From the NCBI RefSeq assembly GCF_002797895.1, contig NZ_PGES01000001.1, positions 1-64,000 of the forward strand: a stretch of 64,000 nucleotides of DNA, read 5' to 3'. The DNA comes from Janthinobacterium sp. 67 (lineage in GTDB: Bacteria; Pseudomonadota; Gammaproteobacteria; Burkholderiales; Burkholderiaceae_D). Positions 1-64,000 of this stretch are shown here, one piece after another. Within the stretch, counting starts at the first letter, position 1. Each line of letters opens with the position of its first letter. A program made the translations under genes and the position numbers. Under the pieces are notes generated by a model that made no database searches, was not told where the DNA came from, and was given only the letters and a program-made list of their open reading frames with translations.

Positions 1-2
1 GC

Positions 3-389
3 TGGAAGCTGGGCGACAGCAACTTCCCCATCAACCCCGTGATGACGGTGAAGAACAACACGGCCACGACCTTGCCGGGCGGTACCGTGGTGGAGTTCGA
101 CTATCCCGTCTCGGCGCCATCGGACATGAGCGACCAGTCCGGCTTCGGCTTGACGGTCATCAATGCCGGCTACACGGGGCCGAACAATATCGGCGGCTTC
201 ACGAAGAACTACAACCGGGCCCGCTTTGCGATTCCCTCCTGGCAATCGCTGGCGCCGGGCGGCTCCGTCGCGCTGACCCTGAACTACCGCTTGCCGATCT
301 CGGGACCGGCCAACTACACGGTCACCGTGGGCGGCACCAGATACGCGCTGACGCAGGAGTATCCGGAACTGCCGGTGGCATTGCCGTAA
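3..389 (+). CDS. C-terminal end of a secreted protein, probably carbohydrate-binding (chitinase-like)
   Basis: This is the last 128 codons of a gene that starts before the window; the open frame runs from base 3 with no start required. The fragment is rich in Gly, Asn, Thr and aromatic residues, with motifs such as FDYPVSAPSD and GFTKNYNRARFAIPSW. It looks like a beta-sandwich appendage of the kind found at the end of secreted chitinases and other polysaccharidases. Chitin or another polysaccharide as target is my inference from style, not from a recognised catalytic motif. A strong terminator follows 27 bases after the stop. Confidence 0.5.
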   Translation, partial: WKLGDSNFPINPVMTVKNNTATTLPGGTVVEFDYPVSAPSDMSDQSGFGLTVINAGYTGPNNIGGFTKNYNRARFAIPSWQSLAPGGSVALTLNYRLPISGPANYTVTVGGTRYALTQEYPELPVALP

Positions 390-416
390 GTTGAATCCGG
401 CAGTGTAAACAGAGAA

Positions 417-444
417 GGGCGGAACCGAGGTTCCGCCCTTTTTT
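417..444 (+). terminator. Rho-independent terminator
   Basis: A perfect 10-bp stem (417-426 with 429-438) around a 2-base loop is followed by a run of T (437-444). It closes the partial gene upstream and can also protect the convergent porin gene. Confidence 0.85.
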
Positions 445-445
445 C

Positions 446-472
446 GGGGTCAGACCCAACGAGTCTGACCCC
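446..472. repeat. Extragenic palindrome, GGGGTCAGAC family, copy 1
   Basis: Two 10-bp arms, GGGGTCAGAC (446-455) and GTCTGACCCC (463-472), flank a 7-base loop. It lies between two convergent genes. A related palindrome with the same GGGGTC(A/G)GAC core is at 3427-3453, so this looks like a dispersed extragenic repeat rather than a local terminator. Confidence 0.6.
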
Positions 473-498
473 AGCCTTTGCTTCCGGGTTGTTTCAGC

Positions 499-1767
499 TT
501 AAAACCAGGTTTCCACCTGGAAACCATAGGAAGTACCGCTGGTATTGTTGTTGTAGATCGGGCCGCCGTTGTTCGACGCATTGACCGAGGCGGTCGCCGC
601 ATCGTTCCACTTGCCGTACGTCACGAAAGCGCGCAGTTCAGGACGCGACCACAGGCCAGGACCGGCCGAGATCGTCGGGGCGATGGTCAGCTTGGTCAGG
701 CGCTTGGCCGGCAGGCCGCCCGCTTGCGTCACGCGGTCCGTGCCCAGTTCGCCCACCAGCTTGAAGTTGTTGGTGAACGCGTACACGGGACGCACGCCGA
801 CCGAGGTCCAGGTCGAGGAACCGGTGGCGTTCGACTCGTCTTTTTGCCACAGGGCGACGAATTCCATGCCGAAGTTGGCCATCGGCTGGATCGCCATGTC
901 ATTGAAGATGCGCGTGCGTTTCACGTCCGAACCGAAATTGGTGTCGCCCGAAGCGCCGAACTGCGCGCCCTTGCCCGTGCCGGGACCGACGCCATACTGC
1001 ACGCCGAAGGTATTGCCGCCGCCGAAGACTTTCGCCTGGCGGTGGAATGCCGACAACTGCCAGCCGTTATGCTTTTGGCCGAAAGCGTCGTTGTCCTTGC
1101 CTTCGCCGATGATGTAGGTCGCGGCCAGGTCCAGGGTACCGTTTTCATTGACGGGAATCTCGCCGTAGATGAAGTTCTGGCGCACGGCGGACTTGGTGCT
1201 GACGACGCCGCTCTTCGACACGGTGTTGATGTCGTTGTCCTTGAAGAAGGCGTACGAGAATTTACCCGGGCCCGCAGGAATGCGGTCCAGACCGGCACCC
1301 GTGCCGTTCATGTTGATGTATTGCAAGTCCAGCATGTGGATGTCAGGACGGTAGTAGAAACGCTTGCCGATCCAGGCCGTGCCGCCGTTCAGGAAGTCGA
1401 GTCCCTGCGCTTCGACATAGGCTTTGACGATGCCCAGCTTGTTGTCGCCGAAATCGGAGTTGGGCGCGTAAGCGTTGACCCAGACCGTGGCCAGGTAGTT
1501 CACGCCGCCGGAATTGGCGATCGACTTGGTGTAGCCGAATTCCGTGTAGGCATCGCACTCATTGCCCAGACGATATTTCATGGTATTGCCGCCCAGGCCG
1601 AAGCAGCCTTGCGAACCGCCGTCGCCCGAGGTATTGCTGCCGGCGCCAGCGCGCAGGTAGCCGTGGAAGCCTTCGGAGTCGGATGGGTACATGGGGTCGG
1701 CCATGGCGGAAGCGCTGGCGATGGCCAGGAGCAGGGCAGGTAAAGTTTTCAATGCAGTGCGATTCAT
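499..1767 (-). CDS. LamB-like outer-membrane carbohydrate porin
   Basis: Outer-membrane beta-barrel protein of 422 residues that probably admits sugars or polyols into the periplasm for the ABC system encoded divergently. Seen: a signal peptide (MNRTALKTL, hydrophobic core, cleavage after ASAMA), a maltoporin-style N-terminus (GFHGYLRAGAG followed by a cysteine pair region with CFGLGG and NECDAY), alternating strand pattern throughout, and a C-terminal aromatic residue (VETWF) as expected for barrel insertion. The start at 1767 is chosen because a GGAGAC ribosome site lies just upstream and the signal peptide begins there; an extension to 1827 lacks both. Substrate is inferred from the neighbours; LamB family membership is fairly firm. 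Confidence 0.82.
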   Translation of the reverse strand: MNRTALKTLPALLLAIASASAMADPMYPSDSEGFHGYLRAGAGSNTSGDGGSQGCFGLGGNTMKYRLGNECDAYTEFGYTKSIANSGGVNYLATVWVNAYAPNSDFGDNKLGIVKAYVEAQGLDFLNGGTAWIGKRFYYRPDIHMLDLQYINMNGTGAGLDRIPAGPGKFSYAFFKDNDINTVSKSGVVSTKSAVRQNFIYGEIPVNENGTLDLAATYIIGEGKDNDAFGQKHNGWQLSAFHRQAKVFGGGNTFGVQYGVGPGTGKGAQFGASGDTNFGSDVKRTRIFNDMAIQPMANFGMEFVALWQKDESNATGSSTWTSVGVRPVYAFTNNFKLVGELGTDRVTQAGGLPAKRLTKLTIAPTISAGPGLWSRPELRAFVTYGKWNDAATASVNASNNGGPIYNNNTSGTSYGFQVETWF

Positions 1768-2077
1768 GCGGTCTCCAGAAGAATGTTGGTGGCAGCGGTG
1801 ACGCCCCGGAAGGTGGCCACCGCACACGGTCTAATGCCGAAAACCAAGTCTAGCAGCGCTTTTTTAACCACCCTGATACAAAACGCGCAAGTACTGATAC
1901 TTTCTTTCAGAGTGTTGTTTTTGCCACATATCGATACTCTTGCGCATGGTGGGCTTGCAAAAGAGTATCGAATTGCGGTTTTGGAGTATCAGAAAGTATC
2001 AAAGGCCGGTGCTACATTGTGGTCGCGGTGCCAAGTAATCGGGCATCGCCAACGACAAAAAACACTGGAGACACACA
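1768..2077. promoter_or_regulatory. Divergent control region of porin and polyol operon with nested operator repeats
   Basis: The 310-bp gap is AT-richer than its surroundings and holds five copies of GATACT/AGTATC. They are arranged as two nested inverted repeats: TGATACTTTC (1895-1904) with GAAAGTATCA (1992-2001), and CGATACTCTTGC (1932-1943) with GCAAAAGAGTATCG (1957-1970); a further half-site is at 1985-1990. The probable ligand is the AraC-type regulator at 8363-9289, because AraC-family MtlR proteins control mtlEFGKD operons in pseudomonads. This link is inferred. Confidence 0.6.
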
Positions 2078-3388
2078 ATGAAACGTTCCGCCATTGCCGC
2101 GCTGTGCGCCGGCGCTTTCTGCTTCGCTACGTCCGCTTTCGCCGCCACCGACCTGGTCATCGCCACCGTCAACAACGGCCACATGATCGAAATGCAAAAG
2201 CTCGGCAAGTTCTTCGAACAAGCCAATCCCGACATCAAGCTCAAGTGGGTGACCCTGGAAGAGGGCGTCTTGCGCCAGCGCATGACCACCGATATCGCCA
2301 CCAAGGGCGGCCAGTTCGACGTGATGACCATCGGCCTGTATGAAACGCCCATCTGGGGCAAGAAAAACTGGCTGATCCCCATCAAGCCGGACGCCAAGTA
2401 CGATATCGACGACTTGCTGCCCGCCATCCGCGAAGGCCTGTCCGGCGACGGCAAGCTGTACGCGTCGCCGTTCTATGGCGAAAGCTCGATGATCATGTAC
2501 CGCAGCGACCTCGTCAAAAAAGCGGGCATGATGATCGACGACCGTCCAAGCTGGAACCAGCTGCGCGACGTGGCCGCCAAGATCCACGATCCGGCCAATG
2601 GCGTGTACGGCATCTGCCTGCGCGGCAAGCCGGGCTGGGGCGACAACATGGCCCTGATCACCACCATGGCCAATTCCTACGGCGGCCAGCTGTTCGACAT
2701 GCAATGGAAGCCGCAATTTACCAGCAAGCCGTGGAAGGACGCGGTCAACATGTACGTCGACCTGATGAAGAAATACGGTCCGCCGGGCGCGGCCGCCAAC
2801 AGCTTCAATGAAAACCTGGCGCTGTTCAACCAGGGCAAGTGCGGCATCTGGATCGACGCGACGATTGCCGCGTCCTTCATCACGGACCCCAAGCAAAGCA
2901 AGGTGGCCGACAAGGTGGCGTTTGCCCAGTCGCCCGTGGGCGTGACGGAGCGGGGCGCCAACTGGCTGTGGATCTGGTCGCTGGCGATACCATCGAGTTC
3001 CAGGCACCCGAACGAGGCGCAGCGCTTCATCAACTGGGCCACGTCGCCCGATTACGTGAAACTGGTAGCCAAGGAAACGAGCTGGGCCAACGTGCCGACG
3101 GGTACGCGCAAGTCGACGTATGCGAGCCCCGAGTTCCAGAAAGTGGCGAAATTTGCGGCCGCCGAAGGCAAGGCCCTGGCCACCACGCGCGCCGTGCAAA
3201 GCACCTTGCCGCCATCGCCGTACGTGGGCGTGCAGTTCGCATCGATTCCCGAATTCCAGGTGATCGGCGTGGCGGCCGGCCAGCAGATGGCGGCAGCATT
3301 GCTGGGCAAGGTGACGGTGGACCAGGCGCTGGAGTTGTCGCAGCAGACGGCGGAAAGAGAAATGCGCAAAGGTGGGTACTACAAGTAG
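2078..3388 (+). CDS. mtlE: Polyol/sugar ABC transporter substrate-binding protein
   Basis: Periplasmic binding protein of 436 residues for a CUT1-type ABC importer, resembling SmoE/MtlE (mannitol/sorbitol). It has a clear signal peptide (MKRSAIAALCAGAFCFATSAFA), then TDLVIATVNNGHMIEMQKL and the VTLEEGVLRQRMTTDIATKGGQFDV stretch typical of the family in overlapping short pieces. Length is usual. GGAG sits 11 bases before the ATG. It is the first gene of the operon with two permeases, ATPase and polyol dehydrogenase, which supports a polyol ligand; the exact substrate cannot be read from sequence. Confidence 0.88.
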   Translation: MKRSAIAALCAGAFCFATSAFAATDLVIATVNNGHMIEMQKLGKFFEQANPDIKLKWVTLEEGVLRQRMTTDIATKGGQFDVMTIGLYETPIWGKKNWLIPIKPDAKYDIDDLLPAIREGLSGDGKLYASPFYGESSMIMYRSDLVKKAGMMIDDRPSWNQLRDVAAKIHDPANGVYGICLRGKPGWGDNMALITTMANSYGGQLFDMQWKPQFTSKPWKDAVNMYVDLMKKYGPPGAAANSFNENLALFNQGKCGIWIDATIAASFITDPKQSKVADKVAFAQSPVGVTERGANWLWIWSLAIPSSSRHPNEAQRFINWATSPDYVKLVAKETSWANVPTGTRKSTYASPEFQKVAKFAAAEGKALATTRAVQSTLPPSPYVGVQFASIPEFQVIGVAAGQQMAAALLGKVTVDQALELSQQTAEREMRKGGYYK

Positions 3389-3426
3389 GCCTGTTGCATT
3401 GTTTGCGTACCCCAACGGCGTAATCT

Positions 3427-3453
3427 GGGGTCGGACCATGAGGGTCCGACCCC
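3427..3453. repeat. Intra-operon palindrome, GGGGTCGGACC, copy 2 of the 446-472 family
   Basis: An 11-bp perfect inverted repeat (3427-3437 with 3443-3453) surrounds the loop ATGAG. It sits in the 114-bp gap between the binding-protein gene and the first permease. Hairpins at this place in ABC operons often stabilise the upstream mRNA or reduce read-through, giving more binding protein than permease; that role here is inferred. Confidence 0.6.
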
Positions 3454-3502
3454 GGCACTTTAGCTTTGCGGGTTATCGGTTCACCTGCCCCAAGAGAACA
3501 CT

Positions 3503-4363
3503 ATGAAACGCATTATCCCCCGGACTTTGCTGACGCCGGCCGTGGTCGCCGTCTCCGTCATTTCCGTGATCCCGCTGCTGATCACCCTGTATTACGCATT
3601 CGTGCGCTATTCCATGCTCGATCCGAGCGGCCATCCTTTCCATGGCCTGGCCAATTTCCACTTCTTCTTTACCGATGCCTCTTTCCTGCCGGCCCTGCAG
3701 AACACGTTTACCCTGCTGTTTTCCGTGATGCTGGTCACGGTGGTGCTGGGTACGGCGCTGGGCTTGCTGATCAATGAAGCGTTCCCGGGGCGCGCCGTCG
3801 TGCGCGTGCTCCTGATTTCGCCGTTTCTCGTCATGCCGGCCGTGAATGCCCTGATGTGGAAGAACATGCTGCTCAACCCGATCTACGGCCTGTTCGCGCA
3901 GATCAGCATCTTCTTTGGCGCCACGCCCGTCGACTGGCTGTCGGCCCACCCTTTGTTTTCCATCATCATGATGGTCTCGTGGCAATGGCTGCCGTTTGCC
4001 TGCCTGATCTTCATGACGGCCCTGCAATCGATGGACCGCGAGCAGCTGGAAGCGGCGCGCATGGATGGCGCGACCTATCTGCAGCAGTTGCGCTACCTCT
4101 ATATTCCCCACCTGGGCCGTGCCGTCTCGGTGGTGCTGATGATCGAGATGATCTTTTTGCTGTCGATCTTCGCGGAAATCTTTACGACGACGGGCGGCGG
4201 TCCCGGCTTTGACACGACCACCATCACCTTCATGATCTACCAGCAGGCACTGCTGTCGTACGACGTGGGAGCGGCCTCGGCCGGCGCCCTGTTCGCCGTG
4301 CTCATCGCCAACATCGCCGCCTTCTTCCTGATGCGCGTCATCGGCAAGAATCTGTCGAAATAA
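3503..4363 (+). CDS. mtlF: Polyol ABC transporter permease 1
   Basis: Inner-membrane permease of 286 residues, MalF/UgpA-like. Hydrophobic segments begin near residues 12, 67, 99, 150, 205 and 260. The cytoplasmic EAA loop is visible as EQLEAARMDGATYLQQLRYLYIPHLG in overlapping short pieces (about 175-200), the contact site for the ATPase. It pairs with the permease that starts 10 bases after its stop. The start has weak Shine-Dalgarno context (AGAGAAC). Family and role are clear; substrate comes from the operon. Confidence 0.88.
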   Translation: MKRIIPRTLLTPAVVAVSVISVIPLLITLYYAFVRYSMLDPSGHPFHGLANFHFFFTDASFLPALQNTFTLLFSVMLVTVVLGTALGLLINEAFPGRAVVRVLLISPFLVMPAVNALMWKNMLLNPIYGLFAQISIFFGATPVDWLSAHPLFSIIMMVSWQWLPFACLIFMTALQSMDREQLEAARMDGATYLQQLRYLYIPHLGRAVSVVLMIEMIFLLSIFAEIFTTTGGGPGFDTTTITFMIYQQALLSYDVGAASAGALFAVLIANIAAFFLMRVIGKNLSK

Positions 4364-4373
4364 GGAGACCATC

Positions 4374-5192
4374 ATGCATGGCAAATTCAATCTGTATGGC
4401 CGCACGGCCGCCGCCTGGCTGTGCGCGCTGCTGCTGTTCTTCCCCATCTTCTGGCTGGGCCTGATGGCCTTCAAGACGGAAGGGCAAGCCATTTCCACGC
4501 CGCCGCTGCTGTTCTTCACGCCGACCCTGGACAGCTTCCGCGAAGTGCTGGCGCGCGACAATTACTTCGGCTACGCGTGGAACTCGCTGTTTACCAGCGT
4601 GCTGTCGACGGCCATTGGCCTCTTGATCGCCATTCCGGCCGCGTATTCGATGGCGTTTTTCCCGACGGGCGGCACCATCGGCCTGTTGAAGTTCATGCTC
4701 AGCTCGCGCTACATGCCCGGCGTGGGCGCCCTGATGCCGATCTATATCTGCTACCAGTACTTCGGCCTGCTCGACACCCGCATCGGCCTGACCATCATGT
4801 TCATGCTGATGAATCTGCCCATCATGATCTGGCTGCTGTACACGAGCATGAAGGAGCTGCCGCGCGAAATCCTCGAGGCCTCGCGCATGGATGGCGCCAC
4901 CGTGTGGGACGAATTCCGCCACGTCGTGCTGCCCCTGTCCGTGGGCGGCATCGCCTCCACGGCGCTGGTCTGCATGGTGTGGTCGTGGAATGAATCGTTC
5001 TGGTCGCTGAACCTGGGCGCGTCCAACGCGGGCACCCTGGCCTGGCTCATCGCCTCGTATTCCAGTCCGGAAGGCTTGTTCTGGGCCAAATTATCGGCCG
5101 CGTCGCTGATGGCGATTGCGCCCATCATGGCGCTGGGCTGGTTCTGCCAGAAGCAACTCGTGCAGGGCATGACTTTCGGCGCAGTCAAATAA
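4374..5192 (+). CDS. mtlG: Polyol ABC transporter permease 2
   Basis: Inner-membrane permease of 272 residues, MalG-like, the second half of the transmembrane pore. About six membrane segments are visible. The EAA loop reads PREILEASRMDGATVWDEF (about residues 163-181). An AAGGAGACC ribosome site lies just before the ATG and only 10 bases separate it from the preceding permease, so the two are co-translated. Neighbours give the polyol assignment. Confidence 0.88.
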   Translation: MHGKFNLYGRTAAAWLCALLLFFPIFWLGLMAFKTEGQAISTPPLLFFTPTLDSFREVLARDNYFGYAWNSLFTSVLSTAIGLLIAIPAAYSMAFFPTGGTIGLLKFMLSSRYMPGVGALMPIYICYQYFGLLDTRIGLTIMFMLMNLPIMIWLLYTSMKELPREILEASRMDGATVWDEFRHVVLPLSVGGIASTALVCMVWSWNESFWSLNLGASNAGTLAWLIASYSSPEGLFWAKLSAASLMAIAPIMALGWFCQKQLVQGMTFGAVK

Positions 5193-5215
5193 ACTACAGA
5201 ATAGAGACACACATC

Positions 5216-6262
5216 ATGGCTTACCTTCAACTGAGCAATATCGAAAAATTCTTTGGCGAGCACCGCGCCATCAAGGGCATCGACCTGGAAATCCGGCAGG
5301 GCGAGTTCGTCGTCTTCGTCGGACCGTCCGGCTGCGGCAAGTCCACCTTGCTGCGCCTGATCGCGGGCCTCGAGCCGATCGACGGCGGCAAGCTGTCGCT
5401 CGACGGGCGCGACATCACGGCCCTGCCATCGTCCAAGCGCGACCTGGCGATGGTGTTCCAGTCGTATGCGCTGTACCCGCACATGACGGTGTTCCAGAAC
5501 ATGTCGTTCGCGCTGAAACTGGCCGGCGTCGATCCCGCCATCATCCGCGAGAAGGTCGACAAGGCGGCCGCCATCCTCGACCTGGGGAAATACCTGGAGC
5601 GCACGCCGAAGGAGCTGTCGGGCGGCCAGCGCCAGCGGGTGGCCATCGGCCGCGCCATCGTGCGCGACCCGAAGGTGTTCCTGTTCGACGAACCGCTGTC
5701 GAACCTGGACGCGGCACTGCGCGTGCAGACGCGCATCGAGATCGCCAAGCTGCACCGCGAACTGGGCGCCACCACGATCTACGTCACGCATGACCAGGTG
5801 GAAGCGATGACCCTGGCCGACAGGGTCGTCGTGCTGCGCGACGGGCAGATCGAGCAGCATGGCTCGCCCCTGGAACTGTATGACCGTCCCGCCAACCGCT
5901 TTGTCGCGCAATTCATCGGCACGCCCAGCATGAACGTGGTGCCGGCCGACGCGGCGCCGCAGCTGCTGGCGCAGGCGGGCAGCGCGGCGCAGGCGGACGG
6001 CTTTGTCGGCATCCGCCCCGAACATGTGCACCTGGGCGCGGCGCAGCCGGGCAGCGTGCCCGTCACCGTCGACCTGGTGGAATCCTTGGGCGTGGAAACC
6101 CTGACCTATGTGCGCTTGCCGAACAATGTGCAGGTGGTCTCGCGCGGCGCCGAGCGCAGCAGCCTGCAGCCGGGCCAGCAGACGCATTTGACGTTCGAGC
6201 CGGGCTTCGTCCATTATTTTGACCGCGCCGGCAAGACCTATGCCGCCGCCAAGGGAGTTTGA
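5216..6262 (+). CDS. mtlK: Polyol ABC transporter ATP-binding protein (UgpC/MalK type)
   Basis: Cytoplasmic ATPase of 348 residues that drives the importer. Walker A GPSGCGKST is at residues 36-44, the LSGGQ signature at 134-138, Walker B VFLFDE at about 154-159, and the switch histidine in YVTHDQ near 189. The C-terminal TOBE-like region (about 235-340, GIRPEHVHLG) is the regulatory domain common to MalK/UgpC proteins. The next gene begins 1 base after the stop, indicating tight coupling to the dehydrogenase. Confidence 0.93.
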   Translation: MAYLQLSNIEKFFGEHRAIKGIDLEIRQGEFVVFVGPSGCGKSTLLRLIAGLEPIDGGKLSLDGRDITALPSSKRDLAMVFQSYALYPHMTVFQNMSFALKLAGVDPAIIREKVDKAAAILDLGKYLERTPKELSGGQRQRVAIGRAIVRDPKVFLFDEPLSNLDAALRVQTRIEIAKLHRELGATTIYVTHDQVEAMTLADRVVVLRDGQIEQHGSPLELYDRPANRFVAQFIGTPSMNVVPADAAPQLLAQAGSAAQADGFVGIRPEHVHLGAAQPGSVPVTVDLVESLGVETLTYVRLPNNVQVVSRGAERSSLQPGQQTHLTFEPGFVHYFDRAGKTYAAAKGV

Positions 6263-6263
6263 A

Positions 6264-7739
<1,476 letters not shown>

Positions 7740-7754
7740 GGGGGAGGGCGGACC

Positions 7755-8307
7755 ATGCCACGCAAAGCCGATGCTTGCCTGCCGCAGATGGAACTGGAAC
7801 AGCAGCGCGACGCCATGCCCGGCTTCGAGCCGAAAGGCAGTTTCGGCTTCATCCGCTACCTCGAGCACGGCTTTCCGAATGCGCTGGTGCGCTGGCAGGC
7901 CGCTGCTGGCGCAGACCAGCGACTACCAGCTGCTGTCGACGGTGCCCATGCAGTCGAGCGACGACGACGCGGCGCTGGCGCGCATCAGTTCGGCCATCAA
8001 CTTCATCGTGCATAATTACAGCAGCCAGTTCTCGCTGAAGCAGCTGGCCGAGCAGGTGGACATGCCCGAGCGGACGTTTTCGCGCTTCTTTCGCCAGGCC
8101 ACGGACAACAGCTTCACGGACTTCGTCAACCGCCTGCGCATCAACAAGGCTTGCCAGCTGCTGATGGAGACGCAGCGTTACGTCAGCAACATCTGCTACG
8201 AGGCGGGATTCAATAACGTGGCCAATTTCAACCGGCGCTTCCTGGAATTGACGGGCATGACGCCGAAGGAATTTCGCCAGCAGGCGCTGGGCCGCTTTGG
8301 CGAGTGA
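7755..8307 (+). pseudogene. AraC-family regulator with internal deletion and frame change
   Basis: Remnant of an AraC-type regulator paralogous to the intact gene at 8363. From the ATG at 7755 the frame encodes an N-terminus with FGFIRYLEHGFPNALVRWQ, matching DGIINYLEHGYPSSRVRWH in the paralogue. Around 7896-7905 the reading frame changes by one and the sequence jumps directly to LLAQTSDYQLL and a complete HTH domain ending at 8307. Compared with the paralogue, about 135-145 codons of the cupin sensor domain are missing. The HTH part is well preserved, so a short protein from an internal ATG (for example 7948) is conceivable. The AraC identity is sure; whether anything is made is unknown. Confidence 0.8.
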
Positions 8308-8362
8308 CGCTTTTTGAGGTACATTGGATGGCACAGGCGGGGACAGCCTGGGAGAGACGAGC

Positions 8363-9289
8363 ATGGAATACCGATGGCAGAAGGACGGCGAGCGCAAGGC
8401 GCCCGAACTGGAACGCGAAAGCTACGACGGCATCATCAATTACCTGGAACATGGCTATCCCAGCTCGCGCGTGCGCTGGCACTGCCATGAAGAGTACGAG
8501 CTGCACCTGATCGTCGCCACCAGCGGGCGCTTGTTCGTGGGCGACTATATCGGCGAGTTCTCGCCGGGCCACCTGGTGCTGACGGGGCCGCGCCTGCCGC
8601 ACAACTGGATATCCAACGTCATGCCGGAAGGGGGCGTGGCCCTGCGCGACATGATCGTGCAATTCGCCCACGCGCCGCTGGCCGGCGCCGCGCGCGTGAT
8701 CCCCGAATTGCGCGAGCTGCTGCCGCTGCTCGAACGCTCCAGCTATGGCGTGGAGTTTTTCGACATGGGCTACGAGGCCGAGCAGCACCTGGCGCGCATC
8801 CGCGCCACGCACGGCGCCGAGCGCTTCGCCGAATTCGTGCAATTAATGAGCAAGCTGGCGCGCACGGCCAATTACCGGCTGCTGTCGAGCGCCTCACTGC
8901 GTTCCTACGACGATGACGCCACCCTGGCCAAGGTCAATGCCGTCCTCAACTACATCACGGATAATTACCGCGAGCCGATTTCGGCGGAAATGCTGGCCGA
9001 GCAGGTGGGCATGTCGCTGAGTAAATTCTCGCGCTTCTTCCGCAAGGCGACGGGCAACAGCTTCACGGATTTCATGAACCGCCTGCGCATCAACAAGGCT
9101 TGCCAGCTGCTGATGGATACGGATCAATATGTATCGAATGTCTGCTACGACGTGGGTTTCCAGAACGTGGCCAATTTCAACCGGCGCTTTTTGCAGGTGA
9201 AGGGCGTCACGCCGAAGGAATTCCGGCGCCAGGCCGATGGACGCTTTGGCGGCATCGGCGGGCCTGTTGCGGATACGCCACCGCCGTGA
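8363..9289 (+). CDS. AraC-family transcriptional regulator with N-terminal cupin domain, probable polyol operon activator
   Basis: Transcription factor of 308 residues. The N-terminal part (about 20-165) has the cupin pattern WHCHEEYELHLIV and GPRLPHNW, a likely sugar sensor; the C-terminal part (about 200-300) has two helix-turn-helix motifs (LAEQVGMSLSKFSRFF and NVCYDVGFQNVANFNRRF). The start at 8363 has GGAGAG six bases upstream; an upstream start at 8324 has no such site. It lies directly after the polyol operon and its broken paralogue, which suggests it is the MtlR-type activator of that operon. Confidence 0.85.
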   Translation: MEYRWQKDGERKAPELERESYDGIINYLEHGYPSSRVRWHCHEEYELHLIVATSGRLFVGDYIGEFSPGHLVLTGPRLPHNWISNVMPEGGVALRDMIVQFAHAPLAGAARVIPELRELLPLLERSSYGVEFFDMGYEAEQHLARIRATHGAERFAEFVQLMSKLARTANYRLLSSASLRSYDDDATLAKVNAVLNYITDNYREPISAEMLAEQVGMSLSKFSRFFRKATGNSFTDFMNRLRINKACQLLMDTDQYVSNVCYDVGFQNVANFNRRFLQVKGVTPKEFRRQADGRFGGIGGPVADTPPP

Positions 9290-9360
9290 TGCCTGTCATG
9301 GGCTTGTCACTTTGAACAGTTATCCTCCACGGCTTCAATCCCACCCTAGCCGAGGAATGC

Positions 9361-11412
9361 ATGAAGACTGCCGTAACGTCCACCCCGAAACTGACCCTGC
9401 TGGCCATCGCCGCCGGCCTGGCCCTGGCCGCCTGTGGCGGCAGCGACAGCCACAATGAGCCGGCCAAGCCCGTGGCGCAGACGGGCGTGTTCCTCGACGG
9501 CGCGGTGGAAGGACTCGATTACGTGGCCGGCAGCGCGGCCAAGGCCAGCACCAATGCCAAGGGCGAATTCATTTGCAACCCGGGCGACACGGTCGCCTTC
9601 AGCGTGGGCGGCCTGGCCCTGGGCTCGGCCCCGTGCGGCCCCGTCGTCACGCCGCTGGCGCTGGCCGCCAGCACCAACGTGGCGGACGACAAGGTCGTCA
9701 ACCGCCTGCTGGCGCTGCAATTGCTGGACGAGGACAGCGATCCGTCGAACGGCATCAAGCTGACGGCGGAAGTGAAGGCCGCGCTGGCCGGCAAGACGCT
9801 CGATTTCGCCACCGCACCGGCCGTCTTCAACGCGGCCCTGTCCGCGCATCTGGCGGCCGTGGGCGCGAAATTCGCCGGCCGCACGGTCGATGCGGAGCGC
9901 CGCGCCCTCGTGCGCGAGCATTTTGAAGACACCCTGGCCTCGAAAGCGGGCGCGCCCGTCAACGAGGCACTGACGCAAGCCAATCCGGTCGGCGAAGTGA
10001 AAGTGACCGTGACGCGCTACCAGATCCAGGCGGACAGCAAGTTCTACGTGCCGTACGAAGGCGCCAACGCCAAGATCAAGGGCGAATTCCCGAACGGCTT
10101 TTTGCCATCGTACGGTTCGGGCCTGGCCTACAAGGGCAAGAATGCCAACGGCGACCTGGAATTCTATGGCTTGACGGACCGCGGCCCGAACGGCGACGGC
10201 CCATTGCTCCCCGATCCATCGGGCAAGGGTACGATCGGCAGCAAGATCTTCCCGTCGCCGAGCTTCACGCCTTCGTTCGGCGTGCTCACGGTGGGCAAGA
10301 ACGGCGCCGTGTTGACATCGAGCACGCCGATCAAGGTATCGGCTACCGTCAACAGTTCGGGCTTGCCCGTGCCCGTGGGCGCCGTCGGCAATTCGGCCGA
10401 GATTCCCGTCATGGATGCGATGAAGTTCGACGCAAGCGGCAAGGCCGTCTTCAACGCGGGCGGTCTCGATTCGGAAGCCATCGTCGTCGATGCCAAGCGC
10501 AATGCGCTGTGGGTGTCCGACGAATACGGTCCGTTCATCGTCAAGATCGATGCGGCCACGGGCATCATCCAGGCCAAGTACGAGCCGGGCAAGGGCTTGC
10601 CGGCGCTCTTCGCCAAGCGCCGCGCGAACCGCGGCATGGAAGGCATGACCCTGGACACGAGCAACGACAAGCTGTACGCTTTCCTGCAAAGCCCCCTGTC
10701 CGACGGCACGGCGCCGTATTCGGTGACGAAGAAGAATGAACAGGTCGAGCGCTTCGCCCGCTTCACGCGCTGGATCGAATTCGATCCGACGACGGGCACC
10801 AGCGGCAAGATGTTTGCGTACCCGCTCAATGCGGCCGACTACCAGGATGGCCGCACGGGCAACGCCAAGCTGGGCGACATGGTGGCGCTGGGCGGCGGCA
10901 AGTTCCTCGTCATCGAGCAGGGCGCCGCGCCGTCGGGCAAGGTGTTCAACAAACTGATGCTGGTCGAACTGAAGGGCGCCACCGATATTTCGGCCGCCGC
11001 CTTCAACGCGACGACGTCGGACCTGGAAAAAAGCAGCATGGGCGGCGCGGCCGTCAATGGCGCCGACTGGGCCGCCGTCACGCCGCTGAAGAAAACCCTG
11101 CTGCTGGACTTGAACGCCATCGGATGGGCGGCGGAAAAAGCGGAAGGCCTGACCCTGATCGACGACTCGACCATCGCGCTGGCCAACGACAATGACTTCG
11201 GCCTGAAAACCAAGGTCTTTGACGCGAATGGCGTGGAAGTCGATGGCGCCGACGTGACCAAGTGCACGGTCGACGCCAACGGCACCATCGTCACGAGCAG
11301 CACCGCCGGCTGCAACGCCGCCAACACCATCCGCGTGGCGCGCGGCGACGACCGCGAACGTCCAAGCCGCTTGTGGATCGTGAAGTTTGCCAAGGCGCTC
11401 AATACGTATTGA
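9361..11412 (+). CDS. Lipoprotein with esterase-like/phytase-like beta-propeller domain
   Basis: Exported lipoprotein of 683 residues. The signal sequence ends in a lipobox (LALAACGGS, Cys near residue 25). The N-terminal 180 residues look like a surface beta domain (TGVFLDGAVEGLDYV, as in cadherin-like lipoproteins); the C-terminal part (about 215-683) matches the phytase-like family with GLTDRGPNGDGP, LWVSDEYGPFIVKID and RGMEGMTLD. Members are usually linked to release of phosphate or to general esterase activity, but many are uncharacterised, so the substrate is open. It is monocistronic and ends in a hairpin-rich region. Confidence 0.8.
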   Translation: MKTAVTSTPKLTLLAIAAGLALAACGGSDSHNEPAKPVAQTGVFLDGAVEGLDYVAGSAAKASTNAKGEFICNPGDTVAFSVGGLALGSAPCGPVVTPLALAASTNVADDKVVNRLLALQLLDEDSDPSNGIKLTAEVKAALAGKTLDFATAPAVFNAALSAHLAAVGAKFAGRTVDAERRALVREHFEDTLASKAGAPVNEALTQANPVGEVKVTVTRYQIQADSKFYVPYEGANAKIKGEFPNGFLPSYGSGLAYKGKNANGDLEFYGLTDRGPNGDGPLLPDPSGKGTIGSKIFPSPSFTPSFGVLTVGKNGAVLTSSTPIKVSATVNSSGLPVPVGAVGNSAEIPVMDAMKFDASGKAVFNAGGLDSEAIVVDAKRNALWVSDEYGPFIVKIDAATGIIQAKYEPGKGLPALFAKRRANRGMEGMTLDTSNDKLYAFLQSPLSDGTAPYSVTKKNEQVERFARFTRWIEFDPTTGTSGKMFAYPLNAADYQDGRTGNAKLGDMVALGGGKFLVIEQGAAPSGKVFNKLMLVELKGATDISAAAFNATTSDLEKSSMGGAAVNGADWAAVTPLKKTLLLDLNAIGWAAEKAEGLTLIDDSTIALANDNDFGLKTKVFDANGVEVDGADVTKCTVDANGTIVTSSTAGCNAANTIRVARGDDRERPSRLWIVKFAKALNTY

Positions 11413-11423
11413 TGTGCTGCTGT

Positions 11424-11459
11424 GTCGGATTACGCGGCGCTGCGCGCCGCTAATCCGAC
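11424..11459. repeat. REP-like palindrome GTCGGATTA, copy 1
   Basis: GTCGGATTA (11424-11432) and its complement TAATCCGAC (11451-11459) flank a GC-rich inner palindrome (CGGCGC/GCGCCG). The same 9-bp arms recur at 11527-11556 and 37301-37327, all outside genes, so this is a dispersed extragenic repeat. Confidence 0.75.
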
Positions 11460-11467
11460 CTACATGA

Positions 11468-11507
11468 AAAAGCCGCGCGGTGCAGAAATGCGCCGCGCGG
11501 CTTTTTA
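11468..11507. terminator. Bidirectional terminator between convergent genes
   Basis: A stem of about 13 bp (AAAAGCCGCGCGG with CCGCGCGGCTTTTT) has a 12-base loop and T runs on both strands. It separates the phytase-like gene from the S9 peptidase gene. Confidence 0.8.
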
Positions 11508-11526
11508 TCGTGAAAGTGGACGGTAG

Positions 11527-11556
11527 GTCGGATTAGGCCGAAGGCCGTAATCCGAC
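11527..11556. repeat. REP-like palindrome GTCGGATTA, copy 2
   Basis: GTCGGATTA (11527-11535) and TAATCCGAC (11548-11556) enclose GGCCGAAGGCCG. It sits 10 bases after the S9 peptidase stop, on the other side of the terminator from copy 1, so the intergenic space is a terminator flanked by two repeat copies. Confidence 0.75.
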
Positions 11557-11566
11557 ATGTATCCGT

Positions 11567-13651
11567 TTACTTCTTCGTGTAGGTATTCAACCAACCCAAA
11601 ACGGTGTGATGCCACAGCAGCGAATTGGCCGGCTTCAGCACCCAGTGGTTCTCGTCCGGGAAGACCAGCAGCTTGCTCGGGATGCCCTGGCGCTGCAGCG
11701 CCGTGAAGGTGCCCAGGCCTTGTGCTGTGGGGATGCGGAAATCGAGGTCGCCCTGGACCACCAGCATCGGCGTCTTCCAGTTTTTCACGTAGTTCACGGG
11801 GTTGAACTGCTCGTGCTTGGCCGGCGCGTCGTAGTAGGTGCCGCCATTTTCCCATTCCGTGAACCACAGTTCTTCCGTCGCGTAAGCCATGCCGCGGTTG
11901 TCGAACACGCCGTCGTGGTTGACCAGGCATTTGAAGCCGTCCGGCCAGTTACCGGCGATCCAGTTCATCATGTAGCCGCCGTACGACGCGCCCAGCGCGC
12001 AGCTGCGCTCGCGGTCCAGCCACGGGAATTTCTTGGTGGCCGCTTCCAGGCCCTTCTGCAAGTCGACCAGTGGCTTGCCGCCCCAGTCGCCGCTGATGGA
12101 GTCCGTGAACTTCTGGCCATAGCCGGTCGAGCCGTGGAAGTCGATGAAGACGGTGGCGTAGCCGGCGCCCGCATACACTTGCGGATTCCAGCGGTAGCTC
12201 CAGCTGTTGCCGAAGCTGCCTTGCGGGCCGCCGTGGACCAAAAAGGCGATTGGATATTTTTCGCCGGCCTTGGCATTCCACGGCTTCATGACGTGGCCGT
12301 AGACGGTTTCGCCATTCGCGCCGGCGAACGAGAACTGTTCATATTCGCCGAAGCGCACGTCGGCCAGGGCTGCCGCATTCTGTTTCGTCAGCTGCACCAT
12401 CGGTGCATTTTCCGACTTCGCGTCGAGTTTGCGCGTGTACAGCTGCGCGCCCGAAGCCAGGTTGGCTTGCGCCAGCACGATGGTGTTGCCGCGCACGTCG
12501 AAGTCGCCCACGGCGCCCTTGCCCGTCAGCGCAGCGACCTTGCCGCTGGCCGCGTCGATGTGGAACAGACGATGCTGGCCCACGTCATCGGCGGTGACGA
12601 GGAAGGCCTTGCCATCCGGCGTCCAGCGGAAGTCGGCCACGGAACGGTCCCAGTCGTCGGCCACGGTGCGTTTCTTGCCCGTGGCGACATCCATCAGCAC
12701 CAGGTGAAAACGGTCCGCTTCGAAGCCCGGCTTGGTCATGGCGACATAGGCCAGGGTACGGCCATCGGGCGAGTAGGTGGCTTTCGCGTCCCAGGCCGGA
12801 TTGTCGGCCGTGAGGTTGCGCGGCGCCTGGCCGCCGGTGGCGGGAATCGTGTAGACGTCGAAGTTGGTTGACCACGATTCCGTGCGGCCGGCCACGCGCA
12901 CGGAGAAGGCCACGGTCTTGCCGTCCGGGCTGAAGTGGTATTCGCCGTTGTCGCCGAACGGTTTCGATGGCGCGTCGCCGTCGAGGGTGCCGCTCAGGCT
13001 GACGGGCGCGGCGCTGACCTTGCCGGTGGCATCGATCGGCGCCGAGTACAGCGCGTTGCGGCGGCCGTCGGCCCAGGTATCCCAGTGGCGCACGAACATC
13101 TGGTCGTAGACCATGCCGCTCGCCTTGTTTTTCGTTTTTTCATCGAGGCGCTTTTTCGTGCAGGCGAGGTCCGCGCAATCGAGGAAGACGCCCATGCTGA
13201 AGGCCAGGCGGTCGCCCTGCGGCGACAGACGGTAGGTGTCGACGTCCAGCGCCAGGTCGGTGACCTTGGCCGCTTCGCCGCCGTTCAGGGGCAGCTGCCA
13301 CACTTGCGAGGAACCGGAGCGGCCGGACAGGAAGTAGATGGCGTCGCCGTTCGGCGACCATTGCGGGTCGCTGGCGCTGGCGTCTCCGCGCGTGAGCTGG
13401 CGCGGTGCCGCGTTCGGCGCGCGCAGGTCGATCATCCACAGCTGCGTGTTGCCGCGGTTTTTGTCCAGGTTGGTGGTGCGCACCGTGTAGACGACGCGCG
13501 TGGCGTCCGGCGACAGCACGGGGCTGCCCACGCGTTCCATGGCCACCATGTCTTCCACGGTGAAACCGCGTGGCGCGGCCAAGGCCGGCACGGCGGCAGT
13601 GGTGGCCATGGCGGCACTGAATGCTCCCAAGAGCAGCAGACGTAAACTCAT
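11567..13651 (-). CDS. S9 family prolyl oligopeptidase / acylaminoacyl peptidase, exported
   Basis: Serine peptidase of 694 residues that likely trims peptides in the periplasm. It has a signal peptide (MSLRLLLLGAFSAAMATTAA, cleavage near PALAA), an N-terminal beta-propeller with TolB/WD-like blades (SPDATRVVYTV, WSPNGDAIYFLS, FSPDGKTVAFSV, YSPDGRTLAYVA), and a C-terminal alpha/beta hydrolase domain from about residue 440. The nucleophile is the Ser of GASYGGYMM near residue 556; Asp is in QGDLDFRIP and His in DENHWVLKP. GGGAG lies before the ATG. Family is sure; the physiological substrate is not. Confidence 0.92.
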   Translation of the reverse strand: MSLRLLLLGAFSAAMATTAAVPALAAPRGFTVEDMVAMERVGSPVLSPDATRVVYTVRTTNLDKNRGNTQLWMIDLRAPNAAPRQLTRGDASASDPQWSPNGDAIYFLSGRSGSSQVWQLPLNGGEAAKVTDLALDVDTYRLSPQGDRLAFSMGVFLDCADLACTKKRLDEKTKNKASGMVYDQMFVRHWDTWADGRRNALYSAPIDATGKVSAAPVSLSGTLDGDAPSKPFGDNGEYHFSPDGKTVAFSVRVAGRTESWSTNFDVYTIPATGGQAPRNLTADNPAWDAKATYSPDGRTLAYVAMTKPGFEADRFHLVLMDVATGKKRTVADDWDRSVADFRWTPDGKAFLVTADDVGQHRLFHIDAASGKVAALTGKGAVGDFDVRGNTIVLAQANLASGAQLYTRKLDAKSENAPMVQLTKQNAAALADVRFGEYEQFSFAGANGETVYGHVMKPWNAKAGEKYPIAFLVHGGPQGSFGNSWSYRWNPQVYAGAGYATVFIDFHGSTGYGQKFTDSISGDWGGKPLVDLQKGLEAATKKFPWLDRERSCALGASYGGYMMNWIAGNWPDGFKCLVNHDGVFDNRGMAYATEELWFTEWENGGTYYDAPAKHEQFNPVNYVKNWKTPMLVVQGDLDFRIPTAQGLGTFTALQRQGIPSKLLVFPDENHWVLKPANSLLWHHTVLGWLNTYTKK

Positions 13652-13769
13652 TCAAACTCCCGTTTTATATTGCGACGTTATCGATATGGTATTGACGTGG
13701 CCGGCTGTACCGCCGGCAGCCCGACATCATAGCAATAAAGACGCGCCTGCTGCGGGAGTTGACCGCCGG

Positions 13770-14477
13770 TTAGCCGGCGTTTTGCGCCAGTTGGTCGAGC
13801 GCCACGTGGCCGAGGAAACCGCCCCGGCTGGCGGCCGGCACGCCGTCTTCGATGGCGTGGGCAAAGCGGATGCCGGGGTCTAGTTCCAGCGCCGCCAGCA
13901 CGCGCGCCGTGTTCGGATAATCGGCCAGGCTGGCCAGCTGCAGCGGTTCGGCCCAGCGCGCCGTGGCGGCCAGGTAGGCGTCGGCGATGGTCGGTGCCGT
14001 GTCCGATACGAGCCAGGCGCGGCCAGCAAGCAGGCGCTCCAAGTGGGCCAGGCTTTTGTTCACTTTCTCGACGGCCATCTCGCGCCAGACGCCCGCGCGC
14101 GCATCTTCCGGCACCGCGCGCGCGGCCTGGAAGGCGGGCATGAAGGCCGCGTGAAACGTCGTGTGCAAAAAGGACAGCACGCTGTTGAGGCGATCATATT
14201 CCGGCGTGCCTTGCGCAAAACCCAGGCTGCTGCCTGGTGCGCGGGCGGCCAGGTGCAGCAGGATCGCCATGCTTTCCAGCAGCGGCGCACCGGTGTGCGT
14301 GAGCAGGGCCGGCGTCTGGCTCAGGGGATTGATGGCGAGAAAGGCCGGATGCCGCTTGCTGGCCGGGTCGCGCGCTTCCACGCGGGCCAAACGATACGGC
14401 AAGCCGCTCCATTCGAGGGCGGCGATGGCGGCAAACGAGCAGCCGAACGGCACGCTGTAGATCAGGGTGGTTTCCAA
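13770..14477 (-). CDS. Glutathione S-transferase family protein
   Basis: Cytoplasmic GST-fold protein of 235 residues. The thioredoxin-like N-terminal domain has the cis-proline region (INPLSQTPALLTHTGAPLLESMAIL, read here in pieces: NPLSQTPALL then LLESMAIL, the glutathione-binding E-S). The helical C-terminal domain includes TIADAYLAATARWAE, a normal GST N-capping/hydrophobic-core segment. It is divergent from the HxlR regulator at 14592, a frequent pairing, so its expression is likely controlled by that protein and an electrophile or redox signal. Substrate is unknown. Confidence 0.85.
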   Translation of the reverse strand: METTLIYSVPFGCSFAAIAALEWSGLPYRLARVEARDPASKRHPAFLAINPLSQTPALLTHTGAPLLESMAILLHLAARAPGSSLGFAQGTPEYDRLNSVLSFLHTTFHAAFMPAFQAARAVPEDARAGVWREMAVEKVNKSLAHLERLLAGRAWLVSDTAPTIADAYLAATARWAEPLQLASLADYPNTARVLAALELDPGIRFAHAIEDGVPAASRGGFLGHVALDQLAQNAG

Positions 14478-14551
14478 GTCGAAACTCCATTGAGGTGAGG
14501 GAAGGGCAGTCTAATCGTGATGGTTACTATTTGGAAGAAGGCAGAATAATG

Positions 14552-14576
14552 TGGTATAGGTACATTTTTTATACCA
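14552..14576. promoter_or_regulatory. Probable HxlR operator
   Basis: TGGTATA (14552-14558) and TATACCA (14570-14576) form an inverted repeat with an 11-base spacer. It lies between the divergent GST and HxlR genes, 16 bases before the HxlR start, fitting autoregulation by a winged-helix dimer. Confidence 0.55.
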
Positions 14577-14591
14577 GGTTGGAAGCGAACA

Positions 14592-14945
14592 ATGAAAGAC
14601 AATGTCTCCGGCTGCGCCGTGGAAGAGGCGATGCGCTTGCTGGGCGGGCGCTGGCGAGTGGTGTTGCTCAGCTATCTGATGGCGGGGCCGAAGCGCTTCA
14701 GTGAAATTCGCCGCGCCGTGCCGAATATCTCGCAGCGCATGCTGACCCTGGACTTGCGCGCGCTGGAAGAAGCGGGCTTGCTGACGCGTACGATCTACGC
14801 GGAAGTGCCCGTCAAGGTGGAATACCGGCTGACGGACGAAGGCCTGCGCTTGCGCGAACTGGTCAAGATGCTGCGCGCCATCGGCTTGCGCCTGCGCGGA
14901 CAGGCGGACGCGGGCGGCGCCTTCCTCGCGCCCGATGCCGGCTAG
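14592..14945 (+). CDS. HxlR-family winged-helix transcriptional regulator
   Basis: DNA-binding protein of 117 residues. The hallmark sequence LGGRWRVVLLSYLMAGPKRF (residues about 17-36) is followed by the recognition helix NISQRMLTLDLRALEEAGL and the wing EYRLTDEGLRL. Cys8 in the N-terminus (SGCAVE) matches the redox- or electrophile-sensing cysteine present in many HxlR proteins. GGAAG sits upstream of the ATG. It probably controls itself and the divergent GST gene. Confidence 0.9.
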   Translation: MKDNVSGCAVEEAMRLLGGRWRVVLLSYLMAGPKRFSEIRRAVPNISQRMLTLDLRALEEAGLLTRTIYAEVPVKVEYRLTDEGLRLRELVKMLRAIGLRLRGQADAGGAFLAPDAG

Positions 14946-15018
14946 ATGTCTCTACAGAAACAACTGTTTTTATGCGAAGTGCTAGACTGCCCGCCTTTGA
15001 TCACTACTCCCGATACCC

Positions 15019-15609
15019 ATGCGCCTGACCTCTTTCGCCCTGACCGCCGCCGCCCTGTTCGCCGCCCTGCCGGCCCAGGCGGCCACCATGCCGACACTCG
15101 AACAAATCCAGGCCGCCGTGCAGGCGGGCGTGGCCAAGACACAAGCGAAGACGCAGTCGAGCATGCCGTTCGTCATCAAGGTCACCAGCCTGGCCGGTTG
15201 CCAGGAGTCGCAGGAAGTGCCGGGCGAAGTGGTGTGCCTGGTGGGCATGAGCGCCGGCATGCGCGATGCCTTTAATGTACTGCCCCTGCGTAACGAGGGC
15301 GATACCTGGGTCGGCGTCGAACGCAAGAACGCCAAGTTCGCTGGACCGTCGCCGGCCGAGGCGCAAGCGATGATACGCGCGTGGGCCAAGGAAGAAGTGG
15401 CGCGCAATCCGGAAGCGGCCAAGGACGTGCAGATGCAGGAAGCGCAGAGCACCATGCAGGTCAAGGCCGTCAACGAGTGCGACGTCAAGCGCAAGACGGG
15501 TTACCTCGTATGCGATACGGAATTGAGCGTGCCGAGCCGCCCGGAAGCCATCAAGACGGAACTGACCTTCATGCTCGAGAACGGCGGCTGGCGCTACGTG
15601 CCCCGCTAA
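15019..15609 (+). CDS. Exported protein of unknown function
   Basis: A 196-residue protein that I do not recognise. It has a clear signal peptide (MRLTSFALTAAALFAALPAQA) and about 175 mature residues with three cysteines that may pair (GCQESQ, VVCLVG, NECDVK, plus VCDTE near 159). No catalytic motif is evident. It is monocistronic, between the HxlR gene and an AT-rich gap. A periplasmic location is likely. Confidence 0.7.
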   Translation: MRLTSFALTAAALFAALPAQAATMPTLEQIQAAVQAGVAKTQAKTQSSMPFVIKVTSLAGCQESQEVPGEVVCLVGMSAGMRDAFNVLPLRNEGDTWVGVERKNAKFAGPSPAEAQAMIRAWAKEEVARNPEAAKDVQMQEAQSTMQVKAVNECDVKRKTGYLVCDTELSVPSRPEAIKTELTFMLENGGWRYVPR

Positions 15610-15944
15610 GCCGGCGGCCGCCAGGCCGCTCGCGCATCCACCGATACTCCTTCACAGCACCCCTCCCGCGCATCAAGCCTGTGCGGCGGCCCACATGGCC
15701 GCCGGCAGGCAGGCACACCCTCATCCGCAGTAGGCAGACCAGCCAAGCCAGTCAATATGGTTGAATTGATATATTTGTCAATTCGCATTCAATTTTCGTT
15801 AAATTGATAGAATTGGTGAGTTTCTTTGCATTTGTTGCGATTTTGCCATATAAACTGATTTATTTATTTTAATCGTTATTTTTGAGCGTATTATATTGAT
15901 AATGCGCAAGTAAATGCCGCGATCTGACTGTCTGGAGAACCGTC
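15610..15944. promoter_or_regulatory. AT-rich gap upstream of HD-GYP gene with two TCAATT inverted repeats
   Basis: The first 100 bases are GC-rich and contain a stem CGGCGGCC/GGCCGCCG (15684-15691 with 15697-15704) without a T run. Bases about 15760-15930 are strikingly AT-rich for this genome. They hold AATTGA (15764-15769) with TCAATT (15778-15783), and TCAATTT (15789-15795) with AAATTGA (15801-15807). This looks like a regulated promoter; the binding protein is unknown. Confidence 0.5.
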
Positions 15945-17186
15945 GTGCTGAAAAAAATAACGAGTAGCGAACTGGTACTGGGAATGTATGTCGAGCGTTT
16001 GGGCCGTTCCTGGCTCGATAACCCGTTCTGGACGCGCTCCTTCCTGCTCAAGTCGCCGGCCGACCTGGAACGTATCCGTACGGCACGTCTTTGCGAGGTG
16101 TGGATCGACACGTCGCGCGGGCTGGCGCAGGCGCAAGCGGCTCCGGCATGCGCATCATCCGCTGCCGTGGCGCCGCCAGCCGCCGATGTCACGCCCGCGC
16201 CCGTTGCCGTCGCTGAGGCTCGCCCGTCTCTCTCGCGCGACGAGGAAGTGGCGCACGCCCGGCGTGTGCTGGAACGTTCGCGCGAGGCCGTGCGGACCAT
16301 GTTTGACGAGGTGCGCATGGGCAAGGCCTTGTCCGTGGGGCAGGCTTACGAACTGGTCGACGATATCGCGGCCACGGTGCTGCGCGGCGGCAGTGTGCTG
16401 CTGGGTCTGGCGCGCCTGAAAACCGCCGACAACTACACGTATATGCATTCGGTGGCCGTGTGTGCGCTGATGACGGCGCTGGCCGCGGAAGCGGGCCTGG
16501 CGCCCGGGCAGGTGCGCTCGGCCGGCCTGGCCGGCTTGCTGCACGATATAGGCAAGATGGCCGTGCCGTCCGCCATCCTCAACAAGCCGGGCAGCTTGAG
16601 CGAAGAGGAATTTTCCTCCGTGCGCGCCCATCCGGCGGCCGGCCACCGGATGTTACAAGAGGTGGGCGAGATCGATCCGGTGGTGCTCGACGTGTGCCGG
16701 CACCACCATGAAAAACTCGATGGCAGCGGCTATCCCGAGGGTTTGTGCGGCGCGGAAATCAGCGTGTATGCGCGCATGGGCGCGATTTGCGATGTGTACG
16801 ACGCGATCACGTCGAACCGACCGTACAAGCAGGGCTGGTGCCCGGCCGAGTCGCTGCGCCGCATGGCCGCCTGGCGTGGCGGGCATCTGGACGCACAATT
16901 GTTCGCCGCCTTCGTCAAATGCCTGGGCATCTATCCGCAGGGCACCCTCGTGCGGCTGCGGTCGGAACGCCTGGCCGTGGTGGTGGGGCAGACGCCGGGC
17001 AAGCCGCTGACCTTGCCCACCGTGCGCGTCTTTTTTTCCATCCGCGCCGGAACCTGCATCGCCCCGACCGACATCGACCTGGCCGCCCCGGCTTGCCTGG
17101 AACGCATTATTTCCACGGAAAGCGCTGCCCAGTGGCGCCTGCAGGACGTCGACCGTTACTGGGCCGGTGAAGCCGCGATGGCTTGA
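15945..17186 (+). CDS. HD-GYP domain cyclic-di-GMP phosphodiesterase with DUF3391-like N-terminus
   Basis: Predicted hydrolase of c-di-GMP, 413 residues, cytoplasmic. The N-terminal 60 residues (ELVLGMYVERLGRSWLDNPF) match the small domain often found before HD-GYP. The catalytic domain covers about 145-330: HDIGKMAVP (HD pair), AHPAAGH, RHHHEKLDGSGYPEGL (the GYP motif) and DVYDAITSNRPYK. All usual metal ligands appear present. Translation begins at GTG (15945) with GGAGA upstream. Lowering c-di-GMP favours motility, in keeping with the chemoreceptor downstream. Confidence 0.9.
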   Translation: MLKKITSSELVLGMYVERLGRSWLDNPFWTRSFLLKSPADLERIRTARLCEVWIDTSRGLAQAQAAPACASSAAVAPPAADVTPAPVAVAEARPSLSRDEEVAHARRVLERSREAVRTMFDEVRMGKALSVGQAYELVDDIAATVLRGGSVLLGLARLKTADNYTYMHSVAVCALMTALAAEAGLAPGQVRSAGLAGLLHDIGKMAVPSAILNKPGSLSEEEFSSVRAHPAAGHRMLQEVGEIDPVVLDVCRHHHEKLDGSGYPEGLCGAEISVYARMGAICDVYDAITSNRPYKQGWCPAESLRRMAAWRGGHLDAQLFAAFVKCLGIYPQGTLVRLRSERLAVVVGQTPGKPLTLPTVRVFFSIRAGTCIAPTDIDLAAPACLERIISTESAAQWRLQDVDRYWAGEAAMA

Positions 17187-17330
17187 CGGTGTACAGGTCG
17201 TAATAAGTTGCAGTTTATTAATAATAAAATATTAAAATAATGGTGCCAGTGCCGTGCCCGCTTTTCTGACTGGCAGCCGTTCCTTGTCCGCATACCCGTC
17301 ACCGTACGGGCTACTTCTGAGGATGTCACC

Positions 17331-18977
17331 ATGCGACTCAATCTTCCCGTCAGCGATACCGAAATCAACCTGAGCGATACCGAGACGATCGTCTCGACTA
17401 CCGACTTGCAAGGCAATATCACCTATGCCAACCCGTATTTCATCGCCGTCAGCGGTTACAGCGCGGAAGAATTGATCGGTGCGCCGCAAAACATCCTCCG
17501 TCATCCGGACATGCCGATCGAAGCGTTCGCCGATTTCTGGGCCACCATCCGCTCGGGGCGTTCGTGGAGCGGCATGGTGAAAAACCGCTGCAAGAATGGC
17601 GATTATTACTGGGTGCTGGCGAACGTCACGCCCGTGGTGGAAGACGGCGTGGCCGTCGGCTACATGTCCGTGCGCACCAAGCCCACGCGCCAGCAGGTGG
17701 CGCAGGCGTCCGCCCTGTACGCGCGCATCAAGGCGGGGCAGGCGGACGGCATCGTCATCAGCCAGGGCGCGGCCGTGCGCACGGGCTTGCTGGCCAGGCT
17801 GGCGAGCTTGCGCGACCTGCCGCTGGGCAAGCGCATCGGCTGGAACCTGGGCTTGTTGAGCCTGGTATTGCTGCTGCAACTGGCGTGGAATGCTGGCGTG
17901 CTGCCGGTTGCGGCCCAGGGCTGGCTGACGGGCTTGTCCGTGCTGGCCTTGTGCGCGACCCTGTATTTCTGGCACAGCTTGCACCGCGCCGTGCTGCAAC
18001 CGTTGCAACGGGCGCGCCAGGCCTGCGACGTGATGGCGGGCGGCGACCTGACGGGCGAACTCGACACGACGCGGCGCGACGAGATGGGCCAGCTGCTGCG
18101 CTCCCTGCGCCAGTTGCGCGTGAACTTGCACTCCATCGTCGGCGATGTGCGCGGCAATTTCCTGCGTATCAGCATGGCCAGCCAGGAAATTGCCGCCGGC
18201 AATATGGACTTGTCGGGCCGCACGGAAGCGCAGGCGTCGGCCCTGCAGCAGACGGCGTCGAGCATGGAGCAACTGGCGGCCACGGTGCAGCAAAACAGCG
18301 GCAACGCCGTGCAGGCCAGCGACATGGCGGGCAAGGTCCACGGCCTGGCCGGGCGCGGCGGCGAACTCGTCGGCCAGATGGTGACGATGATGGCGGACAT
18401 TAACGCCTCGTCGAAGAAGATCGGCGACATTACGGGCATTATCGAAGGCATCGCCTTCCAGACGAATATCCTCGCCCTGAACGCGGCCGTGGAAGCGGCG
18501 CGGGCGGGCGACCAGGGACGCGGTTTTGCCGTGGTGGCGGGAGAAGTGCGCAGCCTGGCGCACCGCAGCGCGGCGGCCGCCACGGAAATCAAGCAATTGA
18601 TCACGGCGTCGTTGACGCAGGTGGAGGCGGGCGCGAAGCTGGCGCAGCAGGCGGGCGCCAGCAGCGCCGAGATGCTGGGCGCCGTGCAGGGCGTGCACGG
18701 CATCATGGAAGAGATCGCCTCGGCTTCGCGCGAGCAAAGCCACGGCATCGGCCAGGTGAACATGGCCGTCACGCAAATGGATGAAGTGACGCAGCAGAAC
18801 GCGGCGCTCGTGGAGGAATCGGCGGCCGCGTCCGCTTCGCTGCAAGACCAGACTCTGCAGTTGGAGCAGGCGATGGCGCTGTTCAAGCTGGAACGGCGGC
18901 GCGGCGGCCCGGCCACGCCCCTGCGCGCGCCACCCGAGCGCCGCCGCGCTACAGCAGGCGCTCTGACAGCGCCTTGA
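17331..18977 (+). CDS. aer: Aer-like PAS chemoreceptor (methyl-accepting chemotaxis protein)
   Basis: Receptor of 548 residues. It has no periplasmic sensor: a cytoplasmic PAS domain (about 15-115; TYANPYFIAVSGYSAEELIG, RHPDMP, KNGDYYWVLANVTPV) resembles Aer, an FAD-binding redox/oxygen sensor. Two close membrane helices follow (about 178-225), then HAMP-like sequence and the signalling domain with the hairpin tip GIAFQTNILALNAAVEAARA. There is no CheR-tether pentapeptide at its C-terminus. The last 29 bases overlap the convergent DUF2071 gene. FAD binding is inferred from similarity. Confidence 0.88.
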   Translation: MRLNLPVSDTEINLSDTETIVSTTDLQGNITYANPYFIAVSGYSAEELIGAPQNILRHPDMPIEAFADFWATIRSGRSWSGMVKNRCKNGDYYWVLANVTPVVEDGVAVGYMSVRTKPTRQQVAQASALYARIKAGQADGIVISQGAAVRTGLLARLASLRDLPLGKRIGWNLGLLSLVLLLQLAWNAGVLPVAAQGWLTGLSVLALCATLYFWHSLHRAVLQPLQRARQACDVMAGGDLTGELDTTRRDEMGQLLRSLRQLRVNLHSIVGDVRGNFLRISMASQEIAAGNMDLSGRTEAQASALQQTASSMEQLAATVQQNSGNAVQASDMAGKVHGLAGRGGELVGQMVTMMADINASSKKIGDITGIIEGIAFQTNILALNAAVEAARAGDQGRGFAVVAGEVRSLAHRSAAAATEIKQLITASLTQVEAGAKLAQQAGASSAEMLGAVQGVHGIMEEIASASREQSHGIGQVNMAVTQMDEVTQQNAALVEESAAASASLQDQTLQLEQAMALFKLERRRGGPATPLRAPPERRRATAGALTAP

Positions 18978-19695
18978 AGGCAACCTCGGGCACGAGAAAG
19001 GCGAACGGCGTAGAGACGGGCGGCAGTTGCGCCAGCAAGCCGCAGTCGGCGCGCAAGGCCGTCAGCGCTTGCACTTGACCCACATCAACGGGCAAGTCGA
19101 TTTCGCCAAAGACCAGCTTGCCGTTTCGCGGCACGTGGGCGATGGCCGCATCCTGGCAGGCGAGGAAGGCGACGGCGTCTTTCCAGTTGCCGAACAGTTG
19201 CTGCCAGTCGGCATCGAGGCCACGCTCCGCCGCGATGTCCGCCTGCACGTCCAGCGGCGGGGCGCTGCCGGCGCCGCTGGCAATGCTGCAACCGGCTTGC
19301 GTGGCCGTCACCTCATGCGTCATGCCGGCGGCCAGGTGGGTCGGCAGGATGTCGCTGAACAGCCGCGTGCCCAGCGCATGGGGCAGGCTGTCCATGATGT
19401 TTTTCAAGAAATACACGCAGGGTACGGCCGGTGCGCCCGGCGGCGCGTGGTCCAGGTACAAGCGCCAGTTGCTTTGCAGGGGCGACGGCAGCAGCTTGCG
19501 TAAGGGGCCGAGCAGGGCCGGGCCGAAATGCCCGTGGCGGTAGGTCAGCACGGTAAATGGCGTCTTGCCGCCGCGCTGCCACAGGGTCACGCCCGCAGGC
19601 AGCAGCCGCTGCGCGGCCTCGGCATCGACCAGCCAGCTCACGTAGACGACGTCGCGCACGTCGCTGTGCAGTGTCAGGAAGGGCAGGCGCGACAT
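18949..19695 (-). CDS. DUF2071 (YqjF-like) protein
   Basis: A 248-residue protein from the ATG at 19695; the frame stays open to a TTG at 19797 (282 residues). The first conserved block (LHSDVRDVVYVSWLVDAEAA, then RLLPAGVTLW) and the VLTYRHGHFGP segment are typical of DUF2071, whose role is not known. No signal peptide or catalytic set is evident. Its end overlaps the Aer-like gene by 29 bases on the opposite strand. The 19695 start fits the family N-terminus, but neither start has a strong ribosome site. Confidence 0.75.
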   Translation of the reverse strand: MSRLPFLTLHSDVRDVVYVSWLVDAEAAQRLLPAGVTLWQRGGKTPFTVLTYRHGHFGPALLGPLRKLLPSPLQSNWRLYLDHAPPGAPAVPCVYFLKNIMDSLPHALGTRLFSDILPTHLAAGMTHEVTATQAGCSIASGAGSAPPLDVQADIAAERGLDADWQQLFGNWKDAVAFLACQDAAIAHVPRNGKLVFGEIDLPVDVGQVQALTALRADCGLLAQLPPVSTPFAFLVPEVAFKALSERLL

Positions 19696-19859
19696 GACGG
19701 CCTGGCGCACCTTGGCAAAACGCGTGCAATTGGCGAACGCGGCAAACAATCGCCCCTGCCAGCCCGCGCGCGGGTGGCGGTAAGTGTTGTCTTGCAATTG
19801 GGAACTTTCAGATGCGGTGATGCAGGCGGACGGCGCCGCCTGCCGGATGCGTTACCTGT

Positions 19860-20642
19860 TTATTGCATGTGCCAGCCGTGGCTGACGACGATGGATTGGC
19901 CGCTCAGTGCCGTCGACGGGAATGCCGCCAGGAAGATGGCCGTTTGCGCCACGTCCTGCGTGGTGGTGAATTCGCCGTCAATCGTGTCTTTCAGCATCAC
20001 TTTCTTGATCACGTCTTCTTCGCTGATCTTCAGTTGGGCCGCCTGTTCGGGAATTTGCTTGTCGACCAGCGGCGTGCGCACGAAGCCGGGGCAGATGACG
20101 TTGGCGCGGATGCCATCTTTCGCACCTTCCTTGGCCACGACCTTGGCCAGGCCCAGCAAACCGTGCTTGGCGGCCACGTAGGCGCTCTTGAACGGCGAGC
20201 CTTCGTGCGAGTGCACGGAACCCATGTAGATGATGGCACCGCCGCGGCCGGCCTTGATCATTTCGCGCATGCAGGCGCGCGTGGTGAGGAAAGCGCCGTC
20301 CATGTGAATGGCCAGCATCTTTTTCCATTGCTCGAACGGGTAGTCGACGACGGGGCTGATGATCTGGATGCCCGCGTTGCTGATCAGGACGTCGATGCCG
20401 CCGAAGTGGGCCACGGCATCGGCCACGCCTTTGTCGACTTGCTCTTCGCTCGAAACATCCATGGCGACGGCAAACGCCTGGCCGCCCGATTGCTTGATTT
20501 CCTCGGCCGTCTTGCTGGCCGCTTCCAGGGCCAGGTCGGCGATGACGACCTTGGCGCCCTGTTTCGCGTATTCAATAGCCATTTCCTTGCCGATACCACT
20601 GGCGGCGCCGGTAATCAGTGCGACTTTGTCTTTGAGTTGCAT
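19860..20642 (-). CDS. bdhA: 3-hydroxybutyrate dehydrogenase (SDR family)
   Basis: NAD-dependent conversion of D-3-hydroxybutyrate to acetoacetate, used when polyhydroxybutyrate is mobilised; cytoplasmic, 260 residues. Seen: Rossmann [18 protein letters not shown], catalytic Ser in [11 protein letters not shown], Tyr/Lys in [32 protein letters not shown] and the family C-terminus [11 protein letters not shown]. The start at 20642 has AAAGGA at good spacing; the upstream ATG at 20657 lacks one. It is transcribed alone, next to an AraC gene in the same direction. Confidence 0.9.
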
Positions 20643-20734
20643 ATTAATCCTTTGCATTGCGGGTTGGAGTGATCGTGGAAAACCTGACTATGCCAGTATA
20701 GCGAGAAAACGGCTCGCGCATGCCCCGCGCACCT

Positions 20735-21796
20735 CTATGTGGTTTGCTGCCGCTCAAGGATTTCCTGTAGCCGCCAGGCGCCGGGATTGGTGCCCGCCCA
20801 AGTGCGAAACGCGTGGTTGAACGCGCTTTGCTCCTGGTAGCCGAGCAGGAAGGCGATGTCGACCAGCGACAAATCCGGCTCGCGCAGATAATCGCGCGCC
20901 AGGCCGTACCGGGCCTGGTCCAGCAGGGCCTGGAAGCTCGTGCCCGCGTCGGCCAGCTTGCGCTGCAAGGTGCGCGGCGTCACGGCGAGGGTGGCGGCAA
21001 CGGCGGCCAGCCGCGCCGAACCCTGGCGCAAGCCCGCCACGATGGCCGCGTGCACTTGCGCGTCGATGGCGTCGCCCGTCGGCATTGCCGCCTCGCGCTG
21101 CGCCAGCAATTGTTCCGCATGCTGGCACAGCACGGGGTACAGGCTGACGTCGGCGTTCGGCACGGGCCAGTCCAGCAATTGCGCGTCGAAGGTGGCCGTG
21201 TTGGCGGAGGCGTTGAAGGCGGGCAGGCTGCCCAGCACGCGCACGTATTCGTCGCGGTGGGCCGCGTGGCGCAGCAGCTCGCCGCCGCCATCGTGGGTAA
21301 ATGCCAGCCGGGCCGGCGGCAGCGGCATGCCGGCCAGCCAGTCGCCGCTGACTTTGACGCCGGCAAAGACGCTGTCGACCAGGTGCCGGCTGGCGCCCGG
21401 GTAGTTGCTGGTCCAGCGGTAATGCGCGACGGCGCCATCGCGCTGCAGGGCCGACTGACCCAGGTCGTGCGCCAGCCGTTCATAGCGGGCCGTCTGTTCC
21501 AGCACCTGGCCCACGTTGCTGCAACTGAGCAGTATCAAGCCGTACGCGCTGTACGTGCCCATGCGCACCCGCTGGCCCACGTGCAGGCCGAAATGCGCGT
21601 CGCCCGCCAGCAGCGCGCCTGCATCGAGCAGGCGCACGTAGTCGCGCGCGGCCAGGCCGGGCGTGGACGCTTCCAGGCTGTGCGGCGCCACGCCGGCCGC
21701 TTGCGCCAGGGTGACGCCATCGATGCCGTGCGCGCCGGCCGCTTCCAGCAGCGGCAGCAGATAGGCGCCGGCGACCCGGCCTTCAGTGCTTGTCAT
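20735..21796 (-). CDS. AraC-family regulator with arabinose-binding-like N-terminal domain
   Basis: Transcription factor of 353 residues. The N-terminal 200 residues (GLHVGQRVRMGTYSAYGLIL) match the domain found in OruR-type AraC proteins, a sensor of small ligands. The C-terminal HTH covers about 255-345 (LAVTPRTLQRKLADAGTSFQ and VDIAFLLGYQEQSAFNHAFR). It is divergent from the FAD oxidase operon starting at 21936, with 139 bases between, and so is its probable local regulator. Confidence 0.85.
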   Translation of the reverse strand: MTSTEGRVAGAYLLPLLEAAGAHGIDGVTLAQAAGVAPHSLEASTPGLAARDYVRLLDAGALLAGDAHFGLHVGQRVRMGTYSAYGLILLSCSNVGQVLEQTARYERLAHDLGQSALQRDGAVAHYRWTSNYPGASRHLVDSVFAGVKVSGDWLAGMPLPPARLAFTHDGGGELLRHAAHRDEYVRVLGSLPAFNASANTATFDAQLLDWPVPNADVSLYPVLCQHAEQLLAQREAAMPTGDAIDAQVHAAIVAGLRQGSARLAAVAATLAVTPRTLQRKLADAGTSFQALLDQARYGLARDYLREPDLSLVDIAFLLGYQEQSAFNHAFRTWAGTNPGAWRLQEILERQQTT

Positions 21797-21935
21797 GATG
21801 GAACAATGCGATTGTCATGAAAAACCAATACCCTTCGTCTGTGGCGGCATATGCTATTGATCTAGCAAGAAAATCAGGCAGGAACAGTATAGCAAGCCGC
21901 CGTGGCGCGCAACTGGCCGGACACAGGGGATATCG

Positions 21936-23546
21936 ATGCAACGCTGGAATGGCTGGGGAGATGATGGCATCACGTATGCGCTGAGCGGGGATGCGCTGGC
22001 ATTCCTGCGCGAGCGCCTGGGGCCGGGCAGCGGCATCGTCGATGCCACCTTCGACGACGCCTGCGCGCAGGTGCCCGCTTCGCGCCTGGCGCCGCATCCG
22101 CTGATCGATACCCAGCCCGCCACGCGCGTGCGCCATGCGCTCGGCCAAAGCCTGCCCGACTGGTTCAAATTGCGCCATGGCCGCATCGGCGCGGTGCCCG
22201 ATGGCGTGGCCTTTCCCGACAGCGCGCTGCAGGTGCGCCAGCTGCTTGCATATGCGCGCCAGGCCTGCGTGGCCGTCATCCCGCACGGCGGCGGCACCAG
22301 CGTGGCCGGGCATTTGACGGTGGCGGCGGGGCCGCGTCCCGTGCTGTCGGTCAGCCTCGTACGCCTGTGCGCGCTGGGTCACCTGGACCGCGAAGCGCAA
22401 CTGGCCACGTTCGGCGCGGGCGTGTATGGCCCCGACCTGGAAGCGCAGCTGCGCGCACACGGCTACACTCTGGGCCACTATCCCCAGTCGTTCGAGTATT
22501 CGACTCTGGGCGGCTGGATCGCCACGCGCTCGTCGGGCCAGCAATCGTTGCGCTATGGCCGCATCGAGCAGCTGTTCGCGGGCGGCGAAGTGGAAACGCC
22601 GGCCGGCACCTTGCGCATCCCCACGTTTCCCGCGTCGGCGGCCGGCATCGACCTGCGTGAAATGGTGCTCGGCTCCGAAGGGCGGCTGGGCATCCTGACG
22701 CAGGCGACGGTGCGCGTCTCGCCGCTGCCGCCCTATGAAGCATTCCACGCCGTGTTTTTCGCGGACTGGGGCAAGGCGCAATCGGCCGTGCGGGCGCTGG
22801 CCCAGTCGCGCCTGCCCCTGTGCATGCTGCGCCTGTCGAACGCGGTCGAAACGCAAACCATGCTGACCCTGGCAGGGCACAAAAAACTGGTGGGACTGCT
22901 GGAGCGCTATTTGTCGCTGCGTGGCTGCGGCGACGGCAAGTGCATGCTGATGCTGGGCGTCAGCGGAGAAGAAAAACCGGCCCGCGCGGCCCTGCGCGGC
23001 GCCCTGGCGCTGGCGCGGCGGCACGGCGGCGTGCACGTGGGACGTCACATGGGCGATAAATGGAAGCAGGGGCGCTTTCGCAACGTCTACCTGCGCAATG
23101 GCGCGTGGGAACACGGCTACGTGATCGACACGGTGGAAACGGCCGTCGACTGGCCCCGCGTGGCGCCCATGATGGCGGCGCTGGAACAGGCGGGGGCCGG
23201 CGCGCTGGCGCAGTACGGCGAGCAGGTGCACGCCTACACGCATCTGTCGCACGTGTATGCGCAGGGCGCCAGCGTCTACACCACCTATGTGTACCGGCTG
23301 GCGCCCACGTACGAGGACAACATGGCGCGCTGGCGTACCTTGAAACGCGCGGCCGGCGCCGCCATCGTCGCCAACGGCGGCACCATCAGCCACCAGCATG
23401 GCGTGGGCACGGACCACGCGCCGTGGCTGGTGGCCGAAAAGGGAGAACTGGGCATCGCCGCCATGCGCGCGCTGCTGCGCCAGTTCGACCCGCAGGGCAT
23501 GATGAACCCGGGCAAACTGCTGCCTGACGCGGGAATCGGATTGTGA
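21936..23546 (+). CDS. FAD-linked oxidase resembling alkyldihydroxyacetonephosphate synthase
   Basis: Flavoprotein of 536 residues of the VAO/FAD-binding type 4 family. Seen: an FAD-binding loop VIPHGGGTSVAGHL (about 110), the second FAD element LGSEGRLGILTQATVRV (about 247-263), and near the C-terminus GGTISHQHGVGTDHAPWL, close to the HHGVG motif of AGPS, the ether-bond-forming enzyme. Start at 21936 has AGGGGA upstream. The next gene, a glycerol-3-phosphate oxidase, overlaps it by 4 bases. This cluster setting suggests acyl-DHAP or related glycerophosphate chemistry; whether it makes ether lipid is unproven. Confidence 0.82.
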   Translation: MQRWNGWGDDGITYALSGDALAFLRERLGPGSGIVDATFDDACAQVPASRLAPHPLIDTQPATRVRHALGQSLPDWFKLRHGRIGAVPDGVAFPDSALQVRQLLAYARQACVAVIPHGGGTSVAGHLTVAAGPRPVLSVSLVRLCALGHLDREAQLATFGAGVYGPDLEAQLRAHGYTLGHYPQSFEYSTLGGWIATRSSGQQSLRYGRIEQLFAGGEVETPAGTLRIPTFPASAAGIDLREMVLGSEGRLGILTQATVRVSPLPPYEAFHAVFFADWGKAQSAVRALAQSRLPLCMLRLSNAVETQTMLTLAGHKKLVGLLERYLSLRGCGDGKCMLMLGVSGEEKPARAALRGALALARRHGGVHVGRHMGDKWKQGRFRNVYLRNGAWEHGYVIDTVETAVDWPRVAPMMAALEQAGAGALAQYGEQVHAYTHLSHVYAQGASVYTTYVYRLAPTYEDNMARWRTLKRAAGAAIVANGGTISHQHGVGTDHAPWLVAEKGELGIAAMRALLRQFDPQGMMNPGKLLPDAGIGL

Positions 23547-25111
23547 ACAGGGCGGATTTGCCCGGCATCCTGGCGCGCGAGTGGGACGTGCTGGTCGTCG
23601 GCGGCGGCATCACGGGCGCCGGCATCCTGCTCGAAGCGGCGCGGCGCGGCTTGACGGCCCTGCTGGTGGAGCAGCGCGATTTCGCCTGGGGCACGTCGAG
23701 CCGCTCCTCGAAGCTCGTGCACGGCGGCTTGCGCTACCTGAAGCAGGGCCAGTTCGGCATGACGCGCGAATCGGTGCATGAGCGGGTAGCCTTGCTGACG
23801 GATGCAGCCGGGCTGGTCGAGCCGCAAGGCTTTGCCTTTGGCGATTACCTTGGCAGGAAGCCGGGGCGGCGCCAGTTCATGCTGGGCCTGGCCATCTACG
23901 ACGTGATGGCGGGGCGGCGCGCGCGCCGCTATGTCGATGCGGCGGATTTTGCCATGCTGGCGCCGCACGTCCGGCGCGACGGCCTGCAGGGCGGCATGCT
24001 CTACCAGGACGCCAAGACGGACGATGCGCGCCTGGTGCTGCGCGTGCTGCAGGAAGCACGGCGTCATGGCGGCGTGGCCGTCAATTACCTGGGCGTGGCG
24101 TCCTTGCTGCGCGACGGTGGCAAGGTCGCCGGCGCCACCTTGACCGATGCGCTCGATGGCAGGGCATTGACCGTGCGCGCGCGCCTCGTGATCAGCGCCA
24201 CGGGCGCCTGGGCCGACGGTTTGCGCGGTCAGGTGGGAGAAACGCCGAAACTGCGGCCCCTGCGCGGCAGCCATCTGCTGCTGCCCGCCTGGCGGCTGCC
24301 GCTGGCGCAAGCCGTCAGCCTGATGCACCCGCATGATGGCCGTCCCGTGTTTGCGTATCCGTGGGAGGGAGTGACCCTCGTGGGCACCACCGATGTCGAC
24401 CACGGCGCCAGCCTGGACGTGGAGCCGGCCATCACGCGCGCCGAACTCGCGTATCTGCTGGCCGCCTTGCAGTGGCAGTTCCCGCAGCTGGCGCTGGGTG
24501 AAGGCGACGTGCTGGCCACGTTTGCCGGCGTGCGTCCCGTGATCGGCAGCGGCCAGCTTGACCCGTCGAAGGAAGCGCGCGAACATGCGCTATGGCTGGA
24601 AAACGGCTTGCTGACGGTGACGGGCGGCAAGCTGACGACGTTTCGCGTGATCGCCCTCGACGCATTGCGCCGCGCCGCGCCGCTGCTGCCGGGCTGGCAA
24701 GCGGATTTGCGCCCCTTGCCGATTTTCGACACGACGCCGCCCTTGTCGGGCAAGGCCCTGGTGCTCGATGCCGAACAGCGCGAAAGGCTGCTGGGCCGCC
24801 ATGGCGCGGGGGCGCAAGCGCTGTGCGATGCGGCGCACGATGGCGAACTGGCGCCGATTCCCGGCACGCAGACCCTGTGGGCGCAGCTGCGCTGGGGCGC
24901 GCGCATGGAGGAAGTGCAGCACCTGGACGACTTGCTGCTGCGGCGCACGCGCCTCGGTTTGCAGCTGGCCGGCGGCGCGCTTGCTATCATGCCGCGCTTG
25001 CGCGCCATCTGCCAGCGTGAACTGGGCTGGGACGACGCGCGCTGGGAAGAAGAGCAGCAGCGCTACCTGGCCCTGTGGCGCCGCCATTACAGCGTGCCGC
25101 AAGGCGAATGA
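23543..25111 (+). CDS. glpD: Glycerol-3-phosphate dehydrogenase/oxidase (GlpD family)
   Basis: FAD enzyme of 522 residues that oxidises glycerol-3-phosphate to dihydroxyacetone phosphate, usually membrane-associated and feeding quinone. Seen: the dinucleotide fold VLVVGGGITGAGILLEAA, the family signature GTSSRSSKLVHGGLRYL, GTTDVDHG and a C-terminal DAO-like domain (LRWGARMEEVQHLDDLLLRR, read in pieces). The GTG start overlaps the preceding stop (GTGA), a sign of coupled translation. In this operon it supplies DHAP for, or drains it from, the AGPS-like enzyme. Confidence 0.88.
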   Translation: MNRADLPGILAREWDVLVVGGGITGAGILLEAARRGLTALLVEQRDFAWGTSSRSSKLVHGGLRYLKQGQFGMTRESVHERVALLTDAAGLVEPQGFAFGDYLGRKPGRRQFMLGLAIYDVMAGRRARRYVDAADFAMLAPHVRRDGLQGGMLYQDAKTDDARLVLRVLQEARRHGGVAVNYLGVASLLRDGGKVAGATLTDALDGRALTVRARLVISATGAWADGLRGQVGETPKLRPLRGSHLLLPAWRLPLAQAVSLMHPHDGRPVFAYPWEGVTLVGTTDVDHGASLDVEPAITRAELAYLLAALQWQFPQLALGEGDVLATFAGVRPVIGSGQLDPSKEAREHALWLENGLLTVTGGKLTTFRVIALDALRRAAPLLPGWQADLRPLPIFDTTPPLSGKALVLDAEQRERLLGRHGAGAQALCDAAHDGELAPIPGTQTLWAQLRWGARMEEVQHLDDLLLRRTRLGLQLAGGALAIMPRLRAICQRELGWDDARWEEEQQRYLALWRRHYSVPQGE

Positions 25112-25458
25112 AGCACGATAAATATAAAAAGGAGAGCAACATCGAGACCATCCTGTTTGGCCAGCCCTTGGACCTGGGCGACGCGCGCATCACCTACGAC
25201 AGCCTGTCGCCGCTGGACTTGCGCCAGAGCGTGGACGTCCTCGTCGATGACCTGGGCGAAGACCTGCTGCAAATCACGTGCGCGAATGGCGACATCGTCG
25301 ACGTGGGCTGGTATCCGGCCTGGAACGAACAGGGACGCTTGCGCGTGGTGGCCGTGCGGGGGCAGGACTGGGAAGCGCCCGTCTTCAGCGCCCGGCCGGA
25401 AAAAGATCCGCAGGCGCTGCTAGCCGCGCTGCGCGCCGCGCTGGCCAGCCTGGCATAA
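25108..25458 (+). CDS. Small conserved-looking protein in glycerol-phosphate operon
   Basis: A 116-residue acidic protein that I do not recognise. The ATG at 25108 overlaps the GlpD stop (ATGA). A strong AAGGAG site lies inside the coding start (about 25130), followed by ATC rather than a usual start; initiation there would be non-standard, so the overlapped ATG is preferred. Motifs such as VDVGWYPAW and two aromatic strands suggest a compact fold. The FGGY kinase begins 3 bases after its stop, so it belongs to the operon. Confidence 0.65.
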   Translation: MKHDKYKKESNIETILFGQPLDLGDARITYDSLSPLDLRQSVDVLVDDLGEDLLQITCANGDIVDVGWYPAWNEQGRLRVVAVRGQDWEAPVFSARPEKDPQALLAALRAALASLA

Positions 25459-25461
25459 GCC

Positions 25462-27039
25462 ATGGCCTCCTTGGCGGGCGACGGCCCGTATATCCTTGCC
25501 ATCGACAATGGCACGCAAAGCGTGCGCGCGCTGCTGTTCGACCGGGATGGCAATCTGGCGGCGAAGGCGCAAGTGTTCCTGGAAGCGTATTACTCCGACC
25601 ACCCGGGCTGGGCCGAGCACGACGCCGACGGCTACTGGCAAGCCGTGTGCGCAGCGTGCCAGCAGCTGTGGCGCGGCACCGTCATTGAAAAATCGTCGGT
25701 CGCCGGCGTGGCCGTCACGACGCAGCGCGGCACGGTCGTCAACGTGGATGAAGAGGGACAAGCCCTGCGGCCCGCCATCACCTGGCTGGACCAGCGCAGC
25801 ACGCGCGACATTCCCCAGTTGGCGCCATGGTGGCGCGCCGCCTTCCGCGCCACGCGCCTCGACGGCACGATTAGGTACTTCCGCCGCGAGGCCGAGATCA
25901 ACTGGATCAGCGCGCACCAGCCCGACATCTGGCGCCGCACGCACAAATTCCTGCTGCTGTCGGGCTTTCTGAACCACCGCCTCTGCGGGCGCTACGTCGA
26001 TTCGACGGGCTCGCAAGTGGCGTACATCCCGTTCGATTACAAGCGCCACGCGTGGGCCGGGCGCTTCGACTGGAAGTGGCAGGCGCTGGCGATCAAGCCG
26101 TCCATGCTGCCCGAGCTGGTAACGCCGGGCACGCGCATGGGCGCCATCACGGCGTCGGCCGCCGCGGCGACGGGCATCCCGGAGGGTACGCCCTTGCTGG
26201 CGGCGGCCGCCGACAAGGCCTGCGAAGTGCTGGGCGCCGGCTGCGTCGAACCGCACGTGGCGTGCCTGAGCTACGGCACCACGGCCACCATCAACACCAC
26301 CAACCGCAAGTACGTGGAAGTGACGCGCTTCATTCCGCCGTATCCGGCCGCCATGCCGGGGGCCTACAGCACGGAAGTGCAGATCTTTCGCGGCTACTGG
26401 ATGGTCAACTGGTTCAAGGAGCAGTTCGGCGACCGCGAACGGGCGGCGGCGGCCGAAGATGGCACGGGCCTGTCCGCCGAAGCGCTGTTCGACCGGCTGG
26501 TCGACGCCGTGCCGCCCGGTTCCATGGGCCTGATGCTGCAGCCGTACTGGAGCCCCGGCATCAAGGTGCCTGGCCCGGAAGCGAAGGGCGCCATGATCGG
26601 TTTTGGCGACGTGCATACGCGCGCCCACATCTACCGCGCCATCCTCGAAGGCCTCGCGTATGCGCTGCGCGAAGGCAAGGAGCGCATCGAACGGCGCAGC
26701 GGCATTGCCATCACGGAGCTGCGCATCGCGGGCGGCGGTTCGCAAAGCGACGCCGCCATGCAGCTGACGGCCGACATCTTCGGCTTGCCGGCCGCGCGCG
26801 CCCACGTGTATGAAAGTTCGGGCCTGGGCGCGGCCATCGCCGCCAGCGTGGGTCTGGGCTGGCATGCGGATTTCCCCGCCGCCGTGCAGGCGATGACGCG
26901 CAAGGGCAAGGTATTCCATCCGCATCCCGAGCACCGCAAGATCTACGAGCAGCTGTACCGGCGCGTGTACCAGAAGATGTATGCGCGGCTGCAGCCCCTG
27001 TACCGCGAGATCGCCGACATCACCGGCTATCCGGAATAA
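25462..27039 (+). CDS. FGGY-family carbohydrate kinase
   Basis: Kinase of 525 residues that phosphorylates a sugar or polyol with ATP; cytoplasmic. The ATPase core begins ILAIDNGTQSVRALLFD, followed by WLDQRSTRD and later AYSTEVQIFRGYW, IAGGGSQSDAAMQLTADIFG. Length fits glycerol/xylulose kinases. The cluster with GlpD-like oxidase suggests glycerol or a related C3 compound, but the substrate cannot be fixed from sequence. No transporter gene is in the cluster apart from the following TonB receptor. Confidence 0.85.
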   Translation: MASLAGDGPYILAIDNGTQSVRALLFDRDGNLAAKAQVFLEAYYSDHPGWAEHDADGYWQAVCAACQQLWRGTVIEKSSVAGVAVTTQRGTVVNVDEEGQALRPAITWLDQRSTRDIPQLAPWWRAAFRATRLDGTIRYFRREAEINWISAHQPDIWRRTHKFLLLSGFLNHRLCGRYVDSTGSQVAYIPFDYKRHAWAGRFDWKWQALAIKPSMLPELVTPGTRMGAITASAAAATGIPEGTPLLAAAADKACEVLGAGCVEPHVACLSYGTTATINTTNRKYVEVTRFIPPYPAAMPGAYSTEVQIFRGYWMVNWFKEQFGDRERAAAAEDGTGLSAEALFDRLVDAVPPGSMGLMLQPYWSPGIKVPGPEAKGAMIGFGDVHTRAHIYRAILEGLAYALREGKERIERRSGIAITELRIAGGGSQSDAAMQLTADIFGLPAARAHVYESSGLGAAIAASVGLGWHADFPAAVQAMTRKGKVFHPHPEHRKIYEQLYRRVYQKMYARLQPLYREIADITGYPE

Positions 27040-27057
27040 CTGCTTATTAAATCGTAT

Positions 27058-27072
27058 TGCGAATCATTCGCA
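27058..27072. promoter_or_regulatory. Fur-box-like palindrome
   Basis: TGCGAAT-C-ATTCGCA is a perfect 7-1-7 inverted repeat, matching the core of Fur-binding sites in betaproteobacteria. It lies 19 bases after the kinase stop and 217 bases before the TonB receptor start, pointing to iron control of the receptor. Confidence 0.65.
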
Positions 27073-27288
27073 TCCGATATATGATGTGTTCCGCATTTCA
27101 CTAAGGCAACTTATCCCGGTGACTGCAGTGCGCCGCCGGCCATGCGCCGGCGGCGTGTCCGCGCGGGCAGAGTTTCGCCGCAACGCTTCCTTCAACGCCG
27201 CCGCTTGATCGTGCACCGCTGTCCTCTGCCCCTGCATTTTTTCATTCCACAAGCATCGAGCAGCAAGCAAACCCAGGCAAGGATAGCG

Positions 27289-29562
27289 ATGAAGAGCAGC
27301 AGCAAACATGGATTGACCCCGCTGGCCGCCGCGCTGGCGCTGGCATTGGGTGGCGCGCACGGCCACGCGTGGGCGGCGGCGATAGCCGACAAAACCGACA
27401 AGCCCGACGCCATGCAGATGCCAGCCATCAGCGTGTTTGGCGACGCCATCAGCGCCGGCACGGCCGGCCGTTCCTACATCAACAGCGCCGACATCGAACG
27501 CCAGCAGGCCGACAATGTCGCGTCCCTGCTCGACACCTTGCCCGGCGTGGACCTGGCCGGTACGGCCCGCCCCAGCGGACAAAGCTTGAATATCTGGGGC
27601 TTCAATAAAGTGCAGGACGTGAAAGTCATCCTCGACGGCGTGCCCAAGGGCTTCGAGAAATACCGCCAGGGTTCCATCTTCATCGAGCCGGAACTGATCA
27701 AGCAGATCGAAGTGAACAAGGGCGCGCATACGAGCTTGTATGGCAATGGCGGCTTCGGCGGCGTCATCACGGTCGAGACCAAGGATGCGCAGGACTTGCT
27801 GGAAGGGGGCGAGAAAGTGGGCGCCATGCTCAAGTATTCGCGCCACTCGAACAATGCAGAAAACGACGCCACCGTGGCCGTCTATGGCCGCACGGAAGAT
27901 GGCCGCTTCGATGCGATGGCCTTTACCACGCAGCGCAAGTCCGACGATTTGCGCAAGCCCGATGGCAAGCCATTCCGCTTTTCCGCCATCGACGCGCCAT
28001 CGAGCCTGGCCAAGCTGAATATCCGCTTGACGCCGGAGCAGCTCTTGACCCTGACGGCCATGAAGAGCGGCAGCTCGGGCTGGGGTCCGTTCGCCGCCAT
28101 GGGCGAGGACGTGCCCACGCCGACCGAGGCGGAAATCAAAAAATACGGACTGGAAGAAGCGTGGCAGCGCAAGGCCGTCTACCGCGACCAGGACGACGAC
28201 ACGTATTCCGTGAAGTGGCAGTACGCGCCGCAGAACAATCCGTGGATCAAGCTGACGGCCAGCGCCGGCTATTCGCACACGGACCAGCATGACAAGCGCC
28301 TGCCATCGGCGTCGCTCGGTTCCTACCTGGGCTCCCTGGGCAACGAGAGCTGGGCCTCGTACGTGGACCGCATCGCCGAAGTGCGCAACGAAAGCGTGTT
28401 TGCGACGGGCGCCGTGTCGCACGTGCTGCTGACGGGCCTGCAATGGCACAAGAACGTGCGCGACACCTTGATGTACTACCCATCGTCGACGGCGCTGAAG
28501 GACCCCAGCTACAACTATGGCTACTTCCAGCCCTACTACATGCCGGCCGGGCGCCAGGAAACCACGGGCCTGTATCTGCAGGATGCGATGACGTATGGCG
28601 ACGTGACGGTGACGGCGGCCCTGCGCCACGACAGAGTCGTTTCCGAGGGCGTGCCGAACAAGGCGCCACGCTACAACAGCCCGCTGGCGGCAGCCGGCCA
28701 CGACTTCAGCGAAAAGGCGCACGAAGACTGGTCGCCGCGCCTGGGCCTGTTCTGGAAGGCGTCGAGCACACTGGCCTTGTTCGGCGACTTGAGCCGCAGC
28801 TGGCGCGCGCCCACGATCGACGAGATGTATTCGAACGAATACTATGTGTCGTCCAGGCTCGGTTCATCGACGCCGGCCACCAGCCGCGACCTGGCCGTCG
28901 AGCGCGTGACGGCCGTGCGCACGGGCGTCATGCTGCACCGGCAGAACGTGTTCATGGAGCGCGACGACGTGCAGCTGCGCCTGACGGCGTACCGGAACCG
29001 CGTCAGCGACAATATCGGCCCGCGCCTGGGCATCCTGATCGAAGGCTATGTGCCGGGATCGGGCAAGGTGCCGCCGGCCCTGTCGTCCTACCGCAACCTG
29101 GCCGGTTTTCGCACGCAGGGCGTGGAAGTCGAGTCCTATTACAACTCGCCGCGCCTGTTCGCCAGCGCCTCGCTGTCGAAGCAGCGCGGCACGCGCAGCG
29201 GTTCCCAGCGCGACCCGTGGGGCCAGGACGAAGCCGTGTCGACCATCGCGCCCGATAAACTGATGGCGGGCCTGGGCTGGCGCATGCCCGAGCTGGGCGC
29301 CAGCATCGGCTGGCAGGGCCGCTTCGTGGCGAAGCAGGAGCGCGTGCTGCCGGTGGGGAATGTCTACCGCCTGCCGCCATCGAAAGGCTATGCCTTGCAT
29401 ACTGTGTTCGCGTCGTGGAATGGCCGGCAAGGCATGTGGCGTGGCGTGGAAGTGCGGCTGACGGTCGACAACGTCTTCAACCGCAATTACATGCCCTACC
29501 TGAGCGAAGCCGTTACCGGCGTGGGGAGGAATGCGAAGTTGAGCGTGTCCAGAAAATTCTGA
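27289..29562 (+). CDS. TonB-dependent receptor, heme/hemoglobin or siderophore type
   Basis: Outer-membrane gated barrel of 757 residues. It has a signal peptide (GLTPLAAALALALGGAHGHA, cleavage near AWA), a plug domain (about 45-180; VASLLDTLPGVDL, SLNIWGFNKVQDVKVILDGV, KGAHTSLYGNGGFGGVITVE) and a barrel that ends NAKLSVSRKF with terminal Phe. The plug resembles hemoglobin/transferrin receptors. The Fur-like site upstream supports an iron or heme cargo. Start 27289 has AGGATAG upstream and begins the signal peptide; the open frame extends 49 codons farther with no support. Confidence 0.87.
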   Translation: MKSSSKHGLTPLAAALALALGGAHGHAWAAAIADKTDKPDAMQMPAISVFGDAISAGTAGRSYINSADIERQQADNVASLLDTLPGVDLAGTARPSGQSLNIWGFNKVQDVKVILDGVPKGFEKYRQGSIFIEPELIKQIEVNKGAHTSLYGNGGFGGVITVETKDAQDLLEGGEKVGAMLKYSRHSNNAENDATVAVYGRTEDGRFDAMAFTTQRKSDDLRKPDGKPFRFSAIDAPSSLAKLNIRLTPEQLLTLTAMKSGSSGWGPFAAMGEDVPTPTEAEIKKYGLEEAWQRKAVYRDQDDDTYSVKWQYAPQNNPWIKLTASAGYSHTDQHDKRLPSASLGSYLGSLGNESWASYVDRIAEVRNESVFATGAVSHVLLTGLQWHKNVRDTLMYYPSSTALKDPSYNYGYFQPYYMPAGRQETTGLYLQDAMTYGDVTVTAALRHDRVVSEGVPNKAPRYNSPLAAAGHDFSEKAHEDWSPRLGLFWKASSTLALFGDLSRSWRAPTIDEMYSNEYYVSSRLGSSTPATSRDLAVERVTAVRTGVMLHRQNVFMERDDVQLRLTAYRNRVSDNIGPRLGILIEGYVPGSGKVPPALSSYRNLAGFRTQGVEVESYYNSPRLFASASLSKQRGTRSGSQRDPWGQDEAVSTIAPDKLMAGLGWRMPELGASIGWQGRFVAKQERVLPVGNVYRLPPSKGYALHTVFASWNGRQGMWRGVEVRLTVDNVFNRNYMPYLSEAVTGVGRNAKLSVSRKF

Positions 29563-29590
29563 TGACTTCTGAAAATGGCGGGCCGGAGAC

Positions 29591-29691
29591 GCGGGCCTGA
29601 GAAAATGCCGATGGCGGCGTTGCAGCTTCCTTGCCGTACTGGCGTACTGTCTGCGTCGCTGCGCCTTGCCCTCGACATTTTTCAGGCCCGC
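29591..29691. repeat. Long imperfect inverted repeat (about 100 bp), MITE/REP-like
   Basis: The left arm (29591-29611, GCGGGCCTGAGAAAATGCCG) and right arm (29672-29691, TCGACATTTTTCAGGCCCGC) are near-complementary over 20 bases and enclose about 60 bases with further short complementary pieces (for example GTACTGGCGTAC). It is extragenic, just after the TonB receptor. It resembles small non-coding mobile repeats. Confidence 0.55.
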
Positions 29692-29771
29692 TTGGCCCGG
29701 GGTGCCTTTTTTTGTGACTTGGGCCTACTCCGGGTCCGATGCATTTTCCGTTGAACTCCCAACTTCAAACG

Positions 29772-31178
29772 TCAACGTAACACCAACGCCTTGACCGTTT
29801 CCCAGGCCGTGCTGCCCGAGTGGGTGGCGCGGACCTGGTTGCGGCCCGCTTCCTTGGCCACGTACAGGGCGCGGTCGGCGGCGACGAAGAGGGCTTCGCG
29901 GTCGTCCAGCTGGTGCGGGCGGATGGTGGCCACGCCGATGCTGACGGTGATCCATGGCGAGGTGCTTGAGCGCGGGTGCGGCAGTTGCAGCGCTTCGATG
30001 CCGGCGCGGATGGCTTCGGCCAGGTGCAGGGCGCTGTCGGCATCCGTGTCGGCGAACAGCAGCACGAATTCCTCGCCGCCGTAGCGGGCCGCCAGGTCGC
30101 CGGAGCGGCTGGCGTGGGCGGCGATCGCTTGCGCCACCCGCTGCAGGCAGCTGTCGCCGGCCGGGTGGCCCAGGCTGTCGTTGTACAGCTTGAAGTGGTC
30201 GACGTCGAGCACCACCAGCGACAGGGCGCCGCCGCCGCGCACGGCGCGCTGCCACTCTTTTTCCAGGAAGCTGTCGAAATGCCGACGGTTGGCGATCTGC
30301 GTCAGCGGGTCGAGATAGGCGGCGCGCTGCAGCGCGTCTTCCGACTGCTTGTGGTGCGTGATGTCGTGCAGCAGACCGATATACAGGGGCTGGCGCAGAT
30401 ACATGGGCGTCAGGGTCAGGTCCATGCTCAGCGCCTTGCCGTTGCGGTGGCGGATCGCCACTTCGCGCGTGCCGTGGTTGTGCGCCTTTTCCGGATTGGC
30501 CGCATGCATGGCGAAATAATCGAGGTATTCCTGCGTCACGAGGGGGCTGAGCAGCTCGCCGATGAAGCGCCCGGCCAGTTCGTTTTCGCGGTAGCCCAGG
30601 TACTGGTCGCAGGCGGGGTTGGTGTACTGGATGCGGCCATCGGCCTCGATGATCAGCAAGCCCTCGGCCATGTTGTTGACGATGGTGCGCAGGCGCTCGG
30701 CCTGTTCCTGCTGGGTTTCATTGTTGCTGCGGATTTTCAGCTGGGCGCGCACGCGCGCGCACACTTCCGCCATGCGCAAGGGCTTGCTGATGTAATCGAC
30801 GGCGCCGCAGTCGAAGCCGGCCACCACGTCTTCCGTTTCCGTCTTGGCGCTCATGAAGATGACGGGGATACGCTGCGTCAGCGGGTGCTGCTTGAGGCGG
30901 CGGCACGTTTCGATGCCGTCCATGTCCGGCATCAGCACGTCGAGCAGGATCAGGTCGGGCTGGGCGCGCTGGGCGATCGCCAGGGCCCGTTCGCCGGACG
31001 TGGCGACATAGGTTTGATAACCCTGTTCGCTCATCAGCTTGCGCAGCAGCTCAAGGTTGGCCGGCGCATCATCGACAATCAAAATGGCGGCTTCGTGCCG
31101 CTGGGAATACCCTACACTGCCTGAACTCATTGCTCCCGGCCTTCTCGATGTACTCTGCGCTGCCTGCGTTTGCTGCAC
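29772..31178 (-). CDS. Response regulator with PAS and GGDEF domains (diguanylate cyclase)
   Basis: Signalling protein of 468 residues: receiver domain (about 30-150; ILIVDDAPANLELL, phospho-Asp in LLDVLMPDMDG), PAS domain (about 170-285) and GGDEF domain (about 300-460). The active site reads RYGGEEF, a functional variant, and an inhibitory I-site RSGD sits five residues before it, so product inhibition by c-di-GMP is expected. Translation may begin at GTG 31178 or at ATG 31130 (residue 17); the latter has GGGAG too close. A partner kinase is not adjacent. Confidence 0.88.
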   Translation of the reverse strand: MQQTQAAQSTSRRPGAMSSGSVGYSQRHEAAILIVDDAPANLELLRKLMSEQGYQTYVATSGERALAIAQRAQPDLILLDVLMPDMDGIETCRRLKQHPLTQRIPVIFMSAKTETEDVVAGFDCGAVDYISKPLRMAEVCARVRAQLKIRSNNETQQEQAERLRTIVNNMAEGLLIIEADGRIQYTNPACDQYLGYRENELAGRFIGELLSPLVTQEYLDYFAMHAANPEKAHNHGTREVAIRHRNGKALSMDLTLTPMYLRQPLYIGLLHDITHHKQSEDALQRAAYLDPLTQIANRRHFDSFLEKEWQRAVRGGGALSLVVLDVDHFKLYNDSLGHPAGDSCLQRVAQAIAAHASRSGDLAARYGGEEFVLLFADTDADSALHLAEAIRAGIEALQLPHPRSSTSPWITVSIGVATIRPHQLDDREALFVAADRALYVAKEAGRNQVRATHSGSTAWETVKALVLR

Positions 31179-31418
31179 TTTCGGTGATGCTGACCGGATT
31201 CAAATCTGATACAGCCGTCAAATCATACCGCCTCGCCATTTTTTTGGGTGAAAAATCGATGTTGCGCGAGCAATGAAAGTATTATTTTTGTGATATCTTT
31301 AAAAATAAATACACGCAATTGCTGTCATGAAAGCGGTTTTTGGGCGGAAAAGACGCGTGCCCTTCGCGCAGGGGCAGCAGAGACACGCCCCGCGGCAGGC
31401 GGGGCGTGGAGAGGCGAG

Positions 31419-32612
31419 TTACATTTTTGCGGCGATCAGTTTGCCGAGGATGGCGATACCCTCGCGGATGCGTTCCGGCGGCACCGTCACGAACGACAGG
31501 CGCAGGGTGTGCGTGTCCGGCGTGTTGGCGTAGAACGGCGCGCCCGGCACGAAGGCGACCTTGTTGGCGATGGCTTCATCGAGCAGTTTCATCGCGTCGA
31601 TATGTTTCGGCAGGGTGACCCAGATGAACATGCCGCCTTCCGGCTTCGTCCACGTGACGCCGGCCGGGAAGTGCTCTTCCAGCGCCGACAGCATGGCCTG
31701 GCACTGGTTGCCGTACAGGCTGCGGATGCTGGGGATGTGCCGGTCCAGGAAGCCATCCTTGATCACATCATGCACGACCATCTGCGTCAGCTGCGACGTA
31801 TGCAGGTCGGCCGCCTGCTTGGCCAGTTCCAGGCGGCGCACGAGCGGCATCGGCGCCACCACGTAGCCGAGACGGATGCCGGGCGTGAGCACTTTCGAGA
31901 ACGAGCCCATGTAGATGACGCCGTCCGGATTCATGTTGATCATCTTCGGATACGGCTCGCCGCTGTAGCTGAGGGCGCCGTACGGATCATCCTCGATCAG
32001 CGGCAGGCCGTGGCGGGCGCAGGTTTCCACCAGTTCCACGCGGCGCGCCACGGACAGGCTGCGGCCCGTCGGGTTCTGGAAGTTCGGCAGGGCGTACAGC
32101 AGGCGGGCGCCATCGGCGACGGGGTTGATCGACGACGGCACCAGGCCTTCGTCATCGGTATCGACGGAAACGAATTCGGGACGGTAGACGGAAAACGCCT
32201 GCAGGGCGCCCAAGTAACTGGGGGTTTCCACCAGGACCTTGCTGCCTTCGTCGATCAGGACCTTGCCCAGCAAGTCCAGCGCCTGCTGCGAGCCGGACGT
32301 CATCAGCACCTGTTCCGGCACGATGGTGCTGCCATTGCCGGAGAGCGAGTCGGCGATCCACTGGCGCAGCGGCAGGTAGCCGTCGGTCGGACCGTATTGC
32401 AGGGCCACCTTGCCATTGTTCGACAGGACCTTGTCGAAGGCGGTCTTCATTTCTTCCACGGGGAAGGTGGCGGGCGAGGGCAGGCCGCCGGCAAACGAGA
32501 TGATCTCGGGACGCTGCGTGATCTTCAGGATTTCGCGGATGAACGAGCTTTGCAGCTGTTCCGCGCGTTCGGCAAAGCGCCATTGGATCGGATTCGGATT
32601 TTCAATTTTCAT
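31419..32612 (-). CDS. PLP-dependent class I/II aminotransferase (2-aminoadipate transaminase-like)
   Basis: Fold-type I transaminase of 397 residues, cytoplasmic. Seen: N-terminus ISFAGGLPSPATFPVEEM, substrate/PLP elements MTSGSQQALDLLGK, ALPNFQNPTGRSLS, LIEDDPYGALSYSG, and the PLP lysine in GSFSKVLTPGIRLGY. It resembles LysN/ARO8-type enzymes. The start at 32612 is the family N-terminus with GAGAC upstream; an open frame runs farther upstream across the neighbour. The EamA exporter upstream in the same direction may move the same amino acid. Confidence 0.87.
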   Translation of the reverse strand: MKIENPNPIQWRFAERAEQLQSSFIREILKITQRPEIISFAGGLPSPATFPVEEMKTAFDKVLSNNGKVALQYGPTDGYLPLRQWIADSLSGNGSTIVPEQVLMTSGSQQALDLLGKVLIDEGSKVLVETPSYLGALQAFSVYRPEFVSVDTDDEGLVPSSINPVADGARLLYALPNFQNPTGRSLSVARRVELVETCARHGLPLIEDDPYGALSYSGEPYPKMINMNPDGVIYMGSFSKVLTPGIRLGYVVAPMPLVRRLELAKQAADLHTSQLTQMVVHDVIKDGFLDRHIPSIRSLYGNQCQAMLSALEEHFPAGVTWTKPEGGMFIWVTLPKHIDAMKLLDEAIANKVAFVPGAPFYANTPDTHTLRLSFVTVPPERIREGIAILGKLIAAKM

Positions 32613-32788
32613 ACGAGTCTCACGGAAGATGCCGAGCTGCGCCGGCTGGATTTGTTGGCCCGCTTGTGGCGGTGCGTGTGCAAGCGGCGCCGGATAGGTG
32701 CCGCCATGATGCTGCCGTATTGTACGGCTTGCACGCCGCCGTGCCCATGCGCACGCGCAACGGCGTTGCAAATGGGCGTCAGGGAGCC

Positions 32789-33700
32789 TTATTTCAGCTT
32801 GCGTCCTATCCCCACCACGGCGATCACGGCGCCGGCAAACAGCAGACTTTCGCCCGTCAGGGGCTCGTGCAGCAGCGCGGCCGCGCCCACCAGGGTGAGG
32901 AAGGGCTGCAGCAGCTGCGTCTGTCCCACGCGCGCCACGCCGCCCAGCGCCATGCCCCGGTACCAGAAAAAGAAGGCGATAAACATGGAAAACACGGAGA
33001 TATACGCAAAGCCCAGCCACGCCGCGCCGCTGGCCTGCGCCATCAGCGCGCGCTGCGGCCACGCGCTCCACAGCACCACGGGCAGCACGAATGGCACGGC
33101 CAGCAGCAGCGCCCAGGAAATCACGTGCTGGCCCGGCATGGCTTGCGCCAGGCGTCCGCCTTCCGCATAGCCGAGTGCGGCCAGCAGCACGGCGGCAAAG
33201 ATCAGCCAGTCGGCCACGTGGAAGCTGCCGCCGCCCTGGCGCAGCGCGAACGCCACCACCAGGGCCGTGCCGAGCAGGGCCATCAGCCAGAAGCCAAGGG
33301 AGGGGCGTTCCTTGCCGCGCAGTACGGCAAACACGGCGGTGGCCAGCGGCAAAATGCCCACGAGCACGGCGCCATGCGAGGCGGGCAGGCTGCGCATGGC
33401 GATCGACGTCAGCCACGGGAAACCCACCACGCAGCCCAGCGACACCAGGGCCAGCGGCAGCCACTGTTCGCGGCGCGGCAGCGGCGCGCGCTGCCGCCAC
33501 AGCCACAGGCTGGCCAGGCAGGCGGCCACCAAGGCGCGGCCCAGGGCGACAAAGGTGGGATCGAGTTCGGCCACGGCCAGCCGCGTGAAAGGCAGGGTCA
33601 GGCTGAAAAGGGCGACGGCGATCAAGCCCAGCAGCAGGCCTTTGCGGTCGGCGCCGAGGCGCGGGAGGGGGCTGGGGGAGGTGGCGGCGTGCGATGGCAT
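32789..33700 (-). CDS. EamA/DMT-family transporter
   Basis: Inner-membrane transporter of 303 residues with about ten helices in two EamA repeats (first from GLLLGLIAVALFSLTLPF, second from WLIFAAVLLAALGYAEGG). Members often export amino acids or metabolites. Start 33700 has AGGACA upstream; 29 extra in-frame codons up to 33787 look non-coding. It is divergent from the MocR regulator, a common arrangement in which the MocR protein controls the exporter. Confidence 0.85.
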   Translation of the reverse strand: MPSHAATSPSPLPRLGADRKGLLLGLIAVALFSLTLPFTRLAVAELDPTFVALGRALVAACLASLWLWRQRAPLPRREQWLPLALVSLGCVVGFPWLTSIAMRSLPASHGAVLVGILPLATAVFAVLRGKERPSLGFWLMALLGTALVVAFALRQGGGSFHVADWLIFAAVLLAALGYAEGGRLAQAMPGQHVISWALLLAVPFVLPVVLWSAWPQRALMAQASGAAWLGFAYISVFSMFIAFFFWYRGMALGGVARVGQTQLLQPFLTLVGAAALLHEPLTGESLLFAGAVIAVVGIGRKLK

Positions 33701-33787
33701 GGCTGTCCTGGTGCGGGTGGTGTGGAATAAAGGCGGGCAGATGTGGATGAATGCGCCCGGTACTGCTATCCTAGAGCGCAATAGCAA

Positions 33788-33829
33788 TACAGTACAAATA
33801 CACTTCTCCGCATAATTTCACATACTGTA
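33788..33829. promoter_or_regulatory. Inverted TACAGTA/TACTGTA pair between EamA and MocR genes
   Basis: TACAGTA (33788-33794) and TACTGTA (33823-33829) are inverted copies 28 bases apart in the AT-rich divergent gap, just before the MocR start. This fits the paired sites MocR dimers use; binding is inferred. Confidence 0.5.
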
Positions 33830-33837
33830 ATGGTCAT

Positions 33838-35271
33838 ATGAGCAATACACCCGCATCACCGTCCCTGCCTTTGCTGTCGCGCGCCTCGGGCGAAACCCTG
33901 ATCGACCAGATCGCGCGTTCGCTGGCGGCGCGCATCGACGACAAGTTGCTGCGTGGCGGCGCGCGCATGCCGTCGATCCGCCAGTGCGCGGCCGGCCTGG
34001 ACGTGTCATGCGCCACGGTGGTGGCCAGCTACGACAAGCTGGTGGCGCGCGGCTACCTGGAATCGCGGCGCGGCGCCGGCTTTTTCGTGCGCGAGCGCTC
34101 GCCCCTGAACACGCCGGCGCCGCCCGCCGGCGCGCAGGAAGCAGCGGCGCAGCCGATGGACGTCGTGTGGCTGATCCGTAACATGTTCCGCCAGACGCCG
34201 GCCATTCCCGCGCCCGGCACCGGCATGCTGCCCGCCGAATGGCTCGATGGCGACCTCGTGGCGCGCGCCTTGCGCGACGTCAGCCGCCAGCCCGGCAGTT
34301 TGCTGCTCGGTTACGGCGCGCCGCAGGGTTTTCTGCCGCTGCGCCAGCAATTGCAGCTGAAGCTGGCGGGGTTGGAAATCGCCTGCCCGCCCGAGCAGAT
34401 CGTCACCACGGTGGGCGTGATGCAGGCGCTGGACCTGGTGGCGCGCGAGTTTGCCCGTCCCGGCGACACCATTTTCGTCGACGACCCCGCGTACTGGCTG
34501 ATGTTCGGCGCCTTTGCCGCCATGGGCGTGAACGTCATCGGTATCCCGCGCCTCGGTGACGGCCCCGATATCGCCGTGCTGGCCGAGCTGGCGGCCCTGC
34601 ACCGACCCAAGCTGTACGTGATCAACTCGGTGCTGCATAATCCCAGTTCGACGTCGCTGTCGGCGGCCAAGGCGTTCCAGGTGCTGCGCCTGGCCGAGCA
34701 GCACGATTTCCTCGTCGTCGAAGACGATATCTATTGCGACATGCATCCCGGCGGCGAGGTGCAGCCGGCCACGCGCCTGGCCGCGCTGGACCAGCTGCGC
34801 CGCGTGATTTACCTGGGCGGCTTTTCCAAGAGCCTGGCGGCGAACCTGCGCGTGGGCTTCATCGCCACATCAAATGAGCGGGCGCAGCGCCTGGCCGACC
34901 GCAAGATGCTGGCCACCCTGACCACCAGCGACATCGGCGAGCGCGTCGTGTACAAAATCCTCTCGCAGGGGCTGTACCGCAAGCATGCGGAGCGCCTGCG
35001 CGCGCGGCTCGACAAGGTGCGCGAGGGCACGTACCGCAAGGTCGAACGGGCGGGCTTGCGCTTCGATCCCGCGCCGGCCGGCATGTTCGTGTGGGCCGAT
35101 GCGGGCTGCGACACGAATGTCCTGGCCGAGAAGGCGCTGGCCGAGGGGCTGGTGCTGGCGCCGGGCAGCCTGTTTTCCCCGCGCCAGCTGCCGTCGACCC
35201 GCATGCGCCTGAACCTGGCCACGGTGCAGGACGAGCGGGTGTGGGCGTTTTTCGCCCGCGCCCTGGGCTAG
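33838..35271 (+). CDS. MocR/GntR-family regulator with aminotransferase-like domain
   Basis: Transcription factor of 477 residues. The N-terminal winged helix (about 15-80; LIDQIARSLAARIDDKLLRG, MPSIRQCAAGLDVSCATVV, GYLESRRGAGFFV) is GntR-like; the rest is a class I aminotransferase fold with the PLP lysine in GGFSKSLAANLRVGF. PLP or an amino acid acts as the signal in this family. It probably controls the divergent EamA exporter and perhaps the aminotransferase behind it. No clear Shine-Dalgarno precedes its ATG. Confidence 0.9.
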   Translation: MSNTPASPSLPLLSRASGETLIDQIARSLAARIDDKLLRGGARMPSIRQCAAGLDVSCATVVASYDKLVARGYLESRRGAGFFVRERSPLNTPAPPAGAQEAAAQPMDVVWLIRNMFRQTPAIPAPGTGMLPAEWLDGDLVARALRDVSRQPGSLLLGYGAPQGFLPLRQQLQLKLAGLEIACPPEQIVTTVGVMQALDLVAREFARPGDTIFVDDPAYWLMFGAFAAMGVNVIGIPRLGDGPDIAVLAELAALHRPKLYVINSVLHNPSSTSLSAAKAFQVLRLAEQHDFLVVEDDIYCDMHPGGEVQPATRLAALDQLRRVIYLGGFSKSLAANLRVGFIATSNERAQRLADRKMLATLTTSDIGERVVYKILSQGLYRKHAERLRARLDKVREGTYRKVERAGLRFDPAPAGMFVWADAGCDTNVLAEKALAEGLVLAPGSLFSPRQLPSTRMRLNLATVQDERVWAFFARALG

Positions 35272-35359
35272 GCGCGACTTTCGGCGGCCGCTCTTGAAAT
35301 CGCTGGCACCATCCCCAACTCCGTAGAATCCGTCCCATCCACAAGACTATGAGGTAAAA

Positions 35360-37279
35360 ATGGCTGTCTCCGAAAAGCAAACCCTGGGTTTTCAGACCGA
35401 AGTGAAGCAAATGCTGCACCTGATGATCCATTCCCTGTACTCGAACAAGGAAATCTTCCTGCGCGAATTGATCTCGAACGCGTCCGACGCGGCCGACAAA
35501 TTGCGCTTTGAAGCGATCGATAACGACGCCCTGTACGGCAACGATCACGAATTGAAGATCAAGGTCAGCTTCGACAAGGATGCGCGCACCATCACCATTT
35601 CCGACAACGGCATCGGCATGACCCGTGACGAGGCGATCTCGCACCTGGGCACCATCGCCAAGTCGGGCACCAAGGAATTCTTCGGCAAGCTGTCGGGCGA
35701 CCAGCAGCAGGACGCGGCCCTGATCGGCCAGTTCGGCGTGGGCTTCTATTCGGGCTTCATCGTCGCCGACAAGATCACCGTCGAAACGCGCCGCGCCGGC
35801 GCGGACGCCTCCGAAGGCGTGCGCTGGGAATCGGCCGGCGAAGGCGACTACAGCATCGAGACCATCGACAAACCGTCGCGCGGCACGGACATCATCCTGC
35901 ACCTGCGCGAAGGCGAAGACGAATTGCTGTCGAGCTGGAAGATCAAGTCCATCATCCGCAAGTACTCGGACCATATCTCGCTGCCGATCGTGATGCAGAA
36001 GGAAGAGTGGGACGACGAGAAAAAAGAAACCGTCCTGAAAGACGAATTCGAAACCGTCAACCAGGCCAGCGCACTGTGGGCCCGCAACAAGGCCGACATC
36101 ACGCCGGAACAGTACGACGAATTCTACAAGCACGTGTCGCACGACTTCCAGTCGCCGCTCACGCACACGCACAACCGCGTCGAAGGCCGCAGCGAATACA
36201 CGCAGCTGCTGTACATCCCGGCCAAGGCGCCATTCGACATGTGGGACCGCAACAAGCGCGGCGGCATCAAGCTGTACGTCAAGCGCGTCTTCATCATGGA
36301 CGACGCCGAGCAGCTGATGCCGACGTACCTGCGCTTCGTGCGCGGGGTGATCGACTCGGCCGACCTGCCGCTGAACGTGTCGCGTGAAATCCTGCAGGAA
36401 TCGCGCGACGTCAAGGTGATCCGCGAAGGCTCGACCAAGCGCGTGCTGGGCATGCTGGAAGAACTGGCGAACGCGGACGAGCAGGACAAGAAGGACAAGT
36501 ACGCCGTCTTCTGGAAGGAATTCGGCCAGGTGCTGAAAGAAGGCATCGGCGAAGATGCGGCCAACAAGGAACGCCTGGCCAAGCTGCTGCGCTTTGCCTC
36601 GACGGCCAACGACAGCGACGAACAAATCACCTCGTTCGCCGACTACGTGGCGCGCATGAAGGAAGGCCAGGACAAGATCTATTACGTCACGGCCGACAAC
36701 TACGCCGCCGCCAAGAACAGCCCGCACCTGGAAATCTTCCGCAAGAAGGGCGTCGAAGTGCTGCTGCTGACGGACCGTGTCGACGAATGGATGCTGTCCT
36801 TCCTGCAGGACTTCGAAGGCAAGGAACTGGTCTCCGTCGCCAAGGGTGGCCTGGACCTGGGCGCGCTGGAAGACGAAGCGGAAAAGAAAGAACACGAAGA
36901 AACGGAAACCTCGTACGCCGACCTGGTGGGCAAGATGAAGACGGTGCTGTCCGACAAGGCCAAGGACGTGCGCGTCACGTTCCGTCTGACCGATTCGCCA
37001 GCCTGCCTGGTGGCCGACGAAAACGAATTGTCGGGCAACCTGCTGCGCATGTTGAAGGCTGCTGGCCAGAGCGCGCCGGAATCGAAGCCGATTTTGGAAA
37101 TCAATCCGAACCACCCGCTGGTGACGCGCCTGAAATACGAAGACGCGGAAGGCGGCAAGTTCGGCGACTGGGCCAACATCCTGTTCGACCAGGCCATGCT
37201 GGCCGAAGGCGGCTCGCTGGCCGATCCTGCCAGTTTCGTGAAACGCCTCAACGAATTGCTGCTCAATTCGGCGAAGTAA
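35360..37279 (+). CDS. htpG: Chaperone HtpG (Hsp90)
   Basis: Cytoplasmic ATP-dependent chaperone of 639 residues, full length. The GHKL ATPase is at the N-terminus: [42 protein letters not shown] and [15 protein letters not shown]. The middle domain carries [24 protein letters not shown] site lies just upstream of the ATG. It is monocistronic and closes in a strong terminator. No heat-shock promoter of clear quality was found in the 88-base gap. Confidence 0.97.
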
Positions 37280-37300
37280 TTCCTTTGCCGTGGTACGTAG

Positions 37301-37327
37301 GTCGGATTAGCGTAAGCGTAATCCGAC
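37301..37327. repeat. REP-like palindrome GTCGGATTA, copy 3
   Basis: GTCGGATTA (37301-37309) and TAATCCGAC (37319-37327) flank GCGTAAGCG. It is the third copy of the family at 11424 and 11527, again directly between a stop codon and a terminator. Confidence 0.75.
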
Positions 37328-37347
37328 ACGGCGGCTGATGCATCCAG

Positions 37348-37382
37348 GCCGGCCCTTTCCTCGTGAAAGGGCCGGCTTTTTT
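37348..37382 (+). terminator. Rho-independent terminator of htpG
   Basis: A perfect 12-bp stem (37348-37359 with 37365-37376), 5-base loop and six T form a strong terminator after htpG and its REP copy. Confidence 0.9.
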
Positions 37383-37508
37383 CATGGCAGATGTTCAGCC
37401 CCGCATGCGCGTGCCCCAAGCCCTGGCAGCGGCGACTTCAGGCATAATTGCCCCTTGTTGAATTTAATCCGTCAATGGCCGGCATGGCCGTTGGTGCAGG
37501 AGCCAGTC

Positions 37509-38072
37509 ATGTCAGTGAGTACCCGCGACGCCCTATTGAAAAGCGCAGAGATCCACCTGCGTTCGAAAGGCTACGCCGCTTTCAGTTATGCCGATTTGTC
37601 GGAAGAAATTGGCATACGCAAGGCCAGCATCCACCATCATTTTCCCACCAAGGAAAACCTTGGCGTGGCCTTGATCACGCAATACATCGAGGTGTTTACG
37701 GAAAAGCTGCAAACGATCGATGCGGCGCATGCCGATCCGGTCGCACGCCTGCGCGAGTTCGGCGGGCTGTTCCAGGCCAGCGCCAACGATCATTTGCTGC
37801 CGCTGTGCGGCGCGCTCGCGGCCGAAATGGCGGCGCTGCCCGAATCGCTGCAGGCCCTGGGCCGGCAGTTGATGGCGCAGCAGCTGGACTGGATGGAAAA
37901 CAATCTCGTGCAGGCGGCGCAGCTGCACGGCTGGACCTTGCGGAAAGCGCCGAAGGATTATGCCTTCATGCTGCTCAGCGCCTTGGAGGGCGCCAGCTTT
38001 ATCGGCTGGGCCCTGGGGCCTTCGACCGATCCGCTGGCCGCGTTTCATTACCTGCTCGACAATCTGGCGTAG
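37509..38072 (+). CDS. TetR-family regulator
   Basis: Transcription repressor-type protein of 187 residues. The HTH (about 8-55) reads LLKSAEIHLRSKGYAAFSYA and EEIGIRKASIHHHFPTKENL, close to AcrR/TetR groups. The rest is a helical ligand domain. CAGGAG precedes the ATG at 37509. It is isolated, with a convergent membrane-protein gene after it; target and ligand are unknown. Confidence 0.87.
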   Translation: MSVSTRDALLKSAEIHLRSKGYAAFSYADLSEEIGIRKASIHHHFPTKENLGVALITQYIEVFTEKLQTIDAAHADPVARLREFGGLFQASANDHLLPLCGALAAEMAALPESLQALGRQLMAQQLDWMENNLVQAAQLHGWTLRKAPKDYAFMLLSALEGASFIGWALGPSTDPLAAFHYLLDNLA

Positions 38073-38087
38073 CGCTGGCCAGCCCGC

Positions 38088-38504
38088 TCAGGCCAACAGG
38101 GCTGGCTTGGCGATCATCAGCGCGCAGATGGTCAAAAACACGGCCAGCTTGATGCACAGCCAGATTCCCAGTCTGGCGCCCGCCTGCGCGTATCCCTGTT
38201 CCACCTTCTCTTCCACCTTGTCCGCCCAGAAATGGTCGATGGCTTGCGCGCCGATAAAAAGCGCGAGGGACAGCCGCATCCAGCCCATCTGCAGCCAGGC
38301 CCATTGTTGCTGGTACAGCAGGATCAGCCCGCCGAGAAGCAGCAGCCAGCCTGCGACGCCGATCTGCTGATGGAGTTTGTGTAATGTATCGCGGCCGGCG
38401 GGCTCGCGCATCAGGCCGAGCAGGCGCGGCGTCAGCATCATCGGGCCGATGAAGGCGATGGCTGCGACGATGTGCAATATCAGCAGGAATGTATAGGTGT
38501 TCAT
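38088..38504 (-). CDS. Small integral membrane protein (DUF2269-like)
   Basis: A 138-residue protein with four hydrophobic helices (about 5-25, 45-65, 73-92 and 112-135). The N-terminus LLILHIVAAIAFIGPMM and the interhelix LHKLHQQIGVAGWL resemble DUF2269-type membrane proteins of unknown role, with conserved histidines that could bind heme or metal. It is divergent from the TetR gene at 38585 and may be one of its targets. Confidence 0.7.
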   Translation of the reverse strand: MNTYTFLLILHIVAAIAFIGPMMLTPRLLGLMREPAGRDTLHKLHQQIGVAGWLLLLGGLILLYQQQWAWLQMGWMRLSLALFIGAQAIDHFWADKVEEKVEQGYAQAGARLGIWLCIKLAVFLTICALMIAKPALLA

Positions 38505-38557
38505 GGCGTTCTCGTATCGGCAAGGACAGTTGTTTGAGGAACGTTTAGAATAAGTTT

Positions 38558-38572
38558 TACTACCTACTTACG
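38558..38572. promoter_or_regulatory. Possible TetR operator half-site (CTACCTACT)
   Basis: The CTACCTACT at 38560-38568 lies between the divergent TetR and membrane-protein genes. The same 9 bases occur (minus strand) inside the palindrome at 42099-42120 upstream of the old yellow enzyme operon, hinting at one regulator for both promoters. Confidence 0.45.
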
Positions 38573-38584
38573 CTACTCGCATTC

Positions 38585-39214
38585 ATGGCAAAAACTGCAG
38601 CGCATGCGGAGCCCCGCAAGCGGCCGTCCCAGGCCAGATCGGCCGCCACCGTCGCGGCGATGGTGGAGGCGGCTGCTCGCATTATTGAGGTGCGGGGCTG
38701 GGCCGCGTTGACGACGAATCATGTTGCCGAGCTCTCTGGCGTCAGCATCGGCTCCCTGTACCAGTACTTCCCGTCCAAAGAGGCGCTGCTGGCCGAACTG
38801 GTGCGCCGCGAACGCGCGATGCTGCTGCACGACGTGGGGCTAGCCATGGCGCTGGACGGAGAGCTGCCGTTCGCGATACAGCAAGGTGTGATGGCCGGCC
38901 TGGCGCACCAGTTCAGGCGCCCGGCGCTTGCGCTTGCGCTGGAATCGGCGCCGTCGTCGCCATCCTTGCAGCGTGAGGACGAGGCCTTGCGGCAGGCGCT
39001 TGCCGGCCAGCTCGCGGGGTTGCTGGCGCGTCATGGCGTCGCCGATCCTGATATGGCCGCCGCCGACGTGATTGCGCTGTGCCGCGGCATCATCGACGCC
39101 GCGGCGCTGCGGGGAGAAACGGATATGGCGTCGCTTGCCCGGCGCCTGGGACGCGCGGTCCACGGCTACCTGGACACGGCGGCACCTGCCAGGGAAGCCG
39201 CCGCCAGCGCTTAA
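38585..39214 (+). CDS. TetR-family regulator of the old yellow enzyme operon (probable)
   Basis: Repressor-type protein of 209 residues. The HTH (about 20-70) reads VEAAARIIEVRGWAALTTNH and SGVSIGSLYQYFPSKEALL; the C-terminal domain is AefR-like. Its stop shares the tetranucleotide TTAA with the stop of the convergent DsbA-like gene. Position beside the stress operon, and a shared operator-like word at 38560 and 42109-42120, suggest it represses that operon. The start at ATG 38585 lacks a strong ribosome site. Confidence 0.85.
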   Translation: MAKTAAHAEPRKRPSQARSAATVAAMVEAAARIIEVRGWAALTTNHVAELSGVSIGSLYQYFPSKEALLAELVRRERAMLLHDVGLAMALDGELPFAIQQGVMAGLAHQFRRPALALALESAPSSPSLQREDEALRQALAGQLAGLLARHGVADPDMAAADVIALCRGIIDAAALRGETDMASLARRLGRAVHGYLDTAAPAREAAASA

Positions 39215-39912
39215 GGGAGGATGCAGCCGTCCAGGCCACACATCTCCCCGTCCGATGCGGCCAGGTTCTCTTGGGATTGCGCATGGAGGTTCTCCAGCGC
39301 CTGCCTGAAAACTTCTGGCGGCTGCGCGCCGGAAATGTGCGCCCCATTTCCGAAAACGAACAGCGGCACGCCGGAAGCGATGCGCGAGGCGCTGCGCTCA
39401 TCGTCCTGCACTTGCTGGCGCAATTGCGGTGTCGACCAGGCGCGCTGCACCGCCTCGGCAGGCACGCCCGCCTGTGCCGCGAGCAGGGCGAGAGAATCGC
39501 GGTCGAACAGCGACTGGCCGTGCGAAATGCTCTGTGCATACAGCACTTCGGCCAGGCGCTGCTGCAATGCCGCGTCGCCGGCGGCCTTGACCAGCATGTG
39601 CGCGTCCATGGTGTCGCCAAACAGCATGCTGTCGAAGCGGTAGTCCAGGCCTTCCGCGGCCCCATGCGACTGCACCGAGTACAGCATGCCCTCGGCGGCC
39701 AGCGGATCGCGAAACTTTTTCAGCAAGGCCGCCTTGATCGGTTCCGCCGGATGGCCTGGCGCGATGCGGTAGGCGCGCAGCCTGACCTGCACGGCGTCTT
39801 TGTGCGCGAAAGCGGCCAGGGCTTTGTCGAAGCGGCGTTTGGCGATCCAGCACCAGGGGCAGACGAAATCGGACCAGATGTCGACGACCAGCGTTGGTGT
39901 GTTGTTTTTCAT
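39211..39912 (-). CDS. DsbA-family (FrnE-like) thiol oxidoreductase, cytoplasmic
   Basis: Thioredoxin-fold protein of 233 residues without a signal peptide. The N-terminus VDIWSDFVCPWCWIAKRRF has the redox CPWC at Cys18-Cys21; the C-terminal SGVPLFVFGNGAHISGAQ holds the cis-Pro loop (GVP). Members work in polyketide modification or oxidative-stress defence (FrnE of Deinococcus). GGAG precedes the ATG at 39912. It is the last gene of the operon that begins with the OYE-OsmC fusion. Confidence 0.87.
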   Translation of the reverse strand: MKNNTPTLVVDIWSDFVCPWCWIAKRRFDKALAAFAHKDAVQVRLRAYRIAPGHPAEPIKAALLKKFRDPLAAEGMLYSVQSHGAAEGLDYRFDSMLFGDTMDAHMLVKAAGDAALQQRLAEVLYAQSISHGQSLFDRDSLALLAAQAGVPAEAVQRAWSTPQLRQQVQDDERSASRIASGVPLFVFGNGAHISGAQPPEVFRQALENLHAQSQENLAASDGEMCGLDGCILP

Positions 39913-39973
39913 GGTTGCTCCTTGAATGGCCGGCCCGGCGTGCACGCATGCCAGGCCGGCTGATGCGGCGGTA

Positions 39974-40306
39974 TCAAGCCTTGTCGAACGCGTCCAGCAC
40001 GTGGGTGCTGTACACAAGGGCGGCGCCCGCATTGAGGTTGATCGCCACGCCGAGCGCCTCGGCAATTTCCTCGGTGGTGACGCCAAGTTTCTTGGCGGCG
40101 GCAGCGTGGAAGGCGATGCAGCCGTCGCAGCGCGTCGTGACGGCCACTGCCAGCGCAATCAGTTCCCGCGTTTTCGCATCGAGATGGTTGGTCTTGTCGC
40201 CGGCGCCGCCCAGTGCGGCGATGCCTTTCATGGTGTCGGGCGTCAATGCGTTCAATTGCAACGCACGCGTGTTGATGTCTTGCCGAGCTTGTTTCCAGTC
40301 TTCCAT
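39974..40306 (-). CDS. Carboxymuconolactone decarboxylase / AhpD-like protein
   Basis: A 110-residue alpha-helical protein of the AhpD-like fold. The redox motif CDGCIAFH (Cys60, Cys63, His67) is complete, so it is likely a peroxidase or peroxide-related thiol enzyme rather than a true decarboxylase. It lies between the OYE-OsmC gene (57 bases upstream) and the DsbA-like gene (61 bases downstream) and belongs to the same stress operon. Confidence 0.87.
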   Translation of the reverse strand: MEDWKQARQDINTRALQLNALTPDTMKGIAALGGAGDKTNHLDAKTRELIALAVAVTTRCDGCIAFHAAAAKKLGVTTEEIAEALGVAINLNAGAALVYSTHVLDAFDKA

Positions 40307-40363
40307 GTTTTCCTCGCTATGTAGGCGCTTGCGCGCGGGTTGGGTTGATTCCAGGGAGGGGAA

Positions 40364-42025
40364 TCAGGCCTCGATAATTTCCAGGGTGGGCAGCATGCGG
40401 ATGGCCTTCGAGAAATTGGCCAGGTTGACCGACGTTTTGGTGACGGCCTGGTGCAGCGCCTCGACGCGCTCGCGCGAGGCATCCGTGCGCAGCCGCACCA
40501 CGTAGCTGACTTCGTCGTAGCCGGGATTGACGTTCTCGTCCAGGCCAAGGAAGCCGCGCAGGTCCAGCTTGCCATCCGTTTCGATTTCCAGGCTGTGCAC
40601 GGTGATGCCCATGGTCGCCGCATTGGCCGCGTAACCGACTGACAGGCAGGCGTTGAGGGCAGCCATCAGCAGCTCTTGCGGATTGGGCGCCGTGTTTTGG
40701 CCCAGCAATTCATGCGGTTCGTCCGAGGCGATCTCGAAATGGCGCGCATGCTTTTCACCACCGAGCACATAGTGGCTGACGGTGGCCACGCTACGCGTCT
40801 GGTGTTGCCACCGGGTCTTGACGTTGAAACGCGCCTCGCCCTTGCCGGGATGCTCTGCCACGCCTTGCGCGAATTGCTGCAATGCTTGCACGTTGATGCC
40901 ATTGAGCATGTTGGCACCGGCCGCCGCGCCATACGCGGGATAGTCGGTATAGCCATGGGACGGAGCGCCGCTGGCGCCGTAATAGGTCGAGCGGTCGCTG
41001 TCGGCCAGCGGCCAGTTGTTTTGCATGCGCTCCACCAGATCCGGGTTGGAGATGAACGGCATGCCGAAGGCGATCAGATCGAGGTCGCCCTTTTCCAGCT
41101 CGCTGCGCGCCAGTTCCTGCGTGAAGCCGCCCGCGCCGATCAGGGTGCCGTGATAAGCCTGGCGGAATTGCGCGCCAAAGCCGGGCGGCACTTGCGCCGC
41201 CGTGATGGTGGGCTGGTAGTTCAGGTGCACATAGGCCAGTTGCCTCGTATCGAGCGCCTGCGCCACGCTGCTCCACACCTGCGCTTCGTCCGCATAGGCG
41301 CGCATGTCGTACAGGCGGCCGAACGGCGAGATGCGCACGCCGACCTTGCCGCCGCCGATGGCGGCCGACAGGGCGTCTATGGTCTCGAGCAAAAAGCGCT
41401 GGCGGTTGGCGATGCTGCCGCCGTACTGGTCCGTGCGAGTATTGACGGCGCTGCTGAGGAACTGGTCGAACAGGAAGCCGTTGGCGGCCATGATCTCGAT
41501 CCCGTCAAAGCCGGCTTCGATAGCGACTTTTGCCGCATGCACGAAGTCGGCGGTGACGCGCGCGATCTCGTCGACGGTCAGCGCGCGCGGCACGCTGGGC
41601 AGCACCGGTCCCGCCTTGCCCGGTTCGATCCAGGCATAGACGGTGGTGTTTTCCGCCGCCACGTCGCTGGGACCGACGGGCGCCGCGTTGCCAGGCTGGA
41701 TAGACACATGCGACATGCGGCCCACGTGCCACAGCTGGGCGAAGATCTTGCCGCCCTTGGCATGCACGGCATCGGTGACCTGGCGCCAGCCCTGGCCCTG
41801 GGTGCTGCTGTAGATGCCCGGCGTGTACAAATAGCCGCGGCCTTCATCGGAGACGGGCAAGCCTTCGGTGACGATCAGGCCGGCCGAGGCGCGCTGGGCG
41901 TAATACAGCGCGGTGAGCGCGTCGGGATTGTTTTCGAGCGTGCGCGTGCGCGTCATCGGCGCCATGACGACGCGGTTGGCCAAGGAAATGCCGGACAGGT
42001 CATAGGGAGTGAACAGTTGATGCAT
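40364..42025 (-). CDS. Old yellow enzyme-OsmC fusion protein
   Basis: A single uninterrupted frame of 553 residues joins two enzymes. Residues 1-360 are an FMN alkene reductase (NRVVMAPMTRTRTLENN, FAQLWHVGRMSH, TDQYGGSIANRQRF, and LIGAGGFTQELA). Residues about 395-553 are OsmC-like (TRWQHQTRSV, APNPQELLMAALNACLSVGY with Cys460). In the OYE site the usual H-x-x-N/H reads M179-A-A-N182, so the substrate-binding histidine is missing. The second OsmC cysteine is replaced by Thr531-Ser532, as in one known OsmC subgroup. Both may act on electrophiles or peroxides; activity of the OYE half is uncertain. Confidence 0.88.
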   Translation of the reverse strand: MHQLFTPYDLSGISLANRVVMAPMTRTRTLENNPDALTALYYAQRASAGLIVTEGLPVSDEGRGYLYTPGIYSSTQGQGWRQVTDAVHAKGGKIFAQLWHVGRMSHVSIQPGNAAPVGPSDVAAENTTVYAWIEPGKAGPVLPSVPRALTVDEIARVTADFVHAAKVAIEAGFDGIEIMAANGFLFDQFLSSAVNTRTDQYGGSIANRQRFLLETIDALSAAIGGGKVGVRISPFGRLYDMRAYADEAQVWSSVAQALDTRQLAYVHLNYQPTITAAQVPPGFGAQFRQAYHGTLIGAGGFTQELARSELEKGDLDLIAFGMPFISNPDLVERMQNNWPLADSDRSTYYGASGAPSHGYTDYPAYGAAAGANMLNGINVQALQQFAQGVAEHPGKGEARFNVKTRWQHQTRSVATVSHYVLGGEKHARHFEIASDEPHELLGQNTAPNPQELLMAALNACLSVGYAANAATMGITVHSLEIETDGKLDLRGFLGLDENVNPGYDEVSYVVRLRTDASRERVEALHQAVTKTSVNLANFSKAIRMLPTLEIIEA

Positions 42026-42098
42026 GTAATGCCTCGCAAAGGATCGGATGCGCCGTGGCGCGGAAGGATTGCCGGGTGAAATACCGGGTGCGAAATGA

Positions 42099-42120
42099 GT
42101 CTACCATCTAGTAGGTAGAC
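42099..42120. promoter_or_regulatory. TetR-type operator upstream of OYE-OsmC operon
   Basis: GTCTACC (42099-42105) and GGTAGAC (42114-42120) form a 7-8-7 inverted repeat, 74 bases before the start of the fusion gene on the minus strand. NemR-type operators upstream of N-ethylmaleimide reductase genes have a similar shape. Confidence 0.6.
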
Positions 42121-42191
42121 AAGTCAACCGGCCGCAGCGCCGGCAAAATCGCTATGATGCGGCTTTGCACGGGACGATACGGAGGATGGCA

Positions 42192-42557
42192 ATGAAGAAG
42201 CGCCTGATGGCTGGCCTGGGCGCGCATGCGCTGGGCTGCCTGCTGTTTATTGGGTTGAGCTGGCTGGGATTTTTCCTGTATACGCAGCTGTTCGGCAGCC
42301 TGGGCTCGCGCGGCGTGGCCGGCGGGCTGGCCCTGCTGCTCGTGTTTTACGTGTACGCGGGCACGAATCTGCTGCTGGCGCTGCTGCCGCCCGGCAGGTG
42401 GAAGCCCGTGCTGTGCGCCGTGCTGGGCGCGGCCGTGCTCGCGTATCTGCTGCCCCAGCATCCGCTGCGGGCGATCTACTTCTGCGTGCTGTCGGGCGGC
42501 TTGAGCTGGCTGGCCGTGCTGGCCAGCGCGCGTTTAAGCGGATACCTGCGCGGCTGA
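42192..42557 (+). CDS. Small integral membrane protein of unknown function
   Basis: A 121-residue protein with about four hydrophobic stretches (GCLLFIGLSWLGFFLYTQLF, GLALLLVFYVYAGTNLLLAL and two more). GGAGG at 42181-42185 gives proper spacing only to the ATG at 42192, not to ATG 42186. I do not recognise a family. Its last 24 bases overlap the convergent hydrolase gene. Confidence 0.65.
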   Translation: MKKRLMAGLGAHALGCLLFIGLSWLGFFLYTQLFGSLGSRGVAGGLALLLVFYVYAGTNLLLALLPPGRWKPVLCAVLGAAVLAYLLPQHPLRAIYFCVLSGGLSWLAVLASARLSGYLRG

Positions 42558-43286
42558 CAGGCCCGAAATAAAAGCGGCGACGGCGACGGCGGCCGCTTCC
42601 GGCGCCGCCTGCAGCAGCATGTGCGGCGCGGCGATGTCGATCACTTGCGCGCCCGCTGCCCGCCGCCGTATCTGCACGGCGTTCGCTGGCGGCACCAGGC
42701 GGTCGTGAAGGGCGCGCAGATACAGCACGGGCAGGCTGCCGCGCGCGAAGCTGCGCGAGGCGTCCTTTTCGCGAATTTCCAGCACGGCGCGCAGGCGCTG
42801 GCGCAGCGTTGCCGGCGGCACTTGCGCCAGCGCAGCGGCCAGTTCCGCCTGCAGTTGCGGCGTGGCGTAGGGCGCCAGCAGCGCCTGGCGCAGCGCGAAG
42901 CCGGGCAGGGCGCCAAAGGGCACGAGGCCCAGCAGGTGGCGCAGCGGCGCCAGCATGGGGCGCGGATTGCGCACGAATGAACAGCACAGGACCAGGGCGC
43001 GCATGCCGGGCGGCGGATCGGCGCGCAAAGCGGCCCCCAGCGGTCCCGAAAACGATTCGGCCAGCACGACGAAAGGACGGTCCCGCGGCAAGCGCTCGCG
43101 CACGTATGCTTCCAGCGCCGCATAGTCGAGTGGCGCGGCCGGATAGGCGATGGCCAGGGTGTCGATGGCGCCGTGCGCGCGCAAGGCGGCGTCGAAACGG
43201 TGGAACAGGCTGGCCGTGCCATCCATGCCGGGCAGGAGGACAAGCAGGGGCGAGGCGTGGGTTGATGTCGTCATTGCGGCCATCAT
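42534..43286 (-). CDS. Alpha/beta hydrolase
   Basis: A 250-residue hydrolase. The N-terminus LLVLLPGMDGTASLF contributes the oxyanion hole, the nucleophile is Ser in LAESFSGPLG (near residue 79), Asp lies in LRALHDRLVPP and His in AAPHMLLQ, so the triad is complete. No lid or signal peptide is evident. The start could be 43286 or ATG 43274; neither has a good ribosome site. Substrate is unknown. Confidence 0.82.
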   Translation of the reverse strand: MMAAMTTSTHASPLLVLLPGMDGTASLFHRFDAALRAHGAIDTLAIAYPAAPLDYAALEAYVRERLPRDRPFVVLAESFSGPLGAALRADPPPGMRALVLCCSFVRNPRPMLAPLRHLLGLVPFGALPGFALRQALLAPYATPQLQAELAAALAQVPPATLRQRLRAVLEIREKDASRSFARGSLPVLYLRALHDRLVPPANAVQIRRRAAGAQVIDIAAPHMLLQAAPEAAAVAVAAFISGLSAAQVSA

Positions 43287-43408
43287 AACAGCCGCGCCGG
43301 CGCACCCGCCGTCCGCCAGCCGCGCCGCATGGGCGCTGGCGCCATGCTAGAATCGCCGGCGCGCCATGCGTGGCCGCAAGAGCGGCCAAATCCCCGACAG
43401 ACAGAATC

Positions 43409-44446
43409 ATGCATATCATTTTTTCGAATTACCGCACCCTGGGCGGCGCCTTGCTGGCGGCGGCCTGCATCCTTTCCCAGCCCGCCCGCGCCACGGCGGC
43501 GCCCTCGGCGCCAGCCGGGAAAAGCCTGTCCTCCCTGCTGGCAGGCGGTCCCTTGCCGCGCCTGAGCGACGATGCGCAAGTGCGCGCCGTCCTGTTCGAT
43601 TTCTTCGGTTACGCGCGCGGCAGCTACACGGAAGACGATGAACTGCTGCTGGCACAGGCGCTCGAAGCGATCAGCGAAAAGCGCGACGCCACGCGTACCG
43701 TGCTGGCCGATGGCCGCCAGCTGCTGGCGTCGATGAACGACCGTAAGCAGGGCCGCGAACGCGGTGCCATGCTGCTCGACAAGCGCGGCACCATCATCGC
43801 CTTTGGCCTCGTCAATGGTCATTGCCGCCTGGAGGGCCAGCCGCTGGCGAAAGTCTGCAATCCCGATCCGAACGCCGTGCTGACGGTATTTCACCGCAAG
43901 GGCATGCTGGTCGGCGACGCGGCGCCCTTGCTGGCCTGGGCCCGGCAATTGCCGCCCATGCTGGCGCTGATCGCGGCCGACAAGGAAGCGGGCGCCGGCG
44001 GGCAGAAGATCGCCAGCGTCGAATATGTGCTGGCCCAGCCGGCCCTGCCGGGCTGGAACCGCGCCCAGCTGCCGCCCGCGTATCCGCCGGCGCTGCTGCC
44101 GCTGCTGCTCGATAAATCCACGGTGCTGACGTCGGCCGGCGCGGGCGTGTTTGCCTATCCTCTCACCTTGAAGGGCAAGAAACAGAACAATGTGCTCGAC
44201 CATGCGGAAGGCCGCCCGCCGCGCGACCTGGAAGTGGCGCTGCGCAGCTATGCCAGCTTCGACACGGTAGTCGAGCGCTACCGCCAGCTGGCCAAGGGCG
44301 CCCGGCTGCAGCGCAACGAGCGCACGGCCTACCTTGATGGCGACATGGGTCAGGGCAGCTACCGCGTCTATATCCGCAACACGGGCGCCGATGGCGTCAT
44401 GATCGACGTGGCGCTGTGGCAACGCAAGCTGGCCGCCAGCCGCTGA
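43409..44446 (+). CDS. Exported protein of unknown function
   Basis: A 345-residue protein with an N-terminal signal (MHIIFSNYRTLGGALLAAAC, cleavage near ARATA). I recognise no domain. Internal sequence shows a mostly alpha/beta pattern with CRLEGQPLAKVCNPDPNAVL giving a cysteine pair (about 142 and 152). The 43409 ATG begins the signal; the frame opens at 43370 with no support. It ends two bases before the stop of the convergent leucine-rich gene. Confidence 0.68.
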   Translation: MHIIFSNYRTLGGALLAAACILSQPARATAAPSAPAGKSLSSLLAGGPLPRLSDDAQVRAVLFDFFGYARGSYTEDDELLLAQALEAISEKRDATRTVLADGRQLLASMNDRKQGRERGAMLLDKRGTIIAFGLVNGHCRLEGQPLAKVCNPDPNAVLTVFHRKGMLVGDAAPLLAWARQLPPMLALIAADKEAGAGGQKIASVEYVLAQPALPGWNRAQLPPAYPPALLPLLLDKSTVLTSAGAGVFAYPLTLKGKKQNNVLDHAEGRPPRDLEVALRSYASFDTVVERYRQLAKGARLQRNERTAYLDGDMGQGSYRVYIRNTGADGVMIDVALWQRKLAASR

Positions 44447-44448
44447 AC

Positions 44449-45474
44449 TTAGTTAGGGCGCGCCTGCTCGTAGCCCAGTTGCGCCAGCTGCGCGGCGATG
44501 GCGTCGTCGCGGGTTTTGGTGCCCGTGCGCAGGCGCGCATGCGTGAGGGACGCGGGCAAGCCATGCGCCAGCAAGGCGTCGATGTCGAGCATCGTTTCGT
44601 ATGCCGACAGCTGGCGCAGGGCGGGCAAGGCGGCGAGGCCGGGCAGGCTGTCGAGCGTCTTGCAGGTGTGCAGGCTAAGGCGTTCGAGCACGGGATTGGG
44701 CCCCAGCGCGATCTGCCGCAGCTTGATCTGGTCTTCCACCCATAGCGCCTGCAGCAGCGGGAAACGGCCGATGTCGCCCAGGGTTTCCAGGCCGCGCACG
44801 CGTATCACTTCCAGTTTCCGCAACAGCGGCGCCTCGATGCGCGCGAGCGATTCGCGCCCGCCCAGCTGCAACAGCAGCCGGTCCAGGCGGGCCATCGCCG
44901 AAATGAAATCGAGCGGCACCTTGTTCTTGATGCGGTACAGCGACAGCTCGTGCAGCGCAGGCAGGCCGGCCAGGGTGTCGATATGCTGGTCGTGGCCCTC
45001 GATGACCAGGCTGGCCAGCTGCGCGTAGTGGCGCAGCGGCGCCAGGTCGATATTGTTCTTCGCCGACTCGCCCAGGTACAGGTAGTCGAGGCCGCGCAAA
45101 TTGTCGAGCTGCAGGATGTCGGCCTGCGCCAGTTGGTACACGCCCAGGCTCAGGCGCTTCAGGTGGCGCAGCTCGCCCAGGGTTTCCAGATGGATGGCTT
45201 GCCAGTGGCAGTCGATGGACAGGCTGGCCACATGCGGCAGCGCGCGCAGGATGCGGGCATCGAACACCCTCGGGTCGTAACCGTAGATGCGGATGGTCAG
45301 CGCCGTGCCGCAGGTGGCGGCCAGGGCGTCGAGGTCGGCCAGCAGCGGCTCCGGCTCGCCCAGGGTATCGAACTGCACCAGCACCTGCTGGCCGCCCGTG
45401 ATGGCGGCGCGGATCGCCCGGGCGTCGATGCGCCCGGGGTTCTGGATGCATAGCGGCTGTGTTGCCTGCGTCAT
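44449..45474 (-). CDS. Leucine-rich-repeat-like protein
   Basis: A 341-residue protein, cytoplasmic by absence of a signal. From about residue 75 it shows regular leucine-rich units (LGELRHLKRLSLGVYQL, LDNLRGLDYLYLGES, LPALHELSLYRIKN, FPLLQALWVEDQI, LAALPALRQLSAYE), a right-handed solenoid likely to bind proteins. The ATG at 45474 lies 2 bases after the stop of the MORN-type gene (TGACCATG), so the two are coupled. I know no function. Confidence 0.72.
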   Translation of the reverse strand: MTQATQPLCIQNPGRIDARAIRAAITGGQQVLVQFDTLGEPEPLLADLDALAATCGTALTIRIYGYDPRVFDARILRALPHVASLSIDCHWQAIHLETLGELRHLKRLSLGVYQLAQADILQLDNLRGLDYLYLGESAKNNIDLAPLRHYAQLASLVIEGHDQHIDTLAGLPALHELSLYRIKNKVPLDFISAMARLDRLLLQLGGRESLARIEAPLLRKLEVIRVRGLETLGDIGRFPLLQALWVEDQIKLRQIALGPNPVLERLSLHTCKTLDSLPGLAALPALRQLSAYETMLDIDALLAHGLPASLTHARLRTGTKTRDDAIAAQLAQLGYEQARPN

Positions 45475-45476
45475 GG

Positions 45477-47531
45477 TCACAGTCCTATCGGGTAGTCCAC
45501 CTTCCTGGGGGGAGGGCAGCCTTCCGGCCCCGGAAACGTCTGCTTGCCCGTGTCGTCGTAGCGCTTGCCGCACTCCACGAGCACGCGCTTGCGGAAGGTG
45601 TAGATGCTGGCCACCTTGCCATTCGGGTGGTAGCAGATATTGTCGCCATCGCGGTCGGTCGAAGCGTAGCTGATCATGGTCTCGCCGTTGACCGTGCGGG
45701 TGCTGTGGCCGCTGCGCGGCTCCGTGCATTTGAGCTGGCCGCTTTCGTAATAGACGTTGAGGACGGAGGTGTCGGCGGCGCGGTCGACCAGCAGTTCATC
45801 CTTGCGCTTGCCGTTCGGGTAGTTCGAATAGCCTTCCTGGCGCTGGCCGTACTGGAAGGCGTAGTAATACTGCGGCTTGCCGTCCGGGTAGTACATGTGG
45901 TGGTACTCGCATACGTCGTCGCGCGTGCTGCCGTATTCCTTGAAGGTGCAGCGGTGGATGTCGTTGAGCAGCTGGCCGTCTTCATAGTATTCGCGCAGGT
46001 GCGTGAGCAGGCGGCCCTGGTCGATGACGGCCAGGCGCTCCGGCTTGCCGTTCGGGTAGTAGCGCGCGTCCAGGCCCTGCTTCTTGCCCATCTCCCACAA
46101 GGTATCTAGGCGCAGGATCTTGCCGCTGTCGTCGAATGCCTGTTCACGCCCATCGAGCTGGCCGTTGCGGTAGGTGGCCGTGTAGACCACGTATTCCCTG
46201 CCGGCCGGGCCCAGATAGCGCGTGCGGCTGCCTTCGAGCACGCCGGCCTGGTAATGGTCGCGCTGGCGCAGCGCGCCCTGCGCATCCGTGTCGATCGCTT
46301 CGCCCTGTTTTTTGCCTTGCACGAAAGTGACGCTTTGCGTGGCCTTGTCCTTGAGCTTGAGCTTCCACGGCCCGTCGCGCAAGCCTTCGATGAAGCTGCC
46401 GTCGCCGTCTTCCGTGATCCACGCGCCATGGCGCGAGCCGTTCACGTAGTTGCCGCGCGTTTGCAGCTTGCCGCCCATGCTGCGTTCGTGCGGGCCGTTC
46501 AGCTGGCCGCCCGTGTAGGTGTCGAAGCCCGTCACTTCCTCTGCATCGGCATAGTTGACGACTGTCCAGCGGCCTTCGCGCTTGCCGGCCCGGTACATGC
46601 CGCTCTCGCTCTGTCGGGGGTAATTGAAGTACCACATGCCTTCCTGCAGGCCGTCGACGAAATGGCCCTTTTCGCTGCCTTCGTGCATGCCTTCGCGCAC
46701 CCACAGGCCCTGGCGCTTGCCTTTCGCGTACTGGCCCCGCTCGACCACCGAGCCGTCGTCCCAGGCCAGGCTGTAGATGACGGAAGGGCCTTCCTGGCTG
46801 CCCGTGAACTGCTTCGGCGCCGTTTCCCACGTTAGCTGCCACAGGCGGTAATTGTGCAGGATGCCGGCGCCCGCATCGCTGTACAGGGTATAGCTGGCGG
46901 TGAGAAAACGGTCGCCTTTCTTCTCGAAGGTTTTCTTGTAGATGATGGCGTCCTTGTCGCCAGCCGCCACGGGCTTGCCCTCATCGCTGTAGTAGCCGAC
47001 GATGGTGCCCTGCGTATGGTCGATGGCGTCGAAGTCCGCATTGCCGCTCTTGCCGCGCGCGACGCTGTAGTCCATCGGCGCCAGCTTGGCCAGCGCCGCC
47101 TTGACCTGGCCCGCGTTGGGCGCGGCGCTTTGCGCCACGATGCGGTTCAGGGCTGGCTGCAAGCCGTCGAGGCGCCGGTACTTGCCGGAACTGCGGTGGT
47201 AGCGGTAGGCGCGCAAGCCATTCCTGCCGTCCTGGCGGAACAGCACCAGCATGGTTTGCACGCTGTCGTCCGACTCCTTGTCCAGCGAGGCATAGAAGAC
47301 GGAACGGATGACGGCGTTGCCGAACTGGTCGAGCAAAATGGGTTTCGAGGTGCCATCCTTGCACTCGCAGTAATAGCCGTTGACGCCCTCTTTTTCCTTG
47401 AGAAAGGCGATGTCGAAGCCGCTGTCCTGCGAGGCGCTGATGGCGGGATGGGCGAGGGTCTTGCCTTCATAGAAGGGCGCGCCGTGGGCGAAGGCGGAGC
47501 AGAGCAGCAAGGGCAGAAGCAGACGTTTCAT
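45477..47531 (-). CDS. Exported MORN-type (YwqK-like) repeat protein
   Basis: A 684-residue protein with a signal peptide (MKRLLLPLLLCSAFAHG). From about residue 250 it carries many G-x-x-x-G-x-W/Y units such as GQYAKGKRQGLWVREG, GHFVDGLQEGMWYFNY, GMYRAGKREGRWTVVN, and GNYVNGSRHGAWITED, and later YYPNGKPERLAV and YYPDGKPQYYYAF; these are MORN_2 antitoxin/YwqK-like repeats. The N-terminal 200 residues are unlike these. It is followed by the leucine-rich gene. Binding of membranes or proteins in the periplasm is possible. Confidence 0.76.
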   Translation of the reverse strand: MKRLLLPLLLCSAFAHGAPFYEGKTLAHPAISASQDSGFDIAFLKEKEGVNGYYCECKDGTSKPILLDQFGNAVIRSVFYASLDKESDDSVQTMLVLFRQDGRNGLRAYRYHRSSGKYRRLDGLQPALNRIVAQSAAPNAGQVKAALAKLAPMDYSVARGKSGNADFDAIDHTQGTIVGYYSDEGKPVAAGDKDAIIYKKTFEKKGDRFLTASYTLYSDAGAGILHNYRLWQLTWETAPKQFTGSQEGPSVIYSLAWDDGSVVERGQYAKGKRQGLWVREGMHEGSEKGHFVDGLQEGMWYFNYPRQSESGMYRAGKREGRWTVVNYADAEEVTGFDTYTGGQLNGPHERSMGGKLQTRGNYVNGSRHGAWITEDGDGSFIEGLRDGPWKLKLKDKATQSVTFVQGKKQGEAIDTDAQGALRQRDHYQAGVLEGSRTRYLGPAGREYVVYTATYRNGQLDGREQAFDDSGKILRLDTLWEMGKKQGLDARYYPNGKPERLAVIDQGRLLTHLREYYEDGQLLNDIHRCTFKEYGSTRDDVCEYHHMYYPDGKPQYYYAFQYGQRQEGYSNYPNGKRKDELLVDRAADTSVLNVYYESGQLKCTEPRSGHSTRTVNGETMISYASTDRDGDNICYHPNGKVASIYTFRKRVLVECGKRYDDTGKQTFPGPEGCPPPRKVDYPIGL

Positions 47532-47639
47532 CGTGTGGCTGGCGCCGGGGCGCCGCAATGGAAAGGCCACGATTCTGCCTGCGTTCTTACTTGTGGGCAA
47601 ATGGGCGCGCGTCTATCGTGTGCGCGTGCGCGCCCCGGG

Positions 47640-48185
47640 TCAGGGCTGGTGCGCGGCGCAGAAGTCCAGCAGCAGCTGTTCGCCTTCCGGCCAGGGACCG
47701 TAGCCGGCGTCGCCGTTGATATGGCCGGCGTCGCCGATCATGGTGAAATCGCTGCCCCAGGCGGCGGCAAACGCGCGCGCCCGCGCGAAGCTGACGTAGG
47801 GATCGTCGCCGCTGGCTACCACCAGGCTGGGAAACGGCAAGGCTTGCAGCGGCACCGGCGCAAAGCCCGTCGTGCCTGCGGGATAGGAGGGCGCTTCCAC
47901 ATCGCTGGGGGCGACGAGGACGGCGCCGGCGATCCTGTGCGGCGAGCCGCTGGCCGCCCAATGGGCCACCAGCGTGCAGGCCAGGCTGTGCGCGGCCAGC
48001 ACGGGCGGGCGCTCGCAGGCGGCGATGGCGCGATCGAGTTCCGCCACCCATTCATCCTTGTCCGGCGTCTGCCATTCCCGGTGCGGCACGCGCGACCATT
48101 GCGGGTGGCGCGCTTCCCAATGGGTTTGCCAATGCTGCGGCCCGGAATTCCACAGGCCGGCCAGGGTCAGGACGAGAGGCGACAT
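47640..48185 (-). CDS. Small serine hydrolase (RBBP9/YdeN family)
   Basis: Alpha/beta hydrolase of 181 residues. The N-terminus VLTLAGLWNSGPQHWQTHWE and nucleophile loop LAAHSLACTLVAHWA are typical of RBBP9/YdeN; Asp is in SGDDPYVSF and His in GDAGHINGDAG. AAGGAGA precedes ATG 48185, which is better than TTG 48188. It starts 17 bases after the kynA stop and so is probably in the kynurenine operon, with unknown substrate. Confidence 0.83.
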   Translation of the reverse strand: MSPLVLTLAGLWNSGPQHWQTHWEARHPQWSRVPHREWQTPDKDEWVAELDRAIAACERPPVLAAHSLACTLVAHWAASGSPHRIAGAVLVAPSDVEAPSYPAGTTGFAPVPLQALPFPSLVVASGDDPYVSFARARAFAAAWGSDFTMIGDAGHINGDAGYGPWPEGEQLLLDFCAAHQP

Positions 48186-48202
48186 CAAATCTCCTTTTGA
48201 AA

Positions 48203-49090
48203 TTAGAGCTCCGTGCGTAAGGCAAAGAGCTCCGGGAACAATACCACGTCGAGCATCTTGCGCAAATAGCTGACGCCCGCCGTGCCGCCCGTGCCCGTCT
48301 TGAAGCCGATGATGCGCTCGACCGTCGTCACGTGGCGGAAGCGCCAGAAGCGGAAGGCCGTTTCCAGGTCGACCAGCTTTTCGGCCAGCTCATACAGGGC
48401 CCAGTGTTTCGACGGGTCGCGGTAGACTTCCAGCCATGCCGCTTTTACCGAAGCGTCGGCGGCGGTCGGCAGGGTCCAGTCGGCGTCCATGCGCTCGGGG
48501 GCGATAGGCAGGCCGCTGCGCGCCAGCAGCTTGATCGACTCGTCGTAGACGGACGGCGTGCGCAGGGCGGCGTCGAGCACCTTGTAGGTGTCGGGGGCCG
48601 TCGTGTGCACGTTGAGCAGGGCCGCGTTCTTGTTCCCCAGGATGAATTCGATCTCGCGGTACTGGAAGGACTGGAAACCGGACGAGGCGCCCAGGTAGGG
48701 ACGGATGGCCGTGTATTCGGGCGGCGTCATGGTGGCCAGCACGTCCCAGGCATGGACCAGCTGGTCCATGATGCGCGCCACGCGAGCCAGCATCTTGAAA
48801 GCGGGCGCCAGGTCGCCGCTTTGCAGGTTGGCGCGCACGGCGTGCATTTCGTGCAGCATCAGCTTCATCCACAATTCGCTCGTCTGGTGCTGCACGATGA
48901 ACAGCATCTCGTTGTGGTTCGGCGACAGCGGATGCTGGGCCGTGAGGATGCGGTCCAGCGCCAGGTAATTGCCGTAGCTCATCGATTCGCTGAAATCCAT
49001 CTGCGCGCCATGCCACTGCGCATCCTGGCCGCCCGCATGCATGGGGCAGCCGCTCGTGTTTTCCTTGTTCATATTTTTTTCGTCGCTCAT
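48203..49090 (-). CDS. kynA: Tryptophan 2,3-dioxygenase
   Basis: Heme enzyme of 295 residues that opens the indole ring of L-tryptophan to N-formylkynurenine, the first step of kynurenine catabolism; cytoplasmic tetramer. Seen: [12 protein letters not shown], the distal histidine region [18 protein letters not shown], and [20 protein letters not shown] with the proximal His. It follows kynureninase by 8 bases. The N-terminus has a Cys/His-rich tail (SGCPMHAGG) of unknown meaning. Confidence 0.95.
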
Positions 49091-49098
49091 GGCATGGT

Positions 49099-50370
49099 TC
49101 AGGTGACGGCATCACGCTTGGCGGCGATGTCGTAGGCTAGTGTGTCGAGGGTGTCGCGCAGGATTTCCACGGCATCCCACACGTCGGCAAAGCTCGTGTA
49201 CAGGGGCGTGAAGCCGAAGCGCATGATGGCCGGTTCGCGGTAGTCGCCGATCACGCCGCGCGCGATCAGCGCCTGCATCACGGCATAGCCGTGCGGGTGC
49301 GTGAAGCTGACCTGGCTGCCGCGGCGTGCATGCTCGCGCGGCGTGACAAGGCCCAGCGGATGGCTGGCGCAGCGCTGTTCCACCAGCGCGATGAACAAGT
49401 CCGTCAGGGCCAGCGACTTGCGGCGGATGGCTTCCATGCTCGTTTGCGCAAAGATATCGAGGCCGCATTCGACGAGGGCCAGCGAAAGTATCGGCTGCGT
49501 GCCGCACAGGGCGCGGGCGATGCCGTCGGCCGGCGTGTAGCCCGGGTCCATGGCGAACGGCGTGGCGTGGCCCCACCAGCCGGACAAGGGCTGGCGGAAG
49601 CGCGCCTGGTGTTTTTCCGGCACCCAGATGAAGGCGGGCGAACCGGGGCCGCCATTCAGGTACTTATAGGTGCAGCCGACGGCCAGGTCGGCGCCGGCGC
49701 CGTTCAGGTCCAGCGGCACGGCGCCGGCCGAATGGGCCAGGTCCCACAGGGCCAGGGCGCCCTGCGCATGGCAATGGCTGCTGATGGCGGCCATGTCGTG
49801 CTGGTAGCCGGTGCGGTAGTTGACGTGCGTGAGCATGGCGACGGCGCAATCGGCGGTGATGGCTTGATTCAGTTCTTCGGGACTGTCGACCAGGCGCAGC
49901 TGGTAGCCGCGGTCGAGCCAGGCGGCCAGGCCTTGCGCCATGTACAGGTCGGTGGGGAAATTGCTGCGTTCACTGACGATGATGCGCCGCGCGGCATGCG
50001 CGGCATGCGCGGGATCGCTGGCCTGCATCTGCAGGGCGGCGGCCAGGGCCTTGAACAGGTTGACCGAGGTGGTGTCGGTGATCACCACTTCGCCCGCGCC
50101 GGCCCCCAGCAGCGGGGCCAGGCGGTCGCCCAGGCGCTTGGGCAGGTCAAACCAGCCGGCCGTATTCCAGCTGCGGATCAGGTCCGTGCCCCATTCGGCC
50201 GTGATCACGTGCTGGGCGCGGGCCAGGGCCGCTGTCGGCCGCGCACCCAGGGAATTGCCGTCGAGGTAAATCACGCCTTGCGGCAGATCGAATTGCTGGC
50301 GCAGGGGCGCCAGGGGATCGTCGAGGTCGCGCGCGCTGCAGTCTTGTCGAGAAATCATGGTGGCTTTCAT
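49099..50370 (-). CDS. kynU: Kynureninase
   Basis: PLP enzyme of 423 residues that splits kynurenine to anthranilate and alanine; cytoplasmic. Seen: [13 protein letters not shown] at the N-terminus, [17 protein letters not shown], the metal/PLP element [15 protein letters not shown], and the PLP lysine in [16 protein letters not shown]. The first residues MKATM give ATG 50370 or 50358 as start. It is the first gene of the operon kynU-kynA-hydrolase; no kynurenine formamidase of the usual types is adjacent. Confidence 0.93.
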
Positions 50371-50396
50371 GTTGATACTTGGCTCAATGGCACGAT

Positions 50397-50418
50397 ATTA
50401 CTTGAAGCTTAAAGTATT
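50397..50418. promoter_or_regulatory. Probable operator of the kynurenine operon
   Basis: ATTACTT (50397-50403) and AAAGTATT (50411-50418) form an imperfect inverted repeat around AAGCTT. It lies 27 bases before the kynU start on the minus strand. Kyn operons are usually under an Lrp/AsnC-type KynR, not found in this window. Confidence 0.45.
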
Positions 50419-50551
50419 GTGCGGGAGCAGGCAGTGTAGCAAATTCACGCCGGAAAGAGGAATTTCCGCGCTGGATGCGTCCCGGAAAATGCGTACCTGT
50501 GGGGCGTCAACGAAAAAAATCACGATTTTTAAAAATATTTTCAAATAACCC

Positions 50552-50578
50552 TAAAGTTTCGCCAGATGCCGCCGTCAA
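50552..50578 (+). promoter_or_regulatory. Sigma-28-like flagellar promoter 1 upstream of flhDC
   Basis: TAAAGTTT, then exactly 11 bases, then GCCGTCAA. This matches the FliA consensus TAAAGTTT-N11-GCCGATAA in 14 of 16 positions. It lies about 390 bases before flhD. Confidence 0.6.
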
Positions 50579-50648
50579 CGATTACATGAACGGTGTCAAA
50601 CCGGCCGAAAAAGAATGCGGGTCTTTGAAATATTTTTCAAAAAAGCCC

Positions 50649-50675
50649 TAAAGTTCCTGCCAAGGCAGCCGTTAT
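50649..50675 (+). promoter_or_regulatory. Sigma-28-like flagellar promoter 2 upstream of flhDC
   Basis: TAAAGTTC, exactly 11 bases, GCCGTTAT. Both elements and spacer fit the FliA consensus. Sequence around it repeats the surroundings of promoter 1 (AAATATTTT-CAAA then CCCTAAAGTT), so the two arose by local duplication of about 100 bases. Confidence 0.62.
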
Positions 50676-50811
50676 CTAGGTAGACAGGCTTGATTCCGAT
50701 CAAGTTGTTGTAAAAAAGTGATATTTTTTACAGGCCAAAAGTCGGCTAAATCCGGCACAGAGCCAACCTCCCACATCCGCGCCGTTGCTGGCGCGCGACC
50801 ATGATCGAGCA

Positions 50812-50830
50812 GTGTTTGTCAGACAAACAC
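50812..50830. promoter_or_regulatory. Perfect 9-1-9 palindrome upstream of flhD
   Basis: GTGTTTGTC-A-GACAAACAC lies 135 bases before the flhD start, in the transcribed leader if the sigma-28-like promoters are used. It may be an operator or an mRNA hairpin; no T run follows. Confidence 0.5.
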
Positions 50831-50964
50831 CTACGATCCCATCCGCCATTCCCCGACCAAAAATACAGCGCTACGCCTCTGTTGCATTTAATGTTGCTCC
50901 TGCAGAATGTATCTCACTGGCAACAAACAATGCCAGCAGAATTCAACGGATTGAGGAGATGGAA

Positions 50965-51282
50965 ATGACTGCTAACGACATGATGGCTGAGATTCGCGAC
51001 GCTAACCTGAGCTACCTGATGCTGGCCCAGCAAATGATTCGTGCAGACAAGGTAACGGCCATCTTCCGTTTGGGCATCGCCGCCGACATCGCCGAACTGA
51101 TCGAAGGCATGAGCAATGCGCAGATCCTCAAGCTCGCTGGCGGCAACATGATGCTGGCCCGCTTCCGCTTCGACGACAGCGCCATCCTGGGTATGTTGAC
51201 GAACTACAATAAGGACCGCTCGCTGGCCCAGTCGCACGCCGCCATCTTGATGGCAGGCCAGGGCGTCGAAGAAATCGCCTAA
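50965..51282 (+). CDS. flhD: Flagellar master regulator subunit FlhD
   Basis: Subunit of the FlhD4C2 activator that turns on class 2 flagellar operons; 105 residues. The fold is recognised by LSYLMLAQQMIRADKVTAIF, RLGIAADIAELI and FRFDDSAILGMLTNYNKD. AGGAG (50954-50958) gives correct spacing to ATG 50965 only; the frame is open upstream to 50785, but that part has no family similarity. flhC follows after 39 bases. Confidence 0.92.
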   Translation: MTANDMMAEIRDANLSYLMLAQQMIRADKVTAIFRLGIAADIAELIEGMSNAQILKLAGGNMMLARFRFDDSAILGMLTNYNKDRSLAQSHAAILMAGQGVEEIA

Positions 51283-51321
51283 GCTTTTAAATTAGTACTC
51301 GTCAGTCGCGGAGCAAGCAGC

Positions 51322-51882
51322 ATGGCCAAGAAAAGTGTCGTATCGGAAGCGCAGGAAATCCAGCTGGCCATCGAATTGATACAGCTGGGCGCGCGTTTGC
51401 AACTGCTGGAGACGGAAGTCTCGCTGTCGCGCGAACGCCTGCTGAATCTGTACAAGGAATTGAAGGGCGTCTCGCCGCCCAAGGGCATGCTGCCGTTTTC
51501 CACCGACTGGTTCCTCACCTGGCAACCGAATATCCATTCCTCGCTGTTCATCAACATCCACAAATTCCTCGTCGACCACGCCGGCGCCACGGGCATCGAA
51601 GCCGTGATGAAGGCGTACAAGCTGTACCTGGAGCAGATGCCGCCCGAAGCGGGCGAAGAGCCGCTGCTGTCGTTGACGCGGGCCTGGACCCTCGTGCGCT
51701 TTTTCAGCAGCAAGATGCTGGACATGGCGCCTTGCGGCAAGTGCGGCGGCAAGTTCGTCGTCAATTGCCTCGACCTGAACGCCGATTATGTGTGTGGCCT
51801 GTGCCACATGCCTTCGCGTGCCGGCAAGACCAAGAAGGCGCGCGATGAAGCGGCCGCCGTCGCGCCGGGCGTGGTTGCCTGA
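51322..51882 (+). CDS. flhC: Flagellar master regulator subunit FlhC
   Basis: Zinc-binding partner of FlhD, 186 residues. N-terminal helices EIQLAIELIQLGARLQLLET and the C-terminal zinc cluster (CGKCGG, NCLD, CGLC) identify it. GGAGC sits upstream. Together the pair probably activates motility genes, including those downstream. A terminator follows 20 bases after the stop. Confidence 0.94.
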   Translation: MAKKSVVSEAQEIQLAIELIQLGARLQLLETEVSLSRERLLNLYKELKGVSPPKGMLPFSTDWFLTWQPNIHSSLFINIHKFLVDHAGATGIEAVMKAYKLYLEQMPPEAGEEPLLSLTRAWTLVRFFSSKMLDMAPCGKCGGKFVVNCLDLNADYVCGLCHMPSRAGKTKKARDEAAAVAPGVVA

Positions 51883-51903
51883 GCCGTAAATAGACAAGAG
51901 AGC

Positions 51904-51941
51904 AAGCCGGAGCCGGTCGCCTGACCGCACTCCGGCTTTTT
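51904..51941 (+). terminator. Terminator after flhC
   Basis: A 9-bp outer stem (51904-51912 with 51930-51938) and an inner CGGTC/GACCG stem are followed by T residues. It separates flhDC from the methyltransferase and motAB. Confidence 0.75.
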
Positions 51942-51987
51942 CATGCCTGCATCGCTTACACTGGCGTTTTCCTCCTTTGATTACCCC

Positions 51988-52749
51988 ATGCTGCAACAAA
52001 TCCTGCGCGCGCCCGCGCTCAAGGCCATCCTGATCCAGGTGCTGGCCTTTCCCTTGATGTTGCTATTGGTATATGGCCTGGCGCGTGCCGGCGTGGCCAT
52101 GTCGCTGCCGGTCGTGGCGCTGGCGCAGGGCGTGTTGGCGGCGCTCATTACCTGGCGGGCGGGCCTGGCGCGCTGGTGGTGCGCCATCGGCCTGCTGTTT
52201 GCGCCCGCCTTGCTGGCAGCCAGCCTGCTCGATTTGCCGCCGGCCATGTTCCTCGCGGCCTTTGTTTTCCTGCTGAGCCTGTATTGGTCCACCTTCCGCA
52301 CGCAAGTGCCGTTTTATCCGTCGGGACCGAAGGTGTGGCAGGCGGTGGCCGAGCTGATCGCGGATCGTCCCGGCGTGCGCCTGATCGATATCGGCAGCGG
52401 CCTTGGCGGGCTGGTGCTGGACCTGGCGCGGCGCCGGCCCGACGGGCGGTTTTCCGGCATCGAACTGGCGCCGCTGCCGTGGCTGGCAAGCCGCCTGCGG
52501 GCGAAGCTGGCGGGCAGCCGCGCGCGCTTCCTGCGCGGCGACTACGACGCGCTCGACTTCGGCCGCTACGATGTGGTGTTTGCCTACCTGTCGCCGGCGG
52601 CGATGGCGGCCTTGTGGAGCAAGGCGGAAAACGAGATGTTGCCCGGGAGCATGCTTCTTAGTTACGAATTCCAGATTACGGCACGCAAGCCCGATAAGAC
52701 CATTGCCGCCACAGAGGGTGGTCCTTTGCTTTACATATGGTGCTTTTAA
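51988..52749 (+). CDS. Membrane-anchored class I SAM-dependent methyltransferase
   Basis: A protein of 253 residues from ATG 51988 (268 from 51943). The first 105 residues have about four hydrophobic helices (LIQVLAFPLMLLLVYGLA, LLFAPALLAASLLDLPPAMF and others); the rest is a Rossmann methyltransferase with the SAM-binding loop VRLIDIGSGLGGLVLDLA (about 130-147). It sits between flhC and motA, which is not usual. It could methylate a lipid, flagellin-related or small substrate. Neither start has a good ribosome site. Confidence 0.75.
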   Translation: MLQQILRAPALKAILIQVLAFPLMLLLVYGLARAGVAMSLPVVALAQGVLAALITWRAGLARWWCAIGLLFAPALLAASLLDLPPAMFLAAFVFLLSLYWSTFRTQVPFYPSGPKVWQAVAELIADRPGVRLIDIGSGLGGLVLDLARRRPDGRFSGIELAPLPWLASRLRAKLAGSRARFLRGDYDALDFGRYDVVFAYLSPAAMAALWSKAENEMLPGSMLLSYEFQITARKPDKTIAATEGGPLLYIWCF

Positions 52750-52968
52750 GCAATTGTCTGCGTTATTTGCTTGCCCGGAGGGCAATCTCACGTTATTGTA
52801 GTTCCACAGGGCATTTTCCCGGAATTGCATTGAAAAGCAGCACATTTCAATTAACTTCCGGTTACTTTTTTTGCCGCTGTCCTTGCCGGCGGCGCAGCCG
52901 TCAAAAGACGGGAACAGGTTTGAACATGCCGGGCATACAGTCCCGGCCATTATTGGGAGTCAGGGCAC

Positions 52969-53829
52969 TTGTTAGTCATAATCGGATACATCATCGTCTG
53001 CGCCTCGGTCTTTGGCGGCTTCGCGCTGGCCGGCGGCCATCTGGCGGCGCTGTTCCAGCCGCTGGAGTTGCTGATGATCGGCGGCGCCGCCCTGGGCGCC
53101 TTCCTTGTTGGTAACAATAACAAGGCCATCAAGGCAACGATCGCCGCCTTGCCCAGCCTGTTCAAGGGCTCGCGCTATACCAAAGAGCTGTACATGGAAT
53201 TGATGTCCCTGCTGTTCGAAGTGCTCAGCAAGGTACGCAAGGAAGGCTTGATGTCGATCGAAGGCGATATCGACAAGCCGGAAGAAAGCCCGCTGTTTTC
53301 GAAATACCCGGCCGTGCTGGCCGACCATCACATCGTCGAATTCATGACCGATTACCTGCGCCTGATGGTGTCGGGCAATATGGATGCGTTCCAGATCGAA
53401 AACCTGATGGACAATGAAATCGAGACGCACCATCACGAAGGCGCCGTGCCGGCCCACGTGATCGCCAAGGTGGGCGATGGCTTGCCCGCGTTCGGTATCG
53501 TCGCCGCCGTGATGGGCGTGGTGCACACGATGGAGTCGGTGGGCATTCCGCCGGCCGAGCTGGGCATGCTGATCGCGCACGCGCTGGTCGGCACCTTCCT
53601 CGGCATCTTGCTGGCCTATGGTTTCGTCGGCCCGCTGGCCAGCCTGCTCGAGCAGAAGCTGGAAGAGTCGAGCAAGATGTTCCAGTGCGTGAAAGTGACC
53701 CTGCTGGCCAGCCTGAACGGCTACGCGCCGGCGCTGGCCGTGGAGTTCGGCCGCAAGGTGCTGTTCTCGACCGAGCGTCCGACGTTCAACGAGCTGGAAG
53801 ACCACATCAAGAAATCGAAAACGAAGTAA
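52969..53829 (+). CDS. motA: Flagellar motor stator MotA
   Basis: Stator channel subunit of 286 residues in the inner membrane, coupling proton flow to rotor torque. Start is TTG 52969, giving the normal MLVIIGYIIV N-terminus, with GGGAG upstream. Helices are at about 1-20, 28-48, 170-190 and 200-220; the cytoplasmic loop has RKEGLMSIEGDIDKPEESPLF read in pieces, with the charged residues that contact FliG, and the pore region has PAFGIVAAVMGVVHTMESVG. Next is motB after 58 bases. Confidence 0.95.
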   Translation: MLVIIGYIIVCASVFGGFALAGGHLAALFQPLELLMIGGAALGAFLVGNNNKAIKATIAALPSLFKGSRYTKELYMELMSLLFEVLSKVRKEGLMSIEGDIDKPEESPLFSKYPAVLADHHIVEFMTDYLRLMVSGNMDAFQIENLMDNEIETHHHEGAVPAHVIAKVGDGLPAFGIVAAVMGVVHTMESVGIPPAELGMLIAHALVGTFLGILLAYGFVGPLASLLEQKLEESSKMFQCVKVTLLASLNGYAPALAVEFGRKVLFSTERPTFNELEDHIKKSKTK

Positions 53830-53887
53830 GCAGTGAATATACGCCTGGACACCATGAGTCATTTGCAGCACACGGAAGGGGGACGCC

Positions 53888-54865
53888 ATGGCCGATGAAG
53901 GCATGCGCCCGATTATCGTCAAGCGTATCAAGAAGACGGCTGGCGGGCACCATGGCGGGGCGTGGAAAATCGCCTACGCCGACTTTGTCACGGCCATGAT
54001 GGCCTTCTTCCTGCTGATGTGGCTGCTGGGCTCCACCTCGAAGGGCGACTTGAACGGCATTTCCGAATTTTTCAAGACACCCTTGAAAGTGGCGATGGCG
54101 GGCGGCTCGGGCAGCGGCGAAAGCAATTCCGTGATCCAGGGCGGCGGCCAGGACCTGTCGCGCCAGGATGGGCAAGTGCGCAAGGCGCAGGAAGAGCAGC
54201 AGCGCAAATCGTTCGACCTCAATTCCGCCAAGGCCGCGCTCGAACGCGAGGAAGGCAAGCGCCTGCAGGCCCTCAAGGCCCGCATCGAAGCGACCATCGA
54301 CGCCAATCCCCTGCTGAAAAAATACAAGAACCAGTTGCTGCTCGATATCACCAGTGAAGGCTTGCGCATCCAGATCGTCGACGAGCAGAACCGTCCGATG
54401 TTTGCGCTCGCCAATGCGAACCTGCAACCGTACACCAAGGAAATCCTGCACGCGATCGGCTCCGTGCTCAACGAAGTGCCGAACCGCATCGGCCTGTCCG
54501 GCCATACGGATTCGACGCCATACATGAGCGATGCCGGCTACAGCAACTGGGAATTGTCGGCCGACCGCGCGAATGCGTCGCGGCGCGAGCTGGTGATCGG
54601 CGGCATGAAGGAAGAAAAAGTCTTGCGCGTGGTGGGCCTGGGTTCGGCCGCCCACCTGGACAAGCTCGATCCTTTCAACCCGATCAACCGGCGCATCAGC
54701 ATCATCGTCATGAACAAGCGCACGGAAGAAAACGTCCTGCGCGACGGCGCGGCGATCGAATTGCCCGTGACCGATGCCGCTTCCGCCGCTGTCGCTTCAG
54801 GGCTGGCGGCCGGTGCGCCGTCCGCGGCGGCGCCAGTTCCTGCTTCGGCCGCGGCGAAAAAATAA
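53888..54865 (+). CDS. motB: Flagellar motor stator MotB
   Basis: Stator anchor subunit of 325 residues. The single N-terminal helix carries the proton-binding Asp in AYADFVTAMMAFFLLMWLLG; the plug region follows (about 55-75), and the OmpA-like peptidoglycan domain (about 150-280) contains SGHTDSTPY, NWELSADRANASRR and NRRISIIVM. A low-complexity Ala/Pro tail of about 30 residues ends the protein. GGGGGA lies before the ATG. The CheZ-like gene follows. Confidence 0.95.
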   Translation: MADEGMRPIIVKRIKKTAGGHHGGAWKIAYADFVTAMMAFFLLMWLLGSTSKGDLNGISEFFKTPLKVAMAGGSGSGESNSVIQGGGQDLSRQDGQVRKAQEEQQRKSFDLNSAKAALEREEGKRLQALKARIEATIDANPLLKKYKNQLLLDITSEGLRIQIVDEQNRPMFALANANLQPYTKEILHAIGSVLNEVPNRIGLSGHTDSTPYMSDAGYSNWELSADRANASRRELVIGGMKEEKVLRVVGLGSAAHLDKLDPFNPINRRISIIVMNKRTEENVLRDGAAIELPVTDAASAAVASGLAAGAPSAAAPVPASAAAKK

Positions 54866-54910
54866 CACGCAAGGCTGTCACGCGTGATGTATTGAAACAA
54901 TGAGACCTTT

Positions 54911-55459
54911 ATGACAAGAAAGAAAATACTTGGCTCGCATGTAAAGCGCCTGTTGTCTGGCGTGTCGGACCATGGCCGCAAGCACTTGACGGAGGTGGAA
55001 ACCGACCTGGTGCAGACCGGCATCTTGCTGGAAGAGGCGATCGAGAAGCTGTCCTTCAATTTCATGGCGATACACGCAGCCGTCGCTGCGCAGCAGGACA
55101 CCATCGCCCTGTTGCTCGACGGCGGCATTCCGGCCGAGGAGCAGCGGGAAAAACTGCTGGCGCTGCAGGATGAGGTGGGGGGCTACGTGAATGCCGCCAT
55201 CACCAGCATGCAGTTCCAGGATATGACCAGCCAGCTGATCGAGCGTACCTTGAAGCGCGTGACGGGCTTGCGCGAGTTCCTCGGGACCCTGGGTTCGCAT
55301 GGCGCGGAGATGTTGCCGGAGAGCGACAATGAAGAAATTGTCGCCTTGCTGGGGCGGGTCAGCATGGCGCTGGCGATTCAAAGCCTGGAGTTGCGCAGCG
55401 TGCTGCGCAAGGCTGTCAGTCAACAGCATTTGGAAAGTGGCGACATCGAGCTGTTCTAG
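54911..55459 (+). CDS. CheZ-like chemotaxis protein
   Basis: A mostly helical 182-residue protein. In the middle, AITSMQFQDMTSQLIERTLK (97-116) carries D104-x-x-x-Q108, the spacing of CheZ Asp143 and Gln147 in the DLTGQ motif, the residues that dephosphorylate CheY-P. The C-terminus LESGDIELF resembles the acidic, aromatic CheY-anchor of CheZ. It lacks the long N-terminal extension of typical CheZ (about 210-220 residues). Position between motB and cheY supports a CheY-phosphatase role. Assignment is from motif only; it is not firmly CheZ. Confidence 0.65.
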   Translation: MTRKKILGSHVKRLLSGVSDHGRKHLTEVETDLVQTGILLEEAIEKLSFNFMAIHAAVAAQQDTIALLLDGGIPAEEQREKLLALQDEVGGYVNAAITSMQFQDMTSQLIERTLKRVTGLREFLGTLGSHGAEMLPESDNEEIVALLGRVSMALAIQSLELRSVLRKAVSQQHLESGDIELF

Positions 55460-55542
55460 CATGCCAGTGCGGAGCGCTTGTGGTTGCATGGATTGATTAA
55501 TCAAATACTCGGGCAGGATGCCCGGAATAAGTGGGAGCAAAG

Positions 55543-55908
55543 ATGGCCAAAACGATACTTGCAGTGGACGATTCCAGCTCATTGCGCCAGATGGTGGCGT
55601 TCAGCCTGAAAGCCGCCGGTTACCAGGTGGTGGAGGCCGTCGACGGCCAGGACGGACTGGAAAAAGCCAAGCTGCAAACCGTGGACCTGGTGTTGACGGA
55701 CCAGAACATGCCGCGCATGGATGGCCTGGAGCTGATCAAGCTGCTGCGTGAACTGCCGACCTACCAGAAAGTGCCCATCCTGATGCTGACGACGGAGTCG
55801 TCGGACGAGATGAAGTCGAAGGGACGTGCCGCCGGCGCCAACGGCTGGCTGGTCAAGCCCTTCGATCCGCAACGCCTGATCGAAGTGGTCAAGAAGGTGA
55901 TCGGCTGA
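55543..55908 (+). CDS. cheY: Chemotaxis response regulator CheY (first copy)
   Basis: Receiver protein of 121 residues that binds the flagellar switch when phosphorylated. Acidic pair in LAVDDSSSLRQMV, phospho-Asp in LTDQNMPRMDG, Thr in LMLTTESS and Lys in WLVKPFDP are all present. It differs clearly from the second copy ([10 protein letters not shown]) at the window end. GGGAGC lies upstream of ATG 55543; a frame-extended GTG at 55531 is less likely. cheA follows 43 bases on. Confidence 0.9.
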   Translation: MAKTILAVDDSSSLRQMVAFSLKAAGYQVVEAVDGQDGLEKAKLQTVDLVLTDQNMPRMDGLELIKLLRELPTYQKVPILMLTTESSDEMKSKGRAAGANGWLVKPFDPQRLIEVVKKVIG

Positions 55909-55951
55909 TGCCAGCCGCGCAGTGCAACGATGCAATTGACGGAGTCACCCT

Positions 55952-58153
55952 ATGACCATCGATATTAGCCAGTTTTTTCAGGTCTTTTTCGATGAGGCCG
56001 AAGAACTGCTGGCTGAAAAGGAACGGCTGCTGCTGGCCGTCGATATTGCGGCGCCCGACGCCGAAGACCTGAATGCCATTTTCCGCACCGCCCACTCGAT
56101 CAAGGGCGGCGCTTCGACGTTCGGTCTCTCCGACATGAGCGAGGTGACGCACATCCTCGAGTCGCTGCTCGACCGCATCCGCCAGGGCCAGATGGCCCTG
56201 ACGGCGGAGCACGTCGACGCCTTCCTGGCGGCCAAGGATATCCTCAAGATGCAGCTCGATGGCCATCGCCTGGGCAGCGCCGTCGACCAGGATGCCGTGG
56301 CCAATGTGCGCATGATGCTGCAGTCGTTTTCGCAGGACGTGCCCGTGGCCGCGCTCACGCCCGTCGCGCCGGCCTTCCATACGGCGGAAAAAGCCGCCGT
56401 CAGCCATGCCGGCGGCCATCGCATCCGCCTGGAACTGCCAGCCATGGAGCAGCGCGAAGTCGATGCGCTGGCGGCCGAACTGGGCTTGATGGGCGACGTC
56501 GCCGTGTCCAGCTTGCCCGACGCGTGCAAGGTGCTGGAAGTGACGACGCATGAAAGCCTGGACGATATCCTGGCCATCTGCTCGTTCGTGCTCAATCCCG
56601 ACGACATGGTGATCACGCAGGCGCCGCCTTTGGCGCCAGGCGAAGCCGAAGCGGCCCGCGCGGCGCAGGAAAAAGCCCAGGGCTACGGTTTCTTCGATCC
56701 GCTGCCGGGCGCGCCTGCCGCACAGGGCGCGGCCGATCCTGGCTATGGCTTCTTCCAGCCGCTCGAGGACATCCGCGCCGCCGCCGGCGTGCAGAGCGAC
56801 GCCGAACAGGGCTACGGTTTCTTCCAGCCCCTCGAACAGATACGCGCCGACGCGGCCAGGGCGGGCAGCGCCAGCGCTGCCGCCGCGCCTGCCGTGGCCA
56901 GCGCCGCGGCCGAAGCGGAACAGGAAAAGAAACCGGCCAAGAAAGAGGGCGACAAGGCCGGCGCCGAATCGTCGTCGATCCGCGTCTCGATCGAAAAAGT
57001 CGACCAGCTGATCAACCTGGTGGGTGAACTGGTGATCACGCAGGCGATGATCGAGCAGCGCGCCAGCGCGCTCGACCCGATGCTGCATGAAAAACTGCTC
57101 GACAGCGTCAGCCACCTGACGCGCAATACGCGCGACTTGCAGGAAGCGGTGATGTCGATCCGCATGATGCCGATGGATTTCGTCTTCTCGCGCTTCCCGC
57201 GCATGGTGCGCGACCTGGCCACGAAACTGGGCAAGAAGGTAGATTTCATCACGAATGGCGCCGCCACGGAACTGGACAAGGGCCTTATCGAGCGCATCGT
57301 CGATCCGCTCACGCACCTGGTGCGCAACAGCATCGACCACGGCGTGGAAATGCCGGCCGCCCGCGTGGCCGCCGGCAAGACCGAGGCGGGCCGCCTGTTC
57401 CTTTCGGCCAGCCACCAGGGCGGCAACATCATCATCGAAGTATCCGACGATGGCGCGGGCCTGAACCGCGAGCGCATCCTGGCCAAGGCGGCGCAGCAGG
57501 GACTGGACGTATCCGAGACGATGAGCGACGCCGACGTGTGGCAGCTGATTTTCGCACCCGGTTTTTCCACCGCCGAAGCCGTCACCGACGTGTCGGGCCG
57601 CGGCGTGGGCATGGATGTCGTCAAGCGCAATATCAGCGCCATGGGCGGCGTCGTCGACATCCGCTCGGCCAAGGGTTTCGGCACGACGATTTCCATCTCG
57701 CTGCCGCTGACCCTGGCCATCCTCGACGGCATGTCGATCAGGGTCGGCGACGAAGTCTATATTTTGCCGCTGGGCTTTGTCATCGAATCCTTGCAGCCGG
57801 CCGTTGAGGATATCAAGGACATCAGTGGCAAGGGCCAGGTGGTGAAGGTGCGCGGCGAATACCTGCCATTGATCCCGCTGTACCAGATGTTCGACATCGC
57901 GCCGCGCTTTACCAGCCCGTCGGAAGGCATCTGCGTGATCCTCGAGACGGAAGGGCGCAAGGCGGCCCTGTTTGTCGACGACCTGGTGGGGCAGCAGCAA
58001 GTCGTGGTGAAGAACCTCGAATCGAATTACCGCAAGGTGGTGGGCATTTCCGGCGCCACCATCCTGGGCGATGGCGGCGTGTCGCTGATTCTCGATGTCG
58101 CCGCCCTGATCCGTTCCTCGCGCCAGCTGGCTGACGAGTCCATTTTTTCGTAG
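55952..58153 (+). CDS. cheA: Chemotaxis histidine kinase CheA
   Basis: Kinase of 733 residues. The Hpt domain (about 1-105) has phosphohistidine His48 in RTAHSIKGGAS. A CheY-binding-like P2 domain is at about 150-220. The linker holds three GYGFFxPL repeats (about 244, 264 and 287). Dimerisation begins near 335 (RVSIEKVDQLINLVGELVI), the ATPase near 430 (N box HLVRNSIDHGVE, then DDGAGLNRER), and a CheW-like domain ends the protein (DGMSIRVGDEVYILP). All motifs needed for autophosphorylation are present. Confidence 0.95.
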   Translation: MTIDISQFFQVFFDEAEELLAEKERLLLAVDIAAPDAEDLNAIFRTAHSIKGGASTFGLSDMSEVTHILESLLDRIRQGQMALTAEHVDAFLAAKDILKMQLDGHRLGSAVDQDAVANVRMMLQSFSQDVPVAALTPVAPAFHTAEKAAVSHAGGHRIRLELPAMEQREVDALAAELGLMGDVAVSSLPDACKVLEVTTHESLDDILAICSFVLNPDDMVITQAPPLAPGEAEAARAAQEKAQGYGFFDPLPGAPAAQGAADPGYGFFQPLEDIRAAAGVQSDAEQGYGFFQPLEQIRADAARAGSASAAAAPAVASAAAEAEQEKKPAKKEGDKAGAESSSIRVSIEKVDQLINLVGELVITQAMIEQRASALDPMLHEKLLDSVSHLTRNTRDLQEAVMSIRMMPMDFVFSRFPRMVRDLATKLGKKVDFITNGAATELDKGLIERIVDPLTHLVRNSIDHGVEMPAARVAAGKTEAGRLFLSASHQGGNIIIEVSDDGAGLNRERILAKAAQQGLDVSETMSDADVWQLIFAPGFSTAEAVTDVSGRGVGMDVVKRNISAMGGVVDIRSAKGFGTTISISLPLTLAILDGMSIRVGDEVYILPLGFVIESLQPAVEDIKDISGKGQVVKVRGEYLPLIPLYQMFDIAPRFTSPSEGICVILETEGRKAALFVDDLVGQQQVVVKNLESNYRKVVGISGATILGDGGVSLILDVAALIRSSRQLADESIFS

Positions 58154-58183
58154 TACCGATAGATAAAGATAGGAAAACGCACC

Positions 58184-58690
58184 ATGTCAGATACTCAACA
58201 AACATCCGGAAGCAATGCGGGCGACGGCAAGGACATCGCCGGTCGTGAATTCCTGGCCTTCACCCTGGGCTCCGAAGAGTACGGCATCGATATCCTGAAG
58301 GTCCAGGAAATCCGTGGTTACGAAGCGGTCACCCGCATCGCCAACGCGCCTGAATTCATCAAGGGCGTGATCAACCTGCGCGGCATCATCATTCCCGTGG
58401 TCGACATGCGCATCAAGTTCAAGCTGGGCACGCCCGTGTACGACCAGTTCACGGTGGTGATCATCCTGAACATCGGCGGCCGTATCGTCGGCATGGTGGT
58501 CGACAGCGTTTCCGACGTCACCACCCTGACGCCTGAACAGGTGAAACCGGCGCCGGAAATGGGCACCGCCTTCTCGACCGATTACATGATCGGCCTGGGC
58601 ACCATCGACGAGCGCATGCTGATCCTGGTCGACATCGACAAGCTGATGTCGAGCAGCGAGATGGGCCTGATCGACAAGCTGGCGGCGTAA
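58184..58690 (+). CDS. cheW: Chemotaxis coupling protein CheW
   Basis: Adaptor of 168 residues linking receptors to CheA. Seen: [56 protein letters not shown] and [11 protein letters not shown], all standard CheW. Spacing to cheA is 30 bases and AGGA lies before the ATG. A hairpin with TTTT follows its stop and may reduce expression of the receptor behind it. Confidence 0.95.
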
Positions 58691-58700
58691 GCGGCGGCAA

Positions 58701-58726
58701 GGCGGCGCCCGGTGCGCCGCCGTTTT
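58701..58726 (+). terminator. GC-rich hairpin after cheW, weak terminator or attenuator
   Basis: GGCGGCGC (58701-58708) pairs with GCGCCGCC (58714-58721) around CCGGT, then GTTTT. The T run is short, so partial termination within the chemotaxis operon is more likely than a full stop. Confidence 0.5.
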
Positions 58727-58870
58727 AGCACGCAAAGAATCACTACAGATATGCATGTACCGGCGCGGCCAGAGGCGCGCCGGCAGGCTGCAAGGTCCGA
58801 CAGAGACCAGGCCACAACACGGCGCCGTCCGGTTGAACGGGCGCCGTTCACATAAATATTGGAGACTGTA

Positions 58871-60592
58871 ATGAGTTTGCGCGATTTCAAGATAGGCACC
58901 CGGCTGGGGATAGGTTTTGGCAGCATCCTCGCCATCCTGGTGGTGGTGATCGTTTCGGCGAATGCACTGAATTACCGTAACAAGGCCCAGCTGCTCGCGG
59001 GCCTGGAGCTGGCAAGTGAAAAGAATACGCAGGCCTCGCTGATGAAAAGCGCGATGCTGGAAACCGGTATCGCCATGCGCAATATCGGCTTGCAGGGCGA
59101 TGTGGCCCTGATGCAGGCGGAAGAAGGGAAGGTGCGCGAGCAGCGCAAGCTGTACGACGGCGCGCGCGGCAAGCTGTCCACCCTGGGCCTGTCCGATGGT
59201 GAAAAGGCGCTGCTGGCCAATATCGCCAAGGTCGACGGCGAAGTCGATGCCGCCTTCAAGGAAGCGATGGGGCAGGTGCTGGCGTTTAACAGCGAGGGCG
59301 CGGCCAAGGTGATCGCCACCCGCATCGATCCCTTGAACAAGACGACCCTGGCCGATATCAACAAGCTGCTCGACTTGCAGCACGTGGCGCAGCAAAGCTT
59401 CATGGACGACTCGCTGGCGGCCGATGCGCGGCTGATGACGGTACTGTTCATCCTGGGCGGTGCGGCGGTGGCGATCGGCGCCTGGTGCGCCATCTTCATC
59501 ACGCGCTCGATCACGGTGCCGCTGTCCGGCGCACTGGCCGTGGCGCAGAAAGTGGCGGCGGGCGAACTGACGTCGCGCGTGGTGGTCGAAGGCAAGGATG
59601 AAACGAGCGCGCTGCAGCAGGCATTGAAGGACATGAACGAGAGCCTGGTGCAGACGGTCAGCGACGTGCGCAATGGAACGGACACCATCACCGTGGCCTC
59701 GCGCGAGATCGCCAGCGGCAATGCCGACCTGTCGGCGCGCACGGAGACGCAGGCCAGTTCGCTCGAAGAGACGGCGTCGTCGATGGAAGAGCTGACGTCG
59801 ACCGTGAAGCAGAACGCGGACAACGCGCGCCAGGCCAACCAGCTGGCCGTGTCGGCGTCGTCGGTGGCGGAGCAGGGCGGCAACGTGGTGGCGCAAGTGG
59901 TCGATACGATGGGTTCCATCAAGGACAGTTCGCGCAAGATCGTCGACATCATCGGCGTCATCGACGGCATCGCGTTCCAGACGAATATCCTGGCGTTGAA
60001 TGCGGCCGTCGAGGCGGCGCGCGCAGGCGAGCAGGGACGCGGTTTTGCGGTGGTGGCGTCGGAAGTGCGCAATCTGGCGCAACGCTCGGCCGGCGCGGCG
60101 AAAGAGATCAAGGGCCTGATCGGGGACTCGGTCGACAAGGTCGATGCGGGCAGCCGCCTGGTGGACGAGGCGGGGCAGACCATGGGCCTGATCGTCACGT
60201 CGATCCGGCAGGTGGCCGACATCATGGGCGAGATCACGGCGGCGACGCAGGAACAGAGCCATGGCATCGAGGAAGTGAACCAGGCCATCGCGCAGATGGA
60301 CCAGATGACGCAGCAGAACGCGGCGCTGGTCGAGGAAGCGGCGGCGGCCGCCGAAAGCATGCAGGAACAGGCGCAGAAACTGGCCGACGCCGTCAGCATC
60401 TTCAAGCTCGATGGCGAGAGCGCGGCGCAGGCGGCCATGCCCGCGTCCGCGCCGGTAGTCAAGGCGGCGGCACGGCCGGCACCGAGTGTGGCGGCAAATA
60501 CACGGCGGTTGGCAAAGACGGCGCAAGCCGGCTCGCCACCGCCCGCGAAAAAGCTGGCGGCAGCCGGCGGCGACGATTGGGAAGAGTTCTGA
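58871..60592 (+). CDS. Methyl-accepting chemotaxis protein with CheR/CheB tether
   Basis: Transmembrane receptor of 573 residues. TM1 is about 12-32 and TM2 about 190-210; the periplasmic part between them is a four-helix bundle. HAMP follows (ITRSITVPLSGALAVAQKV), then the signalling domain with tip GIAFQTNILALNAAVEAARAG. The protein ends in GGDDWEEF after a flexible Ala/Pro-rich linker, matching the NWETF-type pentapeptide that docks CheR and CheB. GGAGA precedes ATG 58871. Ligand is unknown. Confidence 0.92.
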   Translation: MSLRDFKIGTRLGIGFGSILAILVVVIVSANALNYRNKAQLLAGLELASEKNTQASLMKSAMLETGIAMRNIGLQGDVALMQAEEGKVREQRKLYDGARGKLSTLGLSDGEKALLANIAKVDGEVDAAFKEAMGQVLAFNSEGAAKVIATRIDPLNKTTLADINKLLDLQHVAQQSFMDDSLAADARLMTVLFILGGAAVAIGAWCAIFITRSITVPLSGALAVAQKVAAGELTSRVVVEGKDETSALQQALKDMNESLVQTVSDVRNGTDTITVASREIASGNADLSARTETQASSLEETASSMEELTSTVKQNADNARQANQLAVSASSVAEQGGNVVAQVVDTMGSIKDSSRKIVDIIGVIDGIAFQTNILALNAAVEAARAGEQGRGFAVVASEVRNLAQRSAGAAKEIKGLIGDSVDKVDAGSRLVDEAGQTMGLIVTSIRQVADIMGEITAATQEQSHGIEEVNQAIAQMDQMTQQNAALVEEAAAAAESMQEQAQKLADAVSIFKLDGESAAQAAMPASAPVVKAAARPAPSVAANTRRLAKTAQAGSPPPAKKLAAAGGDDWEEF

Positions 60593-60662
60593 CGCCAACC
60601 CGGTCCCGCTAGTTATACTTGCAAAGGCATTGGTCAGAGTAGTCATAGAGAGGTAAAAACAA

Positions 60663-61535
60663 ATGCCGCAAACTAAAACGGATTCGGTCAAAGAATTTGA
60701 TTTCACTGGCAAGGACTTCGAACGGGTCCGCGCCATGATTTACAAGCGGGCCGGCATCGCGCTGGCCGACAGCAAGCAGGAAATGGTCTACAGCCGCCTG
60801 GCCAGGCGATTGCGCGCGACCGGCATTTCCTCGTTCGTCCGTTACCTGGACGACCTGGAAGCGGGCCGCATGGGCGACGAGTGGGAGGCGTTCACGAATG
60901 CGCTGACGACCAACCTGACGTCGTTTTTCCGCGAGGCGCATCACTTCCCGCTGCTGGCCGAGCACGTGAAAAAACTGAGCGGGCCGATCACCATCTGGTG
61001 TTCGGCCAGTTCCACCGGCGAAGAGCCGTATTCGATCGCCATGACGGTGTGCGAGGCGTTCAATACGCTCACGCCGCCCGTCACCATCATCGCCACGGAC
61101 ATCGACACGAACGTGCTGGCCACGGCCGCCAATGGCGTCTACAACCTGGACCGCCTCGACAAGATGCCGGCCGACCGCGCGCGGCGCTTTTTCTTGCGCG
61201 GCAAGGGCGACCGCGAAGGGCAGGTGCGGGTACGCCCGGAACTGCGCCAGATGATCACCTTCAAGCCGCTCAACCTGCTGGCCGACAGCTGGCCGGTGAC
61301 GGGGCAGTTCGACGTCATCTTTTGCCGTAACGTGATGATCTATTTTGACAAGGCGACGCAGCGCAAGATCCTGTCGCGCTTTGTACCCTTGATGAAGCCC
61401 GATGCGCTGCTGTTTGCAGGCCATTCGGAGAATTTTCTGTACGTGTCGGATTCATTGAAGCTGCGCGGTAAAACAGTCTATGAGCTCGACCAGCCCCGGG
61501 GCGCCGCGCCCAAGGCAACGTCGCATCGTACATGA
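60663..61535 (+). CDS. cheR: Chemotaxis protein methyltransferase CheR
   Basis: SAM-dependent glutamate methyltransferase of receptors, 290 residues. Seen: the N-terminal CheR helical domain (RARIYKRAGIAL region, RMGDEWEAFTNALTTNLTSF), FFREAHHFPLL, the SAM site CSASSTGEEPYSIAM and CRNVMIYFDKATQ. AGAGAGG is upstream. The receptor in front carries the DWEEF tether it would bind. cheD starts 9 bases after the stop. Confidence 0.94.
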   Translation: MPQTKTDSVKEFDFTGKDFERVRAMIYKRAGIALADSKQEMVYSRLARRLRATGISSFVRYLDDLEAGRMGDEWEAFTNALTTNLTSFFREAHHFPLLAEHVKKLSGPITIWCSASSTGEEPYSIAMTVCEAFNTLTPPVTIIATDIDTNVLATAANGVYNLDRLDKMPADRARRFFLRGKGDREGQVRVRPELRQMITFKPLNLLADSWPVTGQFDVIFCRNVMIYFDKATQRKILSRFVPLMKPDALLFAGHSENFLYVSDSLKLRGKTVYELDQPRGAAPKATSHRT

Positions 61536-61544
61536 GAGTGAAAT

Positions 61545-62153
61545 ATGAGCCTGGAATCCAAAGAGCAATTCGCCACTAACGTCTATTACGACAGGACGTT
61601 CAATTGTGACGCCGCCAAGATCTTGCCTGGTGAGTATTACTTTACCAACAAGGACATGCTGATCGTCACCGTGCTCGGCTCCTGCGTCTCGGCCTGCATC
61701 CGCGACCGCGTCACGGGCCTGGGCGGCATGAACCATTTCATGCTGCCCGATGGCGGCAGCGATCCGAACAGCCCGATTTCCGCATCGATGCGCTATGGCA
61801 CCTACGCCATGGAAATCCTGATCAACGATCTGCTGAAGGCGGGCGCGCGGCGCGAGAACATGGAAGCGAAAGTGTTCGGCGGCGGCGCCGTGCTGCGCGG
61901 CTTCACGGCGATCAACGTGGGCGAACGCAATGCGGCCTTCGTCATCAATTACCTGAAGGCCGAAAAGATGCGCGTGGTGGCCGAAGACCTGAACGACATC
62001 CACCCGCGCAAGGTGTACTTTTTCCCCCGCAGCGGCAAGGTGCTGGTGAAAAAACTGATGCAGACGCATAACGACACCCTGGTGCGCCGCGAACTCGATT
62101 ACGCCAGCCGCCTCAAGGTCGCGCCGGTGGGTGGCGAGGTCGAACTGTTCTAG
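61545..62153 (+). CDS. cheD: Chemoreceptor glutamine deamidase CheD
   Basis: Cysteine-type deamidase of receptor glutamines, 202 residues. The catalytic Cys and His are in [13 protein letters not shown] and [12 protein letters not shown]; the later [20 protein letters not shown] is also typical. It ends VGGEVELF. It lies between cheR and cheB, which is common in betaproteobacteria. Confidence 0.94.
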
Positions 62154-62258
62154 TAGCACCAGGCCAAACCTGCCGCGCCGCGCCATGCGGCTTGCGGCGG
62201 TTTGTCCGGTGGACTAATTTAATAAGGAATAAGGGCCGCAAGGCCTGGAAGGATAACT

Positions 62259-63329
62259 ATGAAGATCAAAGTATTGATCGTGGACGACTCGGCGCTGATC
62301 CGCAGCGTCATGACGGAAATCGTGAACAGCCAGCCCGACATGGAAGTGGTGGGCGCGGCGCCCGATCCGCTGGTGGCGCGCGAGATGATCAAGCAGACCA
62401 ACCCCGACGTGCTGACCCTCGACGTCGAGATGCCGAAGATGGATGGTCTGGACTTCCTGGAAAAGCTGATGCGCTTGCGCCCCATGCCGGTATTGATGGT
62501 GTCGTCCCTGACCGAGCGCGGTTCGGAAATCACCATGCGCGCGCTGGAGCTGGGCGCCGTCGATTTCGTCACCAAGCCGAAGATCTCGATTCAGAGCGGC
62601 ATGCGCGAGTACACGGACATGATCGCCGACAAGATCCGCGCCGCCTCGAAGGCGCGCATCCGTGCGCGCACCCTGCCGTCGGCAGGCGACAAGACGGCCG
62701 CGCCGCTGCCCGCCCTGCGCAGCCCGTTGACGTCGAGCGAAAAGCTGATCATCGTGGGCGCCTCGACGGGCGGCACGGAAGCGATCCGCGAATTTCTCAT
62801 GCAGATGCCGTCCGATTGCCCCGGCATCCTGATCACGCAGCACATGCCGGAAGGCTTTACGCGCTCGTTTGCGCGCCGCCTCGATTCCCTGTGCAAGATA
62901 TCGGTGCAGGAAGCGGCGGGCGGCGAACGCGTGCTGCCCGGCCACGCCTACATCGCGCCCGGCCATTCGCACCTGACCCTGACGCGCAGCGGCGCCAACT
63001 ACATGACCAAGATCGACCAGGGCGAGCCGGTGAACCGCCACCGCCCGTCCGTCGACGTGCTGTTCCGTTCGGCCGCGCAATCGGCAGGTAAAAATGCCGT
63101 CGGCGTGATCCTCACCGGCATGGGCAAGGATGGCGCACAAGGCATGTTGGAAATGAAGGCCGCAGGGGCGTATAATTTTGCACAGGATGAGGCCAGTTGC
63201 GTGGTGTTCGGCATGCCGCGCGAGGCGATCGCCGTCGGTGCTACGCATGAGGTTGGCGCTCTGACGGCGCTGCCTGGCATGGTGCTGGGACACCTGGCGG
63301 CACATGGCATGCGTGCTTTGCGCGTGTAA
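62259..63329 (+). CDS. cheB: Chemotaxis methylesterase/deamidase CheB
   Basis: Response regulator esterase of 356 residues. The receiver (1-120) has [14 protein letters not shown] and phospho-Asp in [12 protein letters not shown]. The catalytic domain (about 165-350) has Ser in [14 protein letters not shown], His in [17 protein letters not shown] and Asp in [15 protein letters not shown] lies before the ATG. It opposes CheR to give adaptation. Confidence 0.95.
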
Positions 63330-63407
63330 GCCACGTTTTATATGATCTGAGGCAAGTTTGTTCGCCTAAAAGCAACGAAAATGCTATCCTACAACTTGCT
63401 GCCGTAG

Positions 63408-63443
63408 TGTCGACCATAATGTCGGCATTCATGTCGATATTAT
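63408..63443. repeat. Three 12-bp direct repeats beginning TGTCG
   Basis: TGTCG starts at 63408, 63420 and 63432, an exact 12-base period (TGTCGACCATAA, TGTCGGCATTCA, TGTCGATATTAT). The array is 33 bases before the last cheY, in the only sizeable gap of the che operon. It may be a binding array for a regulator; function unknown. Confidence 0.5.
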
Positions 63444-63476
63444 TAACAAACCGCTACAGAAACAACGGAGTTATTC

Positions 63477-63875
63477 ATGGCTGATCCAAAGATGAAATTT
63501 TTAGTCGTTGACGATTTTTCGACGATGCGCCGCATTGTCCGGAATCTGTTGAAGGAACTGGGTTATGCCAACGTCGATGAGGCGGAAGACGGCGTGATGG
63601 GCCTGGCCAAGCTGCGCGCGGAATCGTTCGATTTCGTCGTCTCGGACTGGAACATGCCAAACATGGATGGCCTGACGATGCTGCAGCATATCCGCGCCGA
63701 TCCCGCACTGGCCAAGCTGCCCGTGCTGATGGTCACGGCCGAAGCGAAAAAAGAAAACATCATCGCCGCCGCCCAGGCTGGCGCCAGCGGTTATGTCGTC
63801 AAGCCGTTCACGGCCGCGACCCTCGATGAAAAGCTGAACAAGATTTTCGAGAAGCTGGAAAAAGCGGGCGCCTGA
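63477..63875 (+). CDS. cheY: Chemotaxis response regulator CheY (second copy)
   Basis: Receiver protein of 132 residues close to the enterobacterial Che[21 protein letters not shown], phospho-Asp in [11 protein letters not shown], Thr in LMVTAEAK and Lys in [11 protein letters not shown]. It is therefore the most likely flagellar-switch ligand. CGGAG lies upstream. A terminator follows at once, so no cheZ lies directly downstream in this operon. Confidence 0.95.
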
Positions 63876-63898
63876 TTCAGGTTTGACCGTTATCAAGA

Positions 63899-63934
63899 AA
63901 AACGCTGCCCGTGCAAACCGGCAGCGTTTTTTTT
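63899..63934 (+). terminator. Terminator of the chemotaxis operon
   Basis: An 11-bp stem (AAAACGCTGCC with GGCAGCGTTTT) with a 10-base loop and an 8-base T run closes the cheY gene. The complementary A run also serves the convergent SDR gene. Confidence 0.85.
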
Positions 63935-63947
63935 GTCCGCAAGAATA

Positions 63948-64000
63948 TCAGACCAGCCCGCCATTCGCGCGCAGGGTTTGTCCGTTGATCCAGCGGCCAT
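63948..64000 (-). CDS. C-terminal end of an SDR-family oxidoreductase (partial)
   Basis: Only the last 16 codons and the stop (63948-63950) are in the window. They read GRWINGQTLRANGGLV, a usual C-terminus of short-chain dehydrogenases. The gene runs in from beyond base 64000. Confidence 0.6.
   Translation of the reverse strand, partial: GRWINGQTLRANGGLV

Follow-up and report, generated by a model that had tools for sequence, protein, structure and literature searches.

Allicin/thiosulfinate-tolerance (alt) clusters have been described in Pantoea ananatis, Burkholderia and Pseudomonas, including PfAR-1. Insertions in oye, dsbA, trx, kefC and ahpD of PfAR-1 led to higher allicin sensitivity, although the authors concede possible downstream effects of these insertions, and no such insertions turned up in osmC, sdr or tetR (PMC7119367). 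According to the same source, oye by itself did not confer allicin resistance, and osmC overexpression lines were not recovered (PMC7119367). The names altA (nemA), altJ (osmC) and altD (trxA) are given in PMC9933511. PMC12306174 describes altB as an SDR gene and reports higher thiosulfinate tolerance with altC/altE pairs. Reportedly, altB is the most conserved gene of three validated alt clusters; in the published mined set it was counted 28 times, versus 41 for altR and 38 for altC (PMC12306174), and an SDR is thus not a strict requirement of an alt cluster. The remaining names were assigned by identity from the plasmids of two onion isolates, Burkholderia cepacia (L150) and P. ananatis (L152), which carry the same gene set. 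Identities between the two (OYE 68.2%, SDR 82.0%, DsbA 39.4%, CMD 62.5%, TetR 39.6%, OsmC 28.7%, PatB-like 46.7%) lie within 1.5 points of those published for B. gladioli and P. ananatis (altA 67.9%, altB 81.3%, altC 38.5%, altE 62.5%, altR 40.1%, altJ 27.8%, altI 48.2%; PMC12306174).

The stretch of DNA analysed here (the window; 64,000 nucleotides of Janthinobacterium sp. 67) shares with these clusters an old yellow enzyme (OYE), OsmC, CMD/AhpD, DsbA, and an AltR-like TetR regulator with the same type of operator, and homologues of altA, altC, altE, altR and altJ lie side by side within 37509-42025. It differs from them in that AltA and AltJ form one protein, and in that no match to the SDR (AltB of the cluster in genus genome G023) was found in its own genome at E ≤1e-40, in a search without a positive control. 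The features are as follows.

37382..42191, no strand: alt-type island, 4.8 kb, approximate ends; 17 of the 18 cluster-less relatives compared lack it at this site
37509..38072, plus strand: AltR-like TetR regulator, from alignment; a frame read from 37338 would be longer and overlap a terminator-like stem
39211..39912, minus strand: DsbA-family gene with CPWC (AltC by identity match), from Pfam and plasmid comparison
39974..40306, minus strand: AhpD/CMD-family gene with CDGC (AltE by identity match), from Pfam and plasmid comparison
40364..42025, minus strand: fused AltA-AltJ gene (M-type OYE plus one-cysteine OsmC, 553 aa), from the open reading frame, Pfam and 6 of 40 genus genomes
40367..40909, minus strand: OsmC half, residues 373-553, from Pfam and the free-standing OsmC of G023
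40646..40648, minus strand: codon of Cys460, the sole cysteine of the protein, from sequence and OsmC alignment
40922..42025, minus strand: OYE half, residues 1-368, from Pfam and an alignment to G023's free-standing OYE
41474..41476, minus strand: codon of Phe184, which replaces the OYE tyrosine, from sequence and OYE alignment
41489..41491, minus strand: codon of Met179, which replaces the OYE histidine, from sequence and OYE alignment
42098..42127, minus strand: promoter-like TTGACT-18-TAGACT overlapping the operator, from consensus match (2 found in the region versus 1.0 expected)
42099..42120, no strand: predicted AltR-type operator, inverted repeat GTCTACC-N8-GGTAGAC, from sequence pattern

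The fused gene runs from ATG to TGA through 553 codons without an internal stop. Oxidored_FMN (PF00724) covers residues 3-339 (E 7.8e-79; 265.8 bits versus a curated cut-off of 27) and OsmC (PF02566) covers residues 442-535 (E 5e-13; 49.8 bits versus 27.5), which agrees with a sequence-only reading that had proposed one frame joining the two domains. The NCBIfam N-ethylmaleimide reductase model (NF007899) scored 350.2 bits, below its curated cut-off of 403. The same 553-aa protein was found in 6 of 40 genus genomes, its own included (94%–100% identity), and a database cluster of 162 member sequences (P0002) has equal length, the same two Pfam domains and 96% identity. Such identical length across genomes and cluster indicates that the frame is not an artefact, and a sequencing error or frameshift was ruled out. 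The sequence-only reading had named single-domain homologues combined with a frame error as grounds for its rejection; most close homologues are indeed single-domain proteins, but no frame error joins the domains here.

P0002 was the only OYE-OsmC protein among the best 120 of 8,000 scored candidates in a protein search, and a search with the OsmC part (519 candidates of 0.55–1.75 times 553 aa) gave four proteins at E ≤1e-8, namely P0002, one GST-OsmC and two OsmC-PF11583 proteins. An order-level scan of 399 genomes at a cut-off of 1e-140 gave no match beyond its own genome, in which a second match to the OsmC half was absent at E ≤0.001. Among the papers listed in searches of an open-licence library, none had a title or abstract on an OYE-OsmC fusion or a Met-type OYE, and PMC12306174 has no occurrence of fusion, fused, osmc, methionine or janthinobacterium. 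The AltA-AltJ architecture is new within an already known system, and to it comes the active-site signature of AltA. The GST-OsmC protein (P0122) is 407 aa long and, like the two OsmC-PF11583 proteins (P0123 and P0124), has a single member sequence.

In classical OYEs, the ligand for the electron-withdrawing group is a His/Asn or His/His pair and the proton comes from a tyrosine, although water can stand in for the tyrosine in PETNR (PMC3659409). Neither the histidine of the H-x-x-N/H motif nor the proton-donor tyrosine is present in the fused protein, whose site is M179-A-A-N182-G-F184; the first four residues had been read correctly from the sequence, and Phe184 had been missed. Among 121 proteins (the query plus the best 120 listed), MAAN or MGAN was found in 109 and histidine at the Met179 position in the remaining 12. 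Across 197 usable aligned rows (P0122, typed 'Y', was left out), Met179 and Phe184 were found in 120 of 120 M-type rows versus 0 and 1 of 77 H-type rows, which carry His in 77/77 and Tyr in 76/77, counts that are not independent because many rows are closely related. T27, R63, Y67, S191, Y239, W251, Y270 and V351 likewise split the two types. A maximum-likelihood (ML) tree of 72 rows placed the M-type and fused rows on one side of a branch (support 100/100), inside the H-type when midpoint rooted; its H-type rows numbered 22 + 4, and the extra loci L004, L046 and L047 (of seven offered) had no row. As only two of the 120 M-type rows are fused (P0001 and P0002), these rows and the tree rule out Met179 as a lesion particular to the fused protein. 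The sequence-only reading would have been undermined by Met being standard in active members, and so it turned out: Met179 is fixed in the M-type, and oye of PfAR-1 contributes to allicin resistance (PMC7119367). We infer from matching gene order that the Oye of the PfAR-1 clone is M-type. M-type OYE genes are labelled alkene or N-ethylmaleimide reductases in the annotations seen, but an ordinary ene-reductase role for AltA is doubtful on the basis of these residues; enone reduction is still conceivable, since water can replace the tyrosine in PETNR. Cysteine was absent from 107 of 120 M-type versus 28 of 77 H-type rows, a depletion that is only suggestive given the kinship among rows and the 0–2 cysteines in the closest H-type relatives checked.

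Gene neighbourhoods separated the two types as well. A scan of species-representative genomes, with up to 8 kb on each side, gave 8 M-type loci (in Stenotrophomonas, Pseudomonas, Raoultella and Vibrio) and 72 H-type loci among the best 80 listed; relatives of the proteins of the window and of G023 were looked for, and some loci were shortened by contig ends. Among these 80, OsmC, AhpD/CMD and an AltR-like TetR were each found near 8/8 M-type versus 0/72 H-type OYEs, followed by Trx (7/8 versus 0/72), DsbA (7/8 versus 3/72), SDR (7/8 versus 21/72) and glutathione reductase (1/8 versus 0/72). A separate draw of 398 phylum genomes gave eight other places at E ≤1e-110. One was M-type, with AhpD, SDR and OsmC in a 4.1-kb locus; the other seven had no AhpD, SDR or OsmC in similar-sized loci, with the motif unparsed in three. 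Both OYEs of the two onion-isolate plasmids are M-type. From this company, the M-type OYE is identified as the AltA protein of alt clusters, and Met179/Phe184 provides a testable AltA mark, which split cluster-bound from ordinary OYEs at every one of the 80 loci typed (8 M-type, 72 H-type). Among 72,556 plasmid records, 635 matched the OYE half at E ≤1e-90 (563 at 60%–80% identity), chiefly from Klebsiella, Enterobacter and E. coli. OsmC, TetR, CMD, DsbA and SDR genes were present in each of the three plasmid regions opened, and the fused form was found in none of the 635 records, where no match covered 80% of the query.

Two-cysteine OsmC/Ohr peroxidases are marked by a conserved cysteine pair. 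The fused protein has Cys460 alone, and, as the sequence-only reading had it, only the first OsmC cysteine is kept; Cys460 is also the sole cysteine of P0002 and of the proteins in the other five fused genomes. Aligned free-standing OsmCs from the clusters (n = 12) likewise have a single conserved cysteine, equivalent to Cys460, which rules out that the second cysteine was lost through fusion. Given the unfused M-type OYEs with Met179/Phe184 and these one-cysteine OsmCs, the altered active sites predate the fusion. The idea that fusion and residue loss together produced a changed activity therefore does not hold, as the two were separate events and M-type OYEs are mostly unfused. With its guess of thiol chemistry that reading was on the right track. 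The altered site was already there when the halves were joined.

Pantoea AltR, a repressor of its cluster acting at CAATCTAC-N6-GTAGATTG, requires Cys100 (PMC13178969). The window has a regulator with the sensor-cysteine position, since in the alignment of the 37509-38072 protein with Pantoea AltR the latter's cysteine 100 is matched, and an AltR-type box, the predicted operator 73 bp upstream of the fused start codon. Seven of the 40 genus genomes have this regulator, and they are the seven with an OYE of at least 90% identity; a second TetR (38585-39214) lacks the sensor-cysteine motif. In the P. ananatis plasmid, the box CAATCTAC-N6-GTAGATTG lies immediately upstream of the TetR gene, and the core CTAC-N6-GTAG is common to the other five fused loci. 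A related one-strand pattern was present in 7/8 M-type versus 1/72 H-type loci among the best 80 listed. TCTACCNNCTAGTAGNT has a single exact match in the 6.45-Mb genome, for a pattern composed after the site had been seen. With ≤2 mismatches the operator pattern had four matches (two overlapping at one site) versus 22 for a reversed control, i.e., no enrichment, and the exact match alone is notable.

The CMD and DsbA genes lie directly behind the fused gene. Between the AltR and DsbA genes, 38088-39214 holds a UPF0093-like membrane gene and the second TetR, also seen in L041-L043 and L045 and not found in L044. The right-hand flanking gene was present in 26 genus genomes, and the fusion was missing from 20 of these; in 17 of the 18 fusion-less genomes compared, the flanks meet, either within 80 bp (11 genomes) or with ~540 bp of other DNA (6 genomes), and L161 was the one that differed. 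Base composition gave no foreign signal (GC 63.7% in the island versus 63.8% in the window).

A seventh genus genome, G023, carries the same type of cluster with the halves as separate genes (OYE ~90% and OsmC 89% identical to the fused halves), and with the SDR and other DNA between them. Its order is OYE, SDR, Trx and another short opposite-strand frame, OsmC, TetR, CMD, DsbA and glutathione reductase; AltR-type boxes precede OYE, OsmC and CMD, versus one box within 36500-43500 of the window. In the ML tree, seven fused rows formed one set (100/97) inside the M-type with the split G023 adjacent (99/91), from which we conclude that the AltA-AltJ fusion arose once. At the join, the OYE lacks its last few residues and stop, and OsmC its first residues; the TetR gene sits in a different place in fused loci than in G023. 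Because the outgroups are unfused, loss of the intervening DNA would be the simplest history. The OYE and OsmC halves are under equal purifying selection: dN/dS (NG86; six fused genes, 15 pairs) was 0.103 and 0.104, respectively, and 0.174 for the 24-codon linker. The G023 locus (L038) also has a 136-aa frame at 5696-6106 on the plus strand with a DsbA-like start (TLIVDIWSD) and without CPWC, which looks like a remnant.

We therefore favour, with a probability of roughly 0.65, the reading that this gene is the AltA-AltJ fusion of an alt-type thiol-stress island, with enzymes of one sulfur-electrophile pathway placed in one chain. It is grounded in comparisons establishing an intact conserved frame, the cluster company, an AltR-like regulator with its predicted operator, a single origin and purifying selection; the mechanism below draws on published phenotypes and general thiol chemistry. 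A thiol-reactive sulfur electrophile would modify the AltR cysteine and so free the operator of AltR, with joint transcription of the fused gene, CMD and DsbA as the result. Cys460 of the OsmC half may then accept the electrophilic sulfur of a thiosulfinate as a mixed disulfide, which the CxxC proteins CMD (CDGC) and DsbA (CPWC), or glutathione, could resolve, while the FMN/NAD(P)H half would reduce a further product of the toxin. A classical enone is an improbable substrate for this half, given Met and Phe in place of His and Tyr. The fusion would fix a 1:1 ratio and hold the two enzymes together. Weighing against this reading are the SDR search that gave no match, the failure of oye by itself to confer allicin resistance together with the possible downstream effects of the insertions, and the ability of water to replace the tyrosine in PETNR. 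More speculatively, and with the odds against it, AltA may have given up ene reduction and could use its FMN to reduce sulfur electrophiles, such as thiosulfinate products with a C=S or S-oxide group (thials, sulfines), with the coupled one-cysteine OsmC capturing the other sulfur fragment in a two-step detoxifying chain; if so, this activity came from replacing the oxygen-binding His by Met and the acid Tyr by Phe. An odd fused gene is in this way tied to a known defence against garlic- and onion-type plant sulfur toxins; its natural occurrence is evidence that both proteins serve one process, and one purified protein makes the reduction substrate of AltA directly testable.

The strongest competitor, to which we give somewhat under even odds, accepts the same system and takes the join as a neutral by-product of deletion, with independent enzymes for which the shared chain has no effect. 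The fused state in six of the seven genus genomes with the pair, against unfused genes at the other M-type loci examined, would fit such an accident, as would the less constrained linker (0.174 over 24 codons); yet the frame has stayed open across a dS of ~0.16–0.20 between species with no fission in six genomes, and one operator stands ahead of the joined gene. It is rather unlikely that the natural target is another electrophile or oxidant (e.g., isothiocyanates, quinones or polysulfides) instead of allicin-type compounds: M-type-like OYEs do occur on many Klebsiella, Enterobacter and E. coli plasmids from sources without an Allium link, but the published phenotypes concern allicin or thiosulfinates.

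Two further readings concern catalysis. The sequence-only proposal, a novel thiol or peroxide enzyme dependent on FMN that came about by fusion plus residue loss and whose OYE half feeds the OsmC cysteine, draws on the single chain and single cysteine; it appears improbable, as both residue states occur without fusion and passage of electrons from FMN to Cys460 found no support in the sequence analyses made here. Slightly less probable still is a purely scaffolding OYE half, non-catalytic after the loss of His and Tyr. Replacement of both classical residues in 120/120 M-type rows might suggest this, but selection on the OYE half equals that on OsmC, and oye insertions in PfAR-1 show a phenotype (PMC7119367). 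Weighing further against a scaffold, T25, Q97, H100, R231 and G321 are invariant over the M and H types. These residues presumably have a role at the FMN.

Among solved proteins, morphinone reductase (2r14), GTN reductase (4jic) and PETNR (1gvo) share the domain of the OYE half (E 1e-97 to 8e-84); none of these three is M-type, and morphinone reductase keeps the histidine (HAANAC) where the window's OYE half has Met. Of solved proteins, an OsmC-like hypothetical protein (2opl, E 8.8e-38) was closest to the OsmC half; the first cysteine is kept, and the alignment shows a Ser near the second-cysteine place. It is free-standing and listed without a function, whereas the OsmC of the window is fused. 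P0009, P0014 and others of ~700–750 aa were tandem OYE-OYE proteins of the histidine type, and several of them combine an HxxN with an HxxH site.
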